Shown here: positions 1 through 64,000 of the stretch, piece after piece | Position numbering within the stretch: the stretch's first letter is position 1 | Layout of the letters: each line of letters opens with the position of its first letter | Assembly: GCF_023712105.1 (NCBI RefSeq) | Contig: NZ_JAMLJI010000001.1 | Location: 434,001-498,000, forward strand | DNA: 64,000 nt | Origin: Larsenimonas suaedae | GTDB lineage: Bacteria; Pseudomonadota; Gammaproteobacteria; Pseudomonadales; Halomonadaceae | Reading direction: 5' to 3' | Notes under the pieces: generated by a model | What the model was told of the DNA's origin: nothing | Database searches by the model: none | What the model saw: only the letters and a program-made list of their open reading frames with translations | Made by a program: the position numbers and the translations under genes

Positions 1-219
1 CCATTGCGTCTTTTTAATCAAAAGATTCGCGCTTATCCATCGGATTGGAATATTCGGTGCTATGCCATGGCTGGTGGCTTGATTCCAGCGTGTTATATGG
101 ATTTTGCGCTGAGTCAGTCCATGTTTTCCCATAACTCGGGCGTTATGCTGTTTTCGTTAGGCATCATGTATTTTTGGAGTGTTGTAAGAAACCTTGAAGC
201 CGAGAAAGCTGTTGGCTGA
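1..219 (+). CDS. C-terminal part of a small membrane protein of unknown function
   Basis: The frame is open from the first base of the window to a TGA at 217-219, so the true start may lie outside. The only start codon visible near the edge is a TTG at position 4. About 71 residues are readable. Two hydrophobic stretches, roughly residues 20-35 and 43-60, with a basic segment before them suggest an inner-membrane protein. I recognise no family. A strong hairpin terminator follows at once and the next gene converges on it. Confidence 0.4.
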   Translation, partial: PLRLFNQKIRAYPSDWNIRCYAMAGGLIPACYMDFALSQSMFSHNSGVMLFSLGIMYFWSVVRNLEAEKAVG

Positions 220-260
220 AGCGGCATCTCTTCCGAAGTAAGTTATTCAGTTTTTTAAGC

Positions 261-288
261 AAAAAGGGGCCTTTTGGCCCCTTTTTTT
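261..288. terminator. Bidirectional intrinsic terminator
   Basis: An 11-bp stem (AAAAAGGGGCC pairing with GGCCCCTTTTT) around a TTTT loop. There is a T-run on the plus strand and an A-run on the left that becomes a U-run on the minus strand. It lies between the convergent ends of the first gene and the DASS transporter and can serve both. Confidence 0.85.
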
Positions 289-304
289 GATCGCGATTAC
301 GCAA

Positions 305-1741
305 TTATTGCCATGCCAGCGAAATAAGGAAATAGCTGAGCAGGGTGACGATGAATATTCCGGCAATATTCAGCGCAAACCCTGCTGAAATCATGGACTT
401 TATCTTCATTTTCCCGGTTGCAAATACGATGGCGTTCGGTGGGGTCGCAACCGGCATCATGAAGGCGCAGCTGGCAGCAAGTGCTGCAGGCACGGTGATC
501 AAGAGCAGTGATTGATCAAGCGATATGGCAAGCGCGCCCAAAAGCGGCAAGAATGCGGCAGCTGTTGCTGTGTTCGAGGTAACCTCGGTCAAAAAGATGA
601 TGACCATGACGACGATCATGATCAGCAACAGTAAAGGCAGGTTGCCGAATATGGCCAAGTGTTCGGCGATCCAGGTTGCAAGCCCTGAGCTTTTGACGGC
701 GCCTGCAAGTGAAAGCCCCCCGCCAAACAGTAGCAATACCCCCCAAGGCAAGTCGCTTGCGTTATCCCAGCTCATGAGCCTTGATTGACCTTCCTGGCCC
801 GAGGGAATCAGAAACAGCCCGACCCCGATGATCATCGCGATACCGGTATCCGAAAGCCAGGGTAAGCCATAGGCATTCAAGAGCGGGCGGAAAATCCAGA
901 ATCCGGCGGCCAGCACAAAGGCAATCGCGACCCGTTTTTCGGCGTGGCTCATGGGACCCAGTTCGTTGAGCTTTTCTCGAAAGAGCGCGCTGCTGTCGGT
1001 GTCTTCGATATTGCCAAGCCCGCGCGTAAGCCAGAACCAGGCAAAAAGCATCATCACAATGGCAATCGGTAGTCCGACCACCATCCATTGACCGAAGCCG
1101 ATGTCGATGGACTGATCGTTTGAGAGATAGCCTGCCAGCAAGGCGTTGGGCGGGGTGCCAATCAGGGTGGCGACGCCGCCAATGCTTGCAGCATAGGCGA
1201 TAGCCAGCAAAAGCGACGTGGCGTAACGGTTATCGGTGACGGCGTCTTTCTCGGTCAGCATGGTGATCACCGACATGCCAATTGGCAACATCATGATCGC
1301 CGTCGCGGTATTGGAAACCCACATGCTGATAAAGCCTGTGGCCAGCATGAACCCGGCGACCTGCCGCTTCGGTGACTGTCCGACCATCAACAGAATCTTA
1401 AGCGCCAGGCGCTTGTGTAGATTCCAGTACTGCATGGCCAACCCTAAAAGGAAACCGCCCAAGAATAGAAAGATGATTGGGTTAGCGTAGGGGGCTGTTG
1501 CGGTTTTGACGTCGCCGATGCCCATGGCCGGAATCAATATGATTGGAAGTAACGAGGTCACGGGGATCGGGATGGCTTCTGTTGACCACCATGTCGCCAT
1601 AAGCAGGGCAAGACCGATACAATGCCAGGCTGAAGAGGGAATATCGCCGGGGGCGGGAATGATCAAGACGCTGATGGCAAAGATCAGGCCTAATACCAAC
1701 CCGATGCGTGGCGCCATGGTTGACGTTTCCTGGGTGCTCAT
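305..1741 (-). CDS. DASS/SLC13 family sodium-coupled anion (dicarboxylate) symporter
   Basis: A 478-residue inner-membrane transporter of the divalent anion:sodium symporter family, which imports C4-dicarboxylates, citrate, sulfate or phosphate with Na+. The family's duplicated signature is present twice: SNTATA near residues 143-148 with GTPPNALLAGY near 195-205, and SNTATA near 389-394 with ATPPNAIVFATG beyond residue 430. These SNT motifs form the sodium and carboxylate sites. The start is the ATG at 1741, preceded by AAGGA six bases upstream; the frame is open further upstream but without a ribosome binding site and would run into the galE promoter. The exact substrate cannot be told from the sequence. 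Confidence 0.88.
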   Translation of the reverse strand: MSTQETSTMAPRIGLVLGLIFAISVLIIPAPGDIPSSAWHCIGLALLMATWWSTEAIPIPVTSLLPIILIPAMGIGDVKTATAPYANPIIFLFLGGFLLGLAMQYWNLHKRLALKILLMVGQSPKRQVAGFMLATGFISMWVSNTATAIMMLPIGMSVITMLTEKDAVTDNRYATSLLLAIAYAASIGGVATLIGTPPNALLAGYLSNDQSIDIGFGQWMVVGLPIAIVMMLFAWFWLTRGLGNIEDTDSSALFREKLNELGPMSHAEKRVAIAFVLAAGFWIFRPLLNAYGLPWLSDTGIAMIIGVGLFLIPSGQEGQSRLMSWDNASDLPWGVLLLFGGGLSLAGAVKSSGLATWIAEHLAIFGNLPLLLLIMIVVMVIIFLTEVTSNTATAAAFLPLLGALAISLDQSLLLITVPAALAASCAFMMPVATPPNAIVFATGKMKIKSMISAGFALNIAGIFIVTLLSYFLISLAWQ

Positions 1742-1906
1742 ATCGAGTCCTTTTTTAAAAAACGGTAATATTGCTAGCGCATCTTTTCGCGCTGAAACAC
1801 TTTGGCATATAAGCCCTTCGTATAATGTGTTTTCATTGGCCGCATAAAAAGCGGCTGCGCTCGGGTGGCCGTGTCCGTTTTTACTGTTGCTCATAGGAGA
1901 AATGCG

Positions 1907-2926
1907 ATGATTCTAGTGACCGGAGGCGCGGGCTATATCGGCTCGCACACGGTTGTTGCTCTGATGGATGCAGGGCATGAGGTACTGGTGTTGGATAATC
2001 TGTCCAATTCGAGTGAAGAAGCGTTGTCACGCGTGGCCAGTCTGGTCGGGCGGGACGTGCCGTTCATGGAAGGCGACATTCGCAACGAAGCGCTTCTTGA
2101 TCGCATTTTCGAGCAGCATGAGATTACGTCGGTCGTTCATTTCGCGGGGCTCAAGGCCGTAGGTGAGAGCGTTGAGAAACCGATCAAGTATTACGATAAC
2201 AACGTCAACGGCACGCTCGTGCTGTGCCGAGCCATGGCACGCGCAGGCGTCAAGAGCATCGTGTTCAGCTCATCAGCAACGGTTTATGGCGATCCGGAAA
2301 CCGTACCGATCAATGAAAACTTTCCGACGGCGGCGACCAATCCGTACGGACGTTCCAAGCTGATGGTCGAGGAGATTCTTCGTGATCTCGCCGTTGCCGA
2401 TCCAAGCTGGCGTGTCTGCTTGCTGCGTTATTTCAATCCGGTGGGTGCACATGAAAGTGGCCAGATCGGAGAGGATCCGCAAGGTATTCCCAACAATCTT
2501 GTTCCCTTTATCAGTCAGGTTGCCGTAGGACGCCGTGAGCGACTTTCCGTGTTCGGAAGTGACTATGCGACTCACGACGGTACGGGCGTACGTGATTATA
2601 TCCACGTGGTTGACCTGGCCGATGGCCACCTCAAGGCGCTCGAATATCTGGGAAGCAACGAAGGGGTGTTCACCTTCAATTTGGGCACCGGTCAAGGCTA
2701 TAGCGTTCTCGATGTGGTCAAGGCCTTCGAAAAGGCCAGCGAGATCGAGGTGCCATATAAGCTCGAACCTCGTCGCCCGGGTGATATTGCCCAGTGTTAC
2801 GCTGATCCGGCGTATGCCGAAACCGAACTTGGCTGGACTGCGAAAAAGGGCATCGAGGCCATGATGGCCGACACCTGGCGTTGGCAATATAATAACCCCC
2901 ACGGATACGGGTCGGACTCTAACTGA
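1907..2926 (+). CDS. galE: UDP-glucose 4-epimerase
   Basis: Interconverts UDP-glucose and UDP-galactose in the cytosol, supplying surface polysaccharide synthesis and galactose use. The 339-residue protein is a short-chain dehydrogenase of standard GalE length (E. coli 338). The NAD-binding glycine motif [10 protein letters not shown] is at residues 5-14, the catalytic serine lies in SSSATVYG at 121-128, and the Tyr-x3-Lys pair is Y147/K151. The ATG at 1907 has AGGAGA six bases before it. ugd follows 86 bp downstream on the same strand, so the two likely form one nucleotide-sugar unit. A short hairpin (GAGCAG/CTGCTC, about 2961-2982) lies between them. Confidence 0.95.
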
Positions 2927-3012
2927 CCGCGTGGGCAATCGCTTGTAACGTAGAACCATGAGCAGGTATTTAACTCTGCTCGTCTTGGGTCGTTGTTTTA
3001 AAGGAAGATACA

Positions 3013-4359
3013 TTGAAAATTACAGTCTTTGGTACCGGATACGTCGGCCTCGTGACAGGCACCTGCCTTGCAGACGTCGGTCATGATGTGATGTGCATGG
3101 ACGTGGATGCCGACAAGATCGCGCGCCTTGAGCAGGGCGAAATTCCGATTTTCGAACCCGGTCTAACGCCGATGGTTGAGCGCAACGTCTCCGCGGGTCG
3201 TCTGCGCTTCACAACGGATGCCAAAACCGCTGTCGAGCACGGTGTGCTTCAGTTCATCGCCGTTGGTACGCCGCCGGATGAAGATGGCAGTGCCGATCTT
3301 AAATACGTTCTGGCGGTTGCCAATACGATCGGTGAGTACATGACCGATTATCGCGTCGTTATCGATAAGTCGACGGTGCCAGTTGGCACGGCAGACCGTG
3401 TTCACCAGGCGCTTTCCAAGGCGCTGAATGCGCGTGGTTCCAAGATCGATTTCGACGTTTGCTCCAACCCTGAATTCCTGAAGGAAGGGGCGGCTATCGA
3501 CGATTTCACCCGTGGTGCGCGAATCGTGGTGGGTACCGAGTCTGATAAGGTCAAGGAGCTGATGCGTGAATGCTACGGCCCCTATAACCGTAATCATGAC
3601 AAGCTGATGTTCATGGACATCCGTGCCGCAGAGCTGACCAAGTATGCTGCGAACGCCATGCTTGCAACCAAGATCAGTTTCATGAACGAAATCGCCAATC
3701 TGGCTGAGCGTCTGGGTGCTGACATTGAAGCCGTACGTCGTGGTATCGGCAGTGACCCGCGTATCGGATATCACTTCATTTATCCAGGGTGTGGTTACGG
3801 CGGTTCCTGTTTCCCCAAAGACGTTCAGGCTCTGGCCCGCACGGCATCTCAGGTTGGTTATGAAGCCGAATTGCTCAACGCTGTCGAAACGGTCAACTAT
3901 CGCCAGAAAACAACGTTGTTCCGCAAGCTGTCCGCGGCATTTGATGGCGATCTTGCCGGCAAGACCATTGCGGTCTGGGGTCTTGCGTTCAAACCAAACA
4001 CCGATGACATGCGTGAAGCGCCGAGCCGCACGCTGATGGAAGCGATCTGGGACGCGGGCGGCAAGGTTCAGGCTTATGACCCGGAGGCGATGAAGGAATG
4101 CCGCCGCATCTACGGTGAGCGTGATGACCTCGTGCTGGTGGCGGATCGGATTCAGGCTGTTCGCGGCGCGGATGCGCTCGTGATCGTTACCGAATGGAAA
4201 GAGTTCCGTACGCTTGATTTCAAGTGGCTCAAGGAACAGCTTTCCCTGCCGGTGCTGATCGATGGCCGTAACCTGTATGAGCCGAGCGCCGTGCACGAAG
4301 CCGGGCTTATGTATTACGCTATCGGCCGTGGTGAATCCCTCACCATGTCCAACGAGTAA
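3013..4359 (+). CDS. ugd: UDP-glucose 6-dehydrogenase (TTG start)
   Basis: Oxidises UDP-glucose to UDP-glucuronate with two NAD+, a precursor for acidic exopolysaccharide. The 448-residue protein has the N-terminal Rossmann motif GTGYVG (7-12), the central segment with [10 protein letters not shown] (152-161), and [12 protein letters not shown] with the nucleophilic cysteine at residue 266. A C-terminal UDP-binding domain follows. The start codon is TTG at 3013, supported by AAGGAAG seven bases upstream and by the family N-terminus [12 protein letters not shown]; no ATG fits. The glycosyltransferase begins 11 bp after the stop. Confidence 0.95.
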
Positions 4360-4370
4360 TCATTTGTTCC

Positions 4371-5522
4371 ATGACGGTATCTCAAAAACCGCTTGCCGCG
4401 ATTGCTATCCGGCAAGTGGAAAAAAACACGGGAGCGAGTCGTAACGCTTTCGAGCAGGCTCATGCACTGCATGAACTGGGGTATCGAGTCGTGATTCTGG
4501 CCGAGCGGGCTCGGCCAGAATTGATTAATGCCAGTGGCGTACAATGGGTGCGTTGCTGGCGTTTTCCGTTTAAGGGCGCGATTCGACGCTTCTGGTTCAA
4601 TCGCTGTGTTCAGCGCTGGGTCAAAAAGCATTCTCCTGCCTTGCTGGTGAGCCATGGCGATGTAGAAACGCCCGACATAGTGTATTTACACAACTGTGTT
4701 CATCTGGCGAGCGAGCGAATTTACGGCACTTCCTTGCCCGCGCGCCACGAGGTTGCGGCAATACATGATCATGTATTAAGCCGGCAACGTTTTAAAAAAG
4801 TGGCGGTGAACTCCCATCTTATGGGCGAGGATCTCAAGGCACGTTATGGCATCAGCGATGAGCGGATCGAGATAAGTTATCCTGGCTATGACGCTGCGCG
4901 CTTCAACCCCCAAAACGCCCGTCTTCGTCGTGACGAAATGAGGGCGCGGTTCGGCTGTGACCATGATGAGTGCTTGATTGGTCTTGTCACGTCTGGGAAT
5001 TTTGCCAAGCGTAACGTCAAAGGGTTTATCGAGTTGGCTGCAGCGCTTGATAAACGCCACGATAACCTGCGCTTTCTTGTTGTTGGTAAAGACGACGCCA
5101 CACCATTCAAGGAGCAGGCGTCTGCGCTCGGCATTGGTGATCGCGTATATTGGCAAACGACCATTGATGATGTTCAAGCGCTTTATGGTGCGCTTGACGT
5201 TTTCGTGTTGCCCGCTCATATAGAGGAGTTCGGGCGCGTCGCGCTTGAGGCCATGGCGTGTGGCACTCCCGTAATACTCTCCAAGTACGTTGGTAGCGCC
5301 GAGTTGATTGCCTCTCGCTGGCCGCAGTTGGTCATTGACCCGGATGATCAAACCAGCTGGTCAGACCAGCTTGATGGTTTTCTGCAATCTCCGGTTCAAC
5401 GTCAACAGATCGGAAGCGATATGGCGAAACTTGCAACGGGCTTTGCACATGAAAAACAGTCTCGGAAATTGATGGCGTCCTTTCAGGCTCTATCGTCTAC
5501 ACAGGAAGCGCGCTCGAAATGA
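4371..5522 (+). CDS. GT4-type glycosyltransferase
   Basis: A 383-residue cytosolic or membrane-associated sugar transferase of the GT-B fold, probably acting on a lipid-linked or surface glycan. The C-terminal half carries the family's donor-binding pattern: a beta strand ending LRFLVVGKDD, then EEFGRVALEAMACGTPVIL, whose paired glutamates contact the nucleotide sugar. The N-terminal half has an IRQVEKNTGASRNAFEQAHAL helix like other GT4 enzymes. The acceptor is unknown. It sits directly downstream of ugd and galE, so a UDP-sugar donor is a reasonable inference. Its TGA overlaps the ATG of the DUF2489 gene by four bases, which implies translational coupling. No clear ribosome binding site precedes the ATG. 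Confidence 0.82.
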   Translation: MTVSQKPLAAIAIRQVEKNTGASRNAFEQAHALHELGYRVVILAERARPELINASGVQWVRCWRFPFKGAIRRFWFNRCVQRWVKKHSPALLVSHGDVETPDIVYLHNCVHLASERIYGTSLPARHEVAAIHDHVLSRQRFKKVAVNSHLMGEDLKARYGISDERIEISYPGYDAARFNPQNARLRRDEMRARFGCDHDECLIGLVTSGNFAKRNVKGFIELAAALDKRHDNLRFLVVGKDDATPFKEQASALGIGDRVYWQTTIDDVQALYGALDVFVLPAHIEEFGRVALEAMACGTPVILSKYVGSAELIASRWPQLVIDPDDQTSWSDQLDGFLQSPVQRQQIGSDMAKLATGFAHEKQSRKLMASFQALSSTQEARSK

Positions 5523-6007
5523 ACCTTTCTTCCACAGTCCTGGTCCTTGTCCTGGTAATTGGCATAAGTGTCGTTTTAGGGCTCGCCTTTTACGCTAAAA
5601 AACTCTGGGGTGAAGTCGACAAACGCCAGAAACAAGCGCAAGCCGAGCATGACCGCGCCAAACAGCAGTGTCTTGCCAACCTCGATGTGCTGTCCCAGGC
5701 TGTCATTGCCGATCAGGTCGACCTGATTGAAGGGGTTTTGCGCTGCTGCGTTATTCTAGACATCTACGATGCAAGCTTGTTCGAGCGGTCCGCCCTGAAA
5801 CCGCTTTTGAATATTCGTGAAAAAGCCCAGCGGTTTCACACGCACGGCGCTCGTCAGGAATTGACGCCACGGGAACGGATGAAGGAAGACAAAGAGCGGC
5901 TTGAGCTTGCCGGCGAATATCGCAACGATATCCGGGCGGCAGCGTTTGATATCCAAACCTTTAGTGCGGGGCACGCCGGCGCCGTTATGGCGCATGAAGC
6001 CCATTGA
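5519..6007 (+). CDS. DUF2489 membrane-anchored protein
   Basis: A 162-residue protein with one N-terminal transmembrane helix (about residues 7-27, rich in V, L and I) followed by a charged cytosolic domain. The domain contains LDVLSQAVIADQVDLIEGVLR and a region predicted to be helical, which I match to the DUF2489 family of gammaproteobacteria. No enzymatic motif is visible and the function is not known. It starts inside the stop codon of the preceding glycosyltransferase (ATGA overlap), so it is almost certainly the last gene of the galE-ugd-glycosyltransferase group. No strong terminator is visible behind it. Confidence 0.7.
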   Translation: MNLSSTVLVLVLVIGISVVLGLAFYAKKLWGEVDKRQKQAQAEHDRAKQQCLANLDVLSQAVIADQVDLIEGVLRCCVILDIYDASLFERSALKPLLNIREKAQRFHTHGARQELTPRERMKEDKERLELAGEYRNDIRAAAFDIQTFSAGHAGAVMAHEAH

Positions 6008-6140
6008 AGAAACATCATGTACTTTAAGCCGGGTGCACAGACTTTTATTGCTTCATGTTATGGGCTATCTTCTTGAACAGTTTGATTGAAAACGCTGTTC
6101 GACTATTGCATCATGTCAGTCGTTGGGGCACTTTGTAATC

Positions 6141-6173
6141 CCTACCAGAGGTGGACTACTCTGACGGGGTAGG
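6141..6173 (+). promoter_or_regulatory. Possible structured leader upstream of the OmpA-like lipoprotein gene
   Basis: CCTACC (6141-6146) pairs with GGTAGG near 6168-6173, and inside it AGAG pairs with CTCT around an eight-base loop. It lies in a 284-bp gap between the DUF2489 gene and the lipoprotein gene. Long leaders are usual for abundant outer-membrane protein mRNAs. No known RNA family recognised. Confidence 0.25.
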
Positions 6174-6291
6174 TGGGGGCGGAGAGAGCGGTGTTGGATT
6201 GCTTACCCCCGAGCGCCGAACTCGCCTGCTTTCATCATAAAACACGGCTAACATGAAGCTAGCCTAGGTTGTACTAAGAAGGAGTTTTTAA

Positions 6292-7191
6292 ATGAATAAA
6301 TCAGCGACTGGCTTACTGCTCGGTTCGGCGCTTGTTGTCGGTCTTTCCGGCTGTGCAAGCTCGGGCGGTGCGACATCTTCCAGCTCATCCGACCAGCCCT
6401 GGTACTCCACTCCGTTCGTCTGCGGCCTTGCCGGCGGTTTGATCGGTGGCGGTATCGGCTACAGCGTAAGCGGCGATGATGACGAAGAAACCGGTGGTGC
6501 TATCGGCGGCGTTGCAGGCGCAACCACGGGTGCTCTGTTGTGCTCTAACAACGAGCCGACAGTCATGGATTCCGACAACGATGGCGTGCCGGACGATCGT
6601 GACGAGTGCCCGGGTACACCTGCTGGCGTAGCGGTAGATGCCAAAGGTTGCCCGCTTGATTCCGACAGCGACGGTGTGCCTGACTATCAGGACCAGTGTC
6701 CGGGAACTCCGGCTGGCGTTAGCGTAGACGCTAAAGGCTGCCCGCTGGATTCCGACGGTGACGGCGTGCCTGACTATCAGGACCAGTGCCCGAACACGCC
6801 AGCTGGTACCAAAGTCAATGCGCTTGGTTGCCCGGCAAACGTTGTTCTGAATGACGTCAACTTCAAGTTCGATTCTGCTCAGCTGACTTCCAGCGCCGAA
6901 CAGATCCTCGACGGCGTTGCCGAGAAGCTGAATGCTAATGACAGCGTTCGCGTCCGTGTTGAAGGGTATACCGACTCCGTCGGCTCTGACTCTTACAACA
7001 AAGATCTTTCTCAGCGTCGTGCTGACTCCGTCAAGAGCTACCTGGTAAGCCAGGGCGTTGACAGCAGCCGTCTCGAGACCAAAGGTCTGGGCGAAAGCAA
7101 CTTCGTTGCAACCAACAACACTGCAGAAGGTCGTGCTCAGAACCGTCGTGTTGAGCTGCGTCCCCTCGGTGATGCCGGTCAACTTAACTAA
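6292..7191 (+). CDS. OmpA-like outer-membrane lipoprotein with thrombospondin type 3 repeats
   Basis: A 299-residue envelope protein. The signal peptide ends in a lipobox, LSGC, with the lipidated cysteine at residue 21. Next come a glycine-rich segment resembling a glycine-zipper (about 45-80), three calcium-binding TSP3-type repeats of the form DSDxDGVPDxxDxCPxTPAG (about 92-185), and a C-terminal OmpA peptidoglycan-binding domain with GYTDSVGSDSYN and LSQRRADSVKSYL. It therefore likely tethers the outer membrane to peptidoglycan. The ATG follows AAGGAG. An intrinsic terminator lies 21 bp downstream, so it is probably monocistronic and strongly expressed. Confidence 0.9.
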   Translation: MNKSATGLLLGSALVVGLSGCASSGGATSSSSSDQPWYSTPFVCGLAGGLIGGGIGYSVSGDDDEETGGAIGGVAGATTGALLCSNNEPTVMDSDNDGVPDDRDECPGTPAGVAVDAKGCPLDSDSDGVPDYQDQCPGTPAGVSVDAKGCPLDSDGDGVPDYQDQCPNTPAGTKVNALGCPANVVLNDVNFKFDSAQLTSSAEQILDGVAEKLNANDSVRVRVEGYTDSVGSDSYNKDLSQRRADSVKSYLVSQGVDSSRLETKGLGESNFVATNNTAEGRAQNRRVELRPLGDAGQLN

Positions 7192-7212
7192 GCATTTAGT
7201 TTTGTGATCGAG

Positions 7213-7238
7213 AAAGCCCCGTCTATCGGGGCTTTTTT
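7213..7238 (+). terminator. Intrinsic terminator of the OmpA-like gene
   Basis: AAAGCCCCG (7213-7221) pairs with CGGGGCTTT (7227-7235) around a five-base loop and is followed by T residues. It sits just after the lipoprotein stop codon. Confidence 0.88.
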
Positions 7239-7248
7239 ATTTTTGAGT

Positions 7249-7290
7249 GGACGTTTGAGAAAAAGCATTGATAGAGTACGTCCTTCTCAA
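7249..7290 (+). promoter_or_regulatory. Interleaved inverted repeats in the thrS leader region
   Basis: GGACGT (7249-7254) can pair with ACGTCC (7278-7283). TTGAGAA (7255-7261), immediately after the first arm, can pair with TTCTCAA (7284-7290), immediately after the second. The a-b-a'-b' order is that of a pseudoknot or of two exclusive hairpins. It lies 120-160 bp before the thrS start. In E. coli, thrS is controlled by a structured leader bound by its own product, which makes this worth testing; whether the region is transcribed is not known. Confidence 0.3.
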
Positions 7291-7409
7291 TAGGCATCAA
7301 GGTACTATCTTACCGCTGTGTATGGCGGGCTTTTGCCTTGAGCGCGGAAACACAAGCACTGATTCAAGTGATCCTTGGTAGGGGCCACCACTGAATATAA
7401 GGATTTTAA

Positions 7410-9320
7410 ATGCCAGTTATTACGCTTCCTGATGGCGCCAAGAAAGAATTCGAAGGGCCAGTTACAGTCATGGACGTCGCCGCCTCGATTGGTGCCGGCC
7501 TTGCAAAAGCTGCTGTTGCCGGTCGGATCGACGGAGTACTTGTTGACGCAAGCGATGTTATCGAACAAGACGCCAATGTTTCGATTATCACCGCAAAGAA
7601 TCAGGAAGGTCTCGAAATCATTCGGCATACGTGTGCTCACCTTTTAGGGCATGCGGTCAAGCAGCTGTATCCGAACGCCAAGATGGCGATTGGTCCAGTG
7701 ATTGACGATGGCTTCTATTACGATATCGATTTTGGTGAGTCCATATCATCAGAAGATCTCGGTGAGATTGAAAAGCGGATGAAGACGCTGATCGATACTG
7801 AGTACGACGTTGTTCGAGAGTATGTGAGCAGCGAGCACGCTCATGAAGTATTTGTCGAGCGCGACGAACCTTACAAGCAGGAAATCATCGATGGTATCGG
7901 CCGGGGTGAAACAGTTCGCCTGTATCATCATCAGGAATACATCGATATGTGCCGTGGGCCTCATGTGCCCAATACCCGCCATTTGAAATCGTTCAAGCTA
8001 CTCAAGCTTGCCGGAGCGTACTGGCGAGGTGACGCTTCAAATCAGATGCTAACGCGTATTTACGGTACGGCCTGGGGCGACAAGAAGCAGCTAAAGGCAT
8101 ACCTGACCCGCCTGGAAGAGGCAGAGAAGCGCGATCATAGAAAGCTTGCCAAGCGTATGGACCTTTTTCATCTCCAGGAAGAAGCGCCTGGCATGGTGTT
8201 CTGGCATCCCAATGGTTGGTCATTGTGGCAGGTAATCGAGCAGTATCTTAGGGATGTCTATAAGCAGGGCGGCTATCAGGAGGTGCGCTGCCCACAGGTG
8301 ATGGATGTCTCGCTCTGGAAAAAATCGGGTCACTGGGATAACTATTCCGAAAACATGTTTTTCACTGAATCGGAAAAACGTGAATTCGCACTGAAGCCGA
8401 TGAACTGCCCGGGCCATGTGCAGCTTTTCAATCAGGGGCTTAAAAGCTACCGGGATCTACCGATTCGCTTTGGTGAGTTCGGTGGGTGTCATCGTAATGA
8501 GCCTTCTGGCGCGCTGCACGGTATCATGCGTGTGCGAGGCTTCACTCAGGACGATGGCCATGTCTTTTGTACCGAGGCTCAGATCGAGCCTGAAGTTACT
8601 GCCTTTCACAGGCAGGCGCTGAGTGTCTACAAGGATTTCGGCTTCGATGATATCGAAGTCAAGATCGCGCTGCGCCCTGAAAAACGCCTGGGCGATGACT
8701 ACGTATGGGACCAGGCTGAGGCGGCGCTCAGAAATGCATTATCCGCGTGCGACGTTGAATGGACGGAGCTGCCGGGTGAAGGTGCATTTTACGGGCCCAA
8801 GATCGAATACCACATGAAGGACTGCCTGGGTCGTGAGTGGCAGGTCGGAACCATGCAGGTCGATTTCATGATGCCGACCCGTCTGGGTGCGCAGTATGTG
8901 GCAGAGGATGGAAATCGTTATGCACCGGTGATGCTGCATCGTGCCATCGTTGGCTCAATGGAGCGTTTTATCGGTATTCTCGTTGAACACTATGCAGGGA
9001 ATCTGCCAGCATGGTTGGCGCCTGTACAGGCAGTTGCCATGTGTATCACCGATGCGCAGGCGGACTATGTCAATCAGGTGGTGGATCAATTACAATCTGC
9101 CGGTGTTCGTGTCAAGTCTGACTTGAGAAATGAGAAGATAGGTTTTAAAATCCGCGAACATACGTTAACGAAAGTTCCTTATCTGCTGGTAATCGGAGAT
9201 AAGGAAGCCGAGAATGGAAAGGTCGCAGTGCGAACACGCACCGGAGAAGATTTGGGCGTGCTTTCCGTTTCGGAACTTCTTGCTACACTGGAAAGTACAC
9301 GCAAGCAGTCTTTTTCTTAA
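7410..9320 (+). CDS. thrS: Threonine--tRNA ligase
   Basis: Class II synthetase charging tRNA-Thr. The 636 residues match the family length (E. coli 642). Domain order is an N-terminal TGS domain (1-60), the second editing-associated domain with the HxxxH motif at H73/H77 and later CRGPH, the catalytic core with MNCPGH (zinc cysteine and motif 2 region) and [18 protein letters not shown], and a C-terminal anticodon-binding domain from about 535. The ATG has AAGGA nearby. It heads the thrS-infC-rpmI-rplT-pheS-pheT-ihfA cluster, and infC begins 20 bp after its stop. Confidence 0.98.
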
Positions 9321-9339
9321 AACTAACGGAGACGTAGCG

Positions 9340-9879
9340 ATTAAGCGGAATAATCAACGTGGGCGCGCTCAAGAGAAGCGCCCCCCAATCAATGATCGAA
9401 TTCGCGCAGATGAGGTTCGCCTCATAGACGCCGAAGGTGAGCAGCTAGGTGTTGTCACATTGGACGACGCCCTGGCAAAAGCCACTGAAGCCGGTATGGA
9501 TCTTGTTCAGATATCCAGCGGCGATCCGATCGTTTGTAAGATCATGGATTACGGCAAGTTTCTTTTTGAGCAGAAAAAGCAGAAATCTGCTCAGAAAAAG
9601 AAACAGAAGCAGATTCAGATCAAGGAAGTTAAATTCCGTCCTGGAACGGATGAAGGCGATTATCAGGTTAAGTTACGAAACCTGATTCGCTTTCTCGAAG
9701 ATGGCGACAAGGGCAAAGTTACCTTGCGCTTTCGCGGCCGGGAAATGGCGCACCAAGACATCGGCCGTAAGCTGATGGAGCGAATCGAGAGCGATCTTGA
9801 AGAGCTGGCGGTGGTCGAATCCCGACCGAAAATGGAAGGCCGGCAAATGATAATGATGCTGGCTCCCAAGAAGAAGTGA
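9340..9879 (+). CDS. infC: Translation initiation factor IF-3 (ATT start)
   Basis: Binds the 30S subunit, prevents premature 50S joining and proofreads start codons. The frame has no ATG or GTG that gives a normal N-terminus. An ATT at 9340 with GGAG eight bases upstream gives [27 protein letters not shown], the family start, and a length of 179 residues (E. coli 180). Starting at any upstream codon would lie inside thrS. The IF3 N domain (about 10-80), lysine-rich linker (about 80-95) and C domain ending [14 protein letters not shown] are all present. In E. coli the AUU start is the basis of autoregulation by IF3 discrimination, so the same is expected here. Confidence 0.97.
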
Positions 9880-9897
9880 TCCGATGGCAGTTAAACG

Positions 9898-9916
9898 GGT
9901 GCGCTTGAAGCGCACC
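9898..9916 (+). promoter_or_regulatory. Perfect hairpin between infC and rpmI
   Basis: GGTGCGCT (9898-9905) pairs perfectly with AGCGCACC (9909-9916) around a TGA triloop, in the 71-bp gap between infC and rpmI. There is no tight T-run after it. It could be part of the L20 translational operator known from this operon in E. coli, an mRNA processing site or a partial terminator. Only the base pairing is directly seen. Confidence 0.4.
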
Positions 9917-9950
9917 GGCCTTGGATTTTCTTAAAAAAGTTGGAGTTCTC

Positions 9951-10145
9951 ATGCCTAAGATCAAGACTAACCGGGGCGCTGCCAAGCGCTTCAAGAAATC
10001 TGCTAATGGCTTCAAGCACAAGCAGTCTTTCCGTAGCCACATCCTGACCAAAAAGTCGACCAAGCGTAAGCGTCAGCTGCGCGGTATGAAGCAGGTCCAC
10101 GATTCCGATCGTCCCCTGATCATCCGTATGTTGCCGAACCTTTAA
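9951..10145 (+). CDS. rpmI: 50S ribosomal protein L35
   Basis: A 64-residue basic ribosomal protein with the family N-terminus [16 protein letters not shown] and C-terminus ending RMLPNL. The ATG at 9951 follows GGAG with a six-base spacer; a shorter upstream extension in frame is not part of the family. In E. coli, its translation is repressed by L20 and coupled to rplT, which follows after 30 bp here with its own AGGAG. Confidence 0.97.
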
Positions 10146-10175
10146 TCCGACTTTTAATCCTTTCAGGAGAGCGTT

Positions 10176-10532
10176 ATGCCCCGCGTTAAACGTGGCGTCG
10201 TTGCACGCCGTCGTCACAATAAGATTTTGAAGCAAGCCAAAGGCTATTATGGTGCGCGTTCGCGTACATTTCGTGTAGCCAAGCAGGCCGTCATCAAGGC
10301 CGGTCAGTACGCATACCGCGACCGTCGTCAGCGTAAGCGTCAGTTCCGCGCCCTCTGGATCACTCGTATCAATGCGGCTGCTCGTATTCACGGCATGTCG
10401 TACAGCAAGTTTGTTGCCGGCCTCAAGAAGAGCGGCATCGAGATCGACCGTAAGGTTCTTGCTGATCTTGCAGTACATGAAAAAGCTGCATTTGGTGCGA
10501 TTGTAGAGAAAGCCAAGGCTGCTCAATCGTAA
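10176..10532 (+). CDS. rplT: 50S ribosomal protein L20
   Basis: A 118-residue ribosomal protein needed for early 50S assembly and, in E. coli and Bacillus, the autogenous repressor of this operon. The basic N-terminal extension ([19 protein letters not shown]) and the globular C-terminal domain with [25 protein letters not shown] are complete. AGGAG lies eight bases before the ATG. A strong terminator-like hairpin follows 38 bp after the stop and separates it from pheS. Confidence 0.98.
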
Positions 10533-10570
10533 GGATACTTGCTCCTTTCCGGAGCTTGTAGCCACTTCGT

Positions 10571-10603
10571 AAGGGAAGAGCATGCCGCTCTTCCCTTATT
10601 TTT
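10571..10603 (+). terminator. Intrinsic terminator or attenuator between rplT and pheS
   Basis: AAGGGAAGAGC (10571-10581) pairs perfectly with GCTCTTCCCTT (10587-10597) and is followed by ATTTTTT. Some transcripts must end here, leaving pheST partly on its own promoter. In E. coli the same gap holds the pheM leader peptide and an attenuator; I see no phenylalanine-rich leader peptide here. Confidence 0.85.
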
Positions 10604-10632
10604 TGTCGGTCTGCCTGTGTTTTGCAATCTAA

Positions 10633-11688
<1,056 letters not shown>

Positions 11689-11709
11689 AAGGCAGGCGAG
11701 TGAGTCTCT

Positions 11710-14082
11710 ATGAAAGTTTCTGAAAAATGGCTGCGCGAATGGGTGTCGCCAGCCCTTGATACCCAGGCGCTTGCCGACCAGATCACCATGGCAGGGCTTG
11801 AAGTGGATGGCATCGAGCCGGCATGTCCTGCCTTCAGCGGCGTGGTCGTTGCCCATGTTGTTGAGGTTAGCCCCCACCCGGATGCCGACAAGCTGAACGT
11901 GTGTCAAGTCGATACCGGCAGTGAGCGCGTCCAGGTCGTTTGTGGTGCTCGCAATATCGCAGCGGGTCAGCGGATTGCATTTGCAACGGTCGGTGCCGTT
12001 CTGCCTGGCGATTTCAAGATCAAGAAAGCCAAACTGCGCGGCGTTGAATCCCGTGGCATGGTCTGTGCAGCTTCCGAGCTCGGTCTTGAGGAAGGGAGTT
12101 CTGATGGCATTCTCGTCCTGCCGGAGACAGCGCCGGTCGGGGAGGATTTTCGCACATGGCTCGACCTTGATGATTCGGTGATTGAGGTCGACCTGACGCC
12201 CAACCGTGGTGACTGCTTAAGCGTTCGTGGTATTGCTCGTGAAGTAGGTGTGCTTAATCGGCTTGGCGTGACTGCCCCGGAAATGGCGGATGCGCCCACT
12301 ACACTGGACGAGCGCCCGACGGTCGAGCTCGCCGCGACCGATCTCTGCCCTCATTATCTGAGTCGAATCGTCAAGGGAGTCGATGTTTCGGCGCCAACAC
12401 CGCTTTGGATGCAGGAGCGTCTTCGCCGTGCAGGCCTTCGGTCGATCGACATCGTGGTCGATGTGACAAACTATGTGTTGCTCGAGCTGGGACAGCCCCT
12501 GCATGCCTTCGATTTCGAGGCAATTTCGGGGGGAATCCAGATTCGCCGTGCCCAGGCAGGTGAATCGCTTGAGCTGTTGGGCGGGCAGAAGGTCGATCTG
12601 CGAGACGACACATTGATCATTGCCGATGACAGTGGGCCGCTGGCCATCGCCGGTATTATGGGTGGCGCTTCTTCCGGTGTTACCGAGAAGACTGCCTCGG
12701 TACTGCTTGAAGCCGCATTTTTTACGCCACTGGCCATCGCCGGGCGCGCACGCTCTTATGGTCTTCACACCGATGCATCACACCGGTTCGAGCGTGGGGT
12801 TGATCCGGGCCAGACCGAGCAGGCCATGATGCGGGCTTCAAGTTTGCTCGTTCAATACGCCGGCGGTCAGGCTGGGCCGATTGTGAGTGCCGGTGGCCGC
12901 GATGAGACGGCTCGCGTTATAGAGCTGAGTGCCGAACGTATCGAACGCACTCTCGGCGTTGCTTTGCCGGAATGGGAGGTCGTGGATATCCTGACCCGGC
13001 TTGGTATGACGGTTCACGCCGAAGGAAATGCGCAGTGGCGCGTTGACGTACCCAGCTGGCGCTTCGATATCTCGATTGATGCCGACTTGATCGAGGAACT
13101 CGCCCGCGTCTACGGCTACAACAACATGCCTGTTCGTCATCCTGCGATGGATATGGCGCCGGTTGTGCGAAATGAGGCCGTCATCTCCGATCGCACACTT
13201 AGAGACCGATTGGTTGATCTTGGCTATCAGGAAGCGATCACCTACAGCTTCATTTCGTCAGAGCTTCAGCATCAGTTTCATCCGGATGCAGTCTCGCCAG
13301 AGCTTCTGAATCCGATCTCAAGTGACATGGCCGTGATGCGCAGCACACTGTGGCCTGGCTTGATCAAAACGCTGCAGCACAATCTGAATCGACAGCAGTC
13401 TCGTGTACGGCTTTTCGAAATAGGGCAAGTGTTCAACGGGTCACTCGATGCGCTGTCTCAGGATAAGCGTTTGGGTGGGCTCATCTATGGCAGCCGCCAT
13501 CCGGAAGACTGGTTCAACCGTTCGGGCGAGGTGGATTTTTTCGACATCAAGGCCGACGTCGAAGCCATCATGGCGCTCGGCGGCGAGCGTCAATGGCGTT
13601 TCGTCCAGTGCGAGCACAGCACGCTTCACCCGGGGCAATCGGCGCAAATCCTTGATGGCGAGACACCGATTGGCTGGGTCGGGGCACTGCATCCCTCGAT
13701 CACGCAAGCCCTTGGTCTCAAGAGCAATGTCTTCGTGTTCGAGCTGGACTATTCTAGTGTCACGATGCGGCGCGTTCCGAGTTTCGAGCCGCTGTCGCGC
13801 TATCCTGAAGTTCGGCGTGACCTTGCCATTGTCGTCGACGAGCGTGTGGTGCTCTCCGATATAACCGACGCCATTGCGACGGTTGCCGGTGAATGGCTGG
13901 TCGACTGGCGCTTGTTTGATGTCTATCAGGGCAAGGGTGTTGAACCGGGCAGCAAGAGCCTGGCGATCGGCTTGACCTGGCAACACCCATCACGCACTCT
14001 CAACGATGATGAGGTGAGCCAGTGGGTTTCGGCCATAATCGAAACGCTCGAAGATCGGTTCGAGGCAAGCCTTAGACGCTAA
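11710..14082 (+). CDS. pheT: Phenylalanine--tRNA ligase beta subunit
   Basis: The 790-residue beta subunit (E. coli 795) binds tRNA-Phe and edits mischarged tyrosine. Visible domains in order are a tRNA-binding OB fold (about 40-150, [25 protein letters not shown]), the B3/B4 editing domain (about 210-385, with [12 protein letters not shown] and [11 protein letters not shown]), the B5 domain (about 400-470), the catalytic-like core and a C-terminal FDX-ACB anticodon domain ([18 protein letters not shown] onward). It is co-directional with pheS and followed after 19 bp by ihfA, as in E. coli. Confidence 0.97.
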
Positions 14083-14101
14083 AATAAGGAGAAACACGGC
14101 A

Positions 14102-14413
14102 ATGAGTGCGTTAACCAAGGCCGAACTGGCCGAGCACCTGCATACAGAGCTTGGCCTTTCAAAGCGTGATGCCAAGGATATGGTCGAATCCTTTTTCGAT
14201 GAAATTCGCGGGTGTCTGCGGGAAAACGAACAGGTCAAGCTGTCGGGGTTCGGCAACTTTGATCTGCGCGACAAGAGCGAGCGACCGGGGCGCAATCCAA
14301 AGACCGGGGAAGAAATTCCCATCTCGGCGCGTCGGGTGGTGACCTTTCGTCCGGGCCAGAAGCTCAAAAGCCGTGTGGAAGCTTATAGTGGCAATAACGA
14401 TGATCAGGTATGA
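14102..14413 (+). CDS. ihfA: Integration host factor alpha subunit
   Basis: A 103-residue DNA-bending protein of the HU/IHF family that works as a heterodimer with IhfB in recombination, transcription and nucleoid structure. The alpha-type start [30 protein letters not shown] and the beta-arm segment [26 protein letters not shown], including the intercalating proline region RNPKTG, are intact. It is the last gene of the thrS cluster, 19 bp after pheT, and ends in an intrinsic terminator. Confidence 0.96.
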
Positions 14414-14432
14414 GCCATGCCTGTTCTGTGTG

Positions 14433-14455
14433 AAAGGCGCCTTTTGGCGCCTTTT
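14433..14455 (+). terminator. Intrinsic terminator after ihfA
   Basis: AAAGGCGCC (14433-14441) pairs with GGCGCCTTT (14446-14454) around TTTT and continues into T residues. It closes the thrS-ihfA transcript. Confidence 0.88.
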
Positions 14456-14484
14456 TCATGAATGCATGTTGTAGGAGAAAAATC

Positions 14485-14934
14485 GTGCCAACCTTGAATA
14501 TCGTGGTTGCAACAGTGTATGGCGGCGCCCTGGATGTTGCCGAGCAGGTTCAGCCTGTATTCGAACAGGCCGGTTACGACGTCAGCATCCTCGAGTCGCC
14601 TTCGATCGATGATGTGACGGTCAAGGCGGCCGAGCTAACGCTGTTTTGTATCTCGACCACCGGCAGTGGGGATTACCCTGGGGGACTGGTGCCGTTTGCT
14701 GCGGCATTGAAGGATCGCCATCCCGACCTTGCAAACCTTCGTTATGGGATGATCGCGCTGGGCGATAGCTCCTATGGTGATACCTTCTGTGGCGCCGGGC
14801 GCGCGCTCGATGCGCTTTTGAGCGAGTGCGGCGCCATACGTCAGGGTGAACGTCTTGAAATCGATGCGATGGAAACCTTCATGGCCGACGACGCGGCCTT
14901 GCCCTGGGTTGAGCAATGGATCGAAACGCTTTGA
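14485..14934 (+). CDS. MioC-like flavodoxin
   Basis: A 149-residue FMN-binding electron carrier. The FMN phosphate loop is ATVYGGALDVAEQ near residues 8-20, and the two isoalloxazine-contact loops are STTGSGDYPGG (about 58-68) and ALGDSSYGDTFCGAG (about 91-105). The absence of a reductase domain makes it a stand-alone flavodoxin like E. coli MioC. The GTG at 14485 is chosen because AGGAG lies directly upstream; an ATG at 14458 in the terminator tail of ihfA has no ribosome binding site. It overlaps the next gene. Confidence 0.85.
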   Translation: MPTLNIVVATVYGGALDVAEQVQPVFEQAGYDVSILESPSIDDVTVKAAELTLFCISTTGSGDYPGGLVPFAAALKDRHPDLANLRYGMIALGDSSYGDTFCGAGRALDALLSECGAIRQGERLEIDAMETFMADDAALPWVEQWIETL

Positions 14935-15323
14935 ACACCAATCTTGCTGCCGCGAGACTCTCGACCATGTGGGGGCTTGCGGTAACGATGCTGGTCGCTA
15001 TTCCGTATTACTGGTGGTTGCGCGACGACACGCGAGAGATTCTGCTCGGCGGCGGAGCCATTGCCGTGGTGATTGCAGCGCTGTTACGCCAGAAAAAGGA
15101 GGGGGTTGCCCCACGAGACGTATTGGCTCGGTTTTTGGGCTGGCTCGTGCTTTTCCTGGGAGTTTACGCCATCGGGCTTTCGGTGGACGCACTTGGATTA
15201 CTGCCGTCACTGCTTGATGCCCAGCGCGTGCCTGCCGCGCTCGCCTGGCTGCCCAAGGCCGGTATCATCGCATTGGTGGTGCAGATAGTTCATGGCCTTT
15301 TGAAGCGGCGTCGCGAGGCGTAA
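14916..15323 (+). CDS. Small inner-membrane protein of unknown function
   Basis: A 135-residue protein with about four hydrophobic segments: residues 15-33, 43-59, 69-92 and 111-127, and a basic C-terminal tail KRRREA, which suggests the tail is cytosolic. I recognise no family. The ATG at 14916 overlaps the flavodoxin by 19 bases; a TTG at 14931 that overlaps the TGA by four bases is an alternative start. Either way the two genes are coupled, which hints at a partner role for the flavodoxin, but nothing in the sequence proves it. Confidence 0.65.
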   Translation: MDRNALNTNLAAARLSTMWGLAVTMLVAIPYYWWLRDDTREILLGGGAIAVVIAALLRQKKEGVAPRDVLARFLGWLVLFLGVYAIGLSVDALGLLPSLLDAQRVPAALAWLPKAGIIALVVQIVHGLLKRRREA

Positions 15324-15350
15324 GCGTGCTTTCAATGGCGGACTTCAGCA

Positions 15351-15376
15351 GGGCCTTGCCGAGTGCGGCAAGGCCC
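15351..15376. terminator. Strong hairpin between convergent genes
   Basis: GGGCCTTGCCG (15351-15361) pairs perfectly with CGGCAAGGCCC (15366-15376) around AGTG. It lies between the ends of the small membrane protein gene and ppnN. There is no T-run on either side, so it may be a factor-dependent or weak terminator. Confidence 0.5.
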
Positions 15377-15397
15377 CTTGGTGCCTCGATGTACGCT

Positions 15398-16759
15398 CTA
15401 CAGGGTGTAACAGGGCACGTATTCGCTGCCGGGCAGCTTCATGCGGCCTTGCTCGACGAAGGACGTGAGTAGCTCATCAAGTCGCGCCATCAGTGCCGGC
15501 TCAGCGTTCAGCTTGAACGGGCCATGTTCTTCGATGGCTCGAATCCCGTTTTCCTTCACGTTACCCGCAACGATGCCCGAAAAAGCGCGTCGCAGATTCG
15601 CTGCGAGCGCGTGGGTCGGCTGTTCCTTGTGCAAGGCGAGCGCCGCCATGGCTTCATGGGTCGGTTCGAACGGGGCCTGAAAATCTTCCGGGATACTCAA
15701 GCGCCAGTTGAAATAGAACGCGTCCTGTTGGTTGCGTCGGAACTCGGTGACGTCATCAACGCCTGCGCGCATGGTGCGTGCCACTTCCGCCGGGTCATCG
15801 ATGATGATCTTGTAGAGTTTTCGAGCTTCTTCGCCGAGCGTGTACGCAATGAAGTCATCGATCTTGCGGAAATACTCCTCGCTGCTGCTCGGGCCGGTAA
15901 AGATGACCGGGAATGGAACGTCCTTGTTCTTGGGATCAAGCAAAATGCCAAGCAGGTAAAGGATCTCTTCGGCGGTACCAACGCCGCCCGGGAAGACGAT
16001 AATGCCGTGGCCCATGCGAACGAACGCTTCGAGGCGTTTTTCGATGTCCGGCATGATGATCAGCTGATTCACGATCGGGTTCGGAGATTCGGCGGCGATA
16101 ATGCCGGGCTCCGAGATACCAAGATAGCGCCCGTGTTTGCGACGCTGCTTGGCGTGCGCAACGTTTGCGCCTTTCATTGGGCCTTTCATGGCGCCCGGGC
16201 CACAGCCGGTGCAGATATCCAGGTCCCGAAGCCCCAGGTGGTAGCCGACGGACTTGCTGTAATCATATTCGACGCGCCCAATGGAGTGGCCGCCCCAGCA
16301 TACGACCAGGCTGGGGTCGTTTGAAGGTGCGAGCACGCCTGCGTTTCGTAGGATATGAAACACTGCGTTGGTTACGCCGTCGGTGGAGTTCAGGTCGAAT
16401 TTGGGCTGATCCTGAATCTCGTTACTGACGTAGACGATGTCACGCAGTACCGAGGAAAGCAGTTCGCGAATGCCTCGAATCATGCGGCCGTCGACAAACG
16501 CATGAGCCGGGGCATTGGTCAGTTTCAAACGTACGCCGCGATCCTGCTGGAGCACTTCGATATCGAAGTCATGATAGGTTTCCAGCACGCTTCGGCTGTC
16601 ATCGGTCAGGGCGCCGTAGTTAAGAATCGCCAATGCGCAGCGGCGCAGAATATCGTGGACGCCGCCGGTAGACGTGTCTCTCAGGCGATTCACTTCCTGC
16701 TGTGATAGGACCTCGAGGCTGCCTTCGGGGGAGATGATGGTTGAAACGGTATCGGTCAT
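15398..16759 (-). CDS. ppnN: Pyrimidine/purine nucleotide 5'-monophosphate nucleosidase (LOG family)
   Basis: Cleaves nucleoside monophosphates to base and ribose 5-phosphate; in E. coli PpnN is stimulated by (p)ppGpp. The 453 residues match E. coli PpnN (454) in length and architecture: an N-terminal domain with ISPEGSLEVLSQQEV and RGVRLKLTNAPAHAFVDGRMIRGI, the LOG core with GTGCGPGAMKGPMKGA and the catalytic signature FPGGVGTAEEI, and a C-terminal extension. The ATG at 16759 has AGGAAAG upstream and overlaps the TGA of the yfcL-like gene by a few bases, so the two are coupled. Confidence 0.93.
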   Translation of the reverse strand: MTDTVSTIISPEGSLEVLSQQEVNRLRDTSTGGVHDILRRCALAILNYGALTDDSRSVLETYHDFDIEVLQQDRGVRLKLTNAPAHAFVDGRMIRGIRELLSSVLRDIVYVSNEIQDQPKFDLNSTDGVTNAVFHILRNAGVLAPSNDPSLVVCWGGHSIGRVEYDYSKSVGYHLGLRDLDICTGCGPGAMKGPMKGANVAHAKQRRKHGRYLGISEPGIIAAESPNPIVNQLIIMPDIEKRLEAFVRMGHGIIVFPGGVGTAEEILYLLGILLDPKNKDVPFPVIFTGPSSSEEYFRKIDDFIAYTLGEEARKLYKIIIDDPAEVARTMRAGVDDVTEFRRNQQDAFYFNWRLSIPEDFQAPFEPTHEAMAALALHKEQPTHALAANLRRAFSGIVAGNVKENGIRAIEEHGPFKLNAEPALMARLDELLTSFVEQGRMKLPGSEYVPCYTL

Positions 16760-17061
16760 TGATGGCTTTCCTGTAGAGCTGAAGCGGTCTGACGGGCGTC
16801 TTCCCAAAGTGTATGGATGCGGTCGCGGTCGGTGTCGTTCATGGCGTCCTGGTCGAATGCCATGCTTAACCAGTGTTCAAAGGTAGCGTCGAAATCATCA
16901 GCTGTGACGTCGGCCGGGTCATAGTCGGCCATTTCAAGCACCAGTTCGACCTGAGGAATGAGGTAGCCCAATTCAAACAGGTCCTCTTCACTGGCCTTGC
17001 TTTCCATTTCCAAAAGGCGAGCCTTGATGGCTTCACCGCGCTGCAATAACAAATCCGGCAT
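16756..17061 (-). CDS. YfcL family protein
   Basis: A small acidic protein of about 101 residues. The segment ASEEDLFELGYLIPQVELVLEMAD and the tail MNDTDRDRIHTLWEDARQTASAL resemble E. coli YfcL, whose function is not known. The start is uncertain: an ATG at 17061 gives the family length, while the frame stays open upstream to the LysR gene and a GTG near 17106 is possible. The stop overlaps the ppnN start (ATGA type), so it is the first gene of a two-gene unit with ppnN. Confidence 0.65.
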   Translation of the reverse strand: MPDLLLQRGEAIKARLLEMESKASEEDLFELGYLIPQVELVLEMADYDPADVTADDFDATFEHWLSMAFDQDAMNDTDRDRIHTLWEDARQTASALQESHQ

Positions 17062-17243
17062 GAGTTCAGAGATCTCGTAGGTTGAAACGTGACCGGATGC
17101 TAACACGGATTTCCAGTCGCGCTCAGCGCTGCGCAACCGATGCGGTTCTGGTATTATCGCCCGCGCACGATGTTGAGCATTGCCGCGTGCTGCAGCGTTT
17201 TTCCCACCGCGTTTCAAAGTCTCAGTGAGTTTTTTTATCCCTC

Positions 17244-18170
17244 ATGTTTAACGCCCAGTATTTTCGGACCTTTATTACCCTGGTCGAGACCGGCAGCTTT
17301 ACGCACACGGCACGCAAGCTGGAAATGACCCAGCCCGGTGTCAGTCAGCATATTCGAAAGCTCGAGAATTACCTCGACAAGACCCTGCTTCGACGTCACG
17401 GGCGGCGATTTACGCTGACCGATGCCGGTCGGCGCGCCTACGACTACGCCATCAAGCTGTTTGCAGAGCATGAGCACTTCCGTCATTCCCTTGATGATGA
17501 TTCCTTGCACAGTGGTGAGTTTCGCATCGCGAGCCCGTCAAGCATCGGTCTGATGTTCTATCCCTTCATGCTTGGCTACCAGCAGGTTCATAGCGGGCTA
17601 ACGTTCAATTACAACTTCGCCTTCAATCAGGACATCGTCCAGGATGTGGCGGCAGGGCGCTATGACCTCGGGCTTGTGTCTGACCCGATCAAACGCTCGG
17701 AGCTTTCCTATACGCTTTGGCATCATGAGCCGCTGTGTCTGGTTGCGCCCGCCGATTTTCGAGGCAACGGCCTGAGCGAGCTGATGGCGCTTGGATTTAT
17801 CAACTATTCCGACGGCATCAATAACGCAAGTCAGCTTTTAAGGGCTAACTACAGCGGGGAATTTCGCTCAATGAGCCATTTTCCGCTCAAGGGCTATACC
17901 AATGAGGTGGGCGTTGTTCTCGACGCCGTCGCACGCGGGCTCGGATTTACGGTGGTATCGCGGGCCGTGCTCGAGACCTCACCCTGGCAGCGTCAGGTAA
18001 TCGAGGTGCCACTGAGTACGCCAGCCTATGAGCCGTTTTATATCGTGACTCGCCAGGACGCGGAGCTGGCCAAACGCTATGACCAGCTGTTGGGCGAGTT
18101 TCGTGAGCAGCGCCGAACCGTACTTTATGGCTACAGTGAAGAGCCCTCGACCGATGTTGTCGAGGATTAA
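17244..18170 (+). CDS. LysR family transcriptional regulator
   Basis: A 308-residue regulator with an N-terminal winged helix-turn-helix (about residues 3-62: FRTFITLVETGSFTHTARKLEMTQPGVSQHIRKLEN) and a C-terminal periplasmic-binding-like effector domain from about 90. The effector is unknown. It is divergent from the yfcL-ppnN unit, with 182 bp between the chosen starts, an arrangement in which LysR proteins often control the divergent genes; no confident T-N11-A operator was identified. It ends before a large palindromic terminator. Confidence 0.9.
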   Translation: MFNAQYFRTFITLVETGSFTHTARKLEMTQPGVSQHIRKLENYLDKTLLRRHGRRFTLTDAGRRAYDYAIKLFAEHEHFRHSLDDDSLHSGEFRIASPSSIGLMFYPFMLGYQQVHSGLTFNYNFAFNQDIVQDVAAGRYDLGLVSDPIKRSELSYTLWHHEPLCLVAPADFRGNGLSELMALGFINYSDGINNASQLLRANYSGEFRSMSHFPLKGYTNEVGVVLDAVARGLGFTVVSRAVLETSPWQRQVIEVPLSTPAYEPFYIVTRQDAELAKRYDQLLGEFREQRRTVLYGYSEEPSTDVVED

Positions 18171-18211
18171 AAGATGTGCTTTGAGATGTGAAAGCGTCGA
18201 GTCATGTAACG

Positions 18212-18259
18212 CGCTACAAAAAACGCCCACCGAGATCTCGGTGGGCGTTTTTTGTAGCG
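18212..18259. terminator. Large bidirectional terminator
   Basis: A perfect 48-bp palindrome centred between 18235 and 18236: each arm has CGCTAC, an A-run (or T-run) and the GC-rich block CGCCCACCGAGAT or its complement. It lies between the convergent lysR and gcvP and carries a T-run on both strands. A second small hairpin (CGGTTCA/TGAACCG, 18258-18278) follows. Confidence 0.92.
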
Positions 18260-18287
18260 GTTCAATCCAGCTGAACCGTAGACCGCC

Positions 18288-18314
18288 AAGGCCCTTATCG
18301 ATAAAGGCCCTTAT
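18288..18314. repeat. Short direct repeat at the gcvP 3' end
   Basis: AAGGCCCTTAT occurs at 18288-18298 and again at 18304-18314, each followed by a TCGATA-containing segment. The second copy abuts the gcvP stop codon. It looks like a small local duplication. Confidence 0.6.
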
Positions 18315-21191
18315 TTATCGATAGTGCTCGATGGACGGGCAGCTGCACACGAGGTTTCGGTCGCCGTGAACATTGTCGACTCGGTTGACGCTCGGCCAGT
18401 ACTTGCTGTCGATGTCGCCGGACGGGTAGAGCGCGGTGGTGAGGCTGTACGGGCGCTGCCATTCGGCCAGGCTGTCTCGATGCGTGTGCGGTGCATTGAC
18501 CAGCGGGTTGTCGTCGGCAGGCCATTCGCCTGAGACGATACGATCAATCTCCTTGCGAATGCCGATCATGGCATCACAGAAGCGGTCCAGCTCTCTGAGC
18601 GACTCGGATTCGGTCGGCTCGACCATCAGCGTACCCGCCACCGGGAACGACATGGTCGGTGCATGGAAGCCGTAATCGATTAGCCGCTTGGCGATGTCTT
18701 CCTCGCTGATGCCGGCTTCCGCCTTGAGACGGCGAAGATCAAGAATGCATTCGTGAGCAACGTTGCCCTGTGTGCCCTTGTAGAGAATCGTGTAATGCGA
18801 TGAAAGCCGGTGGGCGATGTAGTTGGCATTGACAATGGCAAGCTCTGAGGCGCGTGTCAGGCCCTTTTCGCCCATCATGGTGATGTACATCCACGAGATC
18901 GGCAGGATCGAGGCGCTGCCGAACGGCGCCGAGGCGACCGCACCGGTTGCGTCATTGGTGCTGGTGCTGCGATGCCCAGGCAGATACGCCGCCAGATGCG
19001 CCTTGACGCCGATCGGGCCCATGCCCGGCCCGCCACCGCCGTGGGGGATACAGAAGGTCTTGTGCAGGTTCAGGTGCGAGACGTCACCGCCATAGTCGCC
19101 AGGGCGACACAGGCCGACCTGAGCGTTCATGTTGGCGCCGTCGATGTACACCTGCCCACCGTGCTCATGAACGATCTCACAGGCCTTGCGCACGCCCGCT
19201 TCGAACACACCGTGCGTCGACGGGTAGGTCAACATGATGGCGGAGAGGTTATCGCTGTGCTTGGCCGCCTTGGACGCGAGATCGTCGAGATCGATGTTGC
19301 CCTGGCTGTCGCACTCAACGACCACCACTTGCATATCGGCCATGGTCGCAGAGGCCGGGTTGGTGCCGTGGGCGGAGCTTGGAATCAAACAGATGTTTCT
19401 GTGTGCCTGGCCGTTGGCCTTCTGATAGCCACGAATGGCGATCAATCCGGCGTATTCACCCTGGGCACCTGAATTGGGCTGCATCGAGACACTGTCGTAG
19501 CCGGTGATTTCGGCAAGGTAGTCTGAAAGCTCGGTGATCAGCGCCGCGTAGCCGTGGGTCTGCTCGGACGGCGCGAACGGGTGCATGTTGGCAAATTCCG
19601 GCCAGCTGATCGGAATCATTTCGCTGGCGGCGTTCAGCTTCATGGTGCAGGAGCCGAGCGGGATCATCGAGTGCACCAACGAGAGATCCTTGTTCTCGAG
19701 CCGCTTCATGTAACGCATGAGTTCGGTTTCGCTGCGATAGCGTGTGAACACCGGGTGCGTCAGAAAATCAGAGGTACGTTCGAGCGATTCCGGAATGCCG
19801 GAGATGTTCTGCTCGATAACGCGTTGATCAAGCGAGGACCAGCTCTTCTCTCGGTTTTTCGGAATCAGCACCTCACACAGGCGGTCAAGGTCTGTAAGCG
19901 TGGTGGTTTCGTTCAGGCTGATTCCGACTCCGCCATCGGGTCGATAGCGAAGGTTGATGCCAAGCGCTTCCGCCCGCGCTCTGAGCTCAGCCGGGGCATA
20001 GTCATCGAGGGTCAACGTATCAAAGTAGCGCTCATTTCGAAGAGAGATGCCGGCCTCACGCAGCGTCTGTGCCAGGAGTGTCGTCAGGCGGTGGACGCGA
20101 GAGGCGATGGTAATCAACCCGTCCTTACCGTGATAGACCGCATAGAAGCTTGCCATGTTGGCCAGTAGTGCCTGGGCGGTGCAGATGTTGGACGTCGCTT
20201 TCTCTCGACGGATGTGCTGCTCGCGCGTCTGCATGGCCATGCGCAGCGCCACCTGGTCGCGGCTGTCCTTGGAGACGCCAATGATCCGGCCGGGGATGGA
20301 GCGTTTCAGCGCATCGCTTGCGGCAAAGAAGGCGGCATGAGGGCCGCCATACCCCATCGGGACACCAAAGCGCTGGGCGCTTCCAAAGACGATGTCGGCG
20401 CCGAACTGGCCCGGTGCTTCGAGAAGGGCAAGGCTCAGCGGGTCGGCTGCAACGGCCACCATGGCGTTGCTGTTATGGGCCGTGTCGATGAGCGGGGCAA
20501 GCTCATGAATGTGCCCGCTTTCGCCACAATACTGTACCAGCGCCCCGAAGACGTCGTACTCGCCCAGCGTTTCGGCCGGGCCCGTGACCAGCTCGATGCC
20601 CATGTAGTGGGCACGGGTTTCCACCACGTCTCGCGTTTGCGCGAAGACATCGTCTGCAATGAAGAAGCGGTTGCTCTTGTTCTTGCGATTGGCTCGACGA
20701 CAAAGCGCCATGGCCTCGGCCGCGGCCGTTCCCTCATCGAGCAGCGACGCATTTGCCACCGGCATGCCGGTCAGATCGATGATCATCTGCTGAAAATTGA
20801 GCAACGCTTCCAGCCGGCCCTGGGATATTTCGGGCTGATAGGGCGTGTAGGCGGTGTACCAGCCCGGGTTTTCAAGCACGTTGCGCAGGATCGGCGACGG
20901 CGTGTGGGTGGGGTAGTACCCCTGGCCGAGATAGCAGGTGGCTACGGTATTTTGCGACGCGATGGCCCGCAGCCGCGTCAGCGCTTCTGCCTCGCTGGTC
21001 GGCGGCGCCAGCGCCAGCGGTTTATCCAGGCGAATGTCTGCCGGGATGGTGGCCTCGATAAGGTGGTTGACCGTATCCCACCCCATGTCGCCGAGCATAT
21101 GAGTCAAGGCATTGGTGTCCGGCCCGTTGTGCCGGCTCAGAAATGCATCGGATTGGACGAGGTCTTGAAGCGGGCGAGCGTCGAACGTCAT
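18315..21191 (-). CDS. gcvP: Glycine dehydrogenase (decarboxylating), P protein
   Basis: PLP enzyme of the glycine cleavage system: decarboxylates glycine and transfers aminomethyl to the lipoyl arm of GcvH. The 958 residues match the single-chain form (E. coli 957) with two homologous halves. The second half has the PLP lysine in HLNLHKTF followed by the glycine-rich loop [13 protein letters not shown], and [11 protein letters not shown]. The N-terminus [11 protein letters not shown] is typical. It lies 90 bp downstream of gcvH with a perfect hairpin in the gap. gcvT is encoded apart, on the other strand. Confidence 0.97.
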
Positions 21192-21231
21192 GCAGGTGCC
21201 TGTATCAGGTGGAAACCGAAGAGATAAGGAT

Positions 21232-21262
21232 GCGCCACGGTCAATTCAAACGCTCCGTGGCG
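21232..21262 (-). promoter_or_regulatory. Intercistronic hairpin between gcvH and gcvP
   Basis: GCGCCACGG (21232-21240) pairs perfectly with CCGTGGCGC (21254-21262), loop 13 bases, with no T-run. It sits between gcvH and gcvP on one transcript and could act as an mRNA stability or processing element that sets different amounts of H and P protein. Only the pairing is seen. Confidence 0.4.
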
Positions 21263-21281
21263 CGATCGAGAGAGATGTTTG

Positions 21282-21674
21282 TCAGCCTTCCTGCTCGAGC
21301 AACTGCTGATAGGCCGTTGCATCAAGAAGCTTTTCAAGTTCGCTTGAATCCTCGAGCTGCACCTTGATCAACCAGGCATCCTCATAGGGGCTTTCGTTGA
21401 TGCTTTCAGGGGCGTCCTCGAGGCTTTCATTGATGGCAACGACTTCACCCGAAAGCGGGGCATAGAGATCGGAGGCGGCCTTGACCGACTCGATCACACC
21501 GAATTCTTCGCCCGAGACGAGGGCCTGACCAAGCTCTGGCAGTTCGACGAAGACGACATCACCCAACGCGTCCTGAGCATGGTCGGTAATGCCGAGCGTG
21601 ACCGTGCCGTCGTTGTGGTCAAGGATCCACTCGTGGCTGTCGCTATATTTGAGGTTTTCAGGGATCTGGCTCAT
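21282..21674 (-). CDS. gcvH: Glycine cleavage system H protein
   Basis: The 130-residue lipoyl carrier of the glycine cleavage system. The lipoylated lysine is K65 in [21 protein letters not shown], and the N-terminus [20 protein letters not shown] is conserved. It is the first gene of a gcvH-gcvP unit and is divergent from the AGCS symporter; 247 bp separate the two starts. Confidence 0.97.
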
Positions 21675-21921
21675 TGTTTTTCCTGTGAAGTCGTCGTGCG
21701 TTTAAGGGCAGTTGGCGCATTATGCCTGATTCAGCAAGGCGGGCCTATAGAGTGCGCCGCTTGCGGTTGGCAAATCGCGATGGCAATACCGAGTGCGCCA
21801 GCACGTCGTTTTATCCCAATGCGGGGATAGACTAAAGTAGGCGCCCACCGGGTCGCATTCGTTGACTCGGCAGCGCAATACATGAGGGGATTTCCCCCGA
21901 CAACAATAATAGGAGACAGGC

Positions 21922-23286
21922 ATGGAGCAGGTCACTGCAATCGTAAATTCCATCAATGGGGTGGTATGGGGACCATTGATGCTGGTGCTCCTTCTGGGGG
22001 TTGGTATCTTTTTGCAGGTGGGGCTCAAGTTGATGCCCGTCCGAAAGCTTGGGACGGGCATCAGGCTTTTATGGCGGGGCCGCGCCGATTCATCCGATGA
22101 GGGTGAGATCTCACCGTTCAATGCCTTGATGACGTCGCTGTCGGCGACCATTGGTACCGGCAATATCGCAGGGGTTGCCACCGCGATCGCCCTCGGTGGC
22201 CCGGGTGCCGTATTCTGGATGTGGGTGACCGCGCTGGTGGGGATGGCGACCAAGTACAGCGAGGCGGTCTGCGCCGTCAAGTTTCGAGAGACCGACCGCA
22301 ACGGCAACTATGTGGGCGGACCGATGTATTACATCAAGAACGGGCTGGCGGATTCAGGCCCGATCCTTTCCGCCCTTGCACCGGTGCTTGCGGTTTTGTT
22401 TGCCATTTTCGGCACCATTGCCTCGTTCGGTATCGGTAATACCGTACAGGCCAATTCCGTGGCGGATGCGTTGAACGCGTCGTTTGGTATTCCAAGCTGG
22501 CTGACCGGTCTTGTCATCATGGTTTTGGCCGGTGCGGTAATTCTTGGCGGGCTTAAGCGCATTTCAACGGTTGCCGGTCGGCTGGTGCCGCTCATGGCCG
22601 TGTTCTATTTCGTGGCGGGCCTGGTGATCCTTGTTATCAATGCCAATGAATTGCTTCCGGCGCTTGGTCTGATCATCTCTCACGCCTTTACCCCGATTTC
22701 CGCTGCTGGCGGATTTGCCGGGGCCGCGGTCGTTCAGGCGATCCGGTTCGGGGTGGCTCGTGGCGTATTCTCGAACGAGGCTGGTCTCGGAAGCGCGCCG
22801 ATCGCCCATGCGGCAGCCAAGACGCGTGATCCGGTACGCCAGGGGCTGGTAGCCATGCTCGGTACCTTCATTGACACCATCGTGGTGTGCACGATTACCG
22901 CGCTTGCGATCATTACCTCCGGCCAATGGCTGACCGGTGAAAGCGGTGCGGCATTGACATCGATGGCATTTCGTCATGCGCTCCCCGGGCCAGGCGATTA
23001 CATCGTTGCCCTGGCACTTGCCGTGTTTGCGTTCACAACGATTCTCGGGTGGTCCTATTACGGAGAACGCTGCTTCCAGTATCTGTTCGGGGAGCGCGCC
23101 TGTATCGTCTTTCGCGTCATTTTCGTGATCGCACTTCCCATCGGCGCCATGGCTCACCTGGATTTCATCTGGTTGCTGGCGGACACCTTCAATGCTTTGA
23201 TGGCGATTCCCAACCTGATTGCATTGCTGTTGCTGTCTCCGGTCGTCTTCCGCTTGACCAGGGATTACTTCAAGAATAACGGCTGA
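21922..23286 (+). CDS. Sodium:alanine/glycine symporter (AGCS family)
   Basis: A 454-residue inner-membrane importer. Family signatures include SLSATIGTGNIAGVATAIALGGPGAVFWMW (broken here as SATIGTGNIAGVATAI and GGPGAVFWMW, about 73-100), KYSEAVCAVKFRE, GGPMYY and the substrate-site region ARGVFSNEAGLGSAPIAHAAA (ARGVFSNEAGLGSAPIAH). The family takes up alanine or glycine with Na+. It is placed between gcvH-gcvP (divergent) and gcvT (73 bp downstream), so glycine import is the likely job. AGGAG precedes the ATG. A hairpin terminator separates it from gcvT. Confidence 0.92.
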   Translation: MEQVTAIVNSINGVVWGPLMLVLLLGVGIFLQVGLKLMPVRKLGTGIRLLWRGRADSSDEGEISPFNALMTSLSATIGTGNIAGVATAIALGGPGAVFWMWVTALVGMATKYSEAVCAVKFRETDRNGNYVGGPMYYIKNGLADSGPILSALAPVLAVLFAIFGTIASFGIGNTVQANSVADALNASFGIPSWLTGLVIMVLAGAVILGGLKRISTVAGRLVPLMAVFYFVAGLVILVINANELLPALGLIISHAFTPISAAGGFAGAAVVQAIRFGVARGVFSNEAGLGSAPIAHAAAKTRDPVRQGLVAMLGTFIDTIVVCTITALAIITSGQWLTGESGAALTSMAFRHALPGPGDYIVALALAVFAFTTILGWSYYGERCFQYLFGERACIVFRVIFVIALPIGAMAHLDFIWLLADTFNALMAIPNLIALLLLSPVVFRLTRDYFKNNG

Positions 23287-23312
23287 TTCAAAACAGCGGC
23301 TGATACTCAATC

Positions 23313-23338
23313 GCCACCTGTTTCGGCAGGTGGCTTTT
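23313..23338 (+). terminator. Intrinsic terminator after the AGCS symporter gene
   Basis: GCCACCTG (23313-23320) pairs with CAGGTGGC (23327-23334) and is followed by TTTT. It lies in the 72-bp gap before gcvT, so part of gcvT expression may be readthrough. Confidence 0.7.
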
Positions 23339-23358
23339 CACGCTTCAAGGACATCTGG

Positions 23359-24468
23359 ATGACTTCCCTACACCAAACGCCTCTTCACGAGCTTCACGCA
23401 CGCTCAGGTGCAAAGTTCACCGATTTTGCCGGGTACGAAATGCCGGTTCAGTTCGCCATGGGGGTCAAGCGCGAGCATGAGCACACCCGCAGTGCATGTG
23501 GCGTGTTCGATGTGTCTCACATGGGGCAGGTGGTGCTCACCGGCGAGGGCTGCGCCGAGGCGCTCGAGACGCTTGTATGCGCCGACATCGTTGGCCTTTC
23601 CCCGGGGCGACAGCGCTATGCGCTGTTCACCACTCAGGAAGGTGGGGTGGTGGATGATCTGATGGTTGCCAACCAGGGTGACGCCTTGCATCTGGTCATC
23701 AACGCCGCCCGCCGTGATATTGACATCACACTTTTGAAAACGGGCTTGCCCGACCAGGTAAACGTCGAGGTGCTGTCCAGAGCATTGATCGCGGTGCAGG
23801 GCCCCAAGGCCAGCGAGGTGCTAAAGGCCCTCAACCCCGAGACCGAAACCATGGTGTTCATGGATCATCGCGCGCTTGCGCTGGCGGACATTCCGGTGTG
23901 GCTCAGCCGATCCGGTTATACCGGCGAGGATGGGTTCGAGATTTCAGTGGCCGAGGCAGATGCCGAGCGATTGATGGAGCATCTGCTGGCGTTCGAGTCG
24001 GTCGAACCGATCGGGCTTGGCGCGCGGGATTCACTTCGACTTGAAGCCGGTCTCTGTCTTTACGGCAATGACCTCGATGAACAGACAACACCGATTGAAG
24101 CCGGCCTCCACTGGGCCGTTGGCAAGGCGCGTCGTCAAGGTGGTGAGCGCGAGGGCGGGTTCCCGGGCGCCGACGTCATCCTGACTCAGCTTGCCAATCG
24201 AGACCACCTGACTCAACGTGTCGGGCTGGTAGCCTCTGGGCGCGCGCCGGTACGCGCCGGAAGTGCGCTGTTCGACGAGCAGGATAATCAGGTCGGTGAA
24301 ATCAGCTCCGGCACGTTTGGCCCGACACTCGGTAAGCCAATCGCGATGGCGTATCTTCCCGTCGAAATGACTCAGAATGGCACCAAGGTTTGGGCTGATG
24401 TTCGAGGCAAGCGCCATGAAATGACGGTCACGGCCATGCCCTTTGTTACGCCTAACTATGCTCGCTGA
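23359..24468 (+). CDS. gcvT: Aminomethyltransferase, glycine cleavage T protein
   Basis: Releases ammonia from aminomethyl-lipoyl GcvH and makes methylene-tetrahydrofolate. The 369 residues (E. coli 364) start TPLHELHARSGAKFTDFAGYEMPVQF, with the folate-domain strand GVFDVSHMGQV, SRSGYTGEDGFEI and GLGARDSLRLEAGLCLYGNDL typical of GcvT. AAGGA lies eight bases before the ATG. It is on the plus strand after the AGCS symporter, apart from gcvH-gcvP 1.7 kb away on the minus strand. Confidence 0.96.
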   Translation: MTSLHQTPLHELHARSGAKFTDFAGYEMPVQFAMGVKREHEHTRSACGVFDVSHMGQVVLTGEGCAEALETLVCADIVGLSPGRQRYALFTTQEGGVVDDLMVANQGDALHLVINAARRDIDITLLKTGLPDQVNVEVLSRALIAVQGPKASEVLKALNPETETMVFMDHRALALADIPVWLSRSGYTGEDGFEISVAEADAERLMEHLLAFESVEPIGLGARDSLRLEAGLCLYGNDLDEQTTPIEAGLHWAVGKARRQGGEREGGFPGADVILTQLANRDHLTQRVGLVASGRAPVRAGSALFDEQDNQVGEISSGTFGPTLGKPIAMAYLPVEMTQNGTKVWADVRGKRHEMTVTAMPFVTPNYAR

Positions 24469-24495
24469 TTTATACCGTTATATTTTTTCAAGAAA

Positions 24496-25110
24496 TTAAA
24501 TGAAAATATGGCGGAATGTCAGGTTAATACGGGGAGATTTGATGGCTCTTGGCAGTAGCGCATGCTGCCAGTGCGTCTGAATACCTCGGCCCATGAGCAG
24601 AACACTGCCATGGGCCAACCAGATATTTTGGGAAGGCGTAATTTCTCGAGCTTCCCGCGCACGACCCCTTAGCCGAAAAGGGCGGGCAGCGCCTAGGCTC
24701 AATGACGCAATGATTGGTGCATTTCCAAGTTCAGGCTCGTCATCACTGTGCCAGCCCATGCGTTGCTGCCCGTCCTGATACCGGTTCAACAGAACACTGT
24801 TGTAAGCCGGCGCATCATCGATGTAGTGGCGAGTCAGCCGGGTCAACCAGCGCGCAAGCGTTCGGACACTGGGGTGCCAGGGCGAGGGTTCGAAGCGTTG
24901 GTTGGAGTAGGTATAGTCAGCGCCGTCAGCCCCCATCCAGATTTGAGTGCGTGGAATCGGATGGGTCTTGCCATAGAGCGTGATGCTTGGCTGCTGCCAA
25001 TGCTCGAGCGCATCGAGCGCTTTGAATAGGTGGTCGGCCTTGTCGGTGGGCAAGGCCTTCGGAAAGTACCACAGCGGCCAGTCTGGCAGCGGGTGTTGCA
25101 CCGAGGTCAT
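24496..25110 (-). CDS. AlkB-like 2-oxoglutarate/Fe(II) dioxygenase
   Basis: A 204-residue dioxygenase resembling the AlkB/ALKBH2-3 group that removes methyl lesions from DNA or RNA bases. The iron ligands fit H121 and D123 (GWHSDDEPELG) and a histidine in THWQHALLP (H180 or H183). The 2-oxoglutarate arginines fit R194 and R200 in SPRINLTFRHI. The NSVLLNRYQDGQQRMGWHSD stretch is typical of the group. Its ATG overlaps the stop of the PAP2 gene by four bases, making it the third gene of a coupled glycosyltransferase-PAP2-AlkB unit. Confidence 0.88.
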   Translation of the reverse strand: MTSVQHPLPDWPLWYFPKALPTDKADHLFKALDALEHWQQPSITLYGKTHPIPRTQIWMGADGADYTYSNQRFEPSPWHPSVRTLARWLTRLTRHYIDDAPAYNSVLLNRYQDGQQRMGWHSDDEPELGNAPIIASLSLGAARPFRLRGRAREAREITPSQNIWLAHGSVLLMGRGIQTHWQHALLPRAIKSPRINLTFRHIFI

Positions 25111-25649
25111 TGAATCGTGATCAGCAGGATACTGAGTTCGGCCAGAAGAAATCCGATCAGCGCACCGGCTGCGACATCGGTCAGATAGTGAAGCCCGAGA
25201 ATAACCCGCGAGATCATGACCAGTATCGCAAACGGCAGAACGACCCAGAGCAGAATCGGTACGAACGTGGCCGTAAGCGTCGTGAACATGACGGCGTGCA
25301 GCGTATGCCCACTTGGAAAGCTGTAGCGATCAAGCGGTGGCATCGTGCAGGGGATCTCGAACGAGATGTACGGGCGCTCACGGCACAGGCGGTTTTTGAG
25401 CAATCGGTAGAGCAGGCCACCAACCGCTGCAGTGATGCCAAATTCCACGGCCAGTACCCAGCCATAAAGGCCCTTGAAGATGGGAATGCTGAAGCACAGT
25501 GCAATCCAGGCCGGGCCATCGCCCAGACGGCTTGCGATGCGCAGCACCCAAAGAATCGGGCGATAGGCGCCAAGACGCGACAGGCGATGACAGGCGCGCC
25601 ACTCGAGCAGGTCCAGCCGTTTAAACATTGGAGAATTGCGTTCTTGCAT
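25107..25649 (-). CDS. PAP2 superfamily membrane phosphatase
   Basis: A 180-residue integral membrane phosphatase. The three PAP2 catalytic motifs are in order: KNRLCRERP (K-x6-RP), PSGHT, and SRVILGLHYLTDV (SR-x5-H-x3-D). About five hydrophobic segments surround them. Likely substrates are phosphatidate, phosphatidylglycerol phosphate or undecaprenyl pyrophosphate. The start is set by AGGAGGTGA six bases before the ATG at 25649; the gene starts inside the end of the upstream glycosyltransferase (29-base overlap). The pairing with a glycosyltransferase suggests lipid or glycolipid metabolism. Confidence 0.88.
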   Translation of the reverse strand: MQERNSPMFKRLDLLEWRACHRLSRLGAYRPILWVLRIASRLGDGPAWIALCFSIPIFKGLYGWVLAVEFGITAAVGGLLYRLLKNRLCRERPYISFEIPCTMPPLDRYSFPSGHTLHAVMFTTLTATFVPILLWVVLPFAILVMISRVILGLHYLTDVAAGALIGFLLAELSILLITIQ

Positions 25650-26781
25650 CACTCACCTCCTGTGCCTGATGCAGGTAGTCGACGAACTGGTCGCAAATGC
25701 TTGACCAGGTCATTTGATTAACGCGTTCTTTGGCAGCCTTGCCCATCTTGCGCGTTCGTTCTAGATCCTGGCCAAGTGTCAGTGATGCATCGATGAAGCC
25801 CTTGTCATCACTGTAGTCCACCAGAAGGCCTTCCTGGCCCGAGGTGATGAGCTCGCCGGCCGCAGCGTAATCAAGCGCGACACAGGCAAGCCCGCTTGCC
25901 ATCGCTTCGGTGACCACATTGCCGAAGGTTTCCGAGCGTGAAGGGAATAGAAACAGGTCGGCGCTTGCGTAATAGGACGCCAGCGCGTCACCTTCCTGAA
26001 ACCCTGCAAACTCTGCCCAGCTAAGTGTCTGTTCAAGCTCCTTGCGCATCGGCCCATCGCCGACGAACACAGCCTTGATCGATGGGTCCTTGCCGTGCAG
26101 GGCTTGAAGTGCATTGACCATCAAAGGCACGTTCTTTTCTGCAGCCAGCCGGCCGACATAGAGCACCACCAGGTCATCCTCGGCCGCACCCCACCGGCCT
26201 CTGAGGGCATCGCTTCTAAACGCTGGGGTGAAGCGCTTCGGGTCAAGCCCTCGGCCCATCACCTTGGTGTTCTTGTAGCCCTTGGCCTTTAAAGCATTGG
26301 CTTGAGACGAGGTGGGTACCAAAGTGATCGCGCTCTTGTTGTGAAAGCGTTTGAGAAAAGGGCGGACGAACGGACGAAGCATCTTGAGCAGAATATAGTG
26401 CTCGCTGTACTGATCGAAGTTGGTGTGAAAGCCGCTGACCACCGGTAACCCAAGATGGTTGGCCGCGAACAGGGCGCTGAGCCCCAGCGGGCCTTCAGTG
26501 GCAATGTATACGGCGTCCGGTCGGTGCGCTTTCCAGAAACGAATCAGCTTCAATGGCGCGGGAACTCCCATGCGAACCCCTTCATAATCGGGAATGGGAA
26601 TGGCAAGCACCTGAAGCTCCTTGACGACGTGAGGGTCGTTTTGGCGATCAACCGGACGGGGTCGAACCAGTTGGAGTTCGAACCCGCGTTCCAGCAGTTC
26701 ATTGGCGATTTGGGTCAACGTATGGGCTACGCCATTGATTTCCGGAGCCCAGGTTTCGCTTACGAACGCAATGCGAGACAT
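25621..26781 (-). CDS. GT4 glycosyltransferase, mannosyltransferase-like
   Basis: A 386-residue sugar transferase similar to GDP-mannose-dependent or SqdX-like GT4 enzymes. Visible features are MSRIAFVSETWAPEINGV at the N-terminus (written MSRIAFVSET, WAPEINGVAHTL), the acceptor-side GFHTNFDQYSEHY, the donor-binding VLYVGRLAAEKNV and the SETFGNVVTEAMASG region with paired glutamates. Members often glycosylate diacylglycerol or other membrane lipids. The start is the ATG at 26781 with AAGGAAAAG upstream. It begins a three-gene coupled unit with the PAP2 phosphatase and the AlkB-like gene. Confidence 0.85.
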   Translation of the reverse strand: MSRIAFVSETWAPEINGVAHTLTQIANELLERGFELQLVRPRPVDRQNDPHVVKELQVLAIPIPDYEGVRMGVPAPLKLIRFWKAHRPDAVYIATEGPLGLSALFAANHLGLPVVSGFHTNFDQYSEHYILLKMLRPFVRPFLKRFHNKSAITLVPTSSQANALKAKGYKNTKVMGRGLDPKRFTPAFRSDALRGRWGAAEDDLVVLYVGRLAAEKNVPLMVNALQALHGKDPSIKAVFVGDGPMRKELEQTLSWAEFAGFQEGDALASYYASADLFLFPSRSETFGNVVTEAMASGLACVALDYAAAGELITSGQEGLLVDYSDDKGFIDASLTLGQDLERTRKMGKAAKERVNQMTWSSICDQFVDYLHQAQEVSDARTQFSNV

Positions 26782-26870
26782 GACTTTTCCTTGGCCGGAA
26801 GTCGGTATATGTCCAGTATCTTTACTCGTCATGACAGCGTCGCGTAATAAAAGTGATGATTGAATGACAG

Positions 26871-27743
26871 CTACTGTAGCACGCGGCGAGGATCAACGGG
26901 TTGACCGGCCTTGCGCACATCGAAGAGAAGGTTGTAGTGGCCTATGTCGCCTCTGCGCGCGGTTTCACAAATGGGTGTTCCTGGTGAAACCGACTGGTCT
27001 TCGCGCACATGCACCTGCCCGCAGTACGCAAAAATGGTCTGCATGTTATTGGCGTGATGCACGATGACGACATTGCCGAGCTGGCGCATGCTGTTGGCGA
27101 ATTTGACCGACCCGTTGGCAACCGCCCGCGCAGTATGGTCCGCACCGGCCCTTAGCATCATCGGCTGCAATGTGCCATGGGCATCGGTGCCGAACGCACG
27201 TACAACGCTTGCCTGACGCAGGGGCCAGGGCCAATTGCGCGCGCTTGCAGGCAACGAGGTCGTATCCACTCGCGGGCGGGTACGGGCAACCGGGCTGGCG
27301 CTTGACCCGCTCCGACCCGCCGGCACCTTGATGGTCTGGCCGATCGAAAGACTCCTCGGGTGAACGCCCGGGTTGGCGCCGGCGATACTCTGGGCCGATG
27401 TTCTAAAGTGCGTGGCGATACGCCCGTATGTATCCCCCGGGCGAACCTGATACCGATAGGGACCGCTACCCGGAGCACGCTCGGCGCGAGACGGCATCAT
27501 CAGGCGCTGTCCGATCTTCAAGTCATTGGCATCGACGCCTGGATTGAAACGCTGAAGCCTAAGAAGGGGGATGCCATAGCGTCTGGAGAGTCGATGAAGC
27601 GTGTCTCCGCGTTGTACCTGAACCCAACCACCGCTGCCGGATGCGCCACCGTTGGTTGCGCACCCGCTTAATCCAAAAAGGATAATCAACAAGACAATCA
27701 GGAAAGGCGTCGATCTTTGTCGTGCCAAAGTGCATTGACCCAT
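26871..27743 (-). CDS. NlpD-like LysM/LytM lipoprotein, probably catalytically inactive
   Basis: A 290-residue envelope lipoprotein. The signal peptide ends at the lipobox GLSGC (cysteine about residue 28). Two LysM peptidoglycan-binding repeats follow: VQRGDTLHRLSRRYGIPLLRLQRFNPGV and YQVRPGDTYGRIATHFRTSAQSI. The C-terminal M23/LytM domain (about 170-290) keeps the fold, with GNVVIVHHANNMQTIFAY and SVSPGTPI, but the zinc-binding HxH strand reads NLLFDVR, so the first histidine is lost. That pattern is typical of NlpD/EnvC amidase activators. The start is uncertain, because the ATG at 27743 overlaps the upstream acyltransferase by 46 bases and lacks a ribosome binding site. Confidence 0.82.
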   Translation of the reverse strand: MGQCTLARQRSTPFLIVLLIILFGLSGCATNGGASGSGGWVQVQRGDTLHRLSRRYGIPLLRLQRFNPGVDANDLKIGQRLMMPSRAERAPGSGPYRYQVRPGDTYGRIATHFRTSAQSIAGANPGVHPRSLSIGQTIKVPAGRSGSSASPVARTRPRVDTTSLPASARNWPWPLRQASVVRAFGTDAHGTLQPMMLRAGADHTARAVANGSVKFANSMRQLGNVVIVHHANNMQTIFAYCGQVHVREDQSVSPGTPICETARRGDIGHYNLLFDVRKAGQPVDPRRVLQ

Positions 27744-28543
27744 GCATGAAACCGTTTTTTTCGTTCAAATTCGAGGATGTGCGTGTCCGTCATCCATGGC
27801 TTTAGCGGCAGGCGATCAATGTGGATGCGCAAGATACCGCTGCGCCCACACAGAAAATCCCAAAAGCGGGTCGACCCGTGCTGGTAGTCGAGCGTCGCGT
27901 CCAAGATGCCCGAAAGGCGGCTTCCCAGCAAGGAAAGAACGATGCTCAAGCCGCCCGCCTTGGGGCGAAGAAGATGTGTGAATGGACTTTTTTGTTGCAG
28001 TCGTTTTTGCGGGGTAAAGCGAGTGCCTTCAACAAAGTTGTAGATGGTAATCGGGCGCTCGAGTGCGTGTCGGCACAGGCGTCGGGTGGCTTCCAGATCC
28101 TTTTCGGCCGCTTTTCGGCCTCCCTTGCCTCGATTGAGCATCGGGAATTCAAGTGCCCAGAACGCAAGGCCGATCACGGGAATCCAGATAAGCTCTCGCT
28201 TGATGAAAAAGCGGGGCGGCGCCGTGGATTGTTGTAGGGCGTATTGCAAAAGCAGGATATCGGTCCAGCTTCGGTGATTGGCGATGACGACCCACCATTG
28301 ATCGCGTGCGTTTGGGATAGCGCCGCTGACGTGAAGCGTCGGTTTTAGAACGGTGCGAATCCAGAACGTGTTCAATGCGATCCAGACCAGGGCAATGCGA
28401 TTGAGCCCACCAATGATCGTGTTACGTACCCGGTGAATTGGAAGTACGAGTTTCAAGAGTGCCAGTACATAAAAAGGCAGGGCGCACACGAGAGTGTTGA
28501 CCGTCAAGAAGCATAAGCTGGCGCAGCCTTTTATAAAAAACAT
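27698..28543 (-). CDS. PlsC-like acyltransferase (YihG type)
   Basis: A 281-residue membrane acyltransferase. The catalytic HX4D motif is NHRSWTD (about residue 88-94) and the acyl-acceptor phosphate motif is FVEGTRFT (about 170). An N-terminal hydrophobic segment anchors it. Length and the FFIKREL and FPMLNRGKGGRKAAEKDL segments match the YihG group, which sets the acyl composition of phospholipids. The start is the ATG at 28543 with GGGAG six bases upstream; a frame extension to 28585 has no ribosome binding site. Confidence 0.85.
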   Translation of the reverse strand: MFFIKGCASLCFLTVNTLVCALPFYVLALLKLVLPIHRVRNTIIGGLNRIALVWIALNTFWIRTVLKPTLHVSGAIPNARDQWWVVIANHRSWTDILLLQYALQQSTAPPRFFIKRELIWIPVIGLAFWALEFPMLNRGKGGRKAAEKDLEATRRLCRHALERPITIYNFVEGTRFTPQKRLQQKSPFTHLLRPKAGGLSIVLSLLGSRLSGILDATLDYQHGSTRFWDFLCGRSGILRIHIDRLPLKPWMTDTHILEFERKKRFHAWVNALWHDKDRRLS

Positions 28544-28715
28544 TAACACTCCCGCAGAAAGCCACTTGATTTTTACGCCGCTCATTGTGCATAGGGCCTT
28601 GATACAAAAGCAACTATTAAACAGGATCCAATGCGCGGCCTGTCTAGCTGTTCGTTAGTCACGCATTTATATTTCCTTGAAATCCAGAGCGCCACTCAAA
28701 TTTTATACCGTTATA

Positions 28716-29558
28716 CTACCATTTTTCTAACATTTTAATTTTTGACTGAAGTTCGCCTAAGAAAGATTGACCAAACAACAGGAGGTGATTAAGAAGCGGG
28801 TAAAGCTGAAACAACGCACATTGCGCTGGCCACGTCTCAGGCCGTGGTCCATCCCAATACGCCTGTTCAAAGTTGGTTGATGTGGGCGAAAAAAGGGCCA
28901 ACATCGCAAGATCGAACATGGCGTAGTGGCGATGTATCGCAGGGTCAATCAGAGCGACACCCGTTTCGGTGTAGAACACATTTCCGTGCCAGAGATCACC
29001 GTGCACTAAACACGGTGGTTCATTCGGTAATAGACCAGGCACGCGCGCAAACAAGGCATCCAGTTTACGAGCGTCCTGTTTCGGCAGCTTGTTTTCGCGC
29101 AGGCAGCGCTCGGCCAACGGCCTGAGACGCTGCTCGATCAAAAAATCTGCGCCGTTTTCGAGCGACGTATTGATCTGCGGTGTAGGGCCTGCAAACGTCG
29201 TCGTGGCCCATCCGTGCGTCGTTGCGCGTGATCGGGTGTGTAAGTGGCGAAGTTCCTCTCCCAGAAGGCGGGTCTTTGCATCACTTGGCTTCCCCGGTGA
29301 AAGCCAGGTCATGGCCAGAACATCATCATCAAGCTCGAGGCACTCCGGAATTTCCAGTTGGGTGGGAACAGCGGCCAGTGCGGCCAGACCATCGCGCTCC
29401 GCGCGAAGAATATCCGGCGCAGCACGCTTGATCACAACACGCCCATGAGGGGTATCCACGCGATACACCTCGCTGATGTCACCGCCTTGAAGCGGGATAA
29501 GTGGGGCATCCGGGCCTAGTCCCAATCGGTCGAGCACACGGTTCAGCGCCTGTGTCAT
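28716..29558 (-). CDS. Fructosamine/ketosamine 3-kinase family protein
   Basis: A 280-residue aminoglycoside-phosphotransferase-fold kinase. It has the nucleotide-binding start GGDISEVYRV, the invariant lysine in RVVIKRAAP, the catalytic loop CLVHGDLWHGNVFY and the metal-binding ALIDPAIHR. Members (E. coli YniA, human FN3K) phosphorylate ketosamine adducts on proteins or small molecules so that glycation is reversed. Its ATG overlaps the stop of the Kef gene (ATGA type), so the two are translated together. Confidence 0.88.
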   Translation of the reverse strand: MTQALNRVLDRLGLGPDAPLIPLQGGDISEVYRVDTPHGRVVIKRAAPDILRAERDGLAALAAVPTQLEIPECLELDDDVLAMTWLSPGKPSDAKTRLLGEELRHLHTRSRATTHGWATTTFAGPTPQINTSLENGADFLIEQRLRPLAERCLRENKLPKQDARKLDALFARVPGLLPNEPPCLVHGDLWHGNVFYTETGVALIDPAIHRHYAMFDLAMLALFSPTSTNFEQAYWDGPRPETWPAQCALFQLYPLLNHLLLFGQSFLGELQSKIKMLEKW

Positions 29559-31432
29559 TGCTCGCTCTCCTGAGATGAGGTCGTTTCATCGGTCTGTGTG
29601 CGCTTGCTGCGCTTGACCCCTTGTCGCGCGGCTTTCTTGATCGATGCCTCTTTCTTCTCGCGTTGCTCTTCGACGTTATCCTGGCCCTTTCTGAACAGCT
29701 CATACAGCTCCTCGATGGCCAGACGGTCACTTTCAAGCAATGCATCGTTGTCATTTCGGTGCTTGTAGGACGACCAGAAGAGTTCGTTGTCGAATTCCCG
29801 GAAGGTACGTACCGCCTCACTGGCTGTTGAGCTCGGATAGCCCAGACCCTTTAGAAGGTCGATGCTCATTTCCATGCTCGAATCGAAGGTTTCACGAACC
29901 AGGTGTTCAACCCCCAGCTCCATCAACTGCCAGGCGTGGTGTCGGTTGCGGGCTCTGGCATAAACCGTTAGATGCGGGAAATGCTGCCTGGCCAGGCGCG
30001 CAATGGTAAGCGCGGCTTCAGGATCATCAACGGCAATGACAAGCACCTTGGCGTTATCGGCGCCAGCGGCACGTAAAAGCTCCGGGCGCGTCGCGTCGGC
30101 GTAGTAGATGCGTGAGCCGAACTTACGAATGAACTCTACCTGTTTGATATTGGGGTCAAGGGCGACAAAATTGATTCCCTGTAACTTCAACACTCGAGCA
30201 ATCATCTGACCGAACCGGCCAAGGCCTGCAATCAGCACCGGGGGCGTATCGTCGATGGCTTCCTGATCGAAGGACCGCGTCGTGGACAAACGGTGCCCCC
30301 AGTTTAAAGCGAAGCGATAAAGAAAGGGCGTTAGCGCCATTGAGAACGTCACAGCGGCGATGCAAAGGCTTGCCACGTTTTGGCTGAACACGCCAACGGT
30401 TACGCCCGCCGTCAACAGAACAAAATCGAATTCTCCCCCCTGAGACAAAATGGCCGCCAACGCCGGAATTTCGTGGCGAGGGGTTTTGGTCGCAAACCCG
30501 ATCAGCGCAAGAACGGCAATCTTTACGAACAGGAGCACGGCCGTGATCCCGATCACCAACAGAAGGTTCTGCCACACCAGCTCGAGATTGATCGACATGC
30601 CAACGCCCATGAAAAAAAGGCCCAGCAGGATGCCCTTGAAGGGTTCGATGTTGGCCTCGAGTTCATGGCGATACACGGTATCGGCAAGCAGTACGCCCGC
30701 CAGGAAGGCGCCAAGCGCCATTGAAAGCCCCGCCCACTGCATGATGAGCGCCATGGCAAGCACCATGAAAAGGGCCGCTGCCGTGAATACCTCATGAAGC
30801 TCACTGCGTGCGACCAGACGCAGAACGCGTGGAAAGATCATGCGTCCGATAACGATGGCGCCTGCGACCGTGCCCAGGCTTTTCAATAGGCCGAATACGA
30901 TGTCCGAGGCGCTGCCGAGGTTCCCACCGGCAAACAGCGGCAGTACCGCCAGCAATGGGATGACGGCCAGGTCCTGGAACAAAAGCATTGAAAACGCGGA
31001 TTGACCGTGAGCGGTGGTAAGGTGTCGATGCTCGTTGAGCACCTGCAGCGCAAACGCCGTCGAGGACAGGGCAAGAATGAACCCCAGCAGCAACGCCGAC
31101 CCCGTGGGCAGGCCCAGCATCCAGCCGATTACCGCAAGCCCCAGGCCGCTAAGCACCATCTGGGCGCTGCCCAGACCCAGAAGCCTTGCACGCATTCGCC
31201 AGAGGCGCTTTGGCTCAAGCTCGAGTCCGATCACGAACAGCAGCATCACCACGCCGAACTCGGCGAAGTGCAGAACGGCGTCCGGTTCCGAGAACACCTT
31301 GAGTAGGGACGGGCCGAACAGAACGCCGACAAACAGGTAGCCCAGGATGGAGCCAAGCCCCAAGCGCTGGAATATGGGAACCGCGATAATCGCGGCGCCG
31401 AGAAGCAGGGCACTTTCAACAAGAAAAGGCAT
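29555..31432 (-). CDS. KefB/KefC-type potassium efflux antiporter (CPA2) with RCK domain
   Basis: A 625-residue monovalent cation:proton antiporter (E. coli KefC 620). About 13 membrane helices fill residues 1-385, with the SSTAFALQVLNE and LLFQDLAVIPLLAVLPL signatures near 115-160. A cytosolic RCK/TrkA-N domain begins at PPVLIAGLGRFGQMIARVL (GLGRFG nucleotide motif) and ends in a lysine- and glutamate-rich tail. In E. coli, Kef is held shut by glutathione and opened by glutathione adducts of electrophiles. Which of the Kef types this is cannot be decided. The ATG at 31432 has AAGGAA eight bases upstream. It sits between grxA and the ketosamine kinase. Confidence 0.88.
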   Translation of the reverse strand: MPFLVESALLLGAAIIAVPIFQRLGLGSILGYLFVGVLFGPSLLKVFSEPDAVLHFAEFGVVMLLFVIGLELEPKRLWRMRARLLGLGSAQMVLSGLGLAVIGWMLGLPTGSALLLGFILALSSTAFALQVLNEHRHLTTAHGQSAFSMLLFQDLAVIPLLAVLPLFAGGNLGSASDIVFGLLKSLGTVAGAIVIGRMIFPRVLRLVARSELHEVFTAAALFMVLAMALIMQWAGLSMALGAFLAGVLLADTVYRHELEANIEPFKGILLGLFFMGVGMSINLELVWQNLLLVIGITAVLLFVKIAVLALIGFATKTPRHEIPALAAILSQGGEFDFVLLTAGVTVGVFSQNVASLCIAAVTFSMALTPFLYRFALNWGHRLSTTRSFDQEAIDDTPPVLIAGLGRFGQMIARVLKLQGINFVALDPNIKQVEFIRKFGSRIYYADATRPELLRAAGADNAKVLVIAVDDPEAALTIARLARQHFPHLTVYARARNRHHAWQLMELGVEHLVRETFDSSMEMSIDLLKGLGYPSSTASEAVRTFREFDNELFWSSYKHRNDNDALLESDRLAIEELYELFRKGQDNVEEQREKKEASIKKAARQGVKRSKRTQTDETTSSQESEQ

Positions 31433-31505
31433 CAACGTGGTTCCTTGAGTCGATGCCTTTAATGCTAGAACGGAGAAGGCCTCAAGGGCCAGCCTCGATT
31501 GATGC

Positions 31506-31772
31506 TCAGGCGGGCGTCAGCAAGGCGTTGTCGCTGACGTACTGGTTGAACTCGGTGAAACCCCCGATGTGTTTTTCATCGACAAAGATCTGGGGCACGG
31601 TCTCGACCGGCTTGCCAATGGTCTTTTCCATGTCCGCCTTGGAAATACCTTCCTTGTGAATATCGATGTAGCGATAGCTGAAATCATCACGAACGTCGCT
31701 GAGCGATTCCGCCAGCTCCTGCGCGCGAACGCAGAACGGGCAGCCAGGGCGACCAAAAATTACGGTGAACAT
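31506..31772 (-). CDS. grxA: Glutaredoxin 1-like protein
   Basis: An 88-residue dithiol glutaredoxin with the CPFC active site at residues 11-14 and the glutathione-binding TVPQIFVDEKHIGGFTEF. It is close to E. coli GrxA (85 residues) in the order FGRPGCPFCVRA, KPVETVPQIFVD. It reduces protein and ribonucleotide reductase disulfides with glutathione. The start is the ATG at 31772 with AGGAG upstream; a longer frame to 31841 is not part of the family. kefC-like gene follows 73 bp later. Confidence 0.93.
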   Translation of the reverse strand: MFTVIFGRPGCPFCVRAQELAESLSDVRDDFSYRYIDIHKEGISKADMEKTIGKPVETVPQIFVDEKHIGGFTEFNQYVSDNALLTPA

Positions 31773-31876
31773 GAACTTCTCCTGAAAACATGGGCATGTA
31801 CTTGATGCCGAATGATGGGACATAAGCGGGTGACTCGCCAATAGATTGGCCTGAACCCGCTTATTGAATCGCTAAA

Positions 31877-32701
31877 TTACCGCTCATCGTCAAAGATGTT
31901 GCGATCCGCCCGTTCGAGCAGGCGCTTGAGCTCTGAATAAATCTCGGGCGCAGTTACCAGCAGGTTCTCGCCATAAAGCTCTTCCGGAATGCCTTCCGGA
32001 CATGGATAGAGGTGGCCGGTACGGGCGCCTGCCTCACGCGCGATCAGCATGCCCGCCGCAAAATCCCAGGGTGAGACGCTTTCGTAGTAACCATCGAGAG
32101 TGCCGTTGGCAACGTGACACAGATCGAGTGCCGCGGCGCCGTTTCGGCGAATGTCGCGGCATGTGCTCAAAATGGCACGCAACCTGCGAAGCAGCGGAAA
32201 CCGAGCATCCTTGTCGTAGGGAAAGCCAGTGGCGATCAACGCCGCGTCTGTTGACTGACAATCACTTGTAGAGATCGCCTTACCGTTGCACCAGGCGCCC
32301 TTGTCGCGAATGGCCGTGAACGTCTCATTCAAAAACGGCGAGTGCACCACGCCGATTTGAACGCGGCCGTTTTCCGACCAGGCGATCGATACCGCGACAT
32401 GCGGATGGCCGTGGGCAAAATTGACCGTGCCGTCGATGGGGTCGACGATCCAGAGCGTATCGTCTTCAAGAATGGCGTCCCGGTCGGGCGTCAGTTCCTC
32501 GCTCAGGCGCTGTTCGCCAGGGAAGTGCGTCTCGAGCTCAGTGCTGATGAAGGTATCGATCTCGACATCCACATCGGTCACCAGCTCGTTGCCATCCTTG
32601 TAGCGGCTGTCGAACTGACATTCTTCGCGGGCTTTCCTGATGCGTCGCCCGGCTTCTTCGGCAATGTTGATGGCGCGCTCTAGTCGGGTCTGCAGCGTCA
32701 T
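31877..32701 (-). CDS. Inositol monophosphatase family protein (SuhB-like)
   Basis: A 274-residue Mg2+-dependent phosphatase. Motif A, WIVDPIDGTVNFAHGHPHVAVSIA (read as DPIDGTVNFAHG, about 86-97), motif B, SPWDFAAGMLIAREAGA (about 212-228), and the glutamates in RLSEEL supply the metal sites. In E. coli SuhB also acts in rRNA transcription antitermination; whether this paralogue does is unknown, and the window does not show whether another copy exists. It is upstream of grxA on the same strand with a 104-bp gap. Confidence 0.88.
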   Translation of the reverse strand: MTLQTRLERAINIAEEAGRRIRKAREECQFDSRYKDGNELVTDVDVEIDTFISTELETHFPGEQRLSEELTPDRDAILEDDTLWIVDPIDGTVNFAHGHPHVAVSIAWSENGRVQIGVVHSPFLNETFTAIRDKGAWCNGKAISTSDCQSTDAALIATGFPYDKDARFPLLRRLRAILSTCRDIRRNGAAALDLCHVANGTLDGYYESVSPWDFAAGMLIAREAGARTGHLYPCPEGIPEELYGENLLVTAPEIYSELKRLLERADRNIFDDER

Positions 32702-32763
32702 GGGGGCTCACTTCATCAATGCGTTAAAAGAATTCTTCGTAGGCGTCGGAGTATAGCGCGTCG

Positions 32764-32791
32764 GCACTCAGCACTCAGCACTCAGCACTCA
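32764..32791. repeat. Four tandem copies of a 7-bp repeat
   Basis: GCACTCA is repeated four times without error at 32764-32770, 32771-32777, 32778-32784 and 32785-32791. The last copy contains the stop codon of the response regulator gene (minus strand). Confidence 0.95.
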
Positions 32792-33328
32792 GCGCCGTAC
32801 CGGCCGTTTTTGAAGCTTGCGTTGAAGTGTGCGTCGGTGCATGCCAAGGCTTCGGGCGGTGGCTGAAATGTTGCCATCGTTTTCCTGCAGCACCTTCTGA
32901 ATATGTTCCCACGTCAGTCGGTTGATCGAGGGCGGGTTTTCGGCAATTTCAGCATCCGGGTCGCCCTGAGCGGGGCGGTCGAGCGCACCGAGCACATCGT
33001 CGGCGTCCACGGGCTTGCAAAGGTAGTTGTAGGCACCGAGTTTCATGGCCTCGACGGCGGTCGTGATGCTCGAATAGCCGGTCAGGATGATGACCTTGCA
33101 CTTGGGGCTTACGGCAAGAAGCTCTGGTAGAAGCTGAAGGCCCGAGCTGTGCTCCAGTTTCAGATCAAGCGTTGCATAGACCGGGGGCGTTGCCCGGGCA
33201 AGCATCATGGCCTCTTCGTGATCGGCCGCTGCCAGCACCTCGAAGCCGCGACGCTTCATGGCGCGGGTCATTACCTGTCGGAAGAGTTCATCGTCATCGA
33301 CGATCAAAAAGGGGGTTTGGGTATCCAT
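32789..33328 (-). CDS. regA: RegA/ActR/PrrA-type redox response regulator
   Basis: A 179-residue regulator. The receiver domain (1-115) has the acidic pair DDD at 11-13, the phosphorylation site D55 in YATLDLKLEHSSG and K in YLCKPVDADD. The C-terminal Fis-type helix-turn-helix (about 135-179, NDGNISATARSLGMHRRTLQRKLQKRP) is the RegA family signature. In purple bacteria and pseudomonads this pair controls respiration and redox-linked genes. AAAGGAG precedes the ATG at 33328. The regB stop lies 23 bp upstream of that start. Confidence 0.9.
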   Translation of the reverse strand: MDTQTPFLIVDDDELFRQVMTRAMKRRGFEVLAAADHEEAMMLARATPPVYATLDLKLEHSSGLQLLPELLAVSPKCKVIILTGYSSITTAVEAMKLGAYNYLCKPVDADDVLGALDRPAQGDPDAEIAENPPSINRLTWEHIQKVLQENDGNISATARSLGMHRRTLQRKLQKRPVRR

Positions 33329-33351
33329 TGCGTTCTCCTTTAACGAACGAA

Positions 33352-34614
33352 TCACTCTTTGCTGTCCACGCGAGGGAGCGTGACCTCGGTCAGGGTGCCG
33401 CCTTCTTCGTGATTGTAAAGGCTGACGCTGCCGCCGAACCGATTGATGGTCGCATGGGTCAGAAAAAGGCCAATGCCCATGCCCTTTGATTTGGTAGACA
33501 CAAATGTCTGCCCAAGCTGGTCGGCGATGTCCATTGGAACACCAGCGCCGTGATCGCGTATATCAACGATGACCTGCTGCTCATCCCAGTCGAGCGTGAT
33601 GTCGATGTTCTGAGGGTTGGCGTCTGCCGCGTTATTGAGCAGATTGAGAAGCGCCTGCTGAAGCGTGTCGTCAGTCGGAATGATCGCGTGGCGTCGGCCA
33701 AGGCAGGTCAATCGATGCGTGACGTCCGGTCGAATCACTAGCCATTTCTCGATCACTCGCTCCAGATAGGCCTGAACGTCCTGATGCTCGAGCGGGCCAA
33801 CCCGCCGGCGTTCAGCGGTAGCGACCAGGGACCGAAGATGGGCTTTGCACTGCTCGACCTGGCGCTGAAGCAGGGTAATGTCCTCACGCAGAATGTCACT
33901 GTCTGCGTCCTCTTTCATTTCACCAAGCAGCACCGCCATGGTGCCAAGGGGCGTGCCAAGCTCGTGCGCGGTGCCGGCAGCCTGGCTTGCCACGGCGAGA
34001 ATCTGCTCATTTCGAAGCGCCGTTTCGCGCGTTTTTGACAGGGTGCGATCACGCCGGCGCAGGGCGCGCGCCATCTTGAATACGAAATAGGTAATGAGGC
34101 TTGCGCACAGGGCGAAATTGAGCCACATCCCAAGGACATGCAGGCTAATGCCGGTGCCCGCGATGTGGCGCGACAGTTCTGGAATGGGCTGATAAAACAG
34201 CATCAGGGCGCTGTAGCCACCGAACGCCGTGACGGTCGTCAGGATCGTATAACGGACCGGAAGCGTAGCGGCTGCGATGGTGATCGGTACGATGTAGTAG
34301 GTGATCACCGGATTGGTCGAGCCGCCGGTAAAGTAAAAGATTGCGGTCAGGCCGATGACATCGATCAGAAGATGAACAAGGCACTCGGCTTCGGTTACCG
34401 ATCTAAGCCACCCAAGTCGCCACCAGGTCGCAACGTTGAATAAGCCCATGACCACGATGATTAAAAAGATCGGCACCAGGTAGAGCTGAAAGTTCAAAAC
34501 CTCGATGCCAAAGATGATGGCAATCAAAAACCCGGTCCAGGTAATGCCGCGCGCGATGGTCAAAAGGACCAGGTTACGGCTTGGCGTTGACAGGGCCAGG
34601 GGTTGCTGGGGCAT
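33352..34614 (-). CDS. regB: RegB/PrrB-type redox sensor histidine kinase
   Basis: A 420-residue membrane kinase. Six hydrophobic segments fill residues 16-185. The quinone-linked motif of RegB proteins is seen as FTGGSTNP (96-102). The H-box is AAGTAHELGTPLGT with H217 as the phosphorylated histidine. A cysteine at residue 256 in QVEQCKAHL is at the position of the redox-active cysteine of Rhodobacter RegB. The ATP-binding N box (LLNLLNNAADAN) and G box (GMGIGLFLTH) follow. The ATG at 34614 has GGAG upstream. Confidence 0.9.
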   Translation of the reverse strand: MPQQPLALSTPSRNLVLLTIARGITWTGFLIAIIFGIEVLNFQLYLVPIFLIIVVMGLFNVATWWRLGWLRSVTEAECLVHLLIDVIGLTAIFYFTGGSTNPVITYYIVPITIAAATLPVRYTILTTVTAFGGYSALMLFYQPIPELSRHIAGTGISLHVLGMWLNFALCASLITYFVFKMARALRRRDRTLSKTRETALRNEQILAVASQAAGTAHELGTPLGTMAVLLGEMKEDADSDILREDITLLQRQVEQCKAHLRSLVATAERRRVGPLEHQDVQAYLERVIEKWLVIRPDVTHRLTCLGRRHAIIPTDDTLQQALLNLLNNAADANPQNIDITLDWDEQQVIVDIRDHGAGVPMDIADQLGQTFVSTKSKGMGIGLFLTHATINRFGGSVSLYNHEEGGTLTEVTLPRVDSKE

Positions 34615-34705
34615 GAACGGGCTCCACTTCGATCGAACGTAAGGGCCCATGGTAGCGCACTTTCACTGCGGCATATCTTCGCTGCGGCAATCTGAACCAG
34701 CTAAA

Positions 34706-34720
34706 TGTAGTTAAACTACA
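34706..34720. promoter_or_regulatory. Perfect 15-bp palindrome in the regB promoter region
   Basis: TGTAGTT-A-AACTACA at 34706-34720, about 92-106 bp upstream of the regB start and just before the terminator of the small gene. The spacing and symmetry fit a dimeric repressor or activator site. The core TTTTTGTAGTT recurs near 35012-35022 on the same strand, upstream of the small gene. Confidence 0.4.
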
Positions 34721-34739
34721 AAAAGGGTGCAGAATCGAA

Positions 34740-34765
34740 AACGCCAGCTCTATAAGGCTGGCGTT
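34740..34765 (-). terminator. Hairpin terminator after the small gene
   Basis: AACGCCAGC (34740-34748) pairs with GCTGGCGTT (34757-34765) around eight bases. On the minus strand it is followed by TTTTCG. It lies 20 bp after the stop of the candidate 53-residue gene. Confidence 0.6.
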
Positions 34766-34785
34766 CTTGTCTGGCGAAGCTCACA

Positions 34786-34947
34786 TCAGTGTGCTGTCAG
34801 TGTCAGGTTCGGCAGACTCACAGATATAATCGAATGACTGTTTTTGCCCAGAATTGTTGGCTTTACCGGCGCATTTGCTGCTTCTTTCTGCCGGCGAGCG
34901 TTCATTTGTCGGTTTTCTTCGAGCATTACGTTGTGACCGCCAATCAT
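34786..34947 (-). CDS. Candidate 53-residue protein of unknown function
   Basis: A short frame on the minus strand from ATG at 34947 to TGA at 34786-34788. It has a ribosome binding site, TGGAG, seven bases before the ATG, an AT-rich promoter-like region upstream (about 34985-35040) and a hairpin terminator directly downstream. The peptide begins MIGGHNVMLEENRQMNARRQ, is charged in the first half and ends in a hydrophobic-polar stretch ISVSLPNLTLTAH. No signal peptide or known domain is visible. No other gene occupies the 530 bp between regB and the phosphatase, which raises the chance that it is real. Confidence 0.5.
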   Translation of the reverse strand: MIGGHNVMLEENRQMNARRQKEAANAPVKPTILGKNSHSIISVSLPNLTLTAH

Positions 34948-35143
34948 GTCGAGTCTCCAGCTGCGATGTGTCTATGCGTTATTTTAAACCAAGGTCTAAC
35001 AAAAAGAAATATAACTACAAAAAAATGCATCAAGGGACCAGTTGCTTGAGTGATTTAACGGCCGTGGCACTGCGTAGTTGAGAAAGCCCCTATCCTTAGT
35101 ACCATACGCAGGCTGACTGCCTTATGACTCAAAGGAACCGGGA

Positions 35144-35803
35144 ATGCTCGAACATATCGCGCAAAACACGCAGGGTCGGGATTTTGTAGTGGGGGATCTT
35201 CATGGTGAATACGATCAACTGATGGCGCTGCTTGAGGAAGTGCAGTTCGATCGAACGTGTGACCGACTGTTTGCCGTTGGCGATTTGATTGACCGAGGCC
35301 CTGACTCGATGAAATGTTTGGCGCTGATGCGTGAGCCCTGGTTCTTTTCCGTTCAGGGCAATCACGAAGCCATGGCAATGAAAGCCATGAACGGTGAGAT
35401 GTGGCATCAGTGGCAGGAAAATGGAGGGCGCTGGGTCTTGAAGGAGAACCCGCCGGAGGTGGCAGCCCTGCTCAAGGAGGCCGTGGCCAAAATGGCCATT
35501 GCCTATGAGATCGAGACCGGGCGAGGCCGGGTGGGCATCGTTCATGCGGACCCACCGTTGCGTTGGCAGGTGCTCGAAACGCAAAGCGAGGATGTAAAGC
35601 GTCAAAGTCTTTGGTCACGCAAGCGCTATAGCAAGAAGCTTGAAACGCCGGTTGAGGGCATCGACGCCGTTATCGTCGGACACACGATTGTTGCAAACCC
35701 GGTCATGCTCGGTAATGTGCGCTATATCGATACCGGGGCATTTACATCGAACAAGCTGACGCTTGAGCCGTTGACCCACGTGCTGGACCTGCTGGCCGGT
35801 TGA
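35144..35803 (+). CDS. PrpA-like metallophosphatase (serine/threonine protein phosphatase)
   Basis: A 219-residue PPP-family phosphatase. The three metal and phosphate motifs are intact: GDLHGEY (17-23), GDLIDRGPDS (46-55) and GNHEAMA (72-78), with later histidines in IVHADPP and IVGHTIV. Length and motif wording match the PrpA/PrpB and phage lambda phosphatase group, which dephosphorylates proteins in signalling and heat-shock responses. It is alone on the plus strand; GGAACCGGGA precedes the ATG, a weak ribosome binding site. Confidence 0.88.
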   Translation: MLEHIAQNTQGRDFVVGDLHGEYDQLMALLEEVQFDRTCDRLFAVGDLIDRGPDSMKCLALMREPWFFSVQGNHEAMAMKAMNGEMWHQWQENGGRWVLKENPPEVAALLKEAVAKMAIAYEIETGRGRVGIVHADPPLRWQVLETQSEDVKRQSLWSRKRYSKKLETPVEGIDAVIVGHTIVANPVMLGNVRYIDTGAFTSNKLTLEPLTHVLDLLAG

Positions 35804-35875
35804 TTTAAGAACGCGCTAAAGTTTAGCGCCACGGTGCCGATAGCGTCTCAATCAACCGTCTAGCCAGGAGTGGCC

Positions 35876-36073
35876 ATGTACCGCGTTCGCTGCGTTTTTC
35901 AACCAACCACCTTTTCGAAGCCGAAAGTGGTGCAAATGAAGTGGATTCCAAAAAGCGGGGAGTGGATGATGCTGGACAATCAGGAATTCGAGGTGCAGCG
36001 CATCATTCACACGCCACAGGATACCGATGTCGAAGTGCAGCTCCAGCTCAAGGTCAATTTAAACACACTGTGA
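35876..36073 (+). CDS. Small hypothetical protein
   Basis: A 65-residue protein from the ATG at 35876, which has GGAG five bases upstream; a GTG two codons earlier overlaps that site. The sequence (YRVRCVFQPTTFSKPKVVQM, then WIPKSGEWMMLDNQEFEVQRI) suggests an all-beta cytosolic domain. I recognise no family. It follows the phosphatase by 72 bp on the same strand and may be co-transcribed. Confidence 0.65.
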   Translation: MYRVRCVFQPTTFSKPKVVQMKWIPKSGEWMMLDNQEFEVQRIIHTPQDTDVEVQLQLKVNLNTL

Positions 36074-36131
36074 TGCTTGATTGAGTGTAGACGCAGGATC
36101 GGCGAAAATAGCGGGATTCGACCCATTCCAA

Positions 36132-36157
36132 CATCGGCGCACCTTGGTGCGCCGATG
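36132..36157 (+). promoter_or_regulatory. Perfect hairpin in the prfC leader
   Basis: CATCGGCGCACC (36132-36143) pairs with GGTGCGCCGATG (36146-36157), a 12-bp stem with a two-base spacer, ending 26 bp before the prfC start. No T-run follows, so it is not a standard terminator. It may be a factor-dependent terminator of the upstream gene or a leader structure. Confidence 0.45.
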
Positions 36158-36183
36158 GCGTACTCACCAAGAAGAATCGCTCA

Positions 36184-37770
36184 ATGCCAACTACCGCCGT
36201 GTCGCAAGAAGCCGCCAAACGACGCACCTTTGCGATCATCTCTCACCCCGATGCGGGCAAGACCACCATCACCGAAAAGCTTTTGTTGTTCGGAAATGCC
36301 ATTCAGGTGGCCGGTGCCGTCAAGAGCAAGCGCGACGCCCGAAGCACCACCTCCGACTGGATGAAGATGGAGCAGGAGCGCGGCATCTCGGTGACGACCT
36401 CAGTCATGCAGTTTCCCTACAAGGGCCGCATGGTCAATCTGCTTGATACGCCTGGTCACGAAGATTTCTCCGAAGACACCTACCGCACGCTGACGGCCGT
36501 CGATTCCGCGCTGATGGTGGTCGATGGCGCCAAGGGCGTTGAGGACCGCACCATCAAGCTGATGGAGGTCTGCCGGCTCAGAACCACGCCGATTCTGACA
36601 TTTGTGAACAAGATGGATCGCGACATTCGCGACCCGATCGAGGTGATGGACGATATTGAAACCACGCTCAACATCCAGTGCGCGCCCATTACCTGGCCGA
36701 TCGGCATGGGCAAGCAGTTCCGGGGCGTCTATCACATTCTCAATGACACCGTGCACCTCTATCAGCAGGGGCAGGGCAACCGGATCCCGGATGACGTCTT
36801 CATCGAAGGGCTTAATAACCCGAAGGTGGATGAAGCGCTTGGCGAATACGTCGCTCAGGAGCTTCGTGACGAGATCGAGCTGGTCCAGGGGGCATCCCAT
36901 GAGTTCGACCTCGAGGCGTATCTGCGGGGTGAATTGACGCCTGTGTATTTCGGCACCGCCATGGGGAATTTCGGCGTACGGGAAATGCTTGACGGGTTCG
37001 TGGAGTATGCGCCCAAGCCGCAGCCACGCGACACCGATGCCCGTGAAGTCGAGGCAGACGATGAGCGTTTCACCGGCTTCGTGTTCAAGATTCAGGCCAA
37101 CATGGACCCCAAACACCGCGACCGCGTGGCGTTCTTGCGAGTGTGTTCGGGCAAGTACGAAAAGAACATGAAGATGCGCCATGTGCGCATCAAGAAAGAC
37201 GTCAAGATCGCAGACGCCCTGACCTTCATGGCCTCTGATCGGTCCCACGTCGAGGAAGCCTGGCCCGGCGACATAATCGGCCTGCACAACCACGGCACGA
37301 TCCAGATCGGCGACACCTTCACGCTCAGCGAAGACATGCGCTTCACCGGTATTCCGCACTTCGCACCGGAGCTCTTCAAGCGCGTGCGCCTGAAAGACCC
37401 GCTCAAGATGAAGCAGCTTCAAAAGGGCTTGCAGCAGCTGTCCGAGGAGGGCGCGACACAGGTCTTCATGCCGCTCAACAACAACGACCTGATCGTCGGT
37501 GCCGTGGGCAGTCTGCAGTTCGATGTGGTCGCACACCGGCTCAAGGACGAATACAAGGTGGACTGCATCTACGAGCCGATCAATGTTCAGACGGCGCGAT
37601 GGGTGTATGGCGACGAACGCAAGATCGACGAGTTCCGAAACAAGACCGCCGAAAACCTTGCAATCGATGGCGGTGGTTACCTGACGTATCTGGCCCCGAC
37701 CCGGGTCAATCTCCAGCTGACGCAGGAGCGCTGGCCTGACCTGCGCTTTTCCGCCACGCGCGAGCACTGA
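36184..37770 (+). CDS. prfC: Peptide chain release factor 3
   Basis: A 528-residue translational GTPase (E. coli 529) that recycles RF1/RF2 from the ribosome. GTPase motifs: G1 [13 protein letters not shown] (about 20-32), G3 DTPGHEDF (about 88-95) and G4 NKMDRD (about 142-147). Domains II and III with the NVQTARWV segment follow. It starts at the ATG at 36184 ([23 protein letters not shown]; the GTPase start [11 protein letters not shown] is typical). A terminator closes the gene. Confidence 0.97.
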
Positions 37771-37818
37771 TGCGCGCGATGTGACGTATTCGACGGTTGA
37801 CCCTGGATCGACCATGGT

Positions 37819-37847
37819 AAAAAAGCTGCCTCTGGCAGCTTTTTTTC
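37819..37847 (+). terminator. Intrinsic terminator after prfC
   Basis: AAAAAAGCTGCC (37819-37830) pairs with GGCAGCTTTTTT (37834-37845) around TCT and continues in T. Classic Rho-independent form. Confidence 0.92.
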
Positions 37848-37889
37848 ATGCGGGGATAGATAAGTCTCTTCGATGTATCGGGAGGTTCC

Positions 37890-38693
37890 ATGATCGACGC
37901 CCACTGTCACCTGTCTCGCGACGCGTTCGACGATGACGCCCATGCAGTCCATGCGCGCGCGCTGCGTGCAGGTGTCACGGGCATGATCGACGCCGGCACG
38001 ACGGCCAAGCGCTTCAAGCACCAGCTCGCACTGGCCGAGGCCTTGCCTGGGCTGTCCTTGTGTCATGGGCTACACCCATACTTTCTTGACGATCATGTTC
38101 TTGACGATACCCGGGGCATCGATGGACCCACACACGACGGTAAGCCTCACGATGACGTCGTGCGTCTTGAACAGGCGCTCGATCGTGGCGAGCGTCGTGT
38201 GGTGGGCGTGGGTGAGTGCGGTCTTGATCGCCGGCTTGAACGTTTTGACGCACAGTGGACGCTGCTGGAACCCCAGCTTCGTCTGGCCAAGGCGCGATGC
38301 CTGCCGGTCGTGCTTCACTGTATCGGCATGAACGATGAGCTTTCCAAGCGGCTGAAGCAGTTGGACCTGCCGGCACGCGGGCTTGTGCATGCCTTTAGCG
38401 GAAGCTGGCAGCAGGCCGTTCGTTTTTTGGATCTGGGGTACGTGCTGGGCGTGGGCGGGGCGATGACTCATGACGGCGCACACCGGCTGCACCGCATCGT
38501 CAGGGCGCTCCCGGCAGACTGTTACGTGCTCGAGACCGACAGCCCCGACATGGCGCCCCAGGGCATTACCGAGCGAAATGAGCCGGCCAATCTCGCGCGT
38601 GTCCTAGCGGCAGCAGCGGTGCTTCGCGGCGAGAGCGAGGCAGCTATCGTTGCGGCAACGTCCAATACAGTGCGGCGTGTATTCGGTGTTTAA
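37890..38693 (+). CDS. TatD family metal-dependent deoxyribonuclease
   Basis: A 267-residue amidohydrolase-fold nuclease. The metal ligands are visible: HxH in IDAHCHLS (H5, H7 region), E in VGVGECGLD, H in VVLHCIG, H in GLVHAFSG and D in LETDSPD. TatD proteins have 3'-5' exonuclease activity. The gene is on the plus strand after prfC with GGGAGG before the ATG. It is closer to the YjjV/YcfH group than can be resolved by eye. Confidence 0.88.
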   Translation: MIDAHCHLSRDAFDDDAHAVHARALRAGVTGMIDAGTTAKRFKHQLALAEALPGLSLCHGLHPYFLDDHVLDDTRGIDGPTHDGKPHDDVVRLEQALDRGERRVVGVGECGLDRRLERFDAQWTLLEPQLRLAKARCLPVVLHCIGMNDELSKRLKQLDLPARGLVHAFSGSWQQAVRFLDLGYVLGVGGAMTHDGAHRLHRIVRALPADCYVLETDSPDMAPQGITERNEPANLARVLAAAAVLRGESEAAIVAATSNTVRRVFGV

Positions 38694-38730
38694 GCGCTGG
38701 CGACTTTGAGCATTGAAAAAACGATGGCAT

Positions 38731-38755
38731 AAAAAAGCCGCCCAGTGGGCGGCTT
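38731..38755 (-). terminator. Intrinsic terminator of the cysI-DUF934 unit
   Basis: Reading the minus strand, AAGCCGCC pairs with GGCGGCTT around a short loop and is followed by a U-run (A-run at 38731-38736 on the plus strand). It ends the minus-strand transcript. Confidence 0.85.
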
Positions 38756-38775
38756 CCGTACAGCGTTTGATGCGA

Positions 38776-39267
38776 TCAGGCGCTTCGCTCACGAAGGCGT
38801 CGTTCAAATAGCGCCTCGTTTTGATCCACGCCGGTCTGATAGTGAACGCTGAAGCTCTGAAACGCGCGCAGGGCGTCGTCGACGTCCTGGTCATCGCGCA
38901 GTGCAAAGCTGTCGAAACCACAGCGACGCAGGTAGTAGAGCTGATCGATCAATACGTCGCCGATCGCGCGAATGTCACCCTTGAAGCCGACGCGCTCGCG
39001 CATGAGACGGGCCATGGTATAGCCGCGCCCATCGGTAAAGGCGGGGAAATCGATCGCGATCAAGGGGCACTCGCCAAGCGTTGCCATCAGCTCGGCGTCA
39101 AGCACGGTATCGCTCGGGAGCCAGGGGGCAAGCCCCTCGCGGTCCGCACTCGCTTGCCACAGTGCCAGCGGTACGATGGCCGGGCGTGCCTGCGGGAGGG
39201 CCTCTTCGTCACGGCTTAGTGTCCACTCGTCTTGGTGAAGACCGTCGGCGCGCAATACATCAGGCAT
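38776..39267 (-). CDS. DUF934 protein, sulfite reductase partner
   Basis: A 163-residue cytosolic protein. The conserved core DFPAFTDGRGYTMARLMRERVGFKGDIRAIGDVLIDQL is the DUF934 signature, found next to sulfite or nitrite reductase genes in many proteobacteria; its exact role is not known, though a part in sulfite reduction is assumed. The ATG at 39267 overlaps the end of cysI by eight bases and has AAGGA eight bases upstream, so it is translationally coupled. An ATG two codons earlier is an alternative. Confidence 0.85.
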   Translation of the reverse strand: MPDVLRADGLHQDEWTLSRDEEALPQARPAIVPLALWQASADREGLAPWLPSDTVLDAELMATLGECPLIAIDFPAFTDGRGYTMARLMRERVGFKGDIRAIGDVLIDQLYYLRRCGFDSFALRDDQDVDDALRAFQSFSVHYQTGVDQNEALFERRLRERSA

Positions 39268-40912
39268 AGACATGATCCTTGAACGGTTTGATGCCGAGTC
39301 GGCGATAGGTGTCGACAAAACGCTCTTCAGTGTCGCGTTCGCGCACGTAGACCTGCAGCACTTTCTCGATGACGGACGGCACATCTTCCCGGTAGAACGA
39401 CGGGCCGAGGATCTTGCCAAGCGAGGCATCGTCAAGGCTGGAGCCCCCGAGTGAGATCTGGTAATACTCCTCGCCTTTCTTGTCGACGCCCAGAATGCCG
39501 ATGTTGCCGACGTGGTGGTGACCACAGGCGTTCATGCAGCCCGAGATGTTGAGATCCAGCGGGCCAAGGTCGTAGACGAAATCCAGATCCTCGAACTTCT
39601 GCTGAATCGCCTGAGCGATCGGGATCGATTTGGCGTTGGCCAGTGAGCAGAAATCGCCCCCCGGGCAGCAGATGATGTCGGTCAGGGTGCCAACGGTTGG
39701 GCTTGCCATGTTGTTGGCATCAAGCACTTCCCACAGCGCCTCGAGCTGATCGACGGGCACATCGGAGAGCACCAGGTTCTGCTCATGAGTCACGCGCAGT
39801 TCACCGAAGCTGTATTCGTCGGCAAGCTGTGCGGCCAGGTCCATCTGATCCGCCGTAATGTCACCCGGGGCATGGGTATGATGCTTGAGCGAGAGCGTAA
39901 CCGCGCAATAGCCGTTGACCTTGTGGCCCATGACGTTGTTGGTCACGAAGCGGGAAAACGCCTTGTTGTTCTGACGCGCCTGCTCAAACGCATCGATGCC
40001 GGACTGTTCGACGACGCGGCGCTCCGGCTCCGGGAAGAAACTGCGTGCGTGATCGATGGCGTCCTGAGTGATGGTCTGGCTGCCGTTTTCAAGGTGCGCC
40101 CACTCTTCGTCGACCCGGCGACGGAATTCCTCGATACCGAGGGCCTTGACCAGAATCTTGATGCGCGCCTTGAACTTGTTGTCCCGGCGGCCGAACTGGT
40201 TGTACACCCGCACGATGGCCTCGATGTAGGTCAGCATATGCTGCCACGGGAGATCCTCGCGGATGACGCTTCCGATCATCGGCGTTCGGCCAAGGCCGCC
40301 GCCGACCAGAACGCGTGCACGAACGTCGCCGTCGTCGGTGTGCCACAGATTGATGCCGATGTCGTGGACCTGAACCGCGGCGCGGTCACTGGTCGCGCCG
40401 GTCACGGCGATCTTGAACTTGCGCGGCAGGTAGGCGAATTCCGGATGCAGGGTCGACCATTGACGGATCAGCTCGCACCACGGGCGCGGGTCCTCGATCT
40501 CGTCCTGGGCGATGCCGGCGAACTGGTCGGTGGTGGTGTTGCGCACGCAGTTGCCGCTGGTCTGGATGGCGTGCATCTGAACCTTGGCAAGCTCACCCAG
40601 GATGTCCGGCACGTCTTCAAGCTTTGGCCAGTTGAGCTGCATGTTCTGGCGCGTGGACAGGTGCCCGTAGGCGCGGTCATAGCGCCGAGTGATGTCGGAG
40701 ATCGTCTTGATCTGAGTGCTCGAAAGCATGCCATAGGGAATCGCGATGCGAAGCATCGGCGCATGGCGCTGCACGTAGAGTCCGTTCTGGAGGCGAAGCG
40801 GACGAAATTCCTCTTCGCCGAGCTTGCCCGCCAGGTGGCGGTTCATCTGGTCACGGAACTGAGCCACTCGTTCTTCGACGAGGGTCTGGTCATAAGTGTC
40901 GTAGCGATACAT
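39260..40912 (-). CDS. cysI: Sulfite reductase hemoprotein (siroheme, Fe4S4)
   Basis: Six-electron reduction of sulfite to sulfide in cysteine synthesis. The 550-residue protein has the duplicated ferredoxin-like and siroheme domains of the family. The cofactor cysteines are in CCPGGDFCSLAN (C-x5-C) and SGCMNACGHHH (C-x3-C). Arginine and lysine contacts such as STRQNMQLNW and THEQNLVLSD are present. It resembles the Pseudomonas-type CysI rather than the enterobacterial CysI with a separate CysJ; no cysJ or cysG is seen in this window. The ATG at 40912 gives the family N-terminus MYRYDTYDQT; an upstream frame extension has no support. Confidence 0.93.
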   Translation of the reverse strand: MYRYDTYDQTLVEERVAQFRDQMNRHLAGKLGEEEFRPLRLQNGLYVQRHAPMLRIAIPYGMLSSTQIKTISDITRRYDRAYGHLSTRQNMQLNWPKLEDVPDILGELAKVQMHAIQTSGNCVRNTTTDQFAGIAQDEIEDPRPWCELIRQWSTLHPEFAYLPRKFKIAVTGATSDRAAVQVHDIGINLWHTDDGDVRARVLVGGGLGRTPMIGSVIREDLPWQHMLTYIEAIVRVYNQFGRRDNKFKARIKILVKALGIEEFRRRVDEEWAHLENGSQTITQDAIDHARSFFPEPERRVVEQSGIDAFEQARQNNKAFSRFVTNNVMGHKVNGYCAVTLSLKHHTHAPGDITADQMDLAAQLADEYSFGELRVTHEQNLVLSDVPVDQLEALWEVLDANNMASPTVGTLTDIICCPGGDFCSLANAKSIPIAQAIQQKFEDLDFVYDLGPLDLNISGCMNACGHHHVGNIGILGVDKKGEEYYQISLGGSSLDDASLGKILGPSFYREDVPSVIEKVLQVYVRERDTEERFVDTYRRLGIKPFKDHVYA

Positions 40913-41028
40913 CGTGGAGAGATGTCCTGCTGTTAGGTGGCGCTTGCCACATGAATAAGACACGTGAAGCCGGTCTGGTGCCGGACTTATCAACTCATCA
41001 TGCCGGACAGGATACACGTCTTTCGACC

Positions 41029-41097
41029 GGCCCGGTAAACCGGGCCTAACGCCCGACGTAAAAAGCCATATCACTAAATCGGATACGTCAGGCGTTA
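41029..41097. repeat. Two hairpins between metH and cysI
   Basis: GGCCCGGT/ACCGGGCC (41029-41036 and 41039-41046) and a longer 13-bp inverted repeat, TAACGCCCGACGT (41047-41059) with ACGTCAGGCGTTA (41085-41097), one mismatch. They fill the space after metH; together they may form the metH terminator or protect the mRNA end. No T-run follows. Confidence 0.5.
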
Positions 41098-41111
41098 ACG
41101 AGTCCCCGGGG

Positions 41112-44840
<3,729 letters not shown>

Positions 44841-45001
44841 TATTACTGGATGATCGGCCGGGGCCGGCGCGGGGTAGAGTATCAGACCCGGCCTTGCCTG
44901 CGGCGGTGAAAATTACCCGATCAAAATACTCGGGAATTGTCCCTGATGCGGATCATGGCGTACCATAAAGCCAATTTCCGCATTGTATCCAGGGGATATT
45001 C

Positions 45002-45589
45002 ATGAGCGATAGCATCGAATTTACCGATAACGCGCAGGAGTACCTGTCCGAGCTTTTGGCCAAGCAGGACGTCGAAGGCATCAGCGTGCGCGTTTTCATC
45101 ACGCAGCCCGGTACACCCTACGCCGAAACCTGCCTGGCGTACTGCCGTCCGGGCGAGGAAGAGCCGACTGACATCAAGCTCGAGCTCGACAAGATCACCG
45201 TACTTCTGGAAAAGCACAGCGAGGCGTTTCTCGAGGAAGCGGTCGTTGATTTCAACAAGGACCGCATGGGCGGCCAGCTGACGATCAAGGCGCCCAACGC
45301 CAAGATGCCGAAGGTCAGCGCCGACAGCCCGATGGAAGATCGCATCAACTATATCCTCTACAGCGAAATCAATCCGGGACTTGCCGCGCACGGCGGTGAA
45401 GTCAAGCTGATTCAGCTGACCGAGGATAATGTGGCCGTTCTGCAGTTCGGTGGTGGGTGCCAGGGCTGCGCCGCGGTCGACGTCACGCTCAAGCAGGGGG
45501 TCGAGCGCACCATTATCGAGCGCATTCCCGAAATTACTGCCGTACGCGATGTGACCGACCACTCCGACACCACCAACGCCTACTATTAA
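45002..45589 (+). CDS. nfuA: Fe-S biogenesis protein NfuA
   Basis: Carries and delivers Fe4S4 clusters to target proteins, especially under iron or oxidative stress. The 195 residues have an A-type-like N-terminal domain (1-95; cysteines in [10 protein letters not shown]) and a C-terminal Nfu domain with the cluster-binding CxxC at C153/C156 in [11 protein letters not shown]. The gene is divergent from metH. It ends in an AT-rich tail and a terminator. Confidence 0.95.
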
Positions 45590-45618
45590 TTGATAATTAG
45601 TAATTACTACTATTAATT
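45580..45618. repeat. Short direct repeat at the end of nfuA
   Basis: CTACTATTAATT occurs at 45580-45591 and 45607-45618, 27 bp apart, in an AT-rich stretch. The first copy includes the nfuA stop codon TAA. Possible small duplication. Confidence 0.6.
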
Positions 45619-45655
45619 AGTGATGGCTGAGCCGCGCATGTGGCTCGGTTGAATC

Positions 45656-45685
45656 AAAAAAGCGCCCTTGAGGGCGCTTTTTTTT
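45656..45685. terminator. Bidirectional terminator between nfuA and the KfrA-like gene
   Basis: AAAAAAGCGCCCT (45656-45668 region) pairs with AGGGCGCTTTTTT around TG. There are T-runs on both strands, and the flanking genes converge on it. Confidence 0.9.
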
Positions 45686-45845
45686 GTGCTCACATTACCT
45701 GTTTTGCATCGGGCATTTGGTTGGGGGTATAATCCAGTAAGCCTCGCTGGCTGCCTCCACCCGGAATTGTACCGACACGGACTTGCAGACCCGCGGGGCA
45801 TTTTTGTATCCAGCATCGGCATCCCCCGCCGTGTGAGTTCCTGGT

Positions 45846-46808
45846 CTAGATGTAAGGCGGCAACGTCGTCCGTGAAAGGCGCTCCTGCAGAACGCGGAGC
45901 TCGGTCTTGATACGGGCGTTTTCCCGCTCCTTTTCATCGAGCAGTTTGGTCTGGCGCTGTTCGCGCTCGCTGGTTTCGCGAAGGGTCTGCTGAGCCTGCT
46001 GAGTTTTCCATTCCGCCTCGCGTGCCTTGCGCTCCTCATTCTGGGCGTTCTGGCGCATGGCTTCGAGCTGCTGATTGAGCCGATCGATGCGCTCCTCGAG
46101 TTGATCCGTCTTGCGACGCGTCTGTTTCTCGATGTCCGTTTTTTCCTGGCGAGCAGCGTCGAGCAGTTGCATCAAGCGATTCTCGGCCGTTTCGTGACGG
46201 CTTTCTTCCTGCGCGAGCTGTTTCTTGCGCGTCTCTTCCATCTGGGCAACAACGTGCTGGTGATCTTCCTCCTGCTGAGTGCGCTCCTTGCTCAAGGCCT
46301 CGATCTGCTCATCGCGCGTATCTAGGCGCGCCTGCAGGTCATCAATGTGCTTGCGCGCCTGAGCCAATTCGTGATCGCGGTGGGCGAGTGCCGTGGTCTT
46401 TTCTTCAAGCCGCGCCTGTACCTGATCGAAGCGCTCGCCGAGTGCACTGAGACGTTGCTGCGCGTCTTCGGTCATCCGCTTGGCCTGGCCTGCGTCAGTG
46501 TGGGCCTCTTCGATGCGTTCATCGGCCTGCTTTCGATAGAGCGCCAACGCCTCGAACGCCTCTTCCTGTGCCTGTTGCCACAGCCCGTTAAGGGCTTCTT
46601 GAAGGCGGTCGGGCGGTGACTGGGGCAGCGGCTGATCCCGGTTTTCGGTGCGCCGTGTCCGCCACTCCCGAAGGTGGTCACTGATGGTGGTGAAGCTCCC
46701 GGTGCCAAGCGTTTCACGAATGCGCTGAACGCTTGGCGACTCGCCGCGTTGCAGCAGTGCCTCGATGGCGCGCTGCACATCGTCGTAGCTGATCCCTGCT
46801 CGAGCCAT
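45846..46808 (-). CDS. KfrA-like coiled-coil DNA-binding protein
   Basis: A 320-residue protein with an N-terminal KfrA-type DNA-binding domain (about residues 4-115: ISYDDVQRAIEALLQRGESPSVQRIRETLGTGSFTTISDHLREW in pieces ISYDDVQRAIEALL, GTGSFTTISDHLREW) followed by a long, almost uninterrupted heptad region (about 85-310) rich in E, Q, R and K. The domain order is that of plasmid KfrA proteins, which bind their own promoter and form filament-like complexes to aid plasmid maintenance. No plasmid genes lie nearby. It is divergent from a tyrosine recombinase, with a palindrome in the shared 245-bp promoter region. Confidence 0.85.
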   Translation of the reverse strand: MARAGISYDDVQRAIEALLQRGESPSVQRIRETLGTGSFTTISDHLREWRTRRTENRDQPLPQSPPDRLQEALNGLWQQAQEEAFEALALYRKQADERIEEAHTDAGQAKRMTEDAQQRLSALGERFDQVQARLEEKTTALAHRDHELAQARKHIDDLQARLDTRDEQIEALSKERTQQEEDHQHVVAQMEETRKKQLAQEESRHETAENRLMQLLDAARQEKTDIEKQTRRKTDQLEERIDRLNQQLEAMRQNAQNEERKAREAEWKTQQAQQTLRETSEREQRQTKLLDEKERENARIKTELRVLQERLSRTTLPPYI

Positions 46809-46879
46809 GGTGAGTAACTCCCTGATCCCTGCGTTGTCATTTATGCCTGCTTTATACGCCGAGAATAGCCGAGGTCCGT

Positions 46880-46919
46880 CGTAAAATAAAGGTTTTTACG
46901 TATTACGTAATATGTAAAA
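46880..46919. promoter_or_regulatory. Near-perfect 26-bp palindrome plus extra half-site (candidate KfrA operator or recombination site)
   Basis: The 26 bases at 46894-46919 form an inverted repeat of 13-bp arms with one mismatch; the left arm is TTTTACGTATTAC. A further half-site, CGTAAAA, is at 46880-46886 in the opposite orientation to the left arm, giving three related half-sites. The site is 86-111 bp upstream of the KfrA-like start and 135-160 bp upstream of the recombinase start. KfrA proteins bind inverted repeats in their own promoters, so an operator is the first guess. Confidence 0.55.
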
Positions 46920-47053
46920 TACACTACGAAGTACAATTAAAATTCAAGATTACGCGGCTTATCTTGAGTTTATCGGGCCGAGTGACTTAGTGTGGGTATC
47001 AAAACTAAAGCAGGGCAAAAAGCGCCCTGAAAGAGCGTGTTAGAGGGAACTCG

Positions 47054-48232
47054 ATGAGCGTAAGAGGAGAGGGCGTGGGCGATAGGACCTTTGCACCGCT
47101 TGAGGTGAGTAACGAGCAGGCGCTGATGACTGGCACAAGGGGTGCCGGTACGGAGGGATCAGGGCTTGTCGAGGCCAACAACGACCGGGAAGCCGTGCTT
47201 CAGTGGCTGCTCGAGTACCGCCAAAGCCCGAAAACCCTGCGTCATTATCGCAAGGAGGCCGAGCGCTTTGTGCTGTGGCTGGAAGCGCAGGCGCTGACGC
47301 TTAACAACCTTAAGCGGTCGCACATCGACGCGTTCGATCGATTTCTGGAAGATCCGCAGCCGGCCTCGGTGTGGGTTGGGCCGACTCGCCCGCGTCATCA
47401 TCCAACGTGGCGCCCGTTTCGGGGTGGGTTATCGCCTGCGAGCCGGCGTCAGGCGCTGGTGATCCTGCAAAGTTTGATGAGCTGGCTTCAGCAGGGCGGC
47501 TGGGTTCGCCACAACCCGTTTTCATTGATTCGAGACCGAGCGCGCCGATTCAACAACAGCGCACGCCCGGTGGAGCGCTACTTCGAACGCGATCAGTGGG
47601 CTCAGATTTGGACGCGGTTGAATCGTCCGCACGCAGAGCAAGGTGATTCACGCGAGCGCTTCGAGGCGCAGCGCCTGCGGTTCATGTTCGGGTTTGCCTA
47701 CCTGTTGGCGCCACGCATCAGCGAGATGAGCCAGGCGCGCATGAACGATTTTTTTCTGCATGAAGGTCAGTGGTGGTGGCAAGTGGTGGGAAAGGGCGAT
47801 AAGTGGGCACGCCTGCCGGTCCCCGCCGATATGATGGCGCTACTTGGGCAGTGGCGGGCAGCACTTGAATTGCCGCCGGAACCTGGCCCAATGGAGGATG
47901 CGCCGGTGCTGCGCGCACTGGATGGCAAGCGGGGGCTCAGTGACAATCAGCTCTACCGGTTATTCAAGCAGGCCTACTCAGCCCTTGCCGATGAACTCGA
48001 CGCATCAACCCCAGATGAGCAGCGCCTCGTGCAGCGGCTTCGAGCCGCCACACCACACTGGTTGCGCCATACGTCGCTGACGCATCAGGCGCAGGCCGGC
48101 ATCGAGCTTAGATACCTCGCTCTGAACGCGCGCCACGCGCGTCTTGAAACCACGGCGCGCTATCTCCACGCCGAGAGCGATGAGTGGCAGCAGCAGCAGA
48201 GCCGTCATGGTCTGACAACGGACGTACCGTGA
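47054..48232 (+). CDS. Tyrosine recombinase (site-specific integrase)
   Basis: A 392-residue site-specific recombinase. The N-terminal SAM-like DNA-binding domain (about 40-150) is followed by the catalytic domain with the full active-site set: R221 in APRISEM, K247 in VGKGDKWARL, H335 and R338 in HWLRHTSLTH, H361 in NARHARLETTARYLH and nucleophile Y370. It is longer than XerC/XerD (about 300) and has a glycine-rich N-terminal tail. GAGGG lies seven bases before the ATG at 47054. It has no phage or transposon neighbours; its only partner is the divergent KfrA-like gene. The target site is unknown. Confidence 0.9.
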   Translation: MSVRGEGVGDRTFAPLEVSNEQALMTGTRGAGTEGSGLVEANNDREAVLQWLLEYRQSPKTLRHYRKEAERFVLWLEAQALTLNNLKRSHIDAFDRFLEDPQPASVWVGPTRPRHHPTWRPFRGGLSPASRRQALVILQSLMSWLQQGGWVRHNPFSLIRDRARRFNNSARPVERYFERDQWAQIWTRLNRPHAEQGDSRERFEAQRLRFMFGFAYLLAPRISEMSQARMNDFFLHEGQWWWQVVGKGDKWARLPVPADMMALLGQWRAALELPPEPGPMEDAPVLRALDGKRGLSDNQLYRLFKQAYSALADELDASTPDEQRLVQRLRAATPHWLRHTSLTHQAQAGIELRYLALNARHARLETTARYLHAESDEWQQQQSRHGLTTDVP

Positions 48233-48313
48233 TTCGATGCGCCTTACGAGTGGCACGCTCGTCGAGTTTGCCAACGCCCGTTATAATGCTCGTCACGCGA
48301 CCAAGGAGATGTC

Positions 48314-48724
48314 ATGAGCACGAGTGATGCGCAGCAGGAACTTATCGATGAATTCGAGATTTTCGACAATTGGATGGATCGGTACCAGTATCTGATCGAC
48401 ATGGGCAAGGCGCTGCCCGAATTTCCCGACGCGCTTAAAACCAGCGACACTCGAATCGAAGGCTGCCAATCCCAGGTCTGGATTCACGAGCAGCTGGAAG
48501 ACGGGCGGCTGCATTTTCAGGCCACCTCCGACGCCGCTATCGTTTCCGGGCTGATCGCGGTATTGATGCGGATCTACAACGATCGAACGCCGGCTGAAAT
48601 CATGGCAACCTCAACGGATTTCCTGCAGGCGCTCGGATTGGATAAACACCTGTCGCCCACGCGCAGCAATGGCCTGCATGCAATGCTTGACCACATCTAC
48701 CAAAGTGCGCGCGTGCACCAATAA
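48314..48724 (+). CDS. SufE-like sulfur acceptor for cysteine desulfurase
   Basis: A 136-residue sulfur-transfer protein (SufE/CsdE family). The active cysteine is C51 in RIEGCQSQVW, the family motif. SufE takes persulfide from SufS or CsdA and hands it to the Fe-S scaffold. No suf or csd genes are nearby, so it could be SufE or CsdE. AAGGAG precedes the ATG at 48314. Confidence 0.9.
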   Translation: MSTSDAQQELIDEFEIFDNWMDRYQYLIDMGKALPEFPDALKTSDTRIEGCQSQVWIHEQLEDGRLHFQATSDAAIVSGLIAVLMRIYNDRTPAEIMATSTDFLQALGLDKHLSPTRSNGLHAMLDHIYQSARVHQ

Positions 48725-48733
48725 CCCAGGCGT

Positions 48734-49030
48734 TCAGTGCCGGTGAGTGCTATTGCGCTCACCGTTCGCGGGCGGCACCGGATCGATGCCGCCCTCATGC
48801 CAGGGGTGGCATTTTGAAAGACGCTTCAAGGCCATCCAGCCGCCCTTGAACGGCCCATACTGCGAGATTGCCTCGAGCGCGTAACTCGAGCAGGTGGGGT
48901 AGAACCGACAGCTGGGCCCAGTCAGTGGGCTGATAAAAAGCTGATAGCCCCTGATCCCTTTCTTGAAGACCCAGGCCAACCCGATCTTTGCAGTGTTCCA
49001 GGCGCGCTCAGCGATCCTTTCGCTGGCCAT
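48734..49030 (-). CDS. yidD: Membrane protein insertion efficiency factor
   Basis: A 98-residue protein of the YidD family that aids YidC-mediated insertion. The conserved core is [26 protein letters not shown] and [19 protein letters not shown], in which the cysteines are typical. An amphipathic N-terminal helix ([19 protein letters not shown]) is present. The ATG at 49030 has GGAG upstream and overlaps the end of hisI by 23 bases. In most gammaproteobacteria yidD sits between rnpA and yidC; here it is with hisI and znu genes. Confidence 0.92.
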
Positions 49031-49466
49031 AAAGGGTCTCCGGATCGACGTCGGGCGCGGTGGTGATCGTACTGTCCGTACGATCAAGCTGATGATAGAA
49101 GCAGCTTTTGCGCCCGGTGTGACAGGCCGGACCCAATTGATCGACCAGCAGCAGAAGGGTATCGCCATCGCAATCAAGATGAGCGGATTTGAGCACCTGC
49201 ACCTGGCCGGAAGACTCGCCCTTGCGCCAGAAGCGCTGACGCGAGCGCGACCAGTAGCACACCCGGTGTTTCTCGAGCGTTTCAGTCAATGCATCGCGGT
49301 TCATCCAGGCCATCATCAGTACTTCCCGGCTATCAAACTGCTGAGCGATGGCCGGAATCAGGCCGTCGTCGTTCCAGGGAATGGCGTCCAAAAGTGTATC
49401 AGTAGTGGTTTTGGTGCCGGGCGCGGACTTTTCGAGCGCGCGAAAAAGCGCGAGAGACGAGGGCAT
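49008..49466 (-). CDS. hisI: Phosphoribosyl-AMP cyclohydrolase
   Basis: Third step of histidine synthesis. A 152-residue monofunctional HisI (no HisE domain). The zinc and metal cysteines are in [11 protein letters not shown] (one Cys) and [13 protein letters not shown] (two Cys), and the core [31 protein letters not shown] fits the family (segments [22 protein letters not shown]). The N-terminal tail of about 25 residues is longer than usual, but AGGAAG right before the ATG at 49466 supports this start. It lies 21 bp behind znuB. Confidence 0.93.
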
Positions 49467-49487
49467 CTGACTTCCTGTAGGTGGTAA

Positions 49488-50321
49488 TTAACTGCGCAAA
49501 CGTTTTAACAGCAGGGAGAAAAAATAGCTGACACCACAGACTAGAACAATGGTCGCACCCGAAGGCAAATCCGACACCCACGAAATGCCCATACCGATGA
49601 ACACGAACGCACCGCCGGCGATCGAGGCAAACAGCATCATCTTGCCGAGCGAGCCGACGTGATGGCCGGCGAGCGCCGAGGGCAGGGTCAGAAGGGCAAT
49701 GACCATGATCAAGCCAACCGCCTGCAACAAGATGACCACCGTAATCGCAACCAGACACAGCAGCAGCAGGTAGAGCGCCTTGGTTGGCACGCCGCGAAGG
49801 CGCGCGAATTCGTCATCGAAAATGACCGCGGTCAAGGGCTTGTGCACAAACAGTAAAAGCGCACCAATCACTGCAACGACGAGCGCTAGAAGCGGCGCAA
49901 GCCCGGACGGCGTCAGCAGAAGGTTGCCGAACAGATAGCTGGTCAGATTGGTTGCGTAGCCGGGCGTCTGGCTGATGAACAAGACCCCGGTGGCCATGCC
50001 AACGGCCCAGAACGCGCTGATGAGGGTATCTTCGTGATCGGCCTGATTGAGGCTGATGACCCCGATGATCAAGGCGGAGATGATCGCGCAGATAAAGGCG
50101 CCAAGAATCGGTGAGGCGCCAAGAAAGTAGGCAATCCCCATGCCCGCAAGCACGGTGTGCGCGATGCCGCCACCAAGGTAGCCAATACGCTTGACCACGA
50201 CATACGGCCCGACAAGCCCGCCGGCCGCGGCCGCAAGTAGTCCAACGATCAGGGCGTTCAAGAGAAACGACTGGTGCGCGAGGGCGTAGAAGAAATCCTG
50301 CAGAGCCAAGGTGATACCCAT
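49488..50321 (-). CDS. znuB: Zinc ABC transporter permease
   Basis: A 277-residue inner-membrane permease of the ABC-3 family with about eight hydrophobic segments; it forms the translocation channel with ZnuC. Family signatures GGLVGPYVVVKRIGYLGGGIAHTVLAG and NPVIA-like region are visible (RIGYLGGGIAHTVL). Its ATG overlaps the znuC stop by one base, so it is coupled. Confidence 0.92.
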   Translation of the reverse strand: MGITLALQDFFYALAHQSFLLNALIVGLLAAAAGGLVGPYVVVKRIGYLGGGIAHTVLAGMGIAYFLGASPILGAFICAIISALIIGVISLNQADHEDTLISAFWAVGMATGVLFISQTPGYATNLTSYLFGNLLLTPSGLAPLLALVVAVIGALLLFVHKPLTAVIFDDEFARLRGVPTKALYLLLLCLVAITVVILLQAVGLIMVIALLTLPSALAGHHVGSLGKMMLFASIAGGAFVFIGMGISWVSDLPSGATIVLVCGVSYFFSLLLKRLRS

Positions 50322-51049
50322 CAGTGGTGGTGGTGAACCATTTGTACCTGTTCACCGTAGAGCTGGTTGATTGTGTCGGCTGTCACGGCCTCGGTCGGAT
50401 GCATGATCAGCTGTTTATTGAGACACGCGACCCGATCGACGTAGTCACTGATAAAGCCCAGATCGTGCGAGATGACCATGACGGTCATCTCGCGCTTGAG
50501 CTCGCTGAACAACTCGAAAAGCGTCGTTTCTCCATCCCGGTCGACGCTTGCCGTCGGCTCATCGAGCAGCAGAATGCGGGGCTCTGCGGCAAGTGCCCGG
50601 GCAATCAATACCCGTTGCAGCTGTCCGCCTGACAGGGCATCCACCGGTTTATGGCGCAGGTGGTCGATGCCGAGTCTCTCAAGCGTGGGCGTGATCGAGT
50701 CGCGGTCGCGCCGCCGCCAGGGCAGCAGCATGCGCCCGCGCTTCAAGCGCCCCATCAACACGACATCTTCAACACTGATCGGAAAGGCGCGAGCAAATCG
50801 AGCGAACTGAGGCACATACCCAAGCTGCCTCGCCGCCTTTCGAGGCGAGGTGCCAAGCACCTGTACCTCGCCGCTCTGTGGCGGCAGCAAGCCCAGAATC
50901 AGTCGAAGCAGTGTGCTTTTACCGCCGCCGTTGGGGCCAATCAGCCCCAGAAATTCGTGGGGCTGAACATCGAGGCTGACATTTTTAAGGACATGCTCGG
51001 TGCCAAACGCAAAGGAGACCTGGTCGAGCGAGATAACGGGTTGGCTCAT
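50321..51049 (-). CDS. znuC: Zinc ABC transporter ATP-binding protein
   Basis: A 242-residue ATPase that energises zinc import with ZnuB. Walker A is [14 protein letters not shown] (about 37-50), the Q-loop follows in QLGYVPQ, the signature is LSGGQLQRV, and Walker B is [14 protein letters not shown] histidine-rich C-terminus (MVHHHH) is present, as in many ZnuC proteins. It is three bases behind znuA. Confidence 0.94.
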
Positions 51050-51052
51050 CGA

Positions 51053-52021
51053 TTATCCGTCTTGATTCGAAAAGCCGCGCTTCAAGGCATCGGCAATGTG
51101 TTCGAGGTTGCTCAGGTAGTCGGGGCTCAACGGGTCGATCGCAACCACCGTGCCATCGATTTCATCGGCAAGCCGTGACGCGATGCGCGTAGAGAATTGC
51201 TTTTGAATGAAAATGGTATGGATGTTCTGGTCATGTGCGGTCTTGATCAGTGCGTTGAGTGCCTGAGGCGTAGGTTCACGGCCGTTGAGTTCGATGGGAA
51301 GCTGGTTGAGCCCGAACCGGTCGCCGAAATACCCGAACGCCGGATGATAGACCATGAAGCTTTGCCCCTTGTATGGCGCAAGCTCGCGCTCAATCGAGTC
51401 TGTGGTGTGCTCGATCTTCTGGATCAGCGCCTGTTCGCGCGCCTCGATGGCCTCAGCCTGATCGGGCAGGGCATCGCTCAAGGCATCCGCGGCAGTCTGT
51501 GCCATGACGATCATATTGTCGGGGTCAAGCCAGACGTGGGGGTCCGGCTGCCCTTCGTGATGACTGTGGCCGTGGCTTGCCTGATGCTCGTCATGATGGG
51601 CATGTTCATGCGCGTCATGTCCGTGGCTTTCGTGGCTATGCGCGCCATGTGCATCAGCGCCGCTTGCAGACTCGGCGTGGGCTTCGATGGCGCGCTTTTT
51701 AAGGCCTTGATCGAGATGAAAAACCTTCATCTCAGGCGCACGTTGCTCGAAGCGCTCAAGCCAGGCCTGCTCGAACGGGACGCCGATAGCGAAGTAAAGC
51801 GTTGACTGCGTAAGCGTTGAGAGTTGGCGAGGTGAGGGGGAAAAGTCCTCGGGCTCTTTGCCTTCCTCAACCAGCGCCTGAACCTCGACCGAATCGCCGC
51901 CGAGCTGCTCGATCAGCCATTTTTCGGGCAAAATGCTGGTCGACACCTGAAGCGGTGCGGCCATGACGGGCAAGGACGTAACAAAAAGGGCAGTGCTTAC
52001 GACAAGGGCTTTAACATTCAT
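51053..52021 (-). CDS. znuA: Zinc-binding periplasmic protein with histidine-rich loop
   Basis: A 322-residue cluster A-I substrate-binding protein. A signal peptide ends near residue 21 (SLPVMAAP). The histidine-rich loop at about 115-155 contains about 15 histidines and is followed by PDPHVWLDP, whose histidine is a zinc ligand, and later YHPAFGYFGDRFGL. The first ligand position, normally PHDYEPS-like, reads EPEDFSPSPRQ here, so the usual histidine is replaced by glutamate or aspartate. It heads znuACB and has a perfect Zur-type box 40-58 bp upstream of its start. Confidence 0.93.
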   Translation of the reverse strand: MNVKALVVSTALFVTSLPVMAAPLQVSTSILPEKWLIEQLGGDSVEVQALVEEGKEPEDFSPSPRQLSTLTQSTLYFAIGVPFEQAWLERFEQRAPEMKVFHLDQGLKKRAIEAHAESASGADAHGAHSHESHGHDAHEHAHHDEHQASHGHSHHEGQPDPHVWLDPDNMIVMAQTAADALSDALPDQAEAIEAREQALIQKIEHTTDSIERELAPYKGQSFMVYHPAFGYFGDRFGLNQLPIELNGREPTPQALNALIKTAHDQNIHTIFIQKQFSTRIASRLADEIDGTVVAIDPLSPDYLSNLEHIADALKRGFSNQDG

Positions 52022-52060
52022 GCGGGCGATCCGGTTAGAGTGGCTGACGATGCGTACGCA

Positions 52061-52079
52061 AATGTTATACTATAACATT
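52061..52079. promoter_or_regulatory. Zur box in front of znuA
   Basis: AATGTTATACTATAACATT, a perfect 19-bp palindrome with a single central base (9+1+9), ending 40 bp upstream of the znuA start. The wording matches the gammaproteobacterial Zur consensus (GTTATA-N-TATAAC core). It should repress znuACB when zinc is ample. Confidence 0.85.
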
Positions 52080-52100
52080 GTTGGTCAGTACAATGCGCCG

Positions 52101-52544
52101 TCAGTGGCATTGACGGCACAGACCCAGTAGCTCAATGGTCTGCCGTCGAATTGAAAAGCCATATTCGGACGCCACGCCGTCAAGATGTTCAGACATGCGC
52201 TCGTCGTGAAGCTCCTCGACGTTGCCACATTCCTGACAAATCATCAGCTGAAACCCGCGCTTGTGATCGGGGCACGGGCACGCTACATAGGCATTAAGGG
52301 ATTCGATGCGGTGAATAAGCCCGAGTTCCAACAGAAAATCCAGCGCCCGGTACACCGTTGGCGGTCGCGCCGAGGCATGCTCCTTTGCGAGCAGGTCGAG
52401 GATATCGTAGGCCTTGACGCCTGAGTCCGAGCCGGCAATCAATTCAAATACGCGCTTTCTGATCGCGGTGAAACGAACGCCCTGGTCCGCACAGCGCTGC
52501 TCGGCCGCGGTCAGCATGTCCTTCAATGAATGAGCATGAGTCAT
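52101..52544 (-). CDS. zur: Zinc uptake regulator, Fur family
   Basis: A 147-residue zinc-sensing repressor. The winged helix is in RFTAIRKRVFELIA and ARPPTVYRALDFLLELGLIHRIES, and the structural zinc cysteines are in ICQECGN and CRQCH at the very C-terminus, typical of Zur. The start is the ATG at 52544 (E. coli Zur 171 residues, here slightly shorter); an upstream frame extension is not supported. It is directly upstream of znuA on the same strand. Confidence 0.9.
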   Translation of the reverse strand: MTHAHSLKDMLTAAEQRCADQGVRFTAIRKRVFELIAGSDSGVKAYDILDLLAKEHASARPPTVYRALDFLLELGLIHRIESLNAYVACPCPDHKRGFQLMICQECGNVEELHDERMSEHLDGVASEYGFSIRRQTIELLGLCRQCH

Positions 52545-52581
52545 TAAATAAAGCCACCGGTAGATCGGGAAGAAAAACGAC

Positions 52582-52601
52582 GGGTGATAACATAACATCT
52601 C
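52582..52601. promoter_or_regulatory. Second Zur-like box, upstream of zur
   Basis: On the minus strand the sequence GAGATGTTATGTTATCACCC matches the E. coli znuA/znuC Zur site at about 16 of 20 positions. It ends 38 bp upstream of the zur start and could give Zur autoregulation. It is less symmetric than the znuA box. Confidence 0.5.
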
Positions 52602-52914
52602 TCGTGCCGTCAGCACACGCTATGCTCTGAACGTCGTCGGCTTCAAGCCCAATCGGAAACCCTGGCGCGCCTGGTTTCAAGGCGGTACGACCCGCTTGCC
52701 GCAATGCACTGCCTGACGCGTCCATGGTGTTCATTGACCGTCTTTTGACCAAACCGTTCATGTGCACGGTGGTGATCCATACGCCCGCCGGTATTGACGG
52801 TTGACCCGGGCGCGCATCGATAATACGCGCATTCACCGCGTGGCGGCGCGGGCGCATGCCGGGCGGTGTGTGTGGCCCGCGACGCGCTCATCATTTACTT
52901 ATCAAGGCGTTTAA
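52602..52914. other. Intergenic region between zur and the DAACS symporter
   Basis: With the Zur-like box to the left, this 313-bp stretch holds no convincing gene. Short frames exist on the minus strand but lack ribosome binding sites. Weak promoter-like sequence (TTGACG near 52795, GATAAT near 52820, spacing long) may serve the symporter. Nothing else seen. Confidence 0.5.
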
Positions 52915-54225
52915 ATGAAGTCACTCGTTCGAGTCTATCTCGACTCCTCTTTGATTCTACGTGTCACCATTGCTCTGGTGCTGGGACTTGGCGCCGGGTT
53001 ATTGGGGGGCGAGACCTTTGCTGCCTGGGTGGCGCCACTGGGCGATTTGCTGCTGCGCCTTTTGCAGTTTCTGATCGTACCGATTGTATTGTTCACGCTG
53101 ATTGTGGGCATCAATCAGGCCGAACTCGGGCGTCTTGGGCGCATGGGCGGAAAGGTTTTTGTCTACTACGTGGCGACCTCGGCAATGGCGATCGTGATCG
53201 GGCTTGCCGTCGCGTCAGTGCTCTCACCGGGCAGCGGCATGCAGCTTGATGACAGCGCGGCTATTTCAGTGCCTGAAAATCCGGGCATTGTCAGCGTGCT
53301 GCTGTCGATCGTGCCCGACAATATTGTCTCCGCGATGGCCAAGCCCAACCTGTTGGGCATTATCTTCACCGCCTTTGTGTTTGGCATTGCGCTTTTAAAG
53401 CTTCGGCAGTACGGGGCGGCAACCAGGGGCGACGCGTCGAGCGCTCATGGGGTCAACGAAACGTCCGATGGAAAGCGCCAGAGCGAACTTGCGGAAAAGC
53501 TTTATGTGGTGATCGAGGGTTTGAACGCGGTAACGATGAAGGTGATGGCGGGGGTGCTGCACGTCGTACCCATTGGCGTGTTTGCCATCGTGACCGGTAC
53601 GGTTGCCAGGCAGGGATTTGGCACGATTCTTTCCCTTGGCAACATGGTACTGGTGCTCTATTTGGCATTGGCCGTGCATCTGGTGTTTTATTGCCTGCTG
53701 ATGAAAGGGTTCGGAGTGCGACTTGGGGCGTTTTTTCGCGAGGCACGTACGCCCATGGCAACCGCATTCGCCACCCAGAGCAGCAGCGGCGTATTGCCAT
53801 TAACGCTGAACGCGGCTCAGCGCCTTAAGCTGCCACGGAGCCTTTACGCCTTCAGTCTGCCTCTTGGAGCAACCGTCAACATGGACGGCGCCGCGATTCG
53901 GATTGCAATCTCGGCGGTTTTTGCAGCCAACGTGGCGGGCATTCCACTTGATCTCACCAGCATGCTCGAGATCGTTCTGATCGGTACACTTACCTCGATC
54001 GGCACCGCCGGAGTCCCGGGGGCTGGAATCGTGATGATCGCCACGGTTTTTGCACAAGTTGGCCTGCCGATCGAGACGGTGGCGCTTTTGACGTCAATCG
54101 ATGCGCTGGTTGGCATGGGTTGTACCGCGCTTAATGTCACTGGCGATTTGACCGGGAGTGCGATCATCGCGCGCACCGAAGCTCAAACCGACGATGAGGC
54201 TTATTCGGCGGATTCGATGTCGTAA
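52915..54225 (+). CDS. Dicarboxylate/amino acid:cation symporter (DAACS family)
   Basis: A 436-residue glutamate/dicarboxylate-type importer with eight membrane helices and two hairpin loops. The family signatures are visible: ATQSSSGVLPLTLNAAQRL (hairpin 1 serine-rich motif, around 283-301, in pieces TQSSSGVLPL), PLGATVNMDGAAI (the NMDG sodium-binding motif, about 318-330) and GTAGVPGAG (hairpin 2). Substrate may be glutamate, aspartate, serine/threonine or C4-dicarboxylates. AAGG lies before the ATG. A strong hairpin follows its stop. Confidence 0.9.
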   Translation: MKSLVRVYLDSSLILRVTIALVLGLGAGLLGGETFAAWVAPLGDLLLRLLQFLIVPIVLFTLIVGINQAELGRLGRMGGKVFVYYVATSAMAIVIGLAVASVLSPGSGMQLDDSAAISVPENPGIVSVLLSIVPDNIVSAMAKPNLLGIIFTAFVFGIALLKLRQYGAATRGDASSAHGVNETSDGKRQSELAEKLYVVIEGLNAVTMKVMAGVLHVVPIGVFAIVTGTVARQGFGTILSLGNMVLVLYLALAVHLVFYCLLMKGFGVRLGAFFREARTPMATAFATQSSSGVLPLTLNAAQRLKLPRSLYAFSLPLGATVNMDGAAIRIAISAVFAANVAGIPLDLTSMLEIVLIGTLTSIGTAGVPGAGIVMIATVFAQVGLPIETVALLTSIDALVGMGCTALNVTGDLTGSAIIARTEAQTDDEAYSADSMS

Positions 54226-54241
54226 ATCTCGAGCACTATGG

Positions 54242-54274
54242 CCCAGTCACTGGCGTGTTTTGCCAGTGACTGGG
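54242..54274 (+). terminator. Strong hairpin after the DAACS symporter gene
   Basis: CCCAGTCACTGGC (54242-54254) pairs perfectly with GCCAGTGACTGGG (54262-54274), loop of seven bases. No T-run follows. It closes the symporter transcript by shape. Confidence 0.6.
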
Positions 54275-54618
54275 TCACTTGAATCGTAACGGTTAATGGA
54301 GCCACGTTGAGCCGGACTGACTGTCGGGCTGGATTGACTGACGAATCCAGCGTGAGTTGCGCAGGGCACAATGATCATGAATATGGGGGGAGCAGCCAGC
54401 CTAGGTAGAGTAGATACCCAGAGAATCTAATATGTGTTAGATGCTTTGCAATACTATATTTAACATAATATATATTATGCGAAGTTATCAGGCGGCCATG
54501 TTCTGTGCCGAATCGCTTGTTACCTGTGCGTTTGGCGCGGTTCGGTCAAATGCCTGGCAGTGAACTGTGGCAATGAAATCGGGTCATGGTAAGGTCGAGA
54601 GGAATTTTCTGGAGGAAA
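54275..54618. other. Gene-free region containing the dif-like site
   Basis: A 344-bp stretch without a gene. Its middle part (about 54410-54480) is much richer in A and T than the surroundings and contains the dif-like site described separately. Otherwise only the GGAGG ribosome binding site of the next gene is seen. Confidence 0.7.
54459..54486 (-). other. dif: dif-like XerC/XerD chromosome dimer resolution site
   Basis: Read on the minus strand, an 11-base arm ACTTCGCATAA, a 6-base spacer TATATA and an 11-base arm TTATGTTAAAT follow each other. The second arm equals the XerD-binding arm of E. coli dif at all 11 bases; the first matches the XerC arm at eight of 11 (E. coli GGTGCGCATAA) and fully fits the gammaproteobacterial consensus RNTKCGCATAA as I recall it. 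The spacer differs from E. coli TGTATA by one base. The site is intergenic and AT-rich. XerCD resolve chromosome dimers here under FtsK control, so it marks the terminus region. Confidence 0.9.
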
Positions 54619-55173
54619 ATGAACATGCGCTACCTCATGCGAATGGCGCTATGTGTTGGATTGAGTTTCAGTGCACATACCGTTTTCGCGTCATGCGAGA
54701 CGACCATCGATATGATTGCCGGCAAGATTCACGAGAACGGCGTGCCCTACAATCAGTTCAGTCTGCACGCCATCCCGGCCGCTCAAGCTGAAAACGCAGA
54801 AGGCACCATTGTCGGACGCTGCGGCAATAATCGGCTTCGTATCCTCTATACACGCCATGCCCCGAAGGCTCAGGCCGAACATGGGCCCGAGTCCGAAAGC
54901 GCCATCGAGGCGCAAAAGGAAGATGCATCACGCCCGGATGCACACTCGTCGAACGCACCGGCTGCGACCGAACCCTCGGCGTCAGCGCCTGACGATACTT
55001 CCGAGTCATCAACTCGTCAGCATGGCACTTACAAGGCCGCGCCTTCCCAGGATGCCGGGCAGCGATCGGATGATCTGACTCGCCATAAAAATACGGCGTC
55101 AACGTCCAGTGTCCCCAAAGACAAGGACATTTTCGAAGACGGCAAGGATGGCACGCCCTGGTATCTCAAATAA
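54619..55173 (+). CDS. Secreted DUF1161 protein with low-complexity tail
   Basis: A 184-residue exported protein. The signal peptide (MNMRYLMRMALCVGLSFSAHTVFA) is followed by a short DUF1161-type domain with SCETTIDMIAGKIHENGV and VGRCGNNRLRILYTR, whose two cysteines could form a disulfide. The rest (about 85-184) is a disordered, S, A, P, D, H and E-rich tail that ends DGTPWYLK. GGAGG lies directly before the ATG at 54619; an earlier start at 54586 lacks one. The function is unknown. A terminator follows. Confidence 0.75.
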   Translation: MNMRYLMRMALCVGLSFSAHTVFASCETTIDMIAGKIHENGVPYNQFSLHAIPAAQAENAEGTIVGRCGNNRLRILYTRHAPKAQAEHGPESESAIEAQKEDASRPDAHSSNAPAATEPSASAPDDTSESSTRQHGTYKAAPSQDAGQRSDDLTRHKNTASTSSVPKDKDIFEDGKDGTPWYLK

Positions 55174-55203
55174 GCTTTTGTTGGATACACAGTGGATCGA
55201 CAA

Positions 55204-55234
55204 AAGAAAACCCGCCGATTTGGCGGGTTTTCTT
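55204..55234. terminator. Bidirectional terminator between the DUF1161 gene and ectC
   Basis: AAGAAAACCCGCC (55204-55216) pairs with GGCGGGTTTTCTT (55222-55234) around GATTT. It ends the plus-strand DUF1161 gene and the minus-strand ectABC transcript. Confidence 0.88.
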
Positions 55235-55280
55235 GTCTGGCCAGGAAATATCTCAGACCAGGTTTCTGTAGGCAGCCGAT

Positions 55281-55676
55281 CTAGGCGTCGGGCGCGGCAT
55301 AGGAGCCATCGTCTCTATGAATTTCACGGCCGGTCAGCGGCGGATTGAACACGCACGCAACCGTCATGCCCTGCTCCTTGCCTCTGAGCCAATGCTCATC
55401 GTGCTGATCCAACAGGTACATGTCGCCTGCCTTGATGGTGTACTTCTTGCCATCGGCAATGGTTTCGACCTCGCCCTCGCCTTCATAACAAAACACGGCT
55501 TCAATGTGATTCTTGTAGTGAATGTGGGTTTCTGTCCCCGGATAAATTCGGGTGATGTTGAATGAAAACCCACAGTTATCGTCGGCAAGCATCAATCGTG
55601 TGCTGTCCCAGTTGCCGTTTTCCGCTTCAACGAACCGTTCTGAATTGCGGCATTGTTCCAGGTTTCTAACAATCAC
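55281..55676 (-). CDS. ectC: L-ectoine synthase
   Basis: Last step of ectoine synthesis: cyclises N-gamma-acetyl-diaminobutyrate. A 131-residue cupin. The metal-binding residues of the cupin barrel fit the segments [29 protein letters not shown] (pieces [10 protein letters not shown] and [11 protein letters not shown]) and [12 protein letters not shown]. Family N-terminus [27 protein letters not shown] is present. It is the third gene of ectABC, 95 bp behind ectB. Confidence 0.97.
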
Positions 55677-55771
55677 GAAGTACCCTCCAGGTCGTGGCGC
55701 TTAAGCGCCGTCGATGTCGAAAAAAGCGTCAACCATGTTGCCGGCGTTTATCGGTTGCCGACCCTATTGAT

Positions 55772-57687
<1,916 letters not shown>

Positions 57688-57718
57688 GCCGTTCGTCGTA
57701 GATGAAGGATTAAGCAAT

Positions 57719-57765
57719 AACCATAACAATGAGTTATCGGCTTATCAAATTTTTTTGTTATGGTT
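57719..57765. promoter_or_regulatory. Inverted repeat in the ectA promoter or leader
   Basis: AACCATAACAA (57719-57729) and TTGTTATGGTT (57755-57765) are perfect 11-bp inverted repeats 25 bp apart, centred about 55 bp upstream of the ectA start. The surrounding 100 bp are AT-rich, as expected for an osmotically controlled promoter. It could bind a dimeric regulator or form an mRNA stem. Confidence 0.5.
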
Positions 57766-57834
57766 TGAATTTTTTCCCATAAAATAAAATTATCCATTGT
57801 GCCGGGTTCTCGTGTACTCCTAAGGTCTATCCAT

Positions 57835-57864
57835 AAAAAAACGCCGCATGAGCGGCGTTTTTTT
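57835..57864 (-). terminator. Intrinsic terminator after gor
   Basis: AAAAAAACGCCGC (57835-57847) pairs with GCGGCGTTTTTTT (57852-57864) around ATGA. On the minus strand it ends the gor transcript before the ectABC promoter. Confidence 0.92.
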
Positions 57865-57881
57865 ATGACGTGCTTCGTTTG

Positions 57882-59246
57882 TCAATGGCGCGTGACGGAA
57901 CGCATGGTCACGAATTCCTCGGCACTGGTCGGGTGAATTCCAACGGTTGCATCAAAATCGGTCTTGGTAAGTCCGGCTCGCACCGCGATGGCCATGCCCT
58001 GAATCAGCTCTCCGGCCTCATCACCGACCATATGAACACCCAGCACCTTGTCGGAAGCGTCATCGACGATCAGTTTCATGAAGCAGCGTTCATCACTGCC
58101 TGACAACGTATGTTTCATCGGTTTGAAATCGGCGGTGTAGATCCGAATTTTTTCAAAGCGCTCGCGAGCGCTCTCTTCACTTAGGCCTACCGTACCAATG
58201 TTGGGGTGGCAGAATACGGCGGTCGCCACCTTATCGAGCTCAAGTGCCGGCAGCGTGCGCTCGTCGCTGAAATGCCACTCGACCAGGCGCATGGCCTCTT
58301 CAAGCGCCACAGGCGTCAGCTCTGGCCCCTCGATCAGATCACCGAGGGCCAGAATCGACGGTGTGGAGGTCTGATAGTGCTCATCAACGGCCACCTTGCC
58401 CGAAGGCGTCATGTCGATATGAACATTGTCGAGCCCGAGCCCGTCGAGATTGGGCTTACGCCCGGTGGCACCCAGGACAGCATCTACGGTGAGCACGTCG
58501 CCGGTAGTCAGCGTGACGTCAAGTTCCTGACCGCGTGCATCGATGCGTTCGATGTTGGTCTGAAAATGCAGGTTGACGCCCTTCTTGGCCATTTCATCGC
58601 GCGTGAACTCGCGCACTTCATTATCAAAGCCGCGCAGGAAGAGATCGCTTCGATAGATCAGATGCGTCTCTGCGCCGAGTCCATTGAAGATGCTGGCGAA
58701 CTCGACGGCGATATAGCCCCCGCCCAACACCAGAAACCGCTTCGGAAACGATTCAAGGTCAAACACTTCGTTGGAATTGACCACGTGCTCCTTGCCCGGA
58801 AACTCCGGCACCCATGGCCAGCCGCCGGTCGCCAGCAAAATCTTTTTCGCCGTGTGACGTGCGCCGTTGACCTCGACTTCATTGGGTCCGATAACCGTTG
58901 CCCGGCCATCGATCAACGTGACGTCGGAGTTATCGAGCAGTTTGCCGTAAATGCCGTTCAACCGCTCGATCTCACGGGTCTTGTTGTCGCGCAGTGTCGC
59001 CCAATCAAAGCGCGGCGCGTCATCGAGGCTCCAGCCATAGCCTTGGCTATTTTTGAAGTCGCTCTGAAAATGCGCGGCGTAGGAATATAATTTTTTGGGC
59101 ACACAGCCTACATTGACGCAGGTGCCACCGAGGTAGCGGTCTTCGGCCACGGCAACGCGGGCGCCTTTCGAAGCCGCCGTGCGCGCAGCGCGTACACCGC
59201 CCGAACCGGCACCGATAACAAACAGGTCGTACTCAAAACTGGACAC
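57882..59246 (-). CDS. gor: Glutathione reductase (GTG start)
   Basis: NADPH-dependent reduction of glutathione disulfide in the cytosol. A 454-residue flavoprotein. The FAD motif [14 protein letters not shown] (about 11-24), the redox-active disulfide [13 protein letters not shown] (about 39-51), the NADPH site [13 protein letters not shown] and the C-terminal catalytic His-Glu in [10 protein letters not shown] are all present. The GTG at 59246 has GGGAG eight bases upstream and gives the family length; no ATG fits. It is divergent from can. Confidence 0.95.
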
Positions 59247-59361
59247 TAATAAAGCTCCCTGATGGATAGTTGTGTAGTCACGGATCAACTACAGACGTTC
59301 GATTTGGGGGTCATTATACTAGCTGTGCAATTCACTCAAGACGTATTAAGGGCTAAAACCG

Positions 59362-60027
59362 ATGAGCAAAAGCATTTCTCCTGATATTCAGAAGCTATTG
59401 GAACAAAATAGAAAATGGTCAGAGGAGATGCAGACGCAGGACCCTGCCTTTTTCGAGCGCCTATCCAGGCAGCAAACCCCCAAGTTTCTCTGGATAGGCT
59501 GCAGTGACAGCCGGGTGCCGGCCAACCAGATCATTGACCTTCCGCCGGGAGAGGTGTTCGTTCACCGAAACGTGGCCAATATCCTCCATCACAACGACAT
59601 GAACGCCCTGTCGGTGATCCAGTACGCAGTCGATGTACTGGGCGTCGAACACATCATGATTGTTGGTCACTACGGTTGCGGGGGGGTCCGAGCGGCGCTG
59701 GATGGGGATGAATGCGGCATCGTCGATTACTGGTTGCACTCGCTGAGACAGCTCAGCGCCATGCACCGCAGCGAACTGTCACCGCTACCGATCGAACAGC
59801 AGGCCGATCGTCTGTGTGAACTCAACGTTATGGCGCAGGTCAGCAATCTCTGTTCAACCAAAATCGTTCAGCGCGCCTGGGCACGCGGTCAGAACCTGTC
59901 GATTCATGGCTGGTGCTATAGCCTGAGCAATGGCCAGGTCAAGGATCTTGAATGCTCACAAGATAGGCTCGATGAAATCGATCAGCTCTACCGATTCGAC
60001 TTCATCAAGCCCGTTGGCGACGCCTAA
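59362..60027 (+). CDS. can: Beta-carbonic anhydrase
   Basis: Converts CO2 to bicarbonate in the cytosol. The 221-residue beta-class enzyme has the zinc ligands C47 with D49 in GCSDSRVPANQ, and H103 and C106 in GHYGCGGV. It resembles E. coli Can in size and in the SALSVIQYAVDVLGVEHIMIVGH region (here ALSVIQYAVDVLGVEHIM). The gene is convergent with msrA, whose stop is three bases away. Confidence 0.95.
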   Translation: MSKSISPDIQKLLEQNRKWSEEMQTQDPAFFERLSRQQTPKFLWIGCSDSRVPANQIIDLPPGEVFVHRNVANILHHNDMNALSVIQYAVDVLGVEHIMIVGHYGCGGVRAALDGDECGIVDYWLHSLRQLSAMHRSELSPLPIEQQADRLCELNVMAQVSNLCSTKIVQRAWARGQNLSIHGWCYSLSNGQVKDLECSQDRLDEIDQLYRFDFIKPVGDA

Positions 60028-60030
60028 GCC

Positions 60031-60657
60031 CTAGGCAATCGGGCAGCTGACGCCAGTGCCCTTGAGACCGCAATACCCCGCTGGATTCTTGCTCAAGTAC
60101 TGCTGATGCTCCGTTTCAGCAAAGTAGAATGTCTCCAGCGGTTCGATCTCCGTGGTCACCTTGCCCACTCCCGCCTGATCCAGCGCCCGTTCGTACTCAC
60201 GGGCGCTGGCCTTGATCTTCTCGAGCTGATGGGCGTCGGTGTAATAGATGACCGATCGGTACTGAGTGCCGACATCGTTACCCTGACGCATGCCCTGTGT
60301 CGGGTCGTGGGACTCCCAGAAAATACGCAGGAGCTCGGGCAGACCGATGATGGTCGGGTCGAATACGACACGCACCACTTCTGCGTGGCCGGTTCGCCCC
60401 GAACACACTTCCTTGTAGGTAGGGTTCGGTGTCAGGCCGCCGGCATAACCCACCGCCGTGACCCACACGCCTGGCGTTTGCCAGAACAGCCGCTCGGCTC
60501 CCCAGAAACAGCCAAGTCCCAGCACGATCTCTTCATGGCCGCTTGGATACGGTGAAACGATCGAACGCCCGTTGACGTGATGCTCGGTAGCCACCGGCAT
60601 TGACGTATTCCGGCCGGGTAAGGCCGTTTCGGCGGTCGGCATGGTCGATAGACCCAT
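60031..60657 (-). CDS. msrA: Peptide methionine sulfoxide reductase A
   Basis: Repairs S-methionine sulfoxide in proteins. The 208 residues have the catalytic C50 in [10 protein letters not shown], the substrate region [25 protein letters not shown] (pieces [14 protein letters not shown] and [11 protein letters not shown]), the family TQYRSVIYY and the resolving cysteine near the C-terminus in [14 protein letters not shown] lies eight bases before the ATG at 60657. It starts only three bases behind the tamB stop, so it is probably co-transcribed with tamB. Confidence 0.95.
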
Positions 60658-60660
60658 ATC

Positions 60661-63600
60661 TCATTCCTCCGTGCGTTGCTCGGCAGGCGTTTTTGCCTTG
60701 CCAAGACTGAATGTATAGATCAGATCCAGCGCCTGGTTGGTGCCGGATACGGCTTCCAGATACAGGCTCTGGATCAATTTGTAGCGAAGCGTCAGCTCGG
60801 CAATGGAGGAGAACATGCCAACGCCGTAGCTGACTTTCAAGCCATCGAACAGATAGCCACTGACAACCACCTGGCTCGAGTCGCCGGAACCTGCGGTATC
60901 GAGTGTCAGATCCTGGATGCCGAAATTTTCGCCGAGCGAGCCGATCGCGCGCCCACTCTGGGAGACAGACAGGCCGATCAGCGCCGAGGCGAGCGCGTTG
61001 TCGCTGTCCCCTGAGTCGTCCGGTGCGCGCCCTCGCAGCAGATAGGAAAGCGCGGCCGTCTCGTTCATTTCAGGGTCGGAAAACACCTGAATGTTGGGTT
61101 GACTGGCACTGCCGGTAACCTGAAGTCCGACAATGATATTGTCGTCTTCAATGGTCTCGGGGTCACGGATGGCCCTGAAATCCAGATACGGCTCGGCAGG
61201 CGGCCCGTTGAAGGTAACCTTGCCCTTGCGAATGATCAGGTTCTGGCCGTAGGCCTTGAAGCGGCCGCCACTGAGGTCAATGTCGCCCAAAAGCTGCAGC
61301 GTGCCGCGGCTTTGGCGAACCCTCAGCGTACCGTTGAGGTTGGAGGCCAGGCCGTAGGCGTTCAGAGTAACGTCGTTGCCGATAATGACATTGACGTTTA
61401 CATCCAGGTCCATCCCCGCCTCTTCAAGAGCCTGCCCGGTGGCCCAGTCTGGAAGCTCACCCTGTTCGATGGCCTGATCCGTCCGAGCGGCTTCCTCGCG
61501 GGTCAGAATCACTTCATCCTTGGACGGCGATACCGCGGAAGGCGGCAAGGCGTCGACCTCGATCCGCCCCCAGGGAATGCGTACGGTCCCACCGATGGCT
61601 AGACGTTCGGGGGTGGCCTCCACCTGGAGATCCGGCGCGACGCGAACGCGCCCGTAAGCGGGAAGCGATGCCAGAAGCGGTTGGTCGGCGCCATCGAGCG
61701 TGACTCGGGCGTCCCAGTTGCCGCTTTCTGGCCAGCTAGCCTGCCCGCCCAGGTCCCATGTAGCGTCGCCGGACGTCAGTGCGCCGTCGAGGGTGCCATG
61801 ATCCCCCTGCAGGTTCATCGCAACCCGGGCGTCGTCCAGTGCAACCGGAATATCCCGGCCGCTGACTCGAACCTGATCAAGCGTCAGCTGACCATTGAGT
61901 CGGGGCGCGATCGTCGAGCCTGACAATGCCACTCGCCCGTTGAGTTGCCCTTTTAGCGTATCGAGCTGCGCTGCCAACGGCTGATAGGGCTCGAGCTGGA
62001 GTCGGTCGACCGTCAATGACCCGTCGAGGCTCCGCGTCTTCATCGGATCATCGACATTGACCGTAAGCCCGAGTTTTCCCGCCTCGGAAAGGTCAAGGTC
62101 AAGGTCGGCACGCGCCCGGGATTGCGTGGCATCAAGACTCAATCGGGCCCGGGTTTGAGGCAATTGCCATGGGCTACCATCGGCGGCCTGGCCTTCAAGG
62201 TCCAGCGTGGAGCGAAGCTCGCCATCGGCCTGCCATCTCGTGGCCTGGTTCTGCCAGGCAAGATCGATGTTGCCAAGGGTGGTGCCGCTGGCCTGCCAGC
62301 CATCAGGCAGTGCGCTGTTGGCAACGCTCATGGGAATATCATTGAGCGAGAGCGTCATGGCGCCCTTGTCAGCACCAAGGTCGGCCGCCTCGGAAAGACA
62401 CAGCGAGCCCCCCTGCTCACGCACGAGACAGAACGGTTCCAGGTGAGCCCGCGACTGATCAAGGCGCACGGTGGCGCGCAGCGGCTCATTGAGCGCAATT
62501 CGATCCCCGCGCGAAAGCGTTGTGGCAAGTTGATCGATCGTTGCGGTATAGCGCTGCTTGAGCTGATCGAAGTGCCCGTCCAGATGGCTCGACAGCGCAT
62601 CGACTGCGTTATCGGGCCCGCCCTTGGCATCGAGTGCAAGCTGGTGGTCGCTCAATCGGCCGTCAAGCGTCAGCGCAATGCTTGACCAGATTTGTGCGCC
62701 GGTTTGAAGCTCGTCAAGCGACAGGTCCACATCAAGTCGCGGGTTGGTCTTGCCGGAGCTGGTGGCCGACAGGCCCAGCTGACCGATCGACAGGGTGTTG
62801 AAAGCAAGTGACTGACCTGCAAGACGTGCCTTGGCAACCGGCTTTTCGGCGCTACCGGAAAGCGCAATGGAGCCATCGAGGCGGCCAGCCAGCGTCGGCA
62901 GAAGCGTACTTAGATCCGGGGCATTGATGGTCGCATCGAGGTTGTAGGTATTCGAAAGCGTTCCCTTGGCCCGGACACGGTTCGGGCCCTGACGCAGGGC
63001 AAAGCGCTCGATGTCCCAGTGCATGTCGCTGTTACCGGAAAGCGCGGTATCGAGCTGGAACGGTCGATTCTGGACCGTTCCCGTAAGCTTCAATCCCGGC
63101 ACATCGACCGACCATGGGCCTTCCGGCTGCTGGGTAAATTCGACCTTGCCCTGACCGTTCAGGCTTCCGGAAACGGACGGCGTCAGGGCGCCAAGATCAA
63201 GCGAGGCGAGATCGAGCGTTGCGCGGGCAGCGATGCCCTTGGCCCACGAAAGGGTTCCCTCACTGGAAAGCCGGCCCTTTGGCGTTTCAAGGCGAAGCGT
63301 CTGCCAGTCAAACGAGGTTGCATTGCCACTGCCCCGGGCATTGAGTGCCAGAGAGCTGACTTCCGGGCCTGCGCCCTCTCCATCAATTGCAAGGCGATAG
63401 CCGTCAAGGTCGCCTTTCAAACTGGTTGTGAGGGTGTCCAGGGTATAGACGGGCACACCCTTGAATGGCCACTGGGTCTTCTGCGCGGAAAGTGTTATAT
63501 CAAACGGCAAACGTGGGGCCAGCATGTCGGCATTGCCTTTGGCGCTTGCGGTCACGTCGCCTTCGGCCTTGAGCGTCAGTGAGGCATCCGAGGCGTCGCC

Positions 63601-64000
63601 CGTGAGTGACAGCGCCAGGCTCTGGCCGGTAAATGGTGTTGCGTTTATCCGGCTGTCGATGTTAAGCGCCATCGGGTAGTTTTCAGAAAGAGTGATCTCG
63701 CCGTTGATGTCGAGCCGACCTTGTGGGGCCTCCAGGTGCGCGCGCTCGATGTTTATGTGGCTGTCGCGCGTTTGAACGGCAAGTTCCAGCGCCTCGATCG
63801 TCTGGACTGGGGTGTCGGGAGCGCTCGTGATACGAGCATTTCTGACGGCCAGAAACGGTAGATCGATATCGACCGGCAGCACGATGCCTGGTAGGTCAAT
63901 ACGATCCGTCGATGGCTCCTGATCCAGCGCCTTGAGCGGGTTATCAATGGCGCCGCCCGTGTTGGCCGGCGCGGGCGCAGGATCGGTCGATGGCGTGACG
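60661..64000 (-). CDS. tamB: TamB, inner-membrane protein of the translocation and assembly module (5' end outside the window)
   Basis: The readable 1112 residues are the C-terminal part of a large AsmA-like periplasmic protein that, with TamA, moves lipids and autotransporters to the outer membrane. The repetitive beta-strand composition (many GxLxLSG, LNGQGKVEF and L-x-V-x-A patterns) is typical of the hydrophobic-groove beta-taco. The C-terminal DUF490/TamB domain is recognisable in GGRFKAYGQNLIIRKGKVTFNGPP, LDFRAIRDP and YLLRGRAPDDSGD, and the end has GVGMFSSIAELTLRYKLIQSLYLEAVSG. The frame is open to base 64000; the N-terminal membrane helix and tamA are expected beyond. Confidence 0.9.
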   Translation of the reverse strand, partial: VTPSTDPAPAPANTGGAIDNPLKALDQEPSTDRIDLPGIVLPVDIDLPFLAVRNARITSAPDTPVQTIEALELAVQTRDSHINIERAHLEAPQGRLDINGEITLSENYPMALNIDSRINATPFTGQSLALSLTGDASDASLTLKAEGDVTASAKGNADMLAPRLPFDITLSAQKTQWPFKGVPVYTLDTLTTSLKGDLDGYRLAIDGEGAGPEVSSLALNARGSGNATSFDWQTLRLETPKGRLSSEGTLSWAKGIAARATLDLASLDLGALTPSVSGSLNGQGKVEFTQQPEGPWSVDVPGLKLTGTVQNRPFQLDTALSGNSDMHWDIERFALRQGPNRVRAKGTLSNTYNLDATINAPDLSTLLPTLAGRLDGSIALSGSAEKPVAKARLAGQSLAFNTLSIGQLGLSATSSGKTNPRLDVDLSLDELQTGAQIWSSIALTLDGRLSDHQLALDAKGGPDNAVDALSSHLDGHFDQLKQRYTATIDQLATTLSRGDRIALNEPLRATVRLDQSRAHLEPFCLVREQGGSLCLSEAADLGADKGAMTLSLNDIPMSVANSALPDGWQASGTTLGNIDLAWQNQATRWQADGELRSTLDLEGQAADGSPWQLPQTRARLSLDATQSRARADLDLDLSEAGKLGLTVNVDDPMKTRSLDGSLTVDRLQLEPYQPLAAQLDTLKGQLNGRVALSGSTIAPRLNGQLTLDQVRVSGRDIPVALDDARVAMNLQGDHGTLDGALTSGDATWDLGGQASWPESGNWDARVTLDGADQPLLASLPAYGRVRVAPDLQVEATPERLAIGGTVRIPWGRIEVDALPPSAVSPSKDEVILTREEAARTDQAIEQGELPDWATGQALEEAGMDLDVNVNVIIGNDVTLNAYGLASNLNGTLRVRQSRGTLQLLGDIDLSGGRFKAYGQNLIIRKGKVTFNGPPAEPYLDFRAIRDPETIEDDNIIVGLQVTGSASQPNIQVFSDPEMNETAALSYLLRGRAPDDSGDSDNALASALIGLSVSQSGRAIGSLGENFGIQDLTLDTAGSGDSSQVVVSGYLFDGLKVSYGVGMFSSIAELTLRYKLIQSLYLEAVSGTNQALDLIYTFSLGKAKTPAEQRTEE

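Follow-up and report, generated by a model that had tools for sequence, protein, structure and literature searches.

The question raised by this locus is whether a 28-bp motif, situated in a gap between genes and close to the ectoine genes of Larsenimonas suaedae (Halomonadaceae), is the dif site of the chromosome, and whether the window (i.e. the whole stretch of 64,000 nucleotides that was analysed, bases 434001-498000 of contig C1 in a genome of 3.22 Mb and 8 contigs) accordingly lies at the replication terminus. The motif, its parts and its immediate surroundings are positioned in the window as follows:

54458-54485, minus strand: dif site of 28 bp, ACTTCGCATAA TATATA TTATGTTAAAT
54475-54485, minus strand: predicted XerC-type arm, ACTTCGCATAA, assigned by comparison with the dif sites of the family
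54469-54474, minus strand: central region TATATA, shared with both congeners (G001, G002) and with many further genomes of the family
54458-54468, minus strand: predicted XerD arm, TTATGTTAAAT
52915-54225, plus strand: SDF-family (sodium:dicarboxylate symporter) gene (PF00375), left flank of dif
54586-55173, plus strand: DUF1161 gene (PF06649), right flank of dif
55281-57729, minus strand: ectC (55281-55676), ectB (55772-57037) and ectA (57112-57729)

We could confirm that the 28-mer is a real dif and that it had been read correctly: it shows the 28-bp, 11-6-11 layout with a conserved XerD arm (present as a single copy within the 64-kb window), it is non-coding and low in G+C (23 of the 28 bases are A or T), and it lies in a 360-bp gap (54226-54585) that extends from the end of the SDF-family gene (54225) to the first possible start of the DUF1161 gene (54586), 0.8 kb away from ectC. 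An earlier, sequence-only reading of this stretch had described a XerD arm, a TATATA spacer and a XerC-type arm within an AT-rich, gene-free gap; its letters and its minus-strand orientation are borne out, while its coordinates (54459-54486) were one base off. On a dif profile built from 21 dif sites of the family (the own site being excluded, and 4 of the 21 being letter-identical to the 28-mer) the site scored 55.9 bits.

The core of the site (CGCATAA-N6-TTATGTTAAAT) is perfectly matched in two places of the own genome, namely the window site, which is the only chromosomal copy (C1), and positions 43728-43751 of the circular contig C6; the third-ranked match has 3 mismatches. Across the family, the core (at most 1 mismatch) was recovered from 135 of 151 genomes and from 21 of 24 genera, being present exactly once in 134 genomes and twice in the own genome (G000) only, and the reversed core, which served as control, was found in 0/151. 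Both congeners (G001 and G002) carry the chromosomal site alone. Of the 16 genomes in which the core is absent at this threshold, 10 were checked in stretches near the KfrA or the recombinase gene (see below): five of them (G144, G050, G134, G067 and G111) have an intact XerD arm next to an altered XerC arm, G023 (g22) has a weaker dif candidate (24.9 bits) with a degraded XerC arm, and no dif was found in the stretch near these genes in G053 (g3), G025 (g24), G029 (g5) and G124 (the stretch comprising 40 kb near the KfrA gene in G053, G025, G029 and G023). Within g3, the core at no more than 1 mismatch was missing from 6/6 genomes sampled. Outside the family, the perfect dif core was seen with diverse spacers in at least 120 viral contigs, which presumably represent dif-exploiting phages together with host flanks.

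KOPS motifs (GGGNAGGG), which would steer FtsK to dif, were mapped on both sides of the site. Three of them fall within the window:

36769-36776, plus strand: KOPS GGGNAGGG, pointing toward dif (C1:470769)
49680-49687, plus strand: KOPS GGGNAGGG, pointing toward dif (C1:483680)
51464-51471, plus strand: KOPS GGGNAGGG, pointing toward dif and nearest before it (C1:485464)

The first reversed KOPS past dif is located outside the window (C1:501986). Over 320 kb (C1:290001-610000), 25 of the 26 KOPS are oriented toward dif (17 forward and 1 reverse to its left, 0 forward and 8 reverse to its right; p = 6e-6 by Fisher test on these counts), and the best switch interval (485464-501986) encloses dif at C1:488470. 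This polarity (96%) ranks first among 11,473 gapped words of the same form with at least 20 sites, the next one reaching 90%. The same arrangement recurs in the congeners, for which 140 kb were covered: 5 forward and 0 reverse KOPS to the left of dif and 0 and 4 to its right in G002, and 10 and 0 to the left and 2 and 10 to the right in G001 (i.e. with 2 forward KOPS on the wrong side of dif). With regard to the matS consensus, none was present in the 320 kb of C1, which gave 1 relaxed match.

The sequence-only reading had also looked to a GC-skew switch near this position, and this expectation holds in a looser form: a cumulative skew peak is present in the 320 kb examined (C1:519522), but it is found 31 kb past dif (0.96% of the genome) and is separated from it by a weak skew plateau. 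The offset is looser than usual, since it exceeds the third quartile (21.4 kb; median 7.3 kb) of the dif-to-skew-peak distances given for 161 chromosomes in PMC2731167. In the 140 kb examined for each congener, the distance is likewise 31 kb in G002 and 0.9 kb in G001, and we count dif as lying near the peak. The offset does not contradict a dif at the terminus, and PMC3025954 argues that replication termination occurs near, and not at, dif. As the dif regions of the own genome and of G001 are collinear (blastn), the shift of the peak reflects base composition and not gene order. The opposite contig strands of dif in these two genomes had suggested that the block is inverted in one of them; this idea was rejected on the same blastn collinearity, the contig being merely reversed. 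From the end of dif (54486) to the end of the window (64000) and on to C1:519522, the skew remains weakly positive for 31 kb although the KOPS are already reversed. The own genome offers a case in which dif is marked better by KOPS polarity than by GC skew. In the own genome dif and dnaA are on separate contigs (C1 and C2, respectively); in G001 they share one contig (dif at C1:1630330, dnaA at C1:68988) and are 1.56 Mb apart, approximately 47% of the 3.3-Mb genome.

The inventory of the recombination machinery comprises XerD (C3:434388-435248, 374.7 bits against a cut-off of 329.6), a second Xer-like protein (C4:364858-365703, 247 bits against the XerD model), which, as scored against the XerD model only, is presumably XerC, and an FtsK_gamma domain above its cut-off (C3:74835-75014); the same trio is encoded by both G001 and G002. 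By analogy with E. coli, the window dif would be bound by XerCD and would be the place of FtsK activation and dimer resolution. At cell division, FtsK, guided by the dif-pointing KOPS on both replichores, would pair the dif sites of a chromosome dimer and would activate XerD through its gamma domain, and strand exchange by XerC and XerD in the 6-bp central region would release two monomers. On account of the site itself, its single-copy conservation, the KOPS switch, the Xer and FtsK-gamma genes and the nearby skew switch, we assign a probability of roughly 97% to the reading that the chromosome possesses a single dif, at which KOPS-steered FtsK and XerCD resolve chromosome dimers without any need for the KfrA/recombinase pair. 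The position of the window at the replication terminus, as claimed from the sequence, is supported by the same conservation, KOPS switch and Xer/FtsK genes and by the roughly opposite location of dnaA in G001, and an exact dif placement is thereby gained for a Larsenimonas genome.

That the window site is an ordinary chromosomal dif of known kind is well supported. With the gammaproteobacterial dif/XerCD/FtsK system (as typified by E. coli) it shares the 28-bp length, the 11-6-11 layout, the TTATGTTAAAT XerD arm and the CGCATAA inner XerC arm, together with the non-coding, AT-rich context, one chromosomal copy, converging GGGNAGGG motifs and the presence of genes for XerD and FtsK-gamma. It departs from the E. 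coli dif (outer XerC arm GGTG, spacer TGTATA) in its outer XerC arm ACTT and its spacer TATATA, and from the usual gammaproteobacterial dif in the skew peak being 31 kb off. Furthermore, a dif of the same kind and with the same spacer is given for Hahella chejuensis in PMC2731167. No match was obtained in the open-licence literature for dif, Halomonas, XerC and KOPS together.

Three other explanations of the locus have to be weighed against this reading. The AT-rich surroundings could be taken to favour a chance match of the 28-mer in an intergenic gap; yet, even at 3 mismatches, the dif pattern has an expectation of only 0.01 per window (a match turned up in one shuffle out of 100) and the actual site has 0 mismatches, the best of 20 mononucleotide-shuffled windows reached 9.9 bits on the profile (vs 55.9), and the single-copy conservation, with the reversed controls at 0/151, refutes coincidence. 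We thus regard its probability as negligible, in keeping with the original estimate that such a match was very unlikely by chance. It is also highly improbable, if somewhat less so, that the 28-mer represents the dif-like attachment site, or a scar, of an integrative element exploiting XerCD, the true dif being elsewhere (on C6 or not yet found). Elements of this type are known (IMEX; PMC5357621), the viral contigs mentioned above do contain dif-type cores, and the own genome does hold a second core on C6. Against this stand the single-copy occurrence of the core in relatives from 21 genera (mostly with the same flanking genes), the switch of KOPS polarity at the window site and the congeners, in which only the chromosomal site is present. 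A better dif match elsewhere, which the sequence-only reading had set as the result that would speak against it, was looked for, and the other perfect core proved to have the lower score (35.0 vs 55.9 bits) and to be part of a separate, circular phage replicon.

The third explanation concerns two genes of the window that lie upstream of the symporter gene:

45846-46808, minus strand: KfrA_N protein gene (PF11740)
47054-48232, plus strand: tyrosine recombinase gene, below both the XerC and the XerD cut-offs

According to it, this pair is functionally bound to dif, as a dedicated recombinase or organiser of the terminus, and its linkage to the site is indeed tight. The recombinase (67.5 bits against NCBIfam XerC, cut-off 335; 42.1 against XerD, cut-off 329.6) has matches in 127/151 genomes of the family (E <= 1e-40); in all 114 genomes that have both, it shares a contig with the dif core (at a median distance of 5.5 kb and never more than 50 kb) and is transcribed toward dif, in 107 of the 114 from the XerD-arm side. 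Moreover, a KfrA homologue is encoded by 148/151 genomes (E <= 1e-15), and 25 of 28 genomes have a TACGTA-type repeat in the 300 bp upstream of KfrA, as compared to 24 of 1080 random 300-mers (drawn from the same regions, not A+T-matched). The linkage of 114/114 looked strong, and a dif-linked recombinase was rejected when the neighbourhood control showed other genes to be equally or more tightly held: in 22 genomes from 21 genera, considering genes up to 20 kb away from dif, we counted metH in 20, KfrA in 18, the recombinase and ectB in 17 each, a glutathione-reductase-like gene in 16 and ectA in 15, all as lower bounds due to crude picking of open frames (in G061 the recombinase and KfrA were missed though they lie within 20 kb), and the ectB homologue is even closer to dif (median 1.3 kb in the 17 genomes). 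ZnuB was uninformative as a control gene, with matches in 21/151 genomes only (E <= 1e-60). In addition, genomes of genus g4 have dif and KfrA but yielded no recombinase match at E <= 1e-40, and canonical Xer genes are encoded by the own genome. What keeps the pair near dif is the conservation of the entire block from metH through dif to ectABC; in itself the pair is not special, and we consider a functional bond to be improbable, though not as strongly so as the two preceding explanations. The proposal that the genome map can be oriented around ectABC and the KfrA/recombinase pair does hold family-wide, as conserved gene order.

Between the KfrA and recombinase genes (46893-46920) repeated TTACGTATTACGTAA-type palindromes were observed. 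In the own genome, the KfrA promoter is the sole place within 320 kb at which TTACGTATTACGTAA is matched with no more than 2 mismatches, and this motif (and its TACGTA form) is a probable KfrA operator; no terminus-wide distribution of the KfrA motif was found in these 320 kb. Such a restriction to the KfrA promoter fits self-regulation better than a marking of the terminus, even if G001 has 1 extra 2-mismatch copy adjoining dif. Along the window (41112-60657) the order is metH, KfrA, recombinase, dif, ectC-B-A, a reductase-like gene and an msrA-like gene, and this block is largely kept across Halomonadaceae genera (metH, the glutathione-reductase-like gene, nfuA and msrA being putative names given from sequence). 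In this family dif is accordingly flanked by metH, KfrA and the recombinase on one side and by ectABC on the other, in a gene order that is largely conserved, which makes the ectoine genes a handy landmark of the terminus.

While the chromosomal dif is itself ordinary, the site on C6 was the unexpected part:

C6:43724-43751: dif-type site, AGTTCGCATAA TCATCA TTATGTTAAAT, 35.0 bits on the dif profile

It is flanked by open frames on both sides (43343 and 43872), and 4/6 of its spacer positions are different from those of the chromosomal TATATA. The ends of C6 (74,886 bp) overlap by 123 bp and a 3632-aa frame runs across the junction, which gives a circular assembly of 74,763 bp. Its gene content places it among N4-like phages (Schitoviridae), as it includes a giant virion RNA polymerase (phrog_2206, the 3632-aa frame), an N4-type primase (phrog_2135), a portal protein (phrog_1216) and a major head protein (phrog_1357), alongside a large terminase, a further RNA polymerase protein and a Sak4-like protein. 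C6 furthermore encodes ParA and a Rep3 initiator. The KOPS on C6 gave no signal (8/14 toward its site).

Among 72,556 plasmid records the only one with a primase related to that of C6 was Acinetobacter baumannii pRBH2-3 (75,126 bp, circular), which encodes ParA as well as a serine resolvase and whose nearest core-like stretch has 4 mismatches; among 275 family genomes, a related primase was found in the own genome and in G291 only. The contig of the latter (C16, 75.9 kb) encodes a ParA homologue (47% identity) and has its best core match at 5 mismatches, and in it neither a blastp hit to the C6 Rep3 nor an end overlap was found. The core (at most 3 mismatches) and Rep3 were absent from 20 viral records, several of them fragments, taken from the best 80 of 87 primase matches. 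A search of viral contigs for the C6 Rep3, which reaches close relatives only, returned 6 pattern matches and 0 relatives, and at the DNA level neither an 8-kb stretch at the C6 dif region (among phages) nor a 20-kb one (among plasmids) found a match. The relatives may use other modules in place of a Xer site, such as the serine resolvase of pRBH2-3.

Taken together, these features make C6 a likely phage-plasmid; it might otherwise be a carrier-state infection in which the site stays unused. The fuller proposal, to which we give slightly less than even odds, is that this N4-like phage persists as a circular plasmid by means of Rep3, ParA and a second working Xer site at which the host XerCD resolves its multimers, and that its spacer blocks recombination with the chromosome. 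Within the phage-plasmid reading, it is the difference at 4/6 spacer bases that would stop recombination with the chromosomal dif. According to PMC10654107, N4-like viruses had been considered strictly lytic with some pseudolysogeny; in that paper lysogeny is proposed on the basis of an integrase with other genes and of proviruses, and the word plasmid does not appear. Among the literature matches listed, all open-licence papers, none concerned an N4-like phage that is kept as a plasmid and bears a dif-type site. A sole match combined phage-plasmids with the dif site and XerCD, and by its title it deals with terminus breaks in E. coli; for N4-like, Schitoviridae and phage-plasmid together the last term occurred only in a reference list. 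If true, such a phage-plasmid, relying on a Xer site served by host recombinases, could matter beyond annotation, and its route to lysogeny would differ from the one proposed.

Two known systems bear on the C6 site only. The Rep_3 plasmids of A. baumannii carry Xer sites (xrs/pdif), of which the type with a T/CCGCCA spacer recombines without FtsK (PMC11705084); a dif-type site and a Rep_3 initiator are common to these plasmids and to C6; the TCATCA spacer of C6 resembles the FtsK-independent one described there. In contrast to these plasmids, C6 has 1 site instead of several, its genome is that of an N4-like phage, and the activity of its site is predicted only. With the IMEX (CTXphi, VGJphi and others, as described in PMC5357621) C6 shares a phage-borne dif-like site; unlike them, it is an assembled circle and not integrated at dif, its spacer has the 4/6 difference, and it constitutes a 74.8-kb genome of a tailed and not of a filamentous phage.
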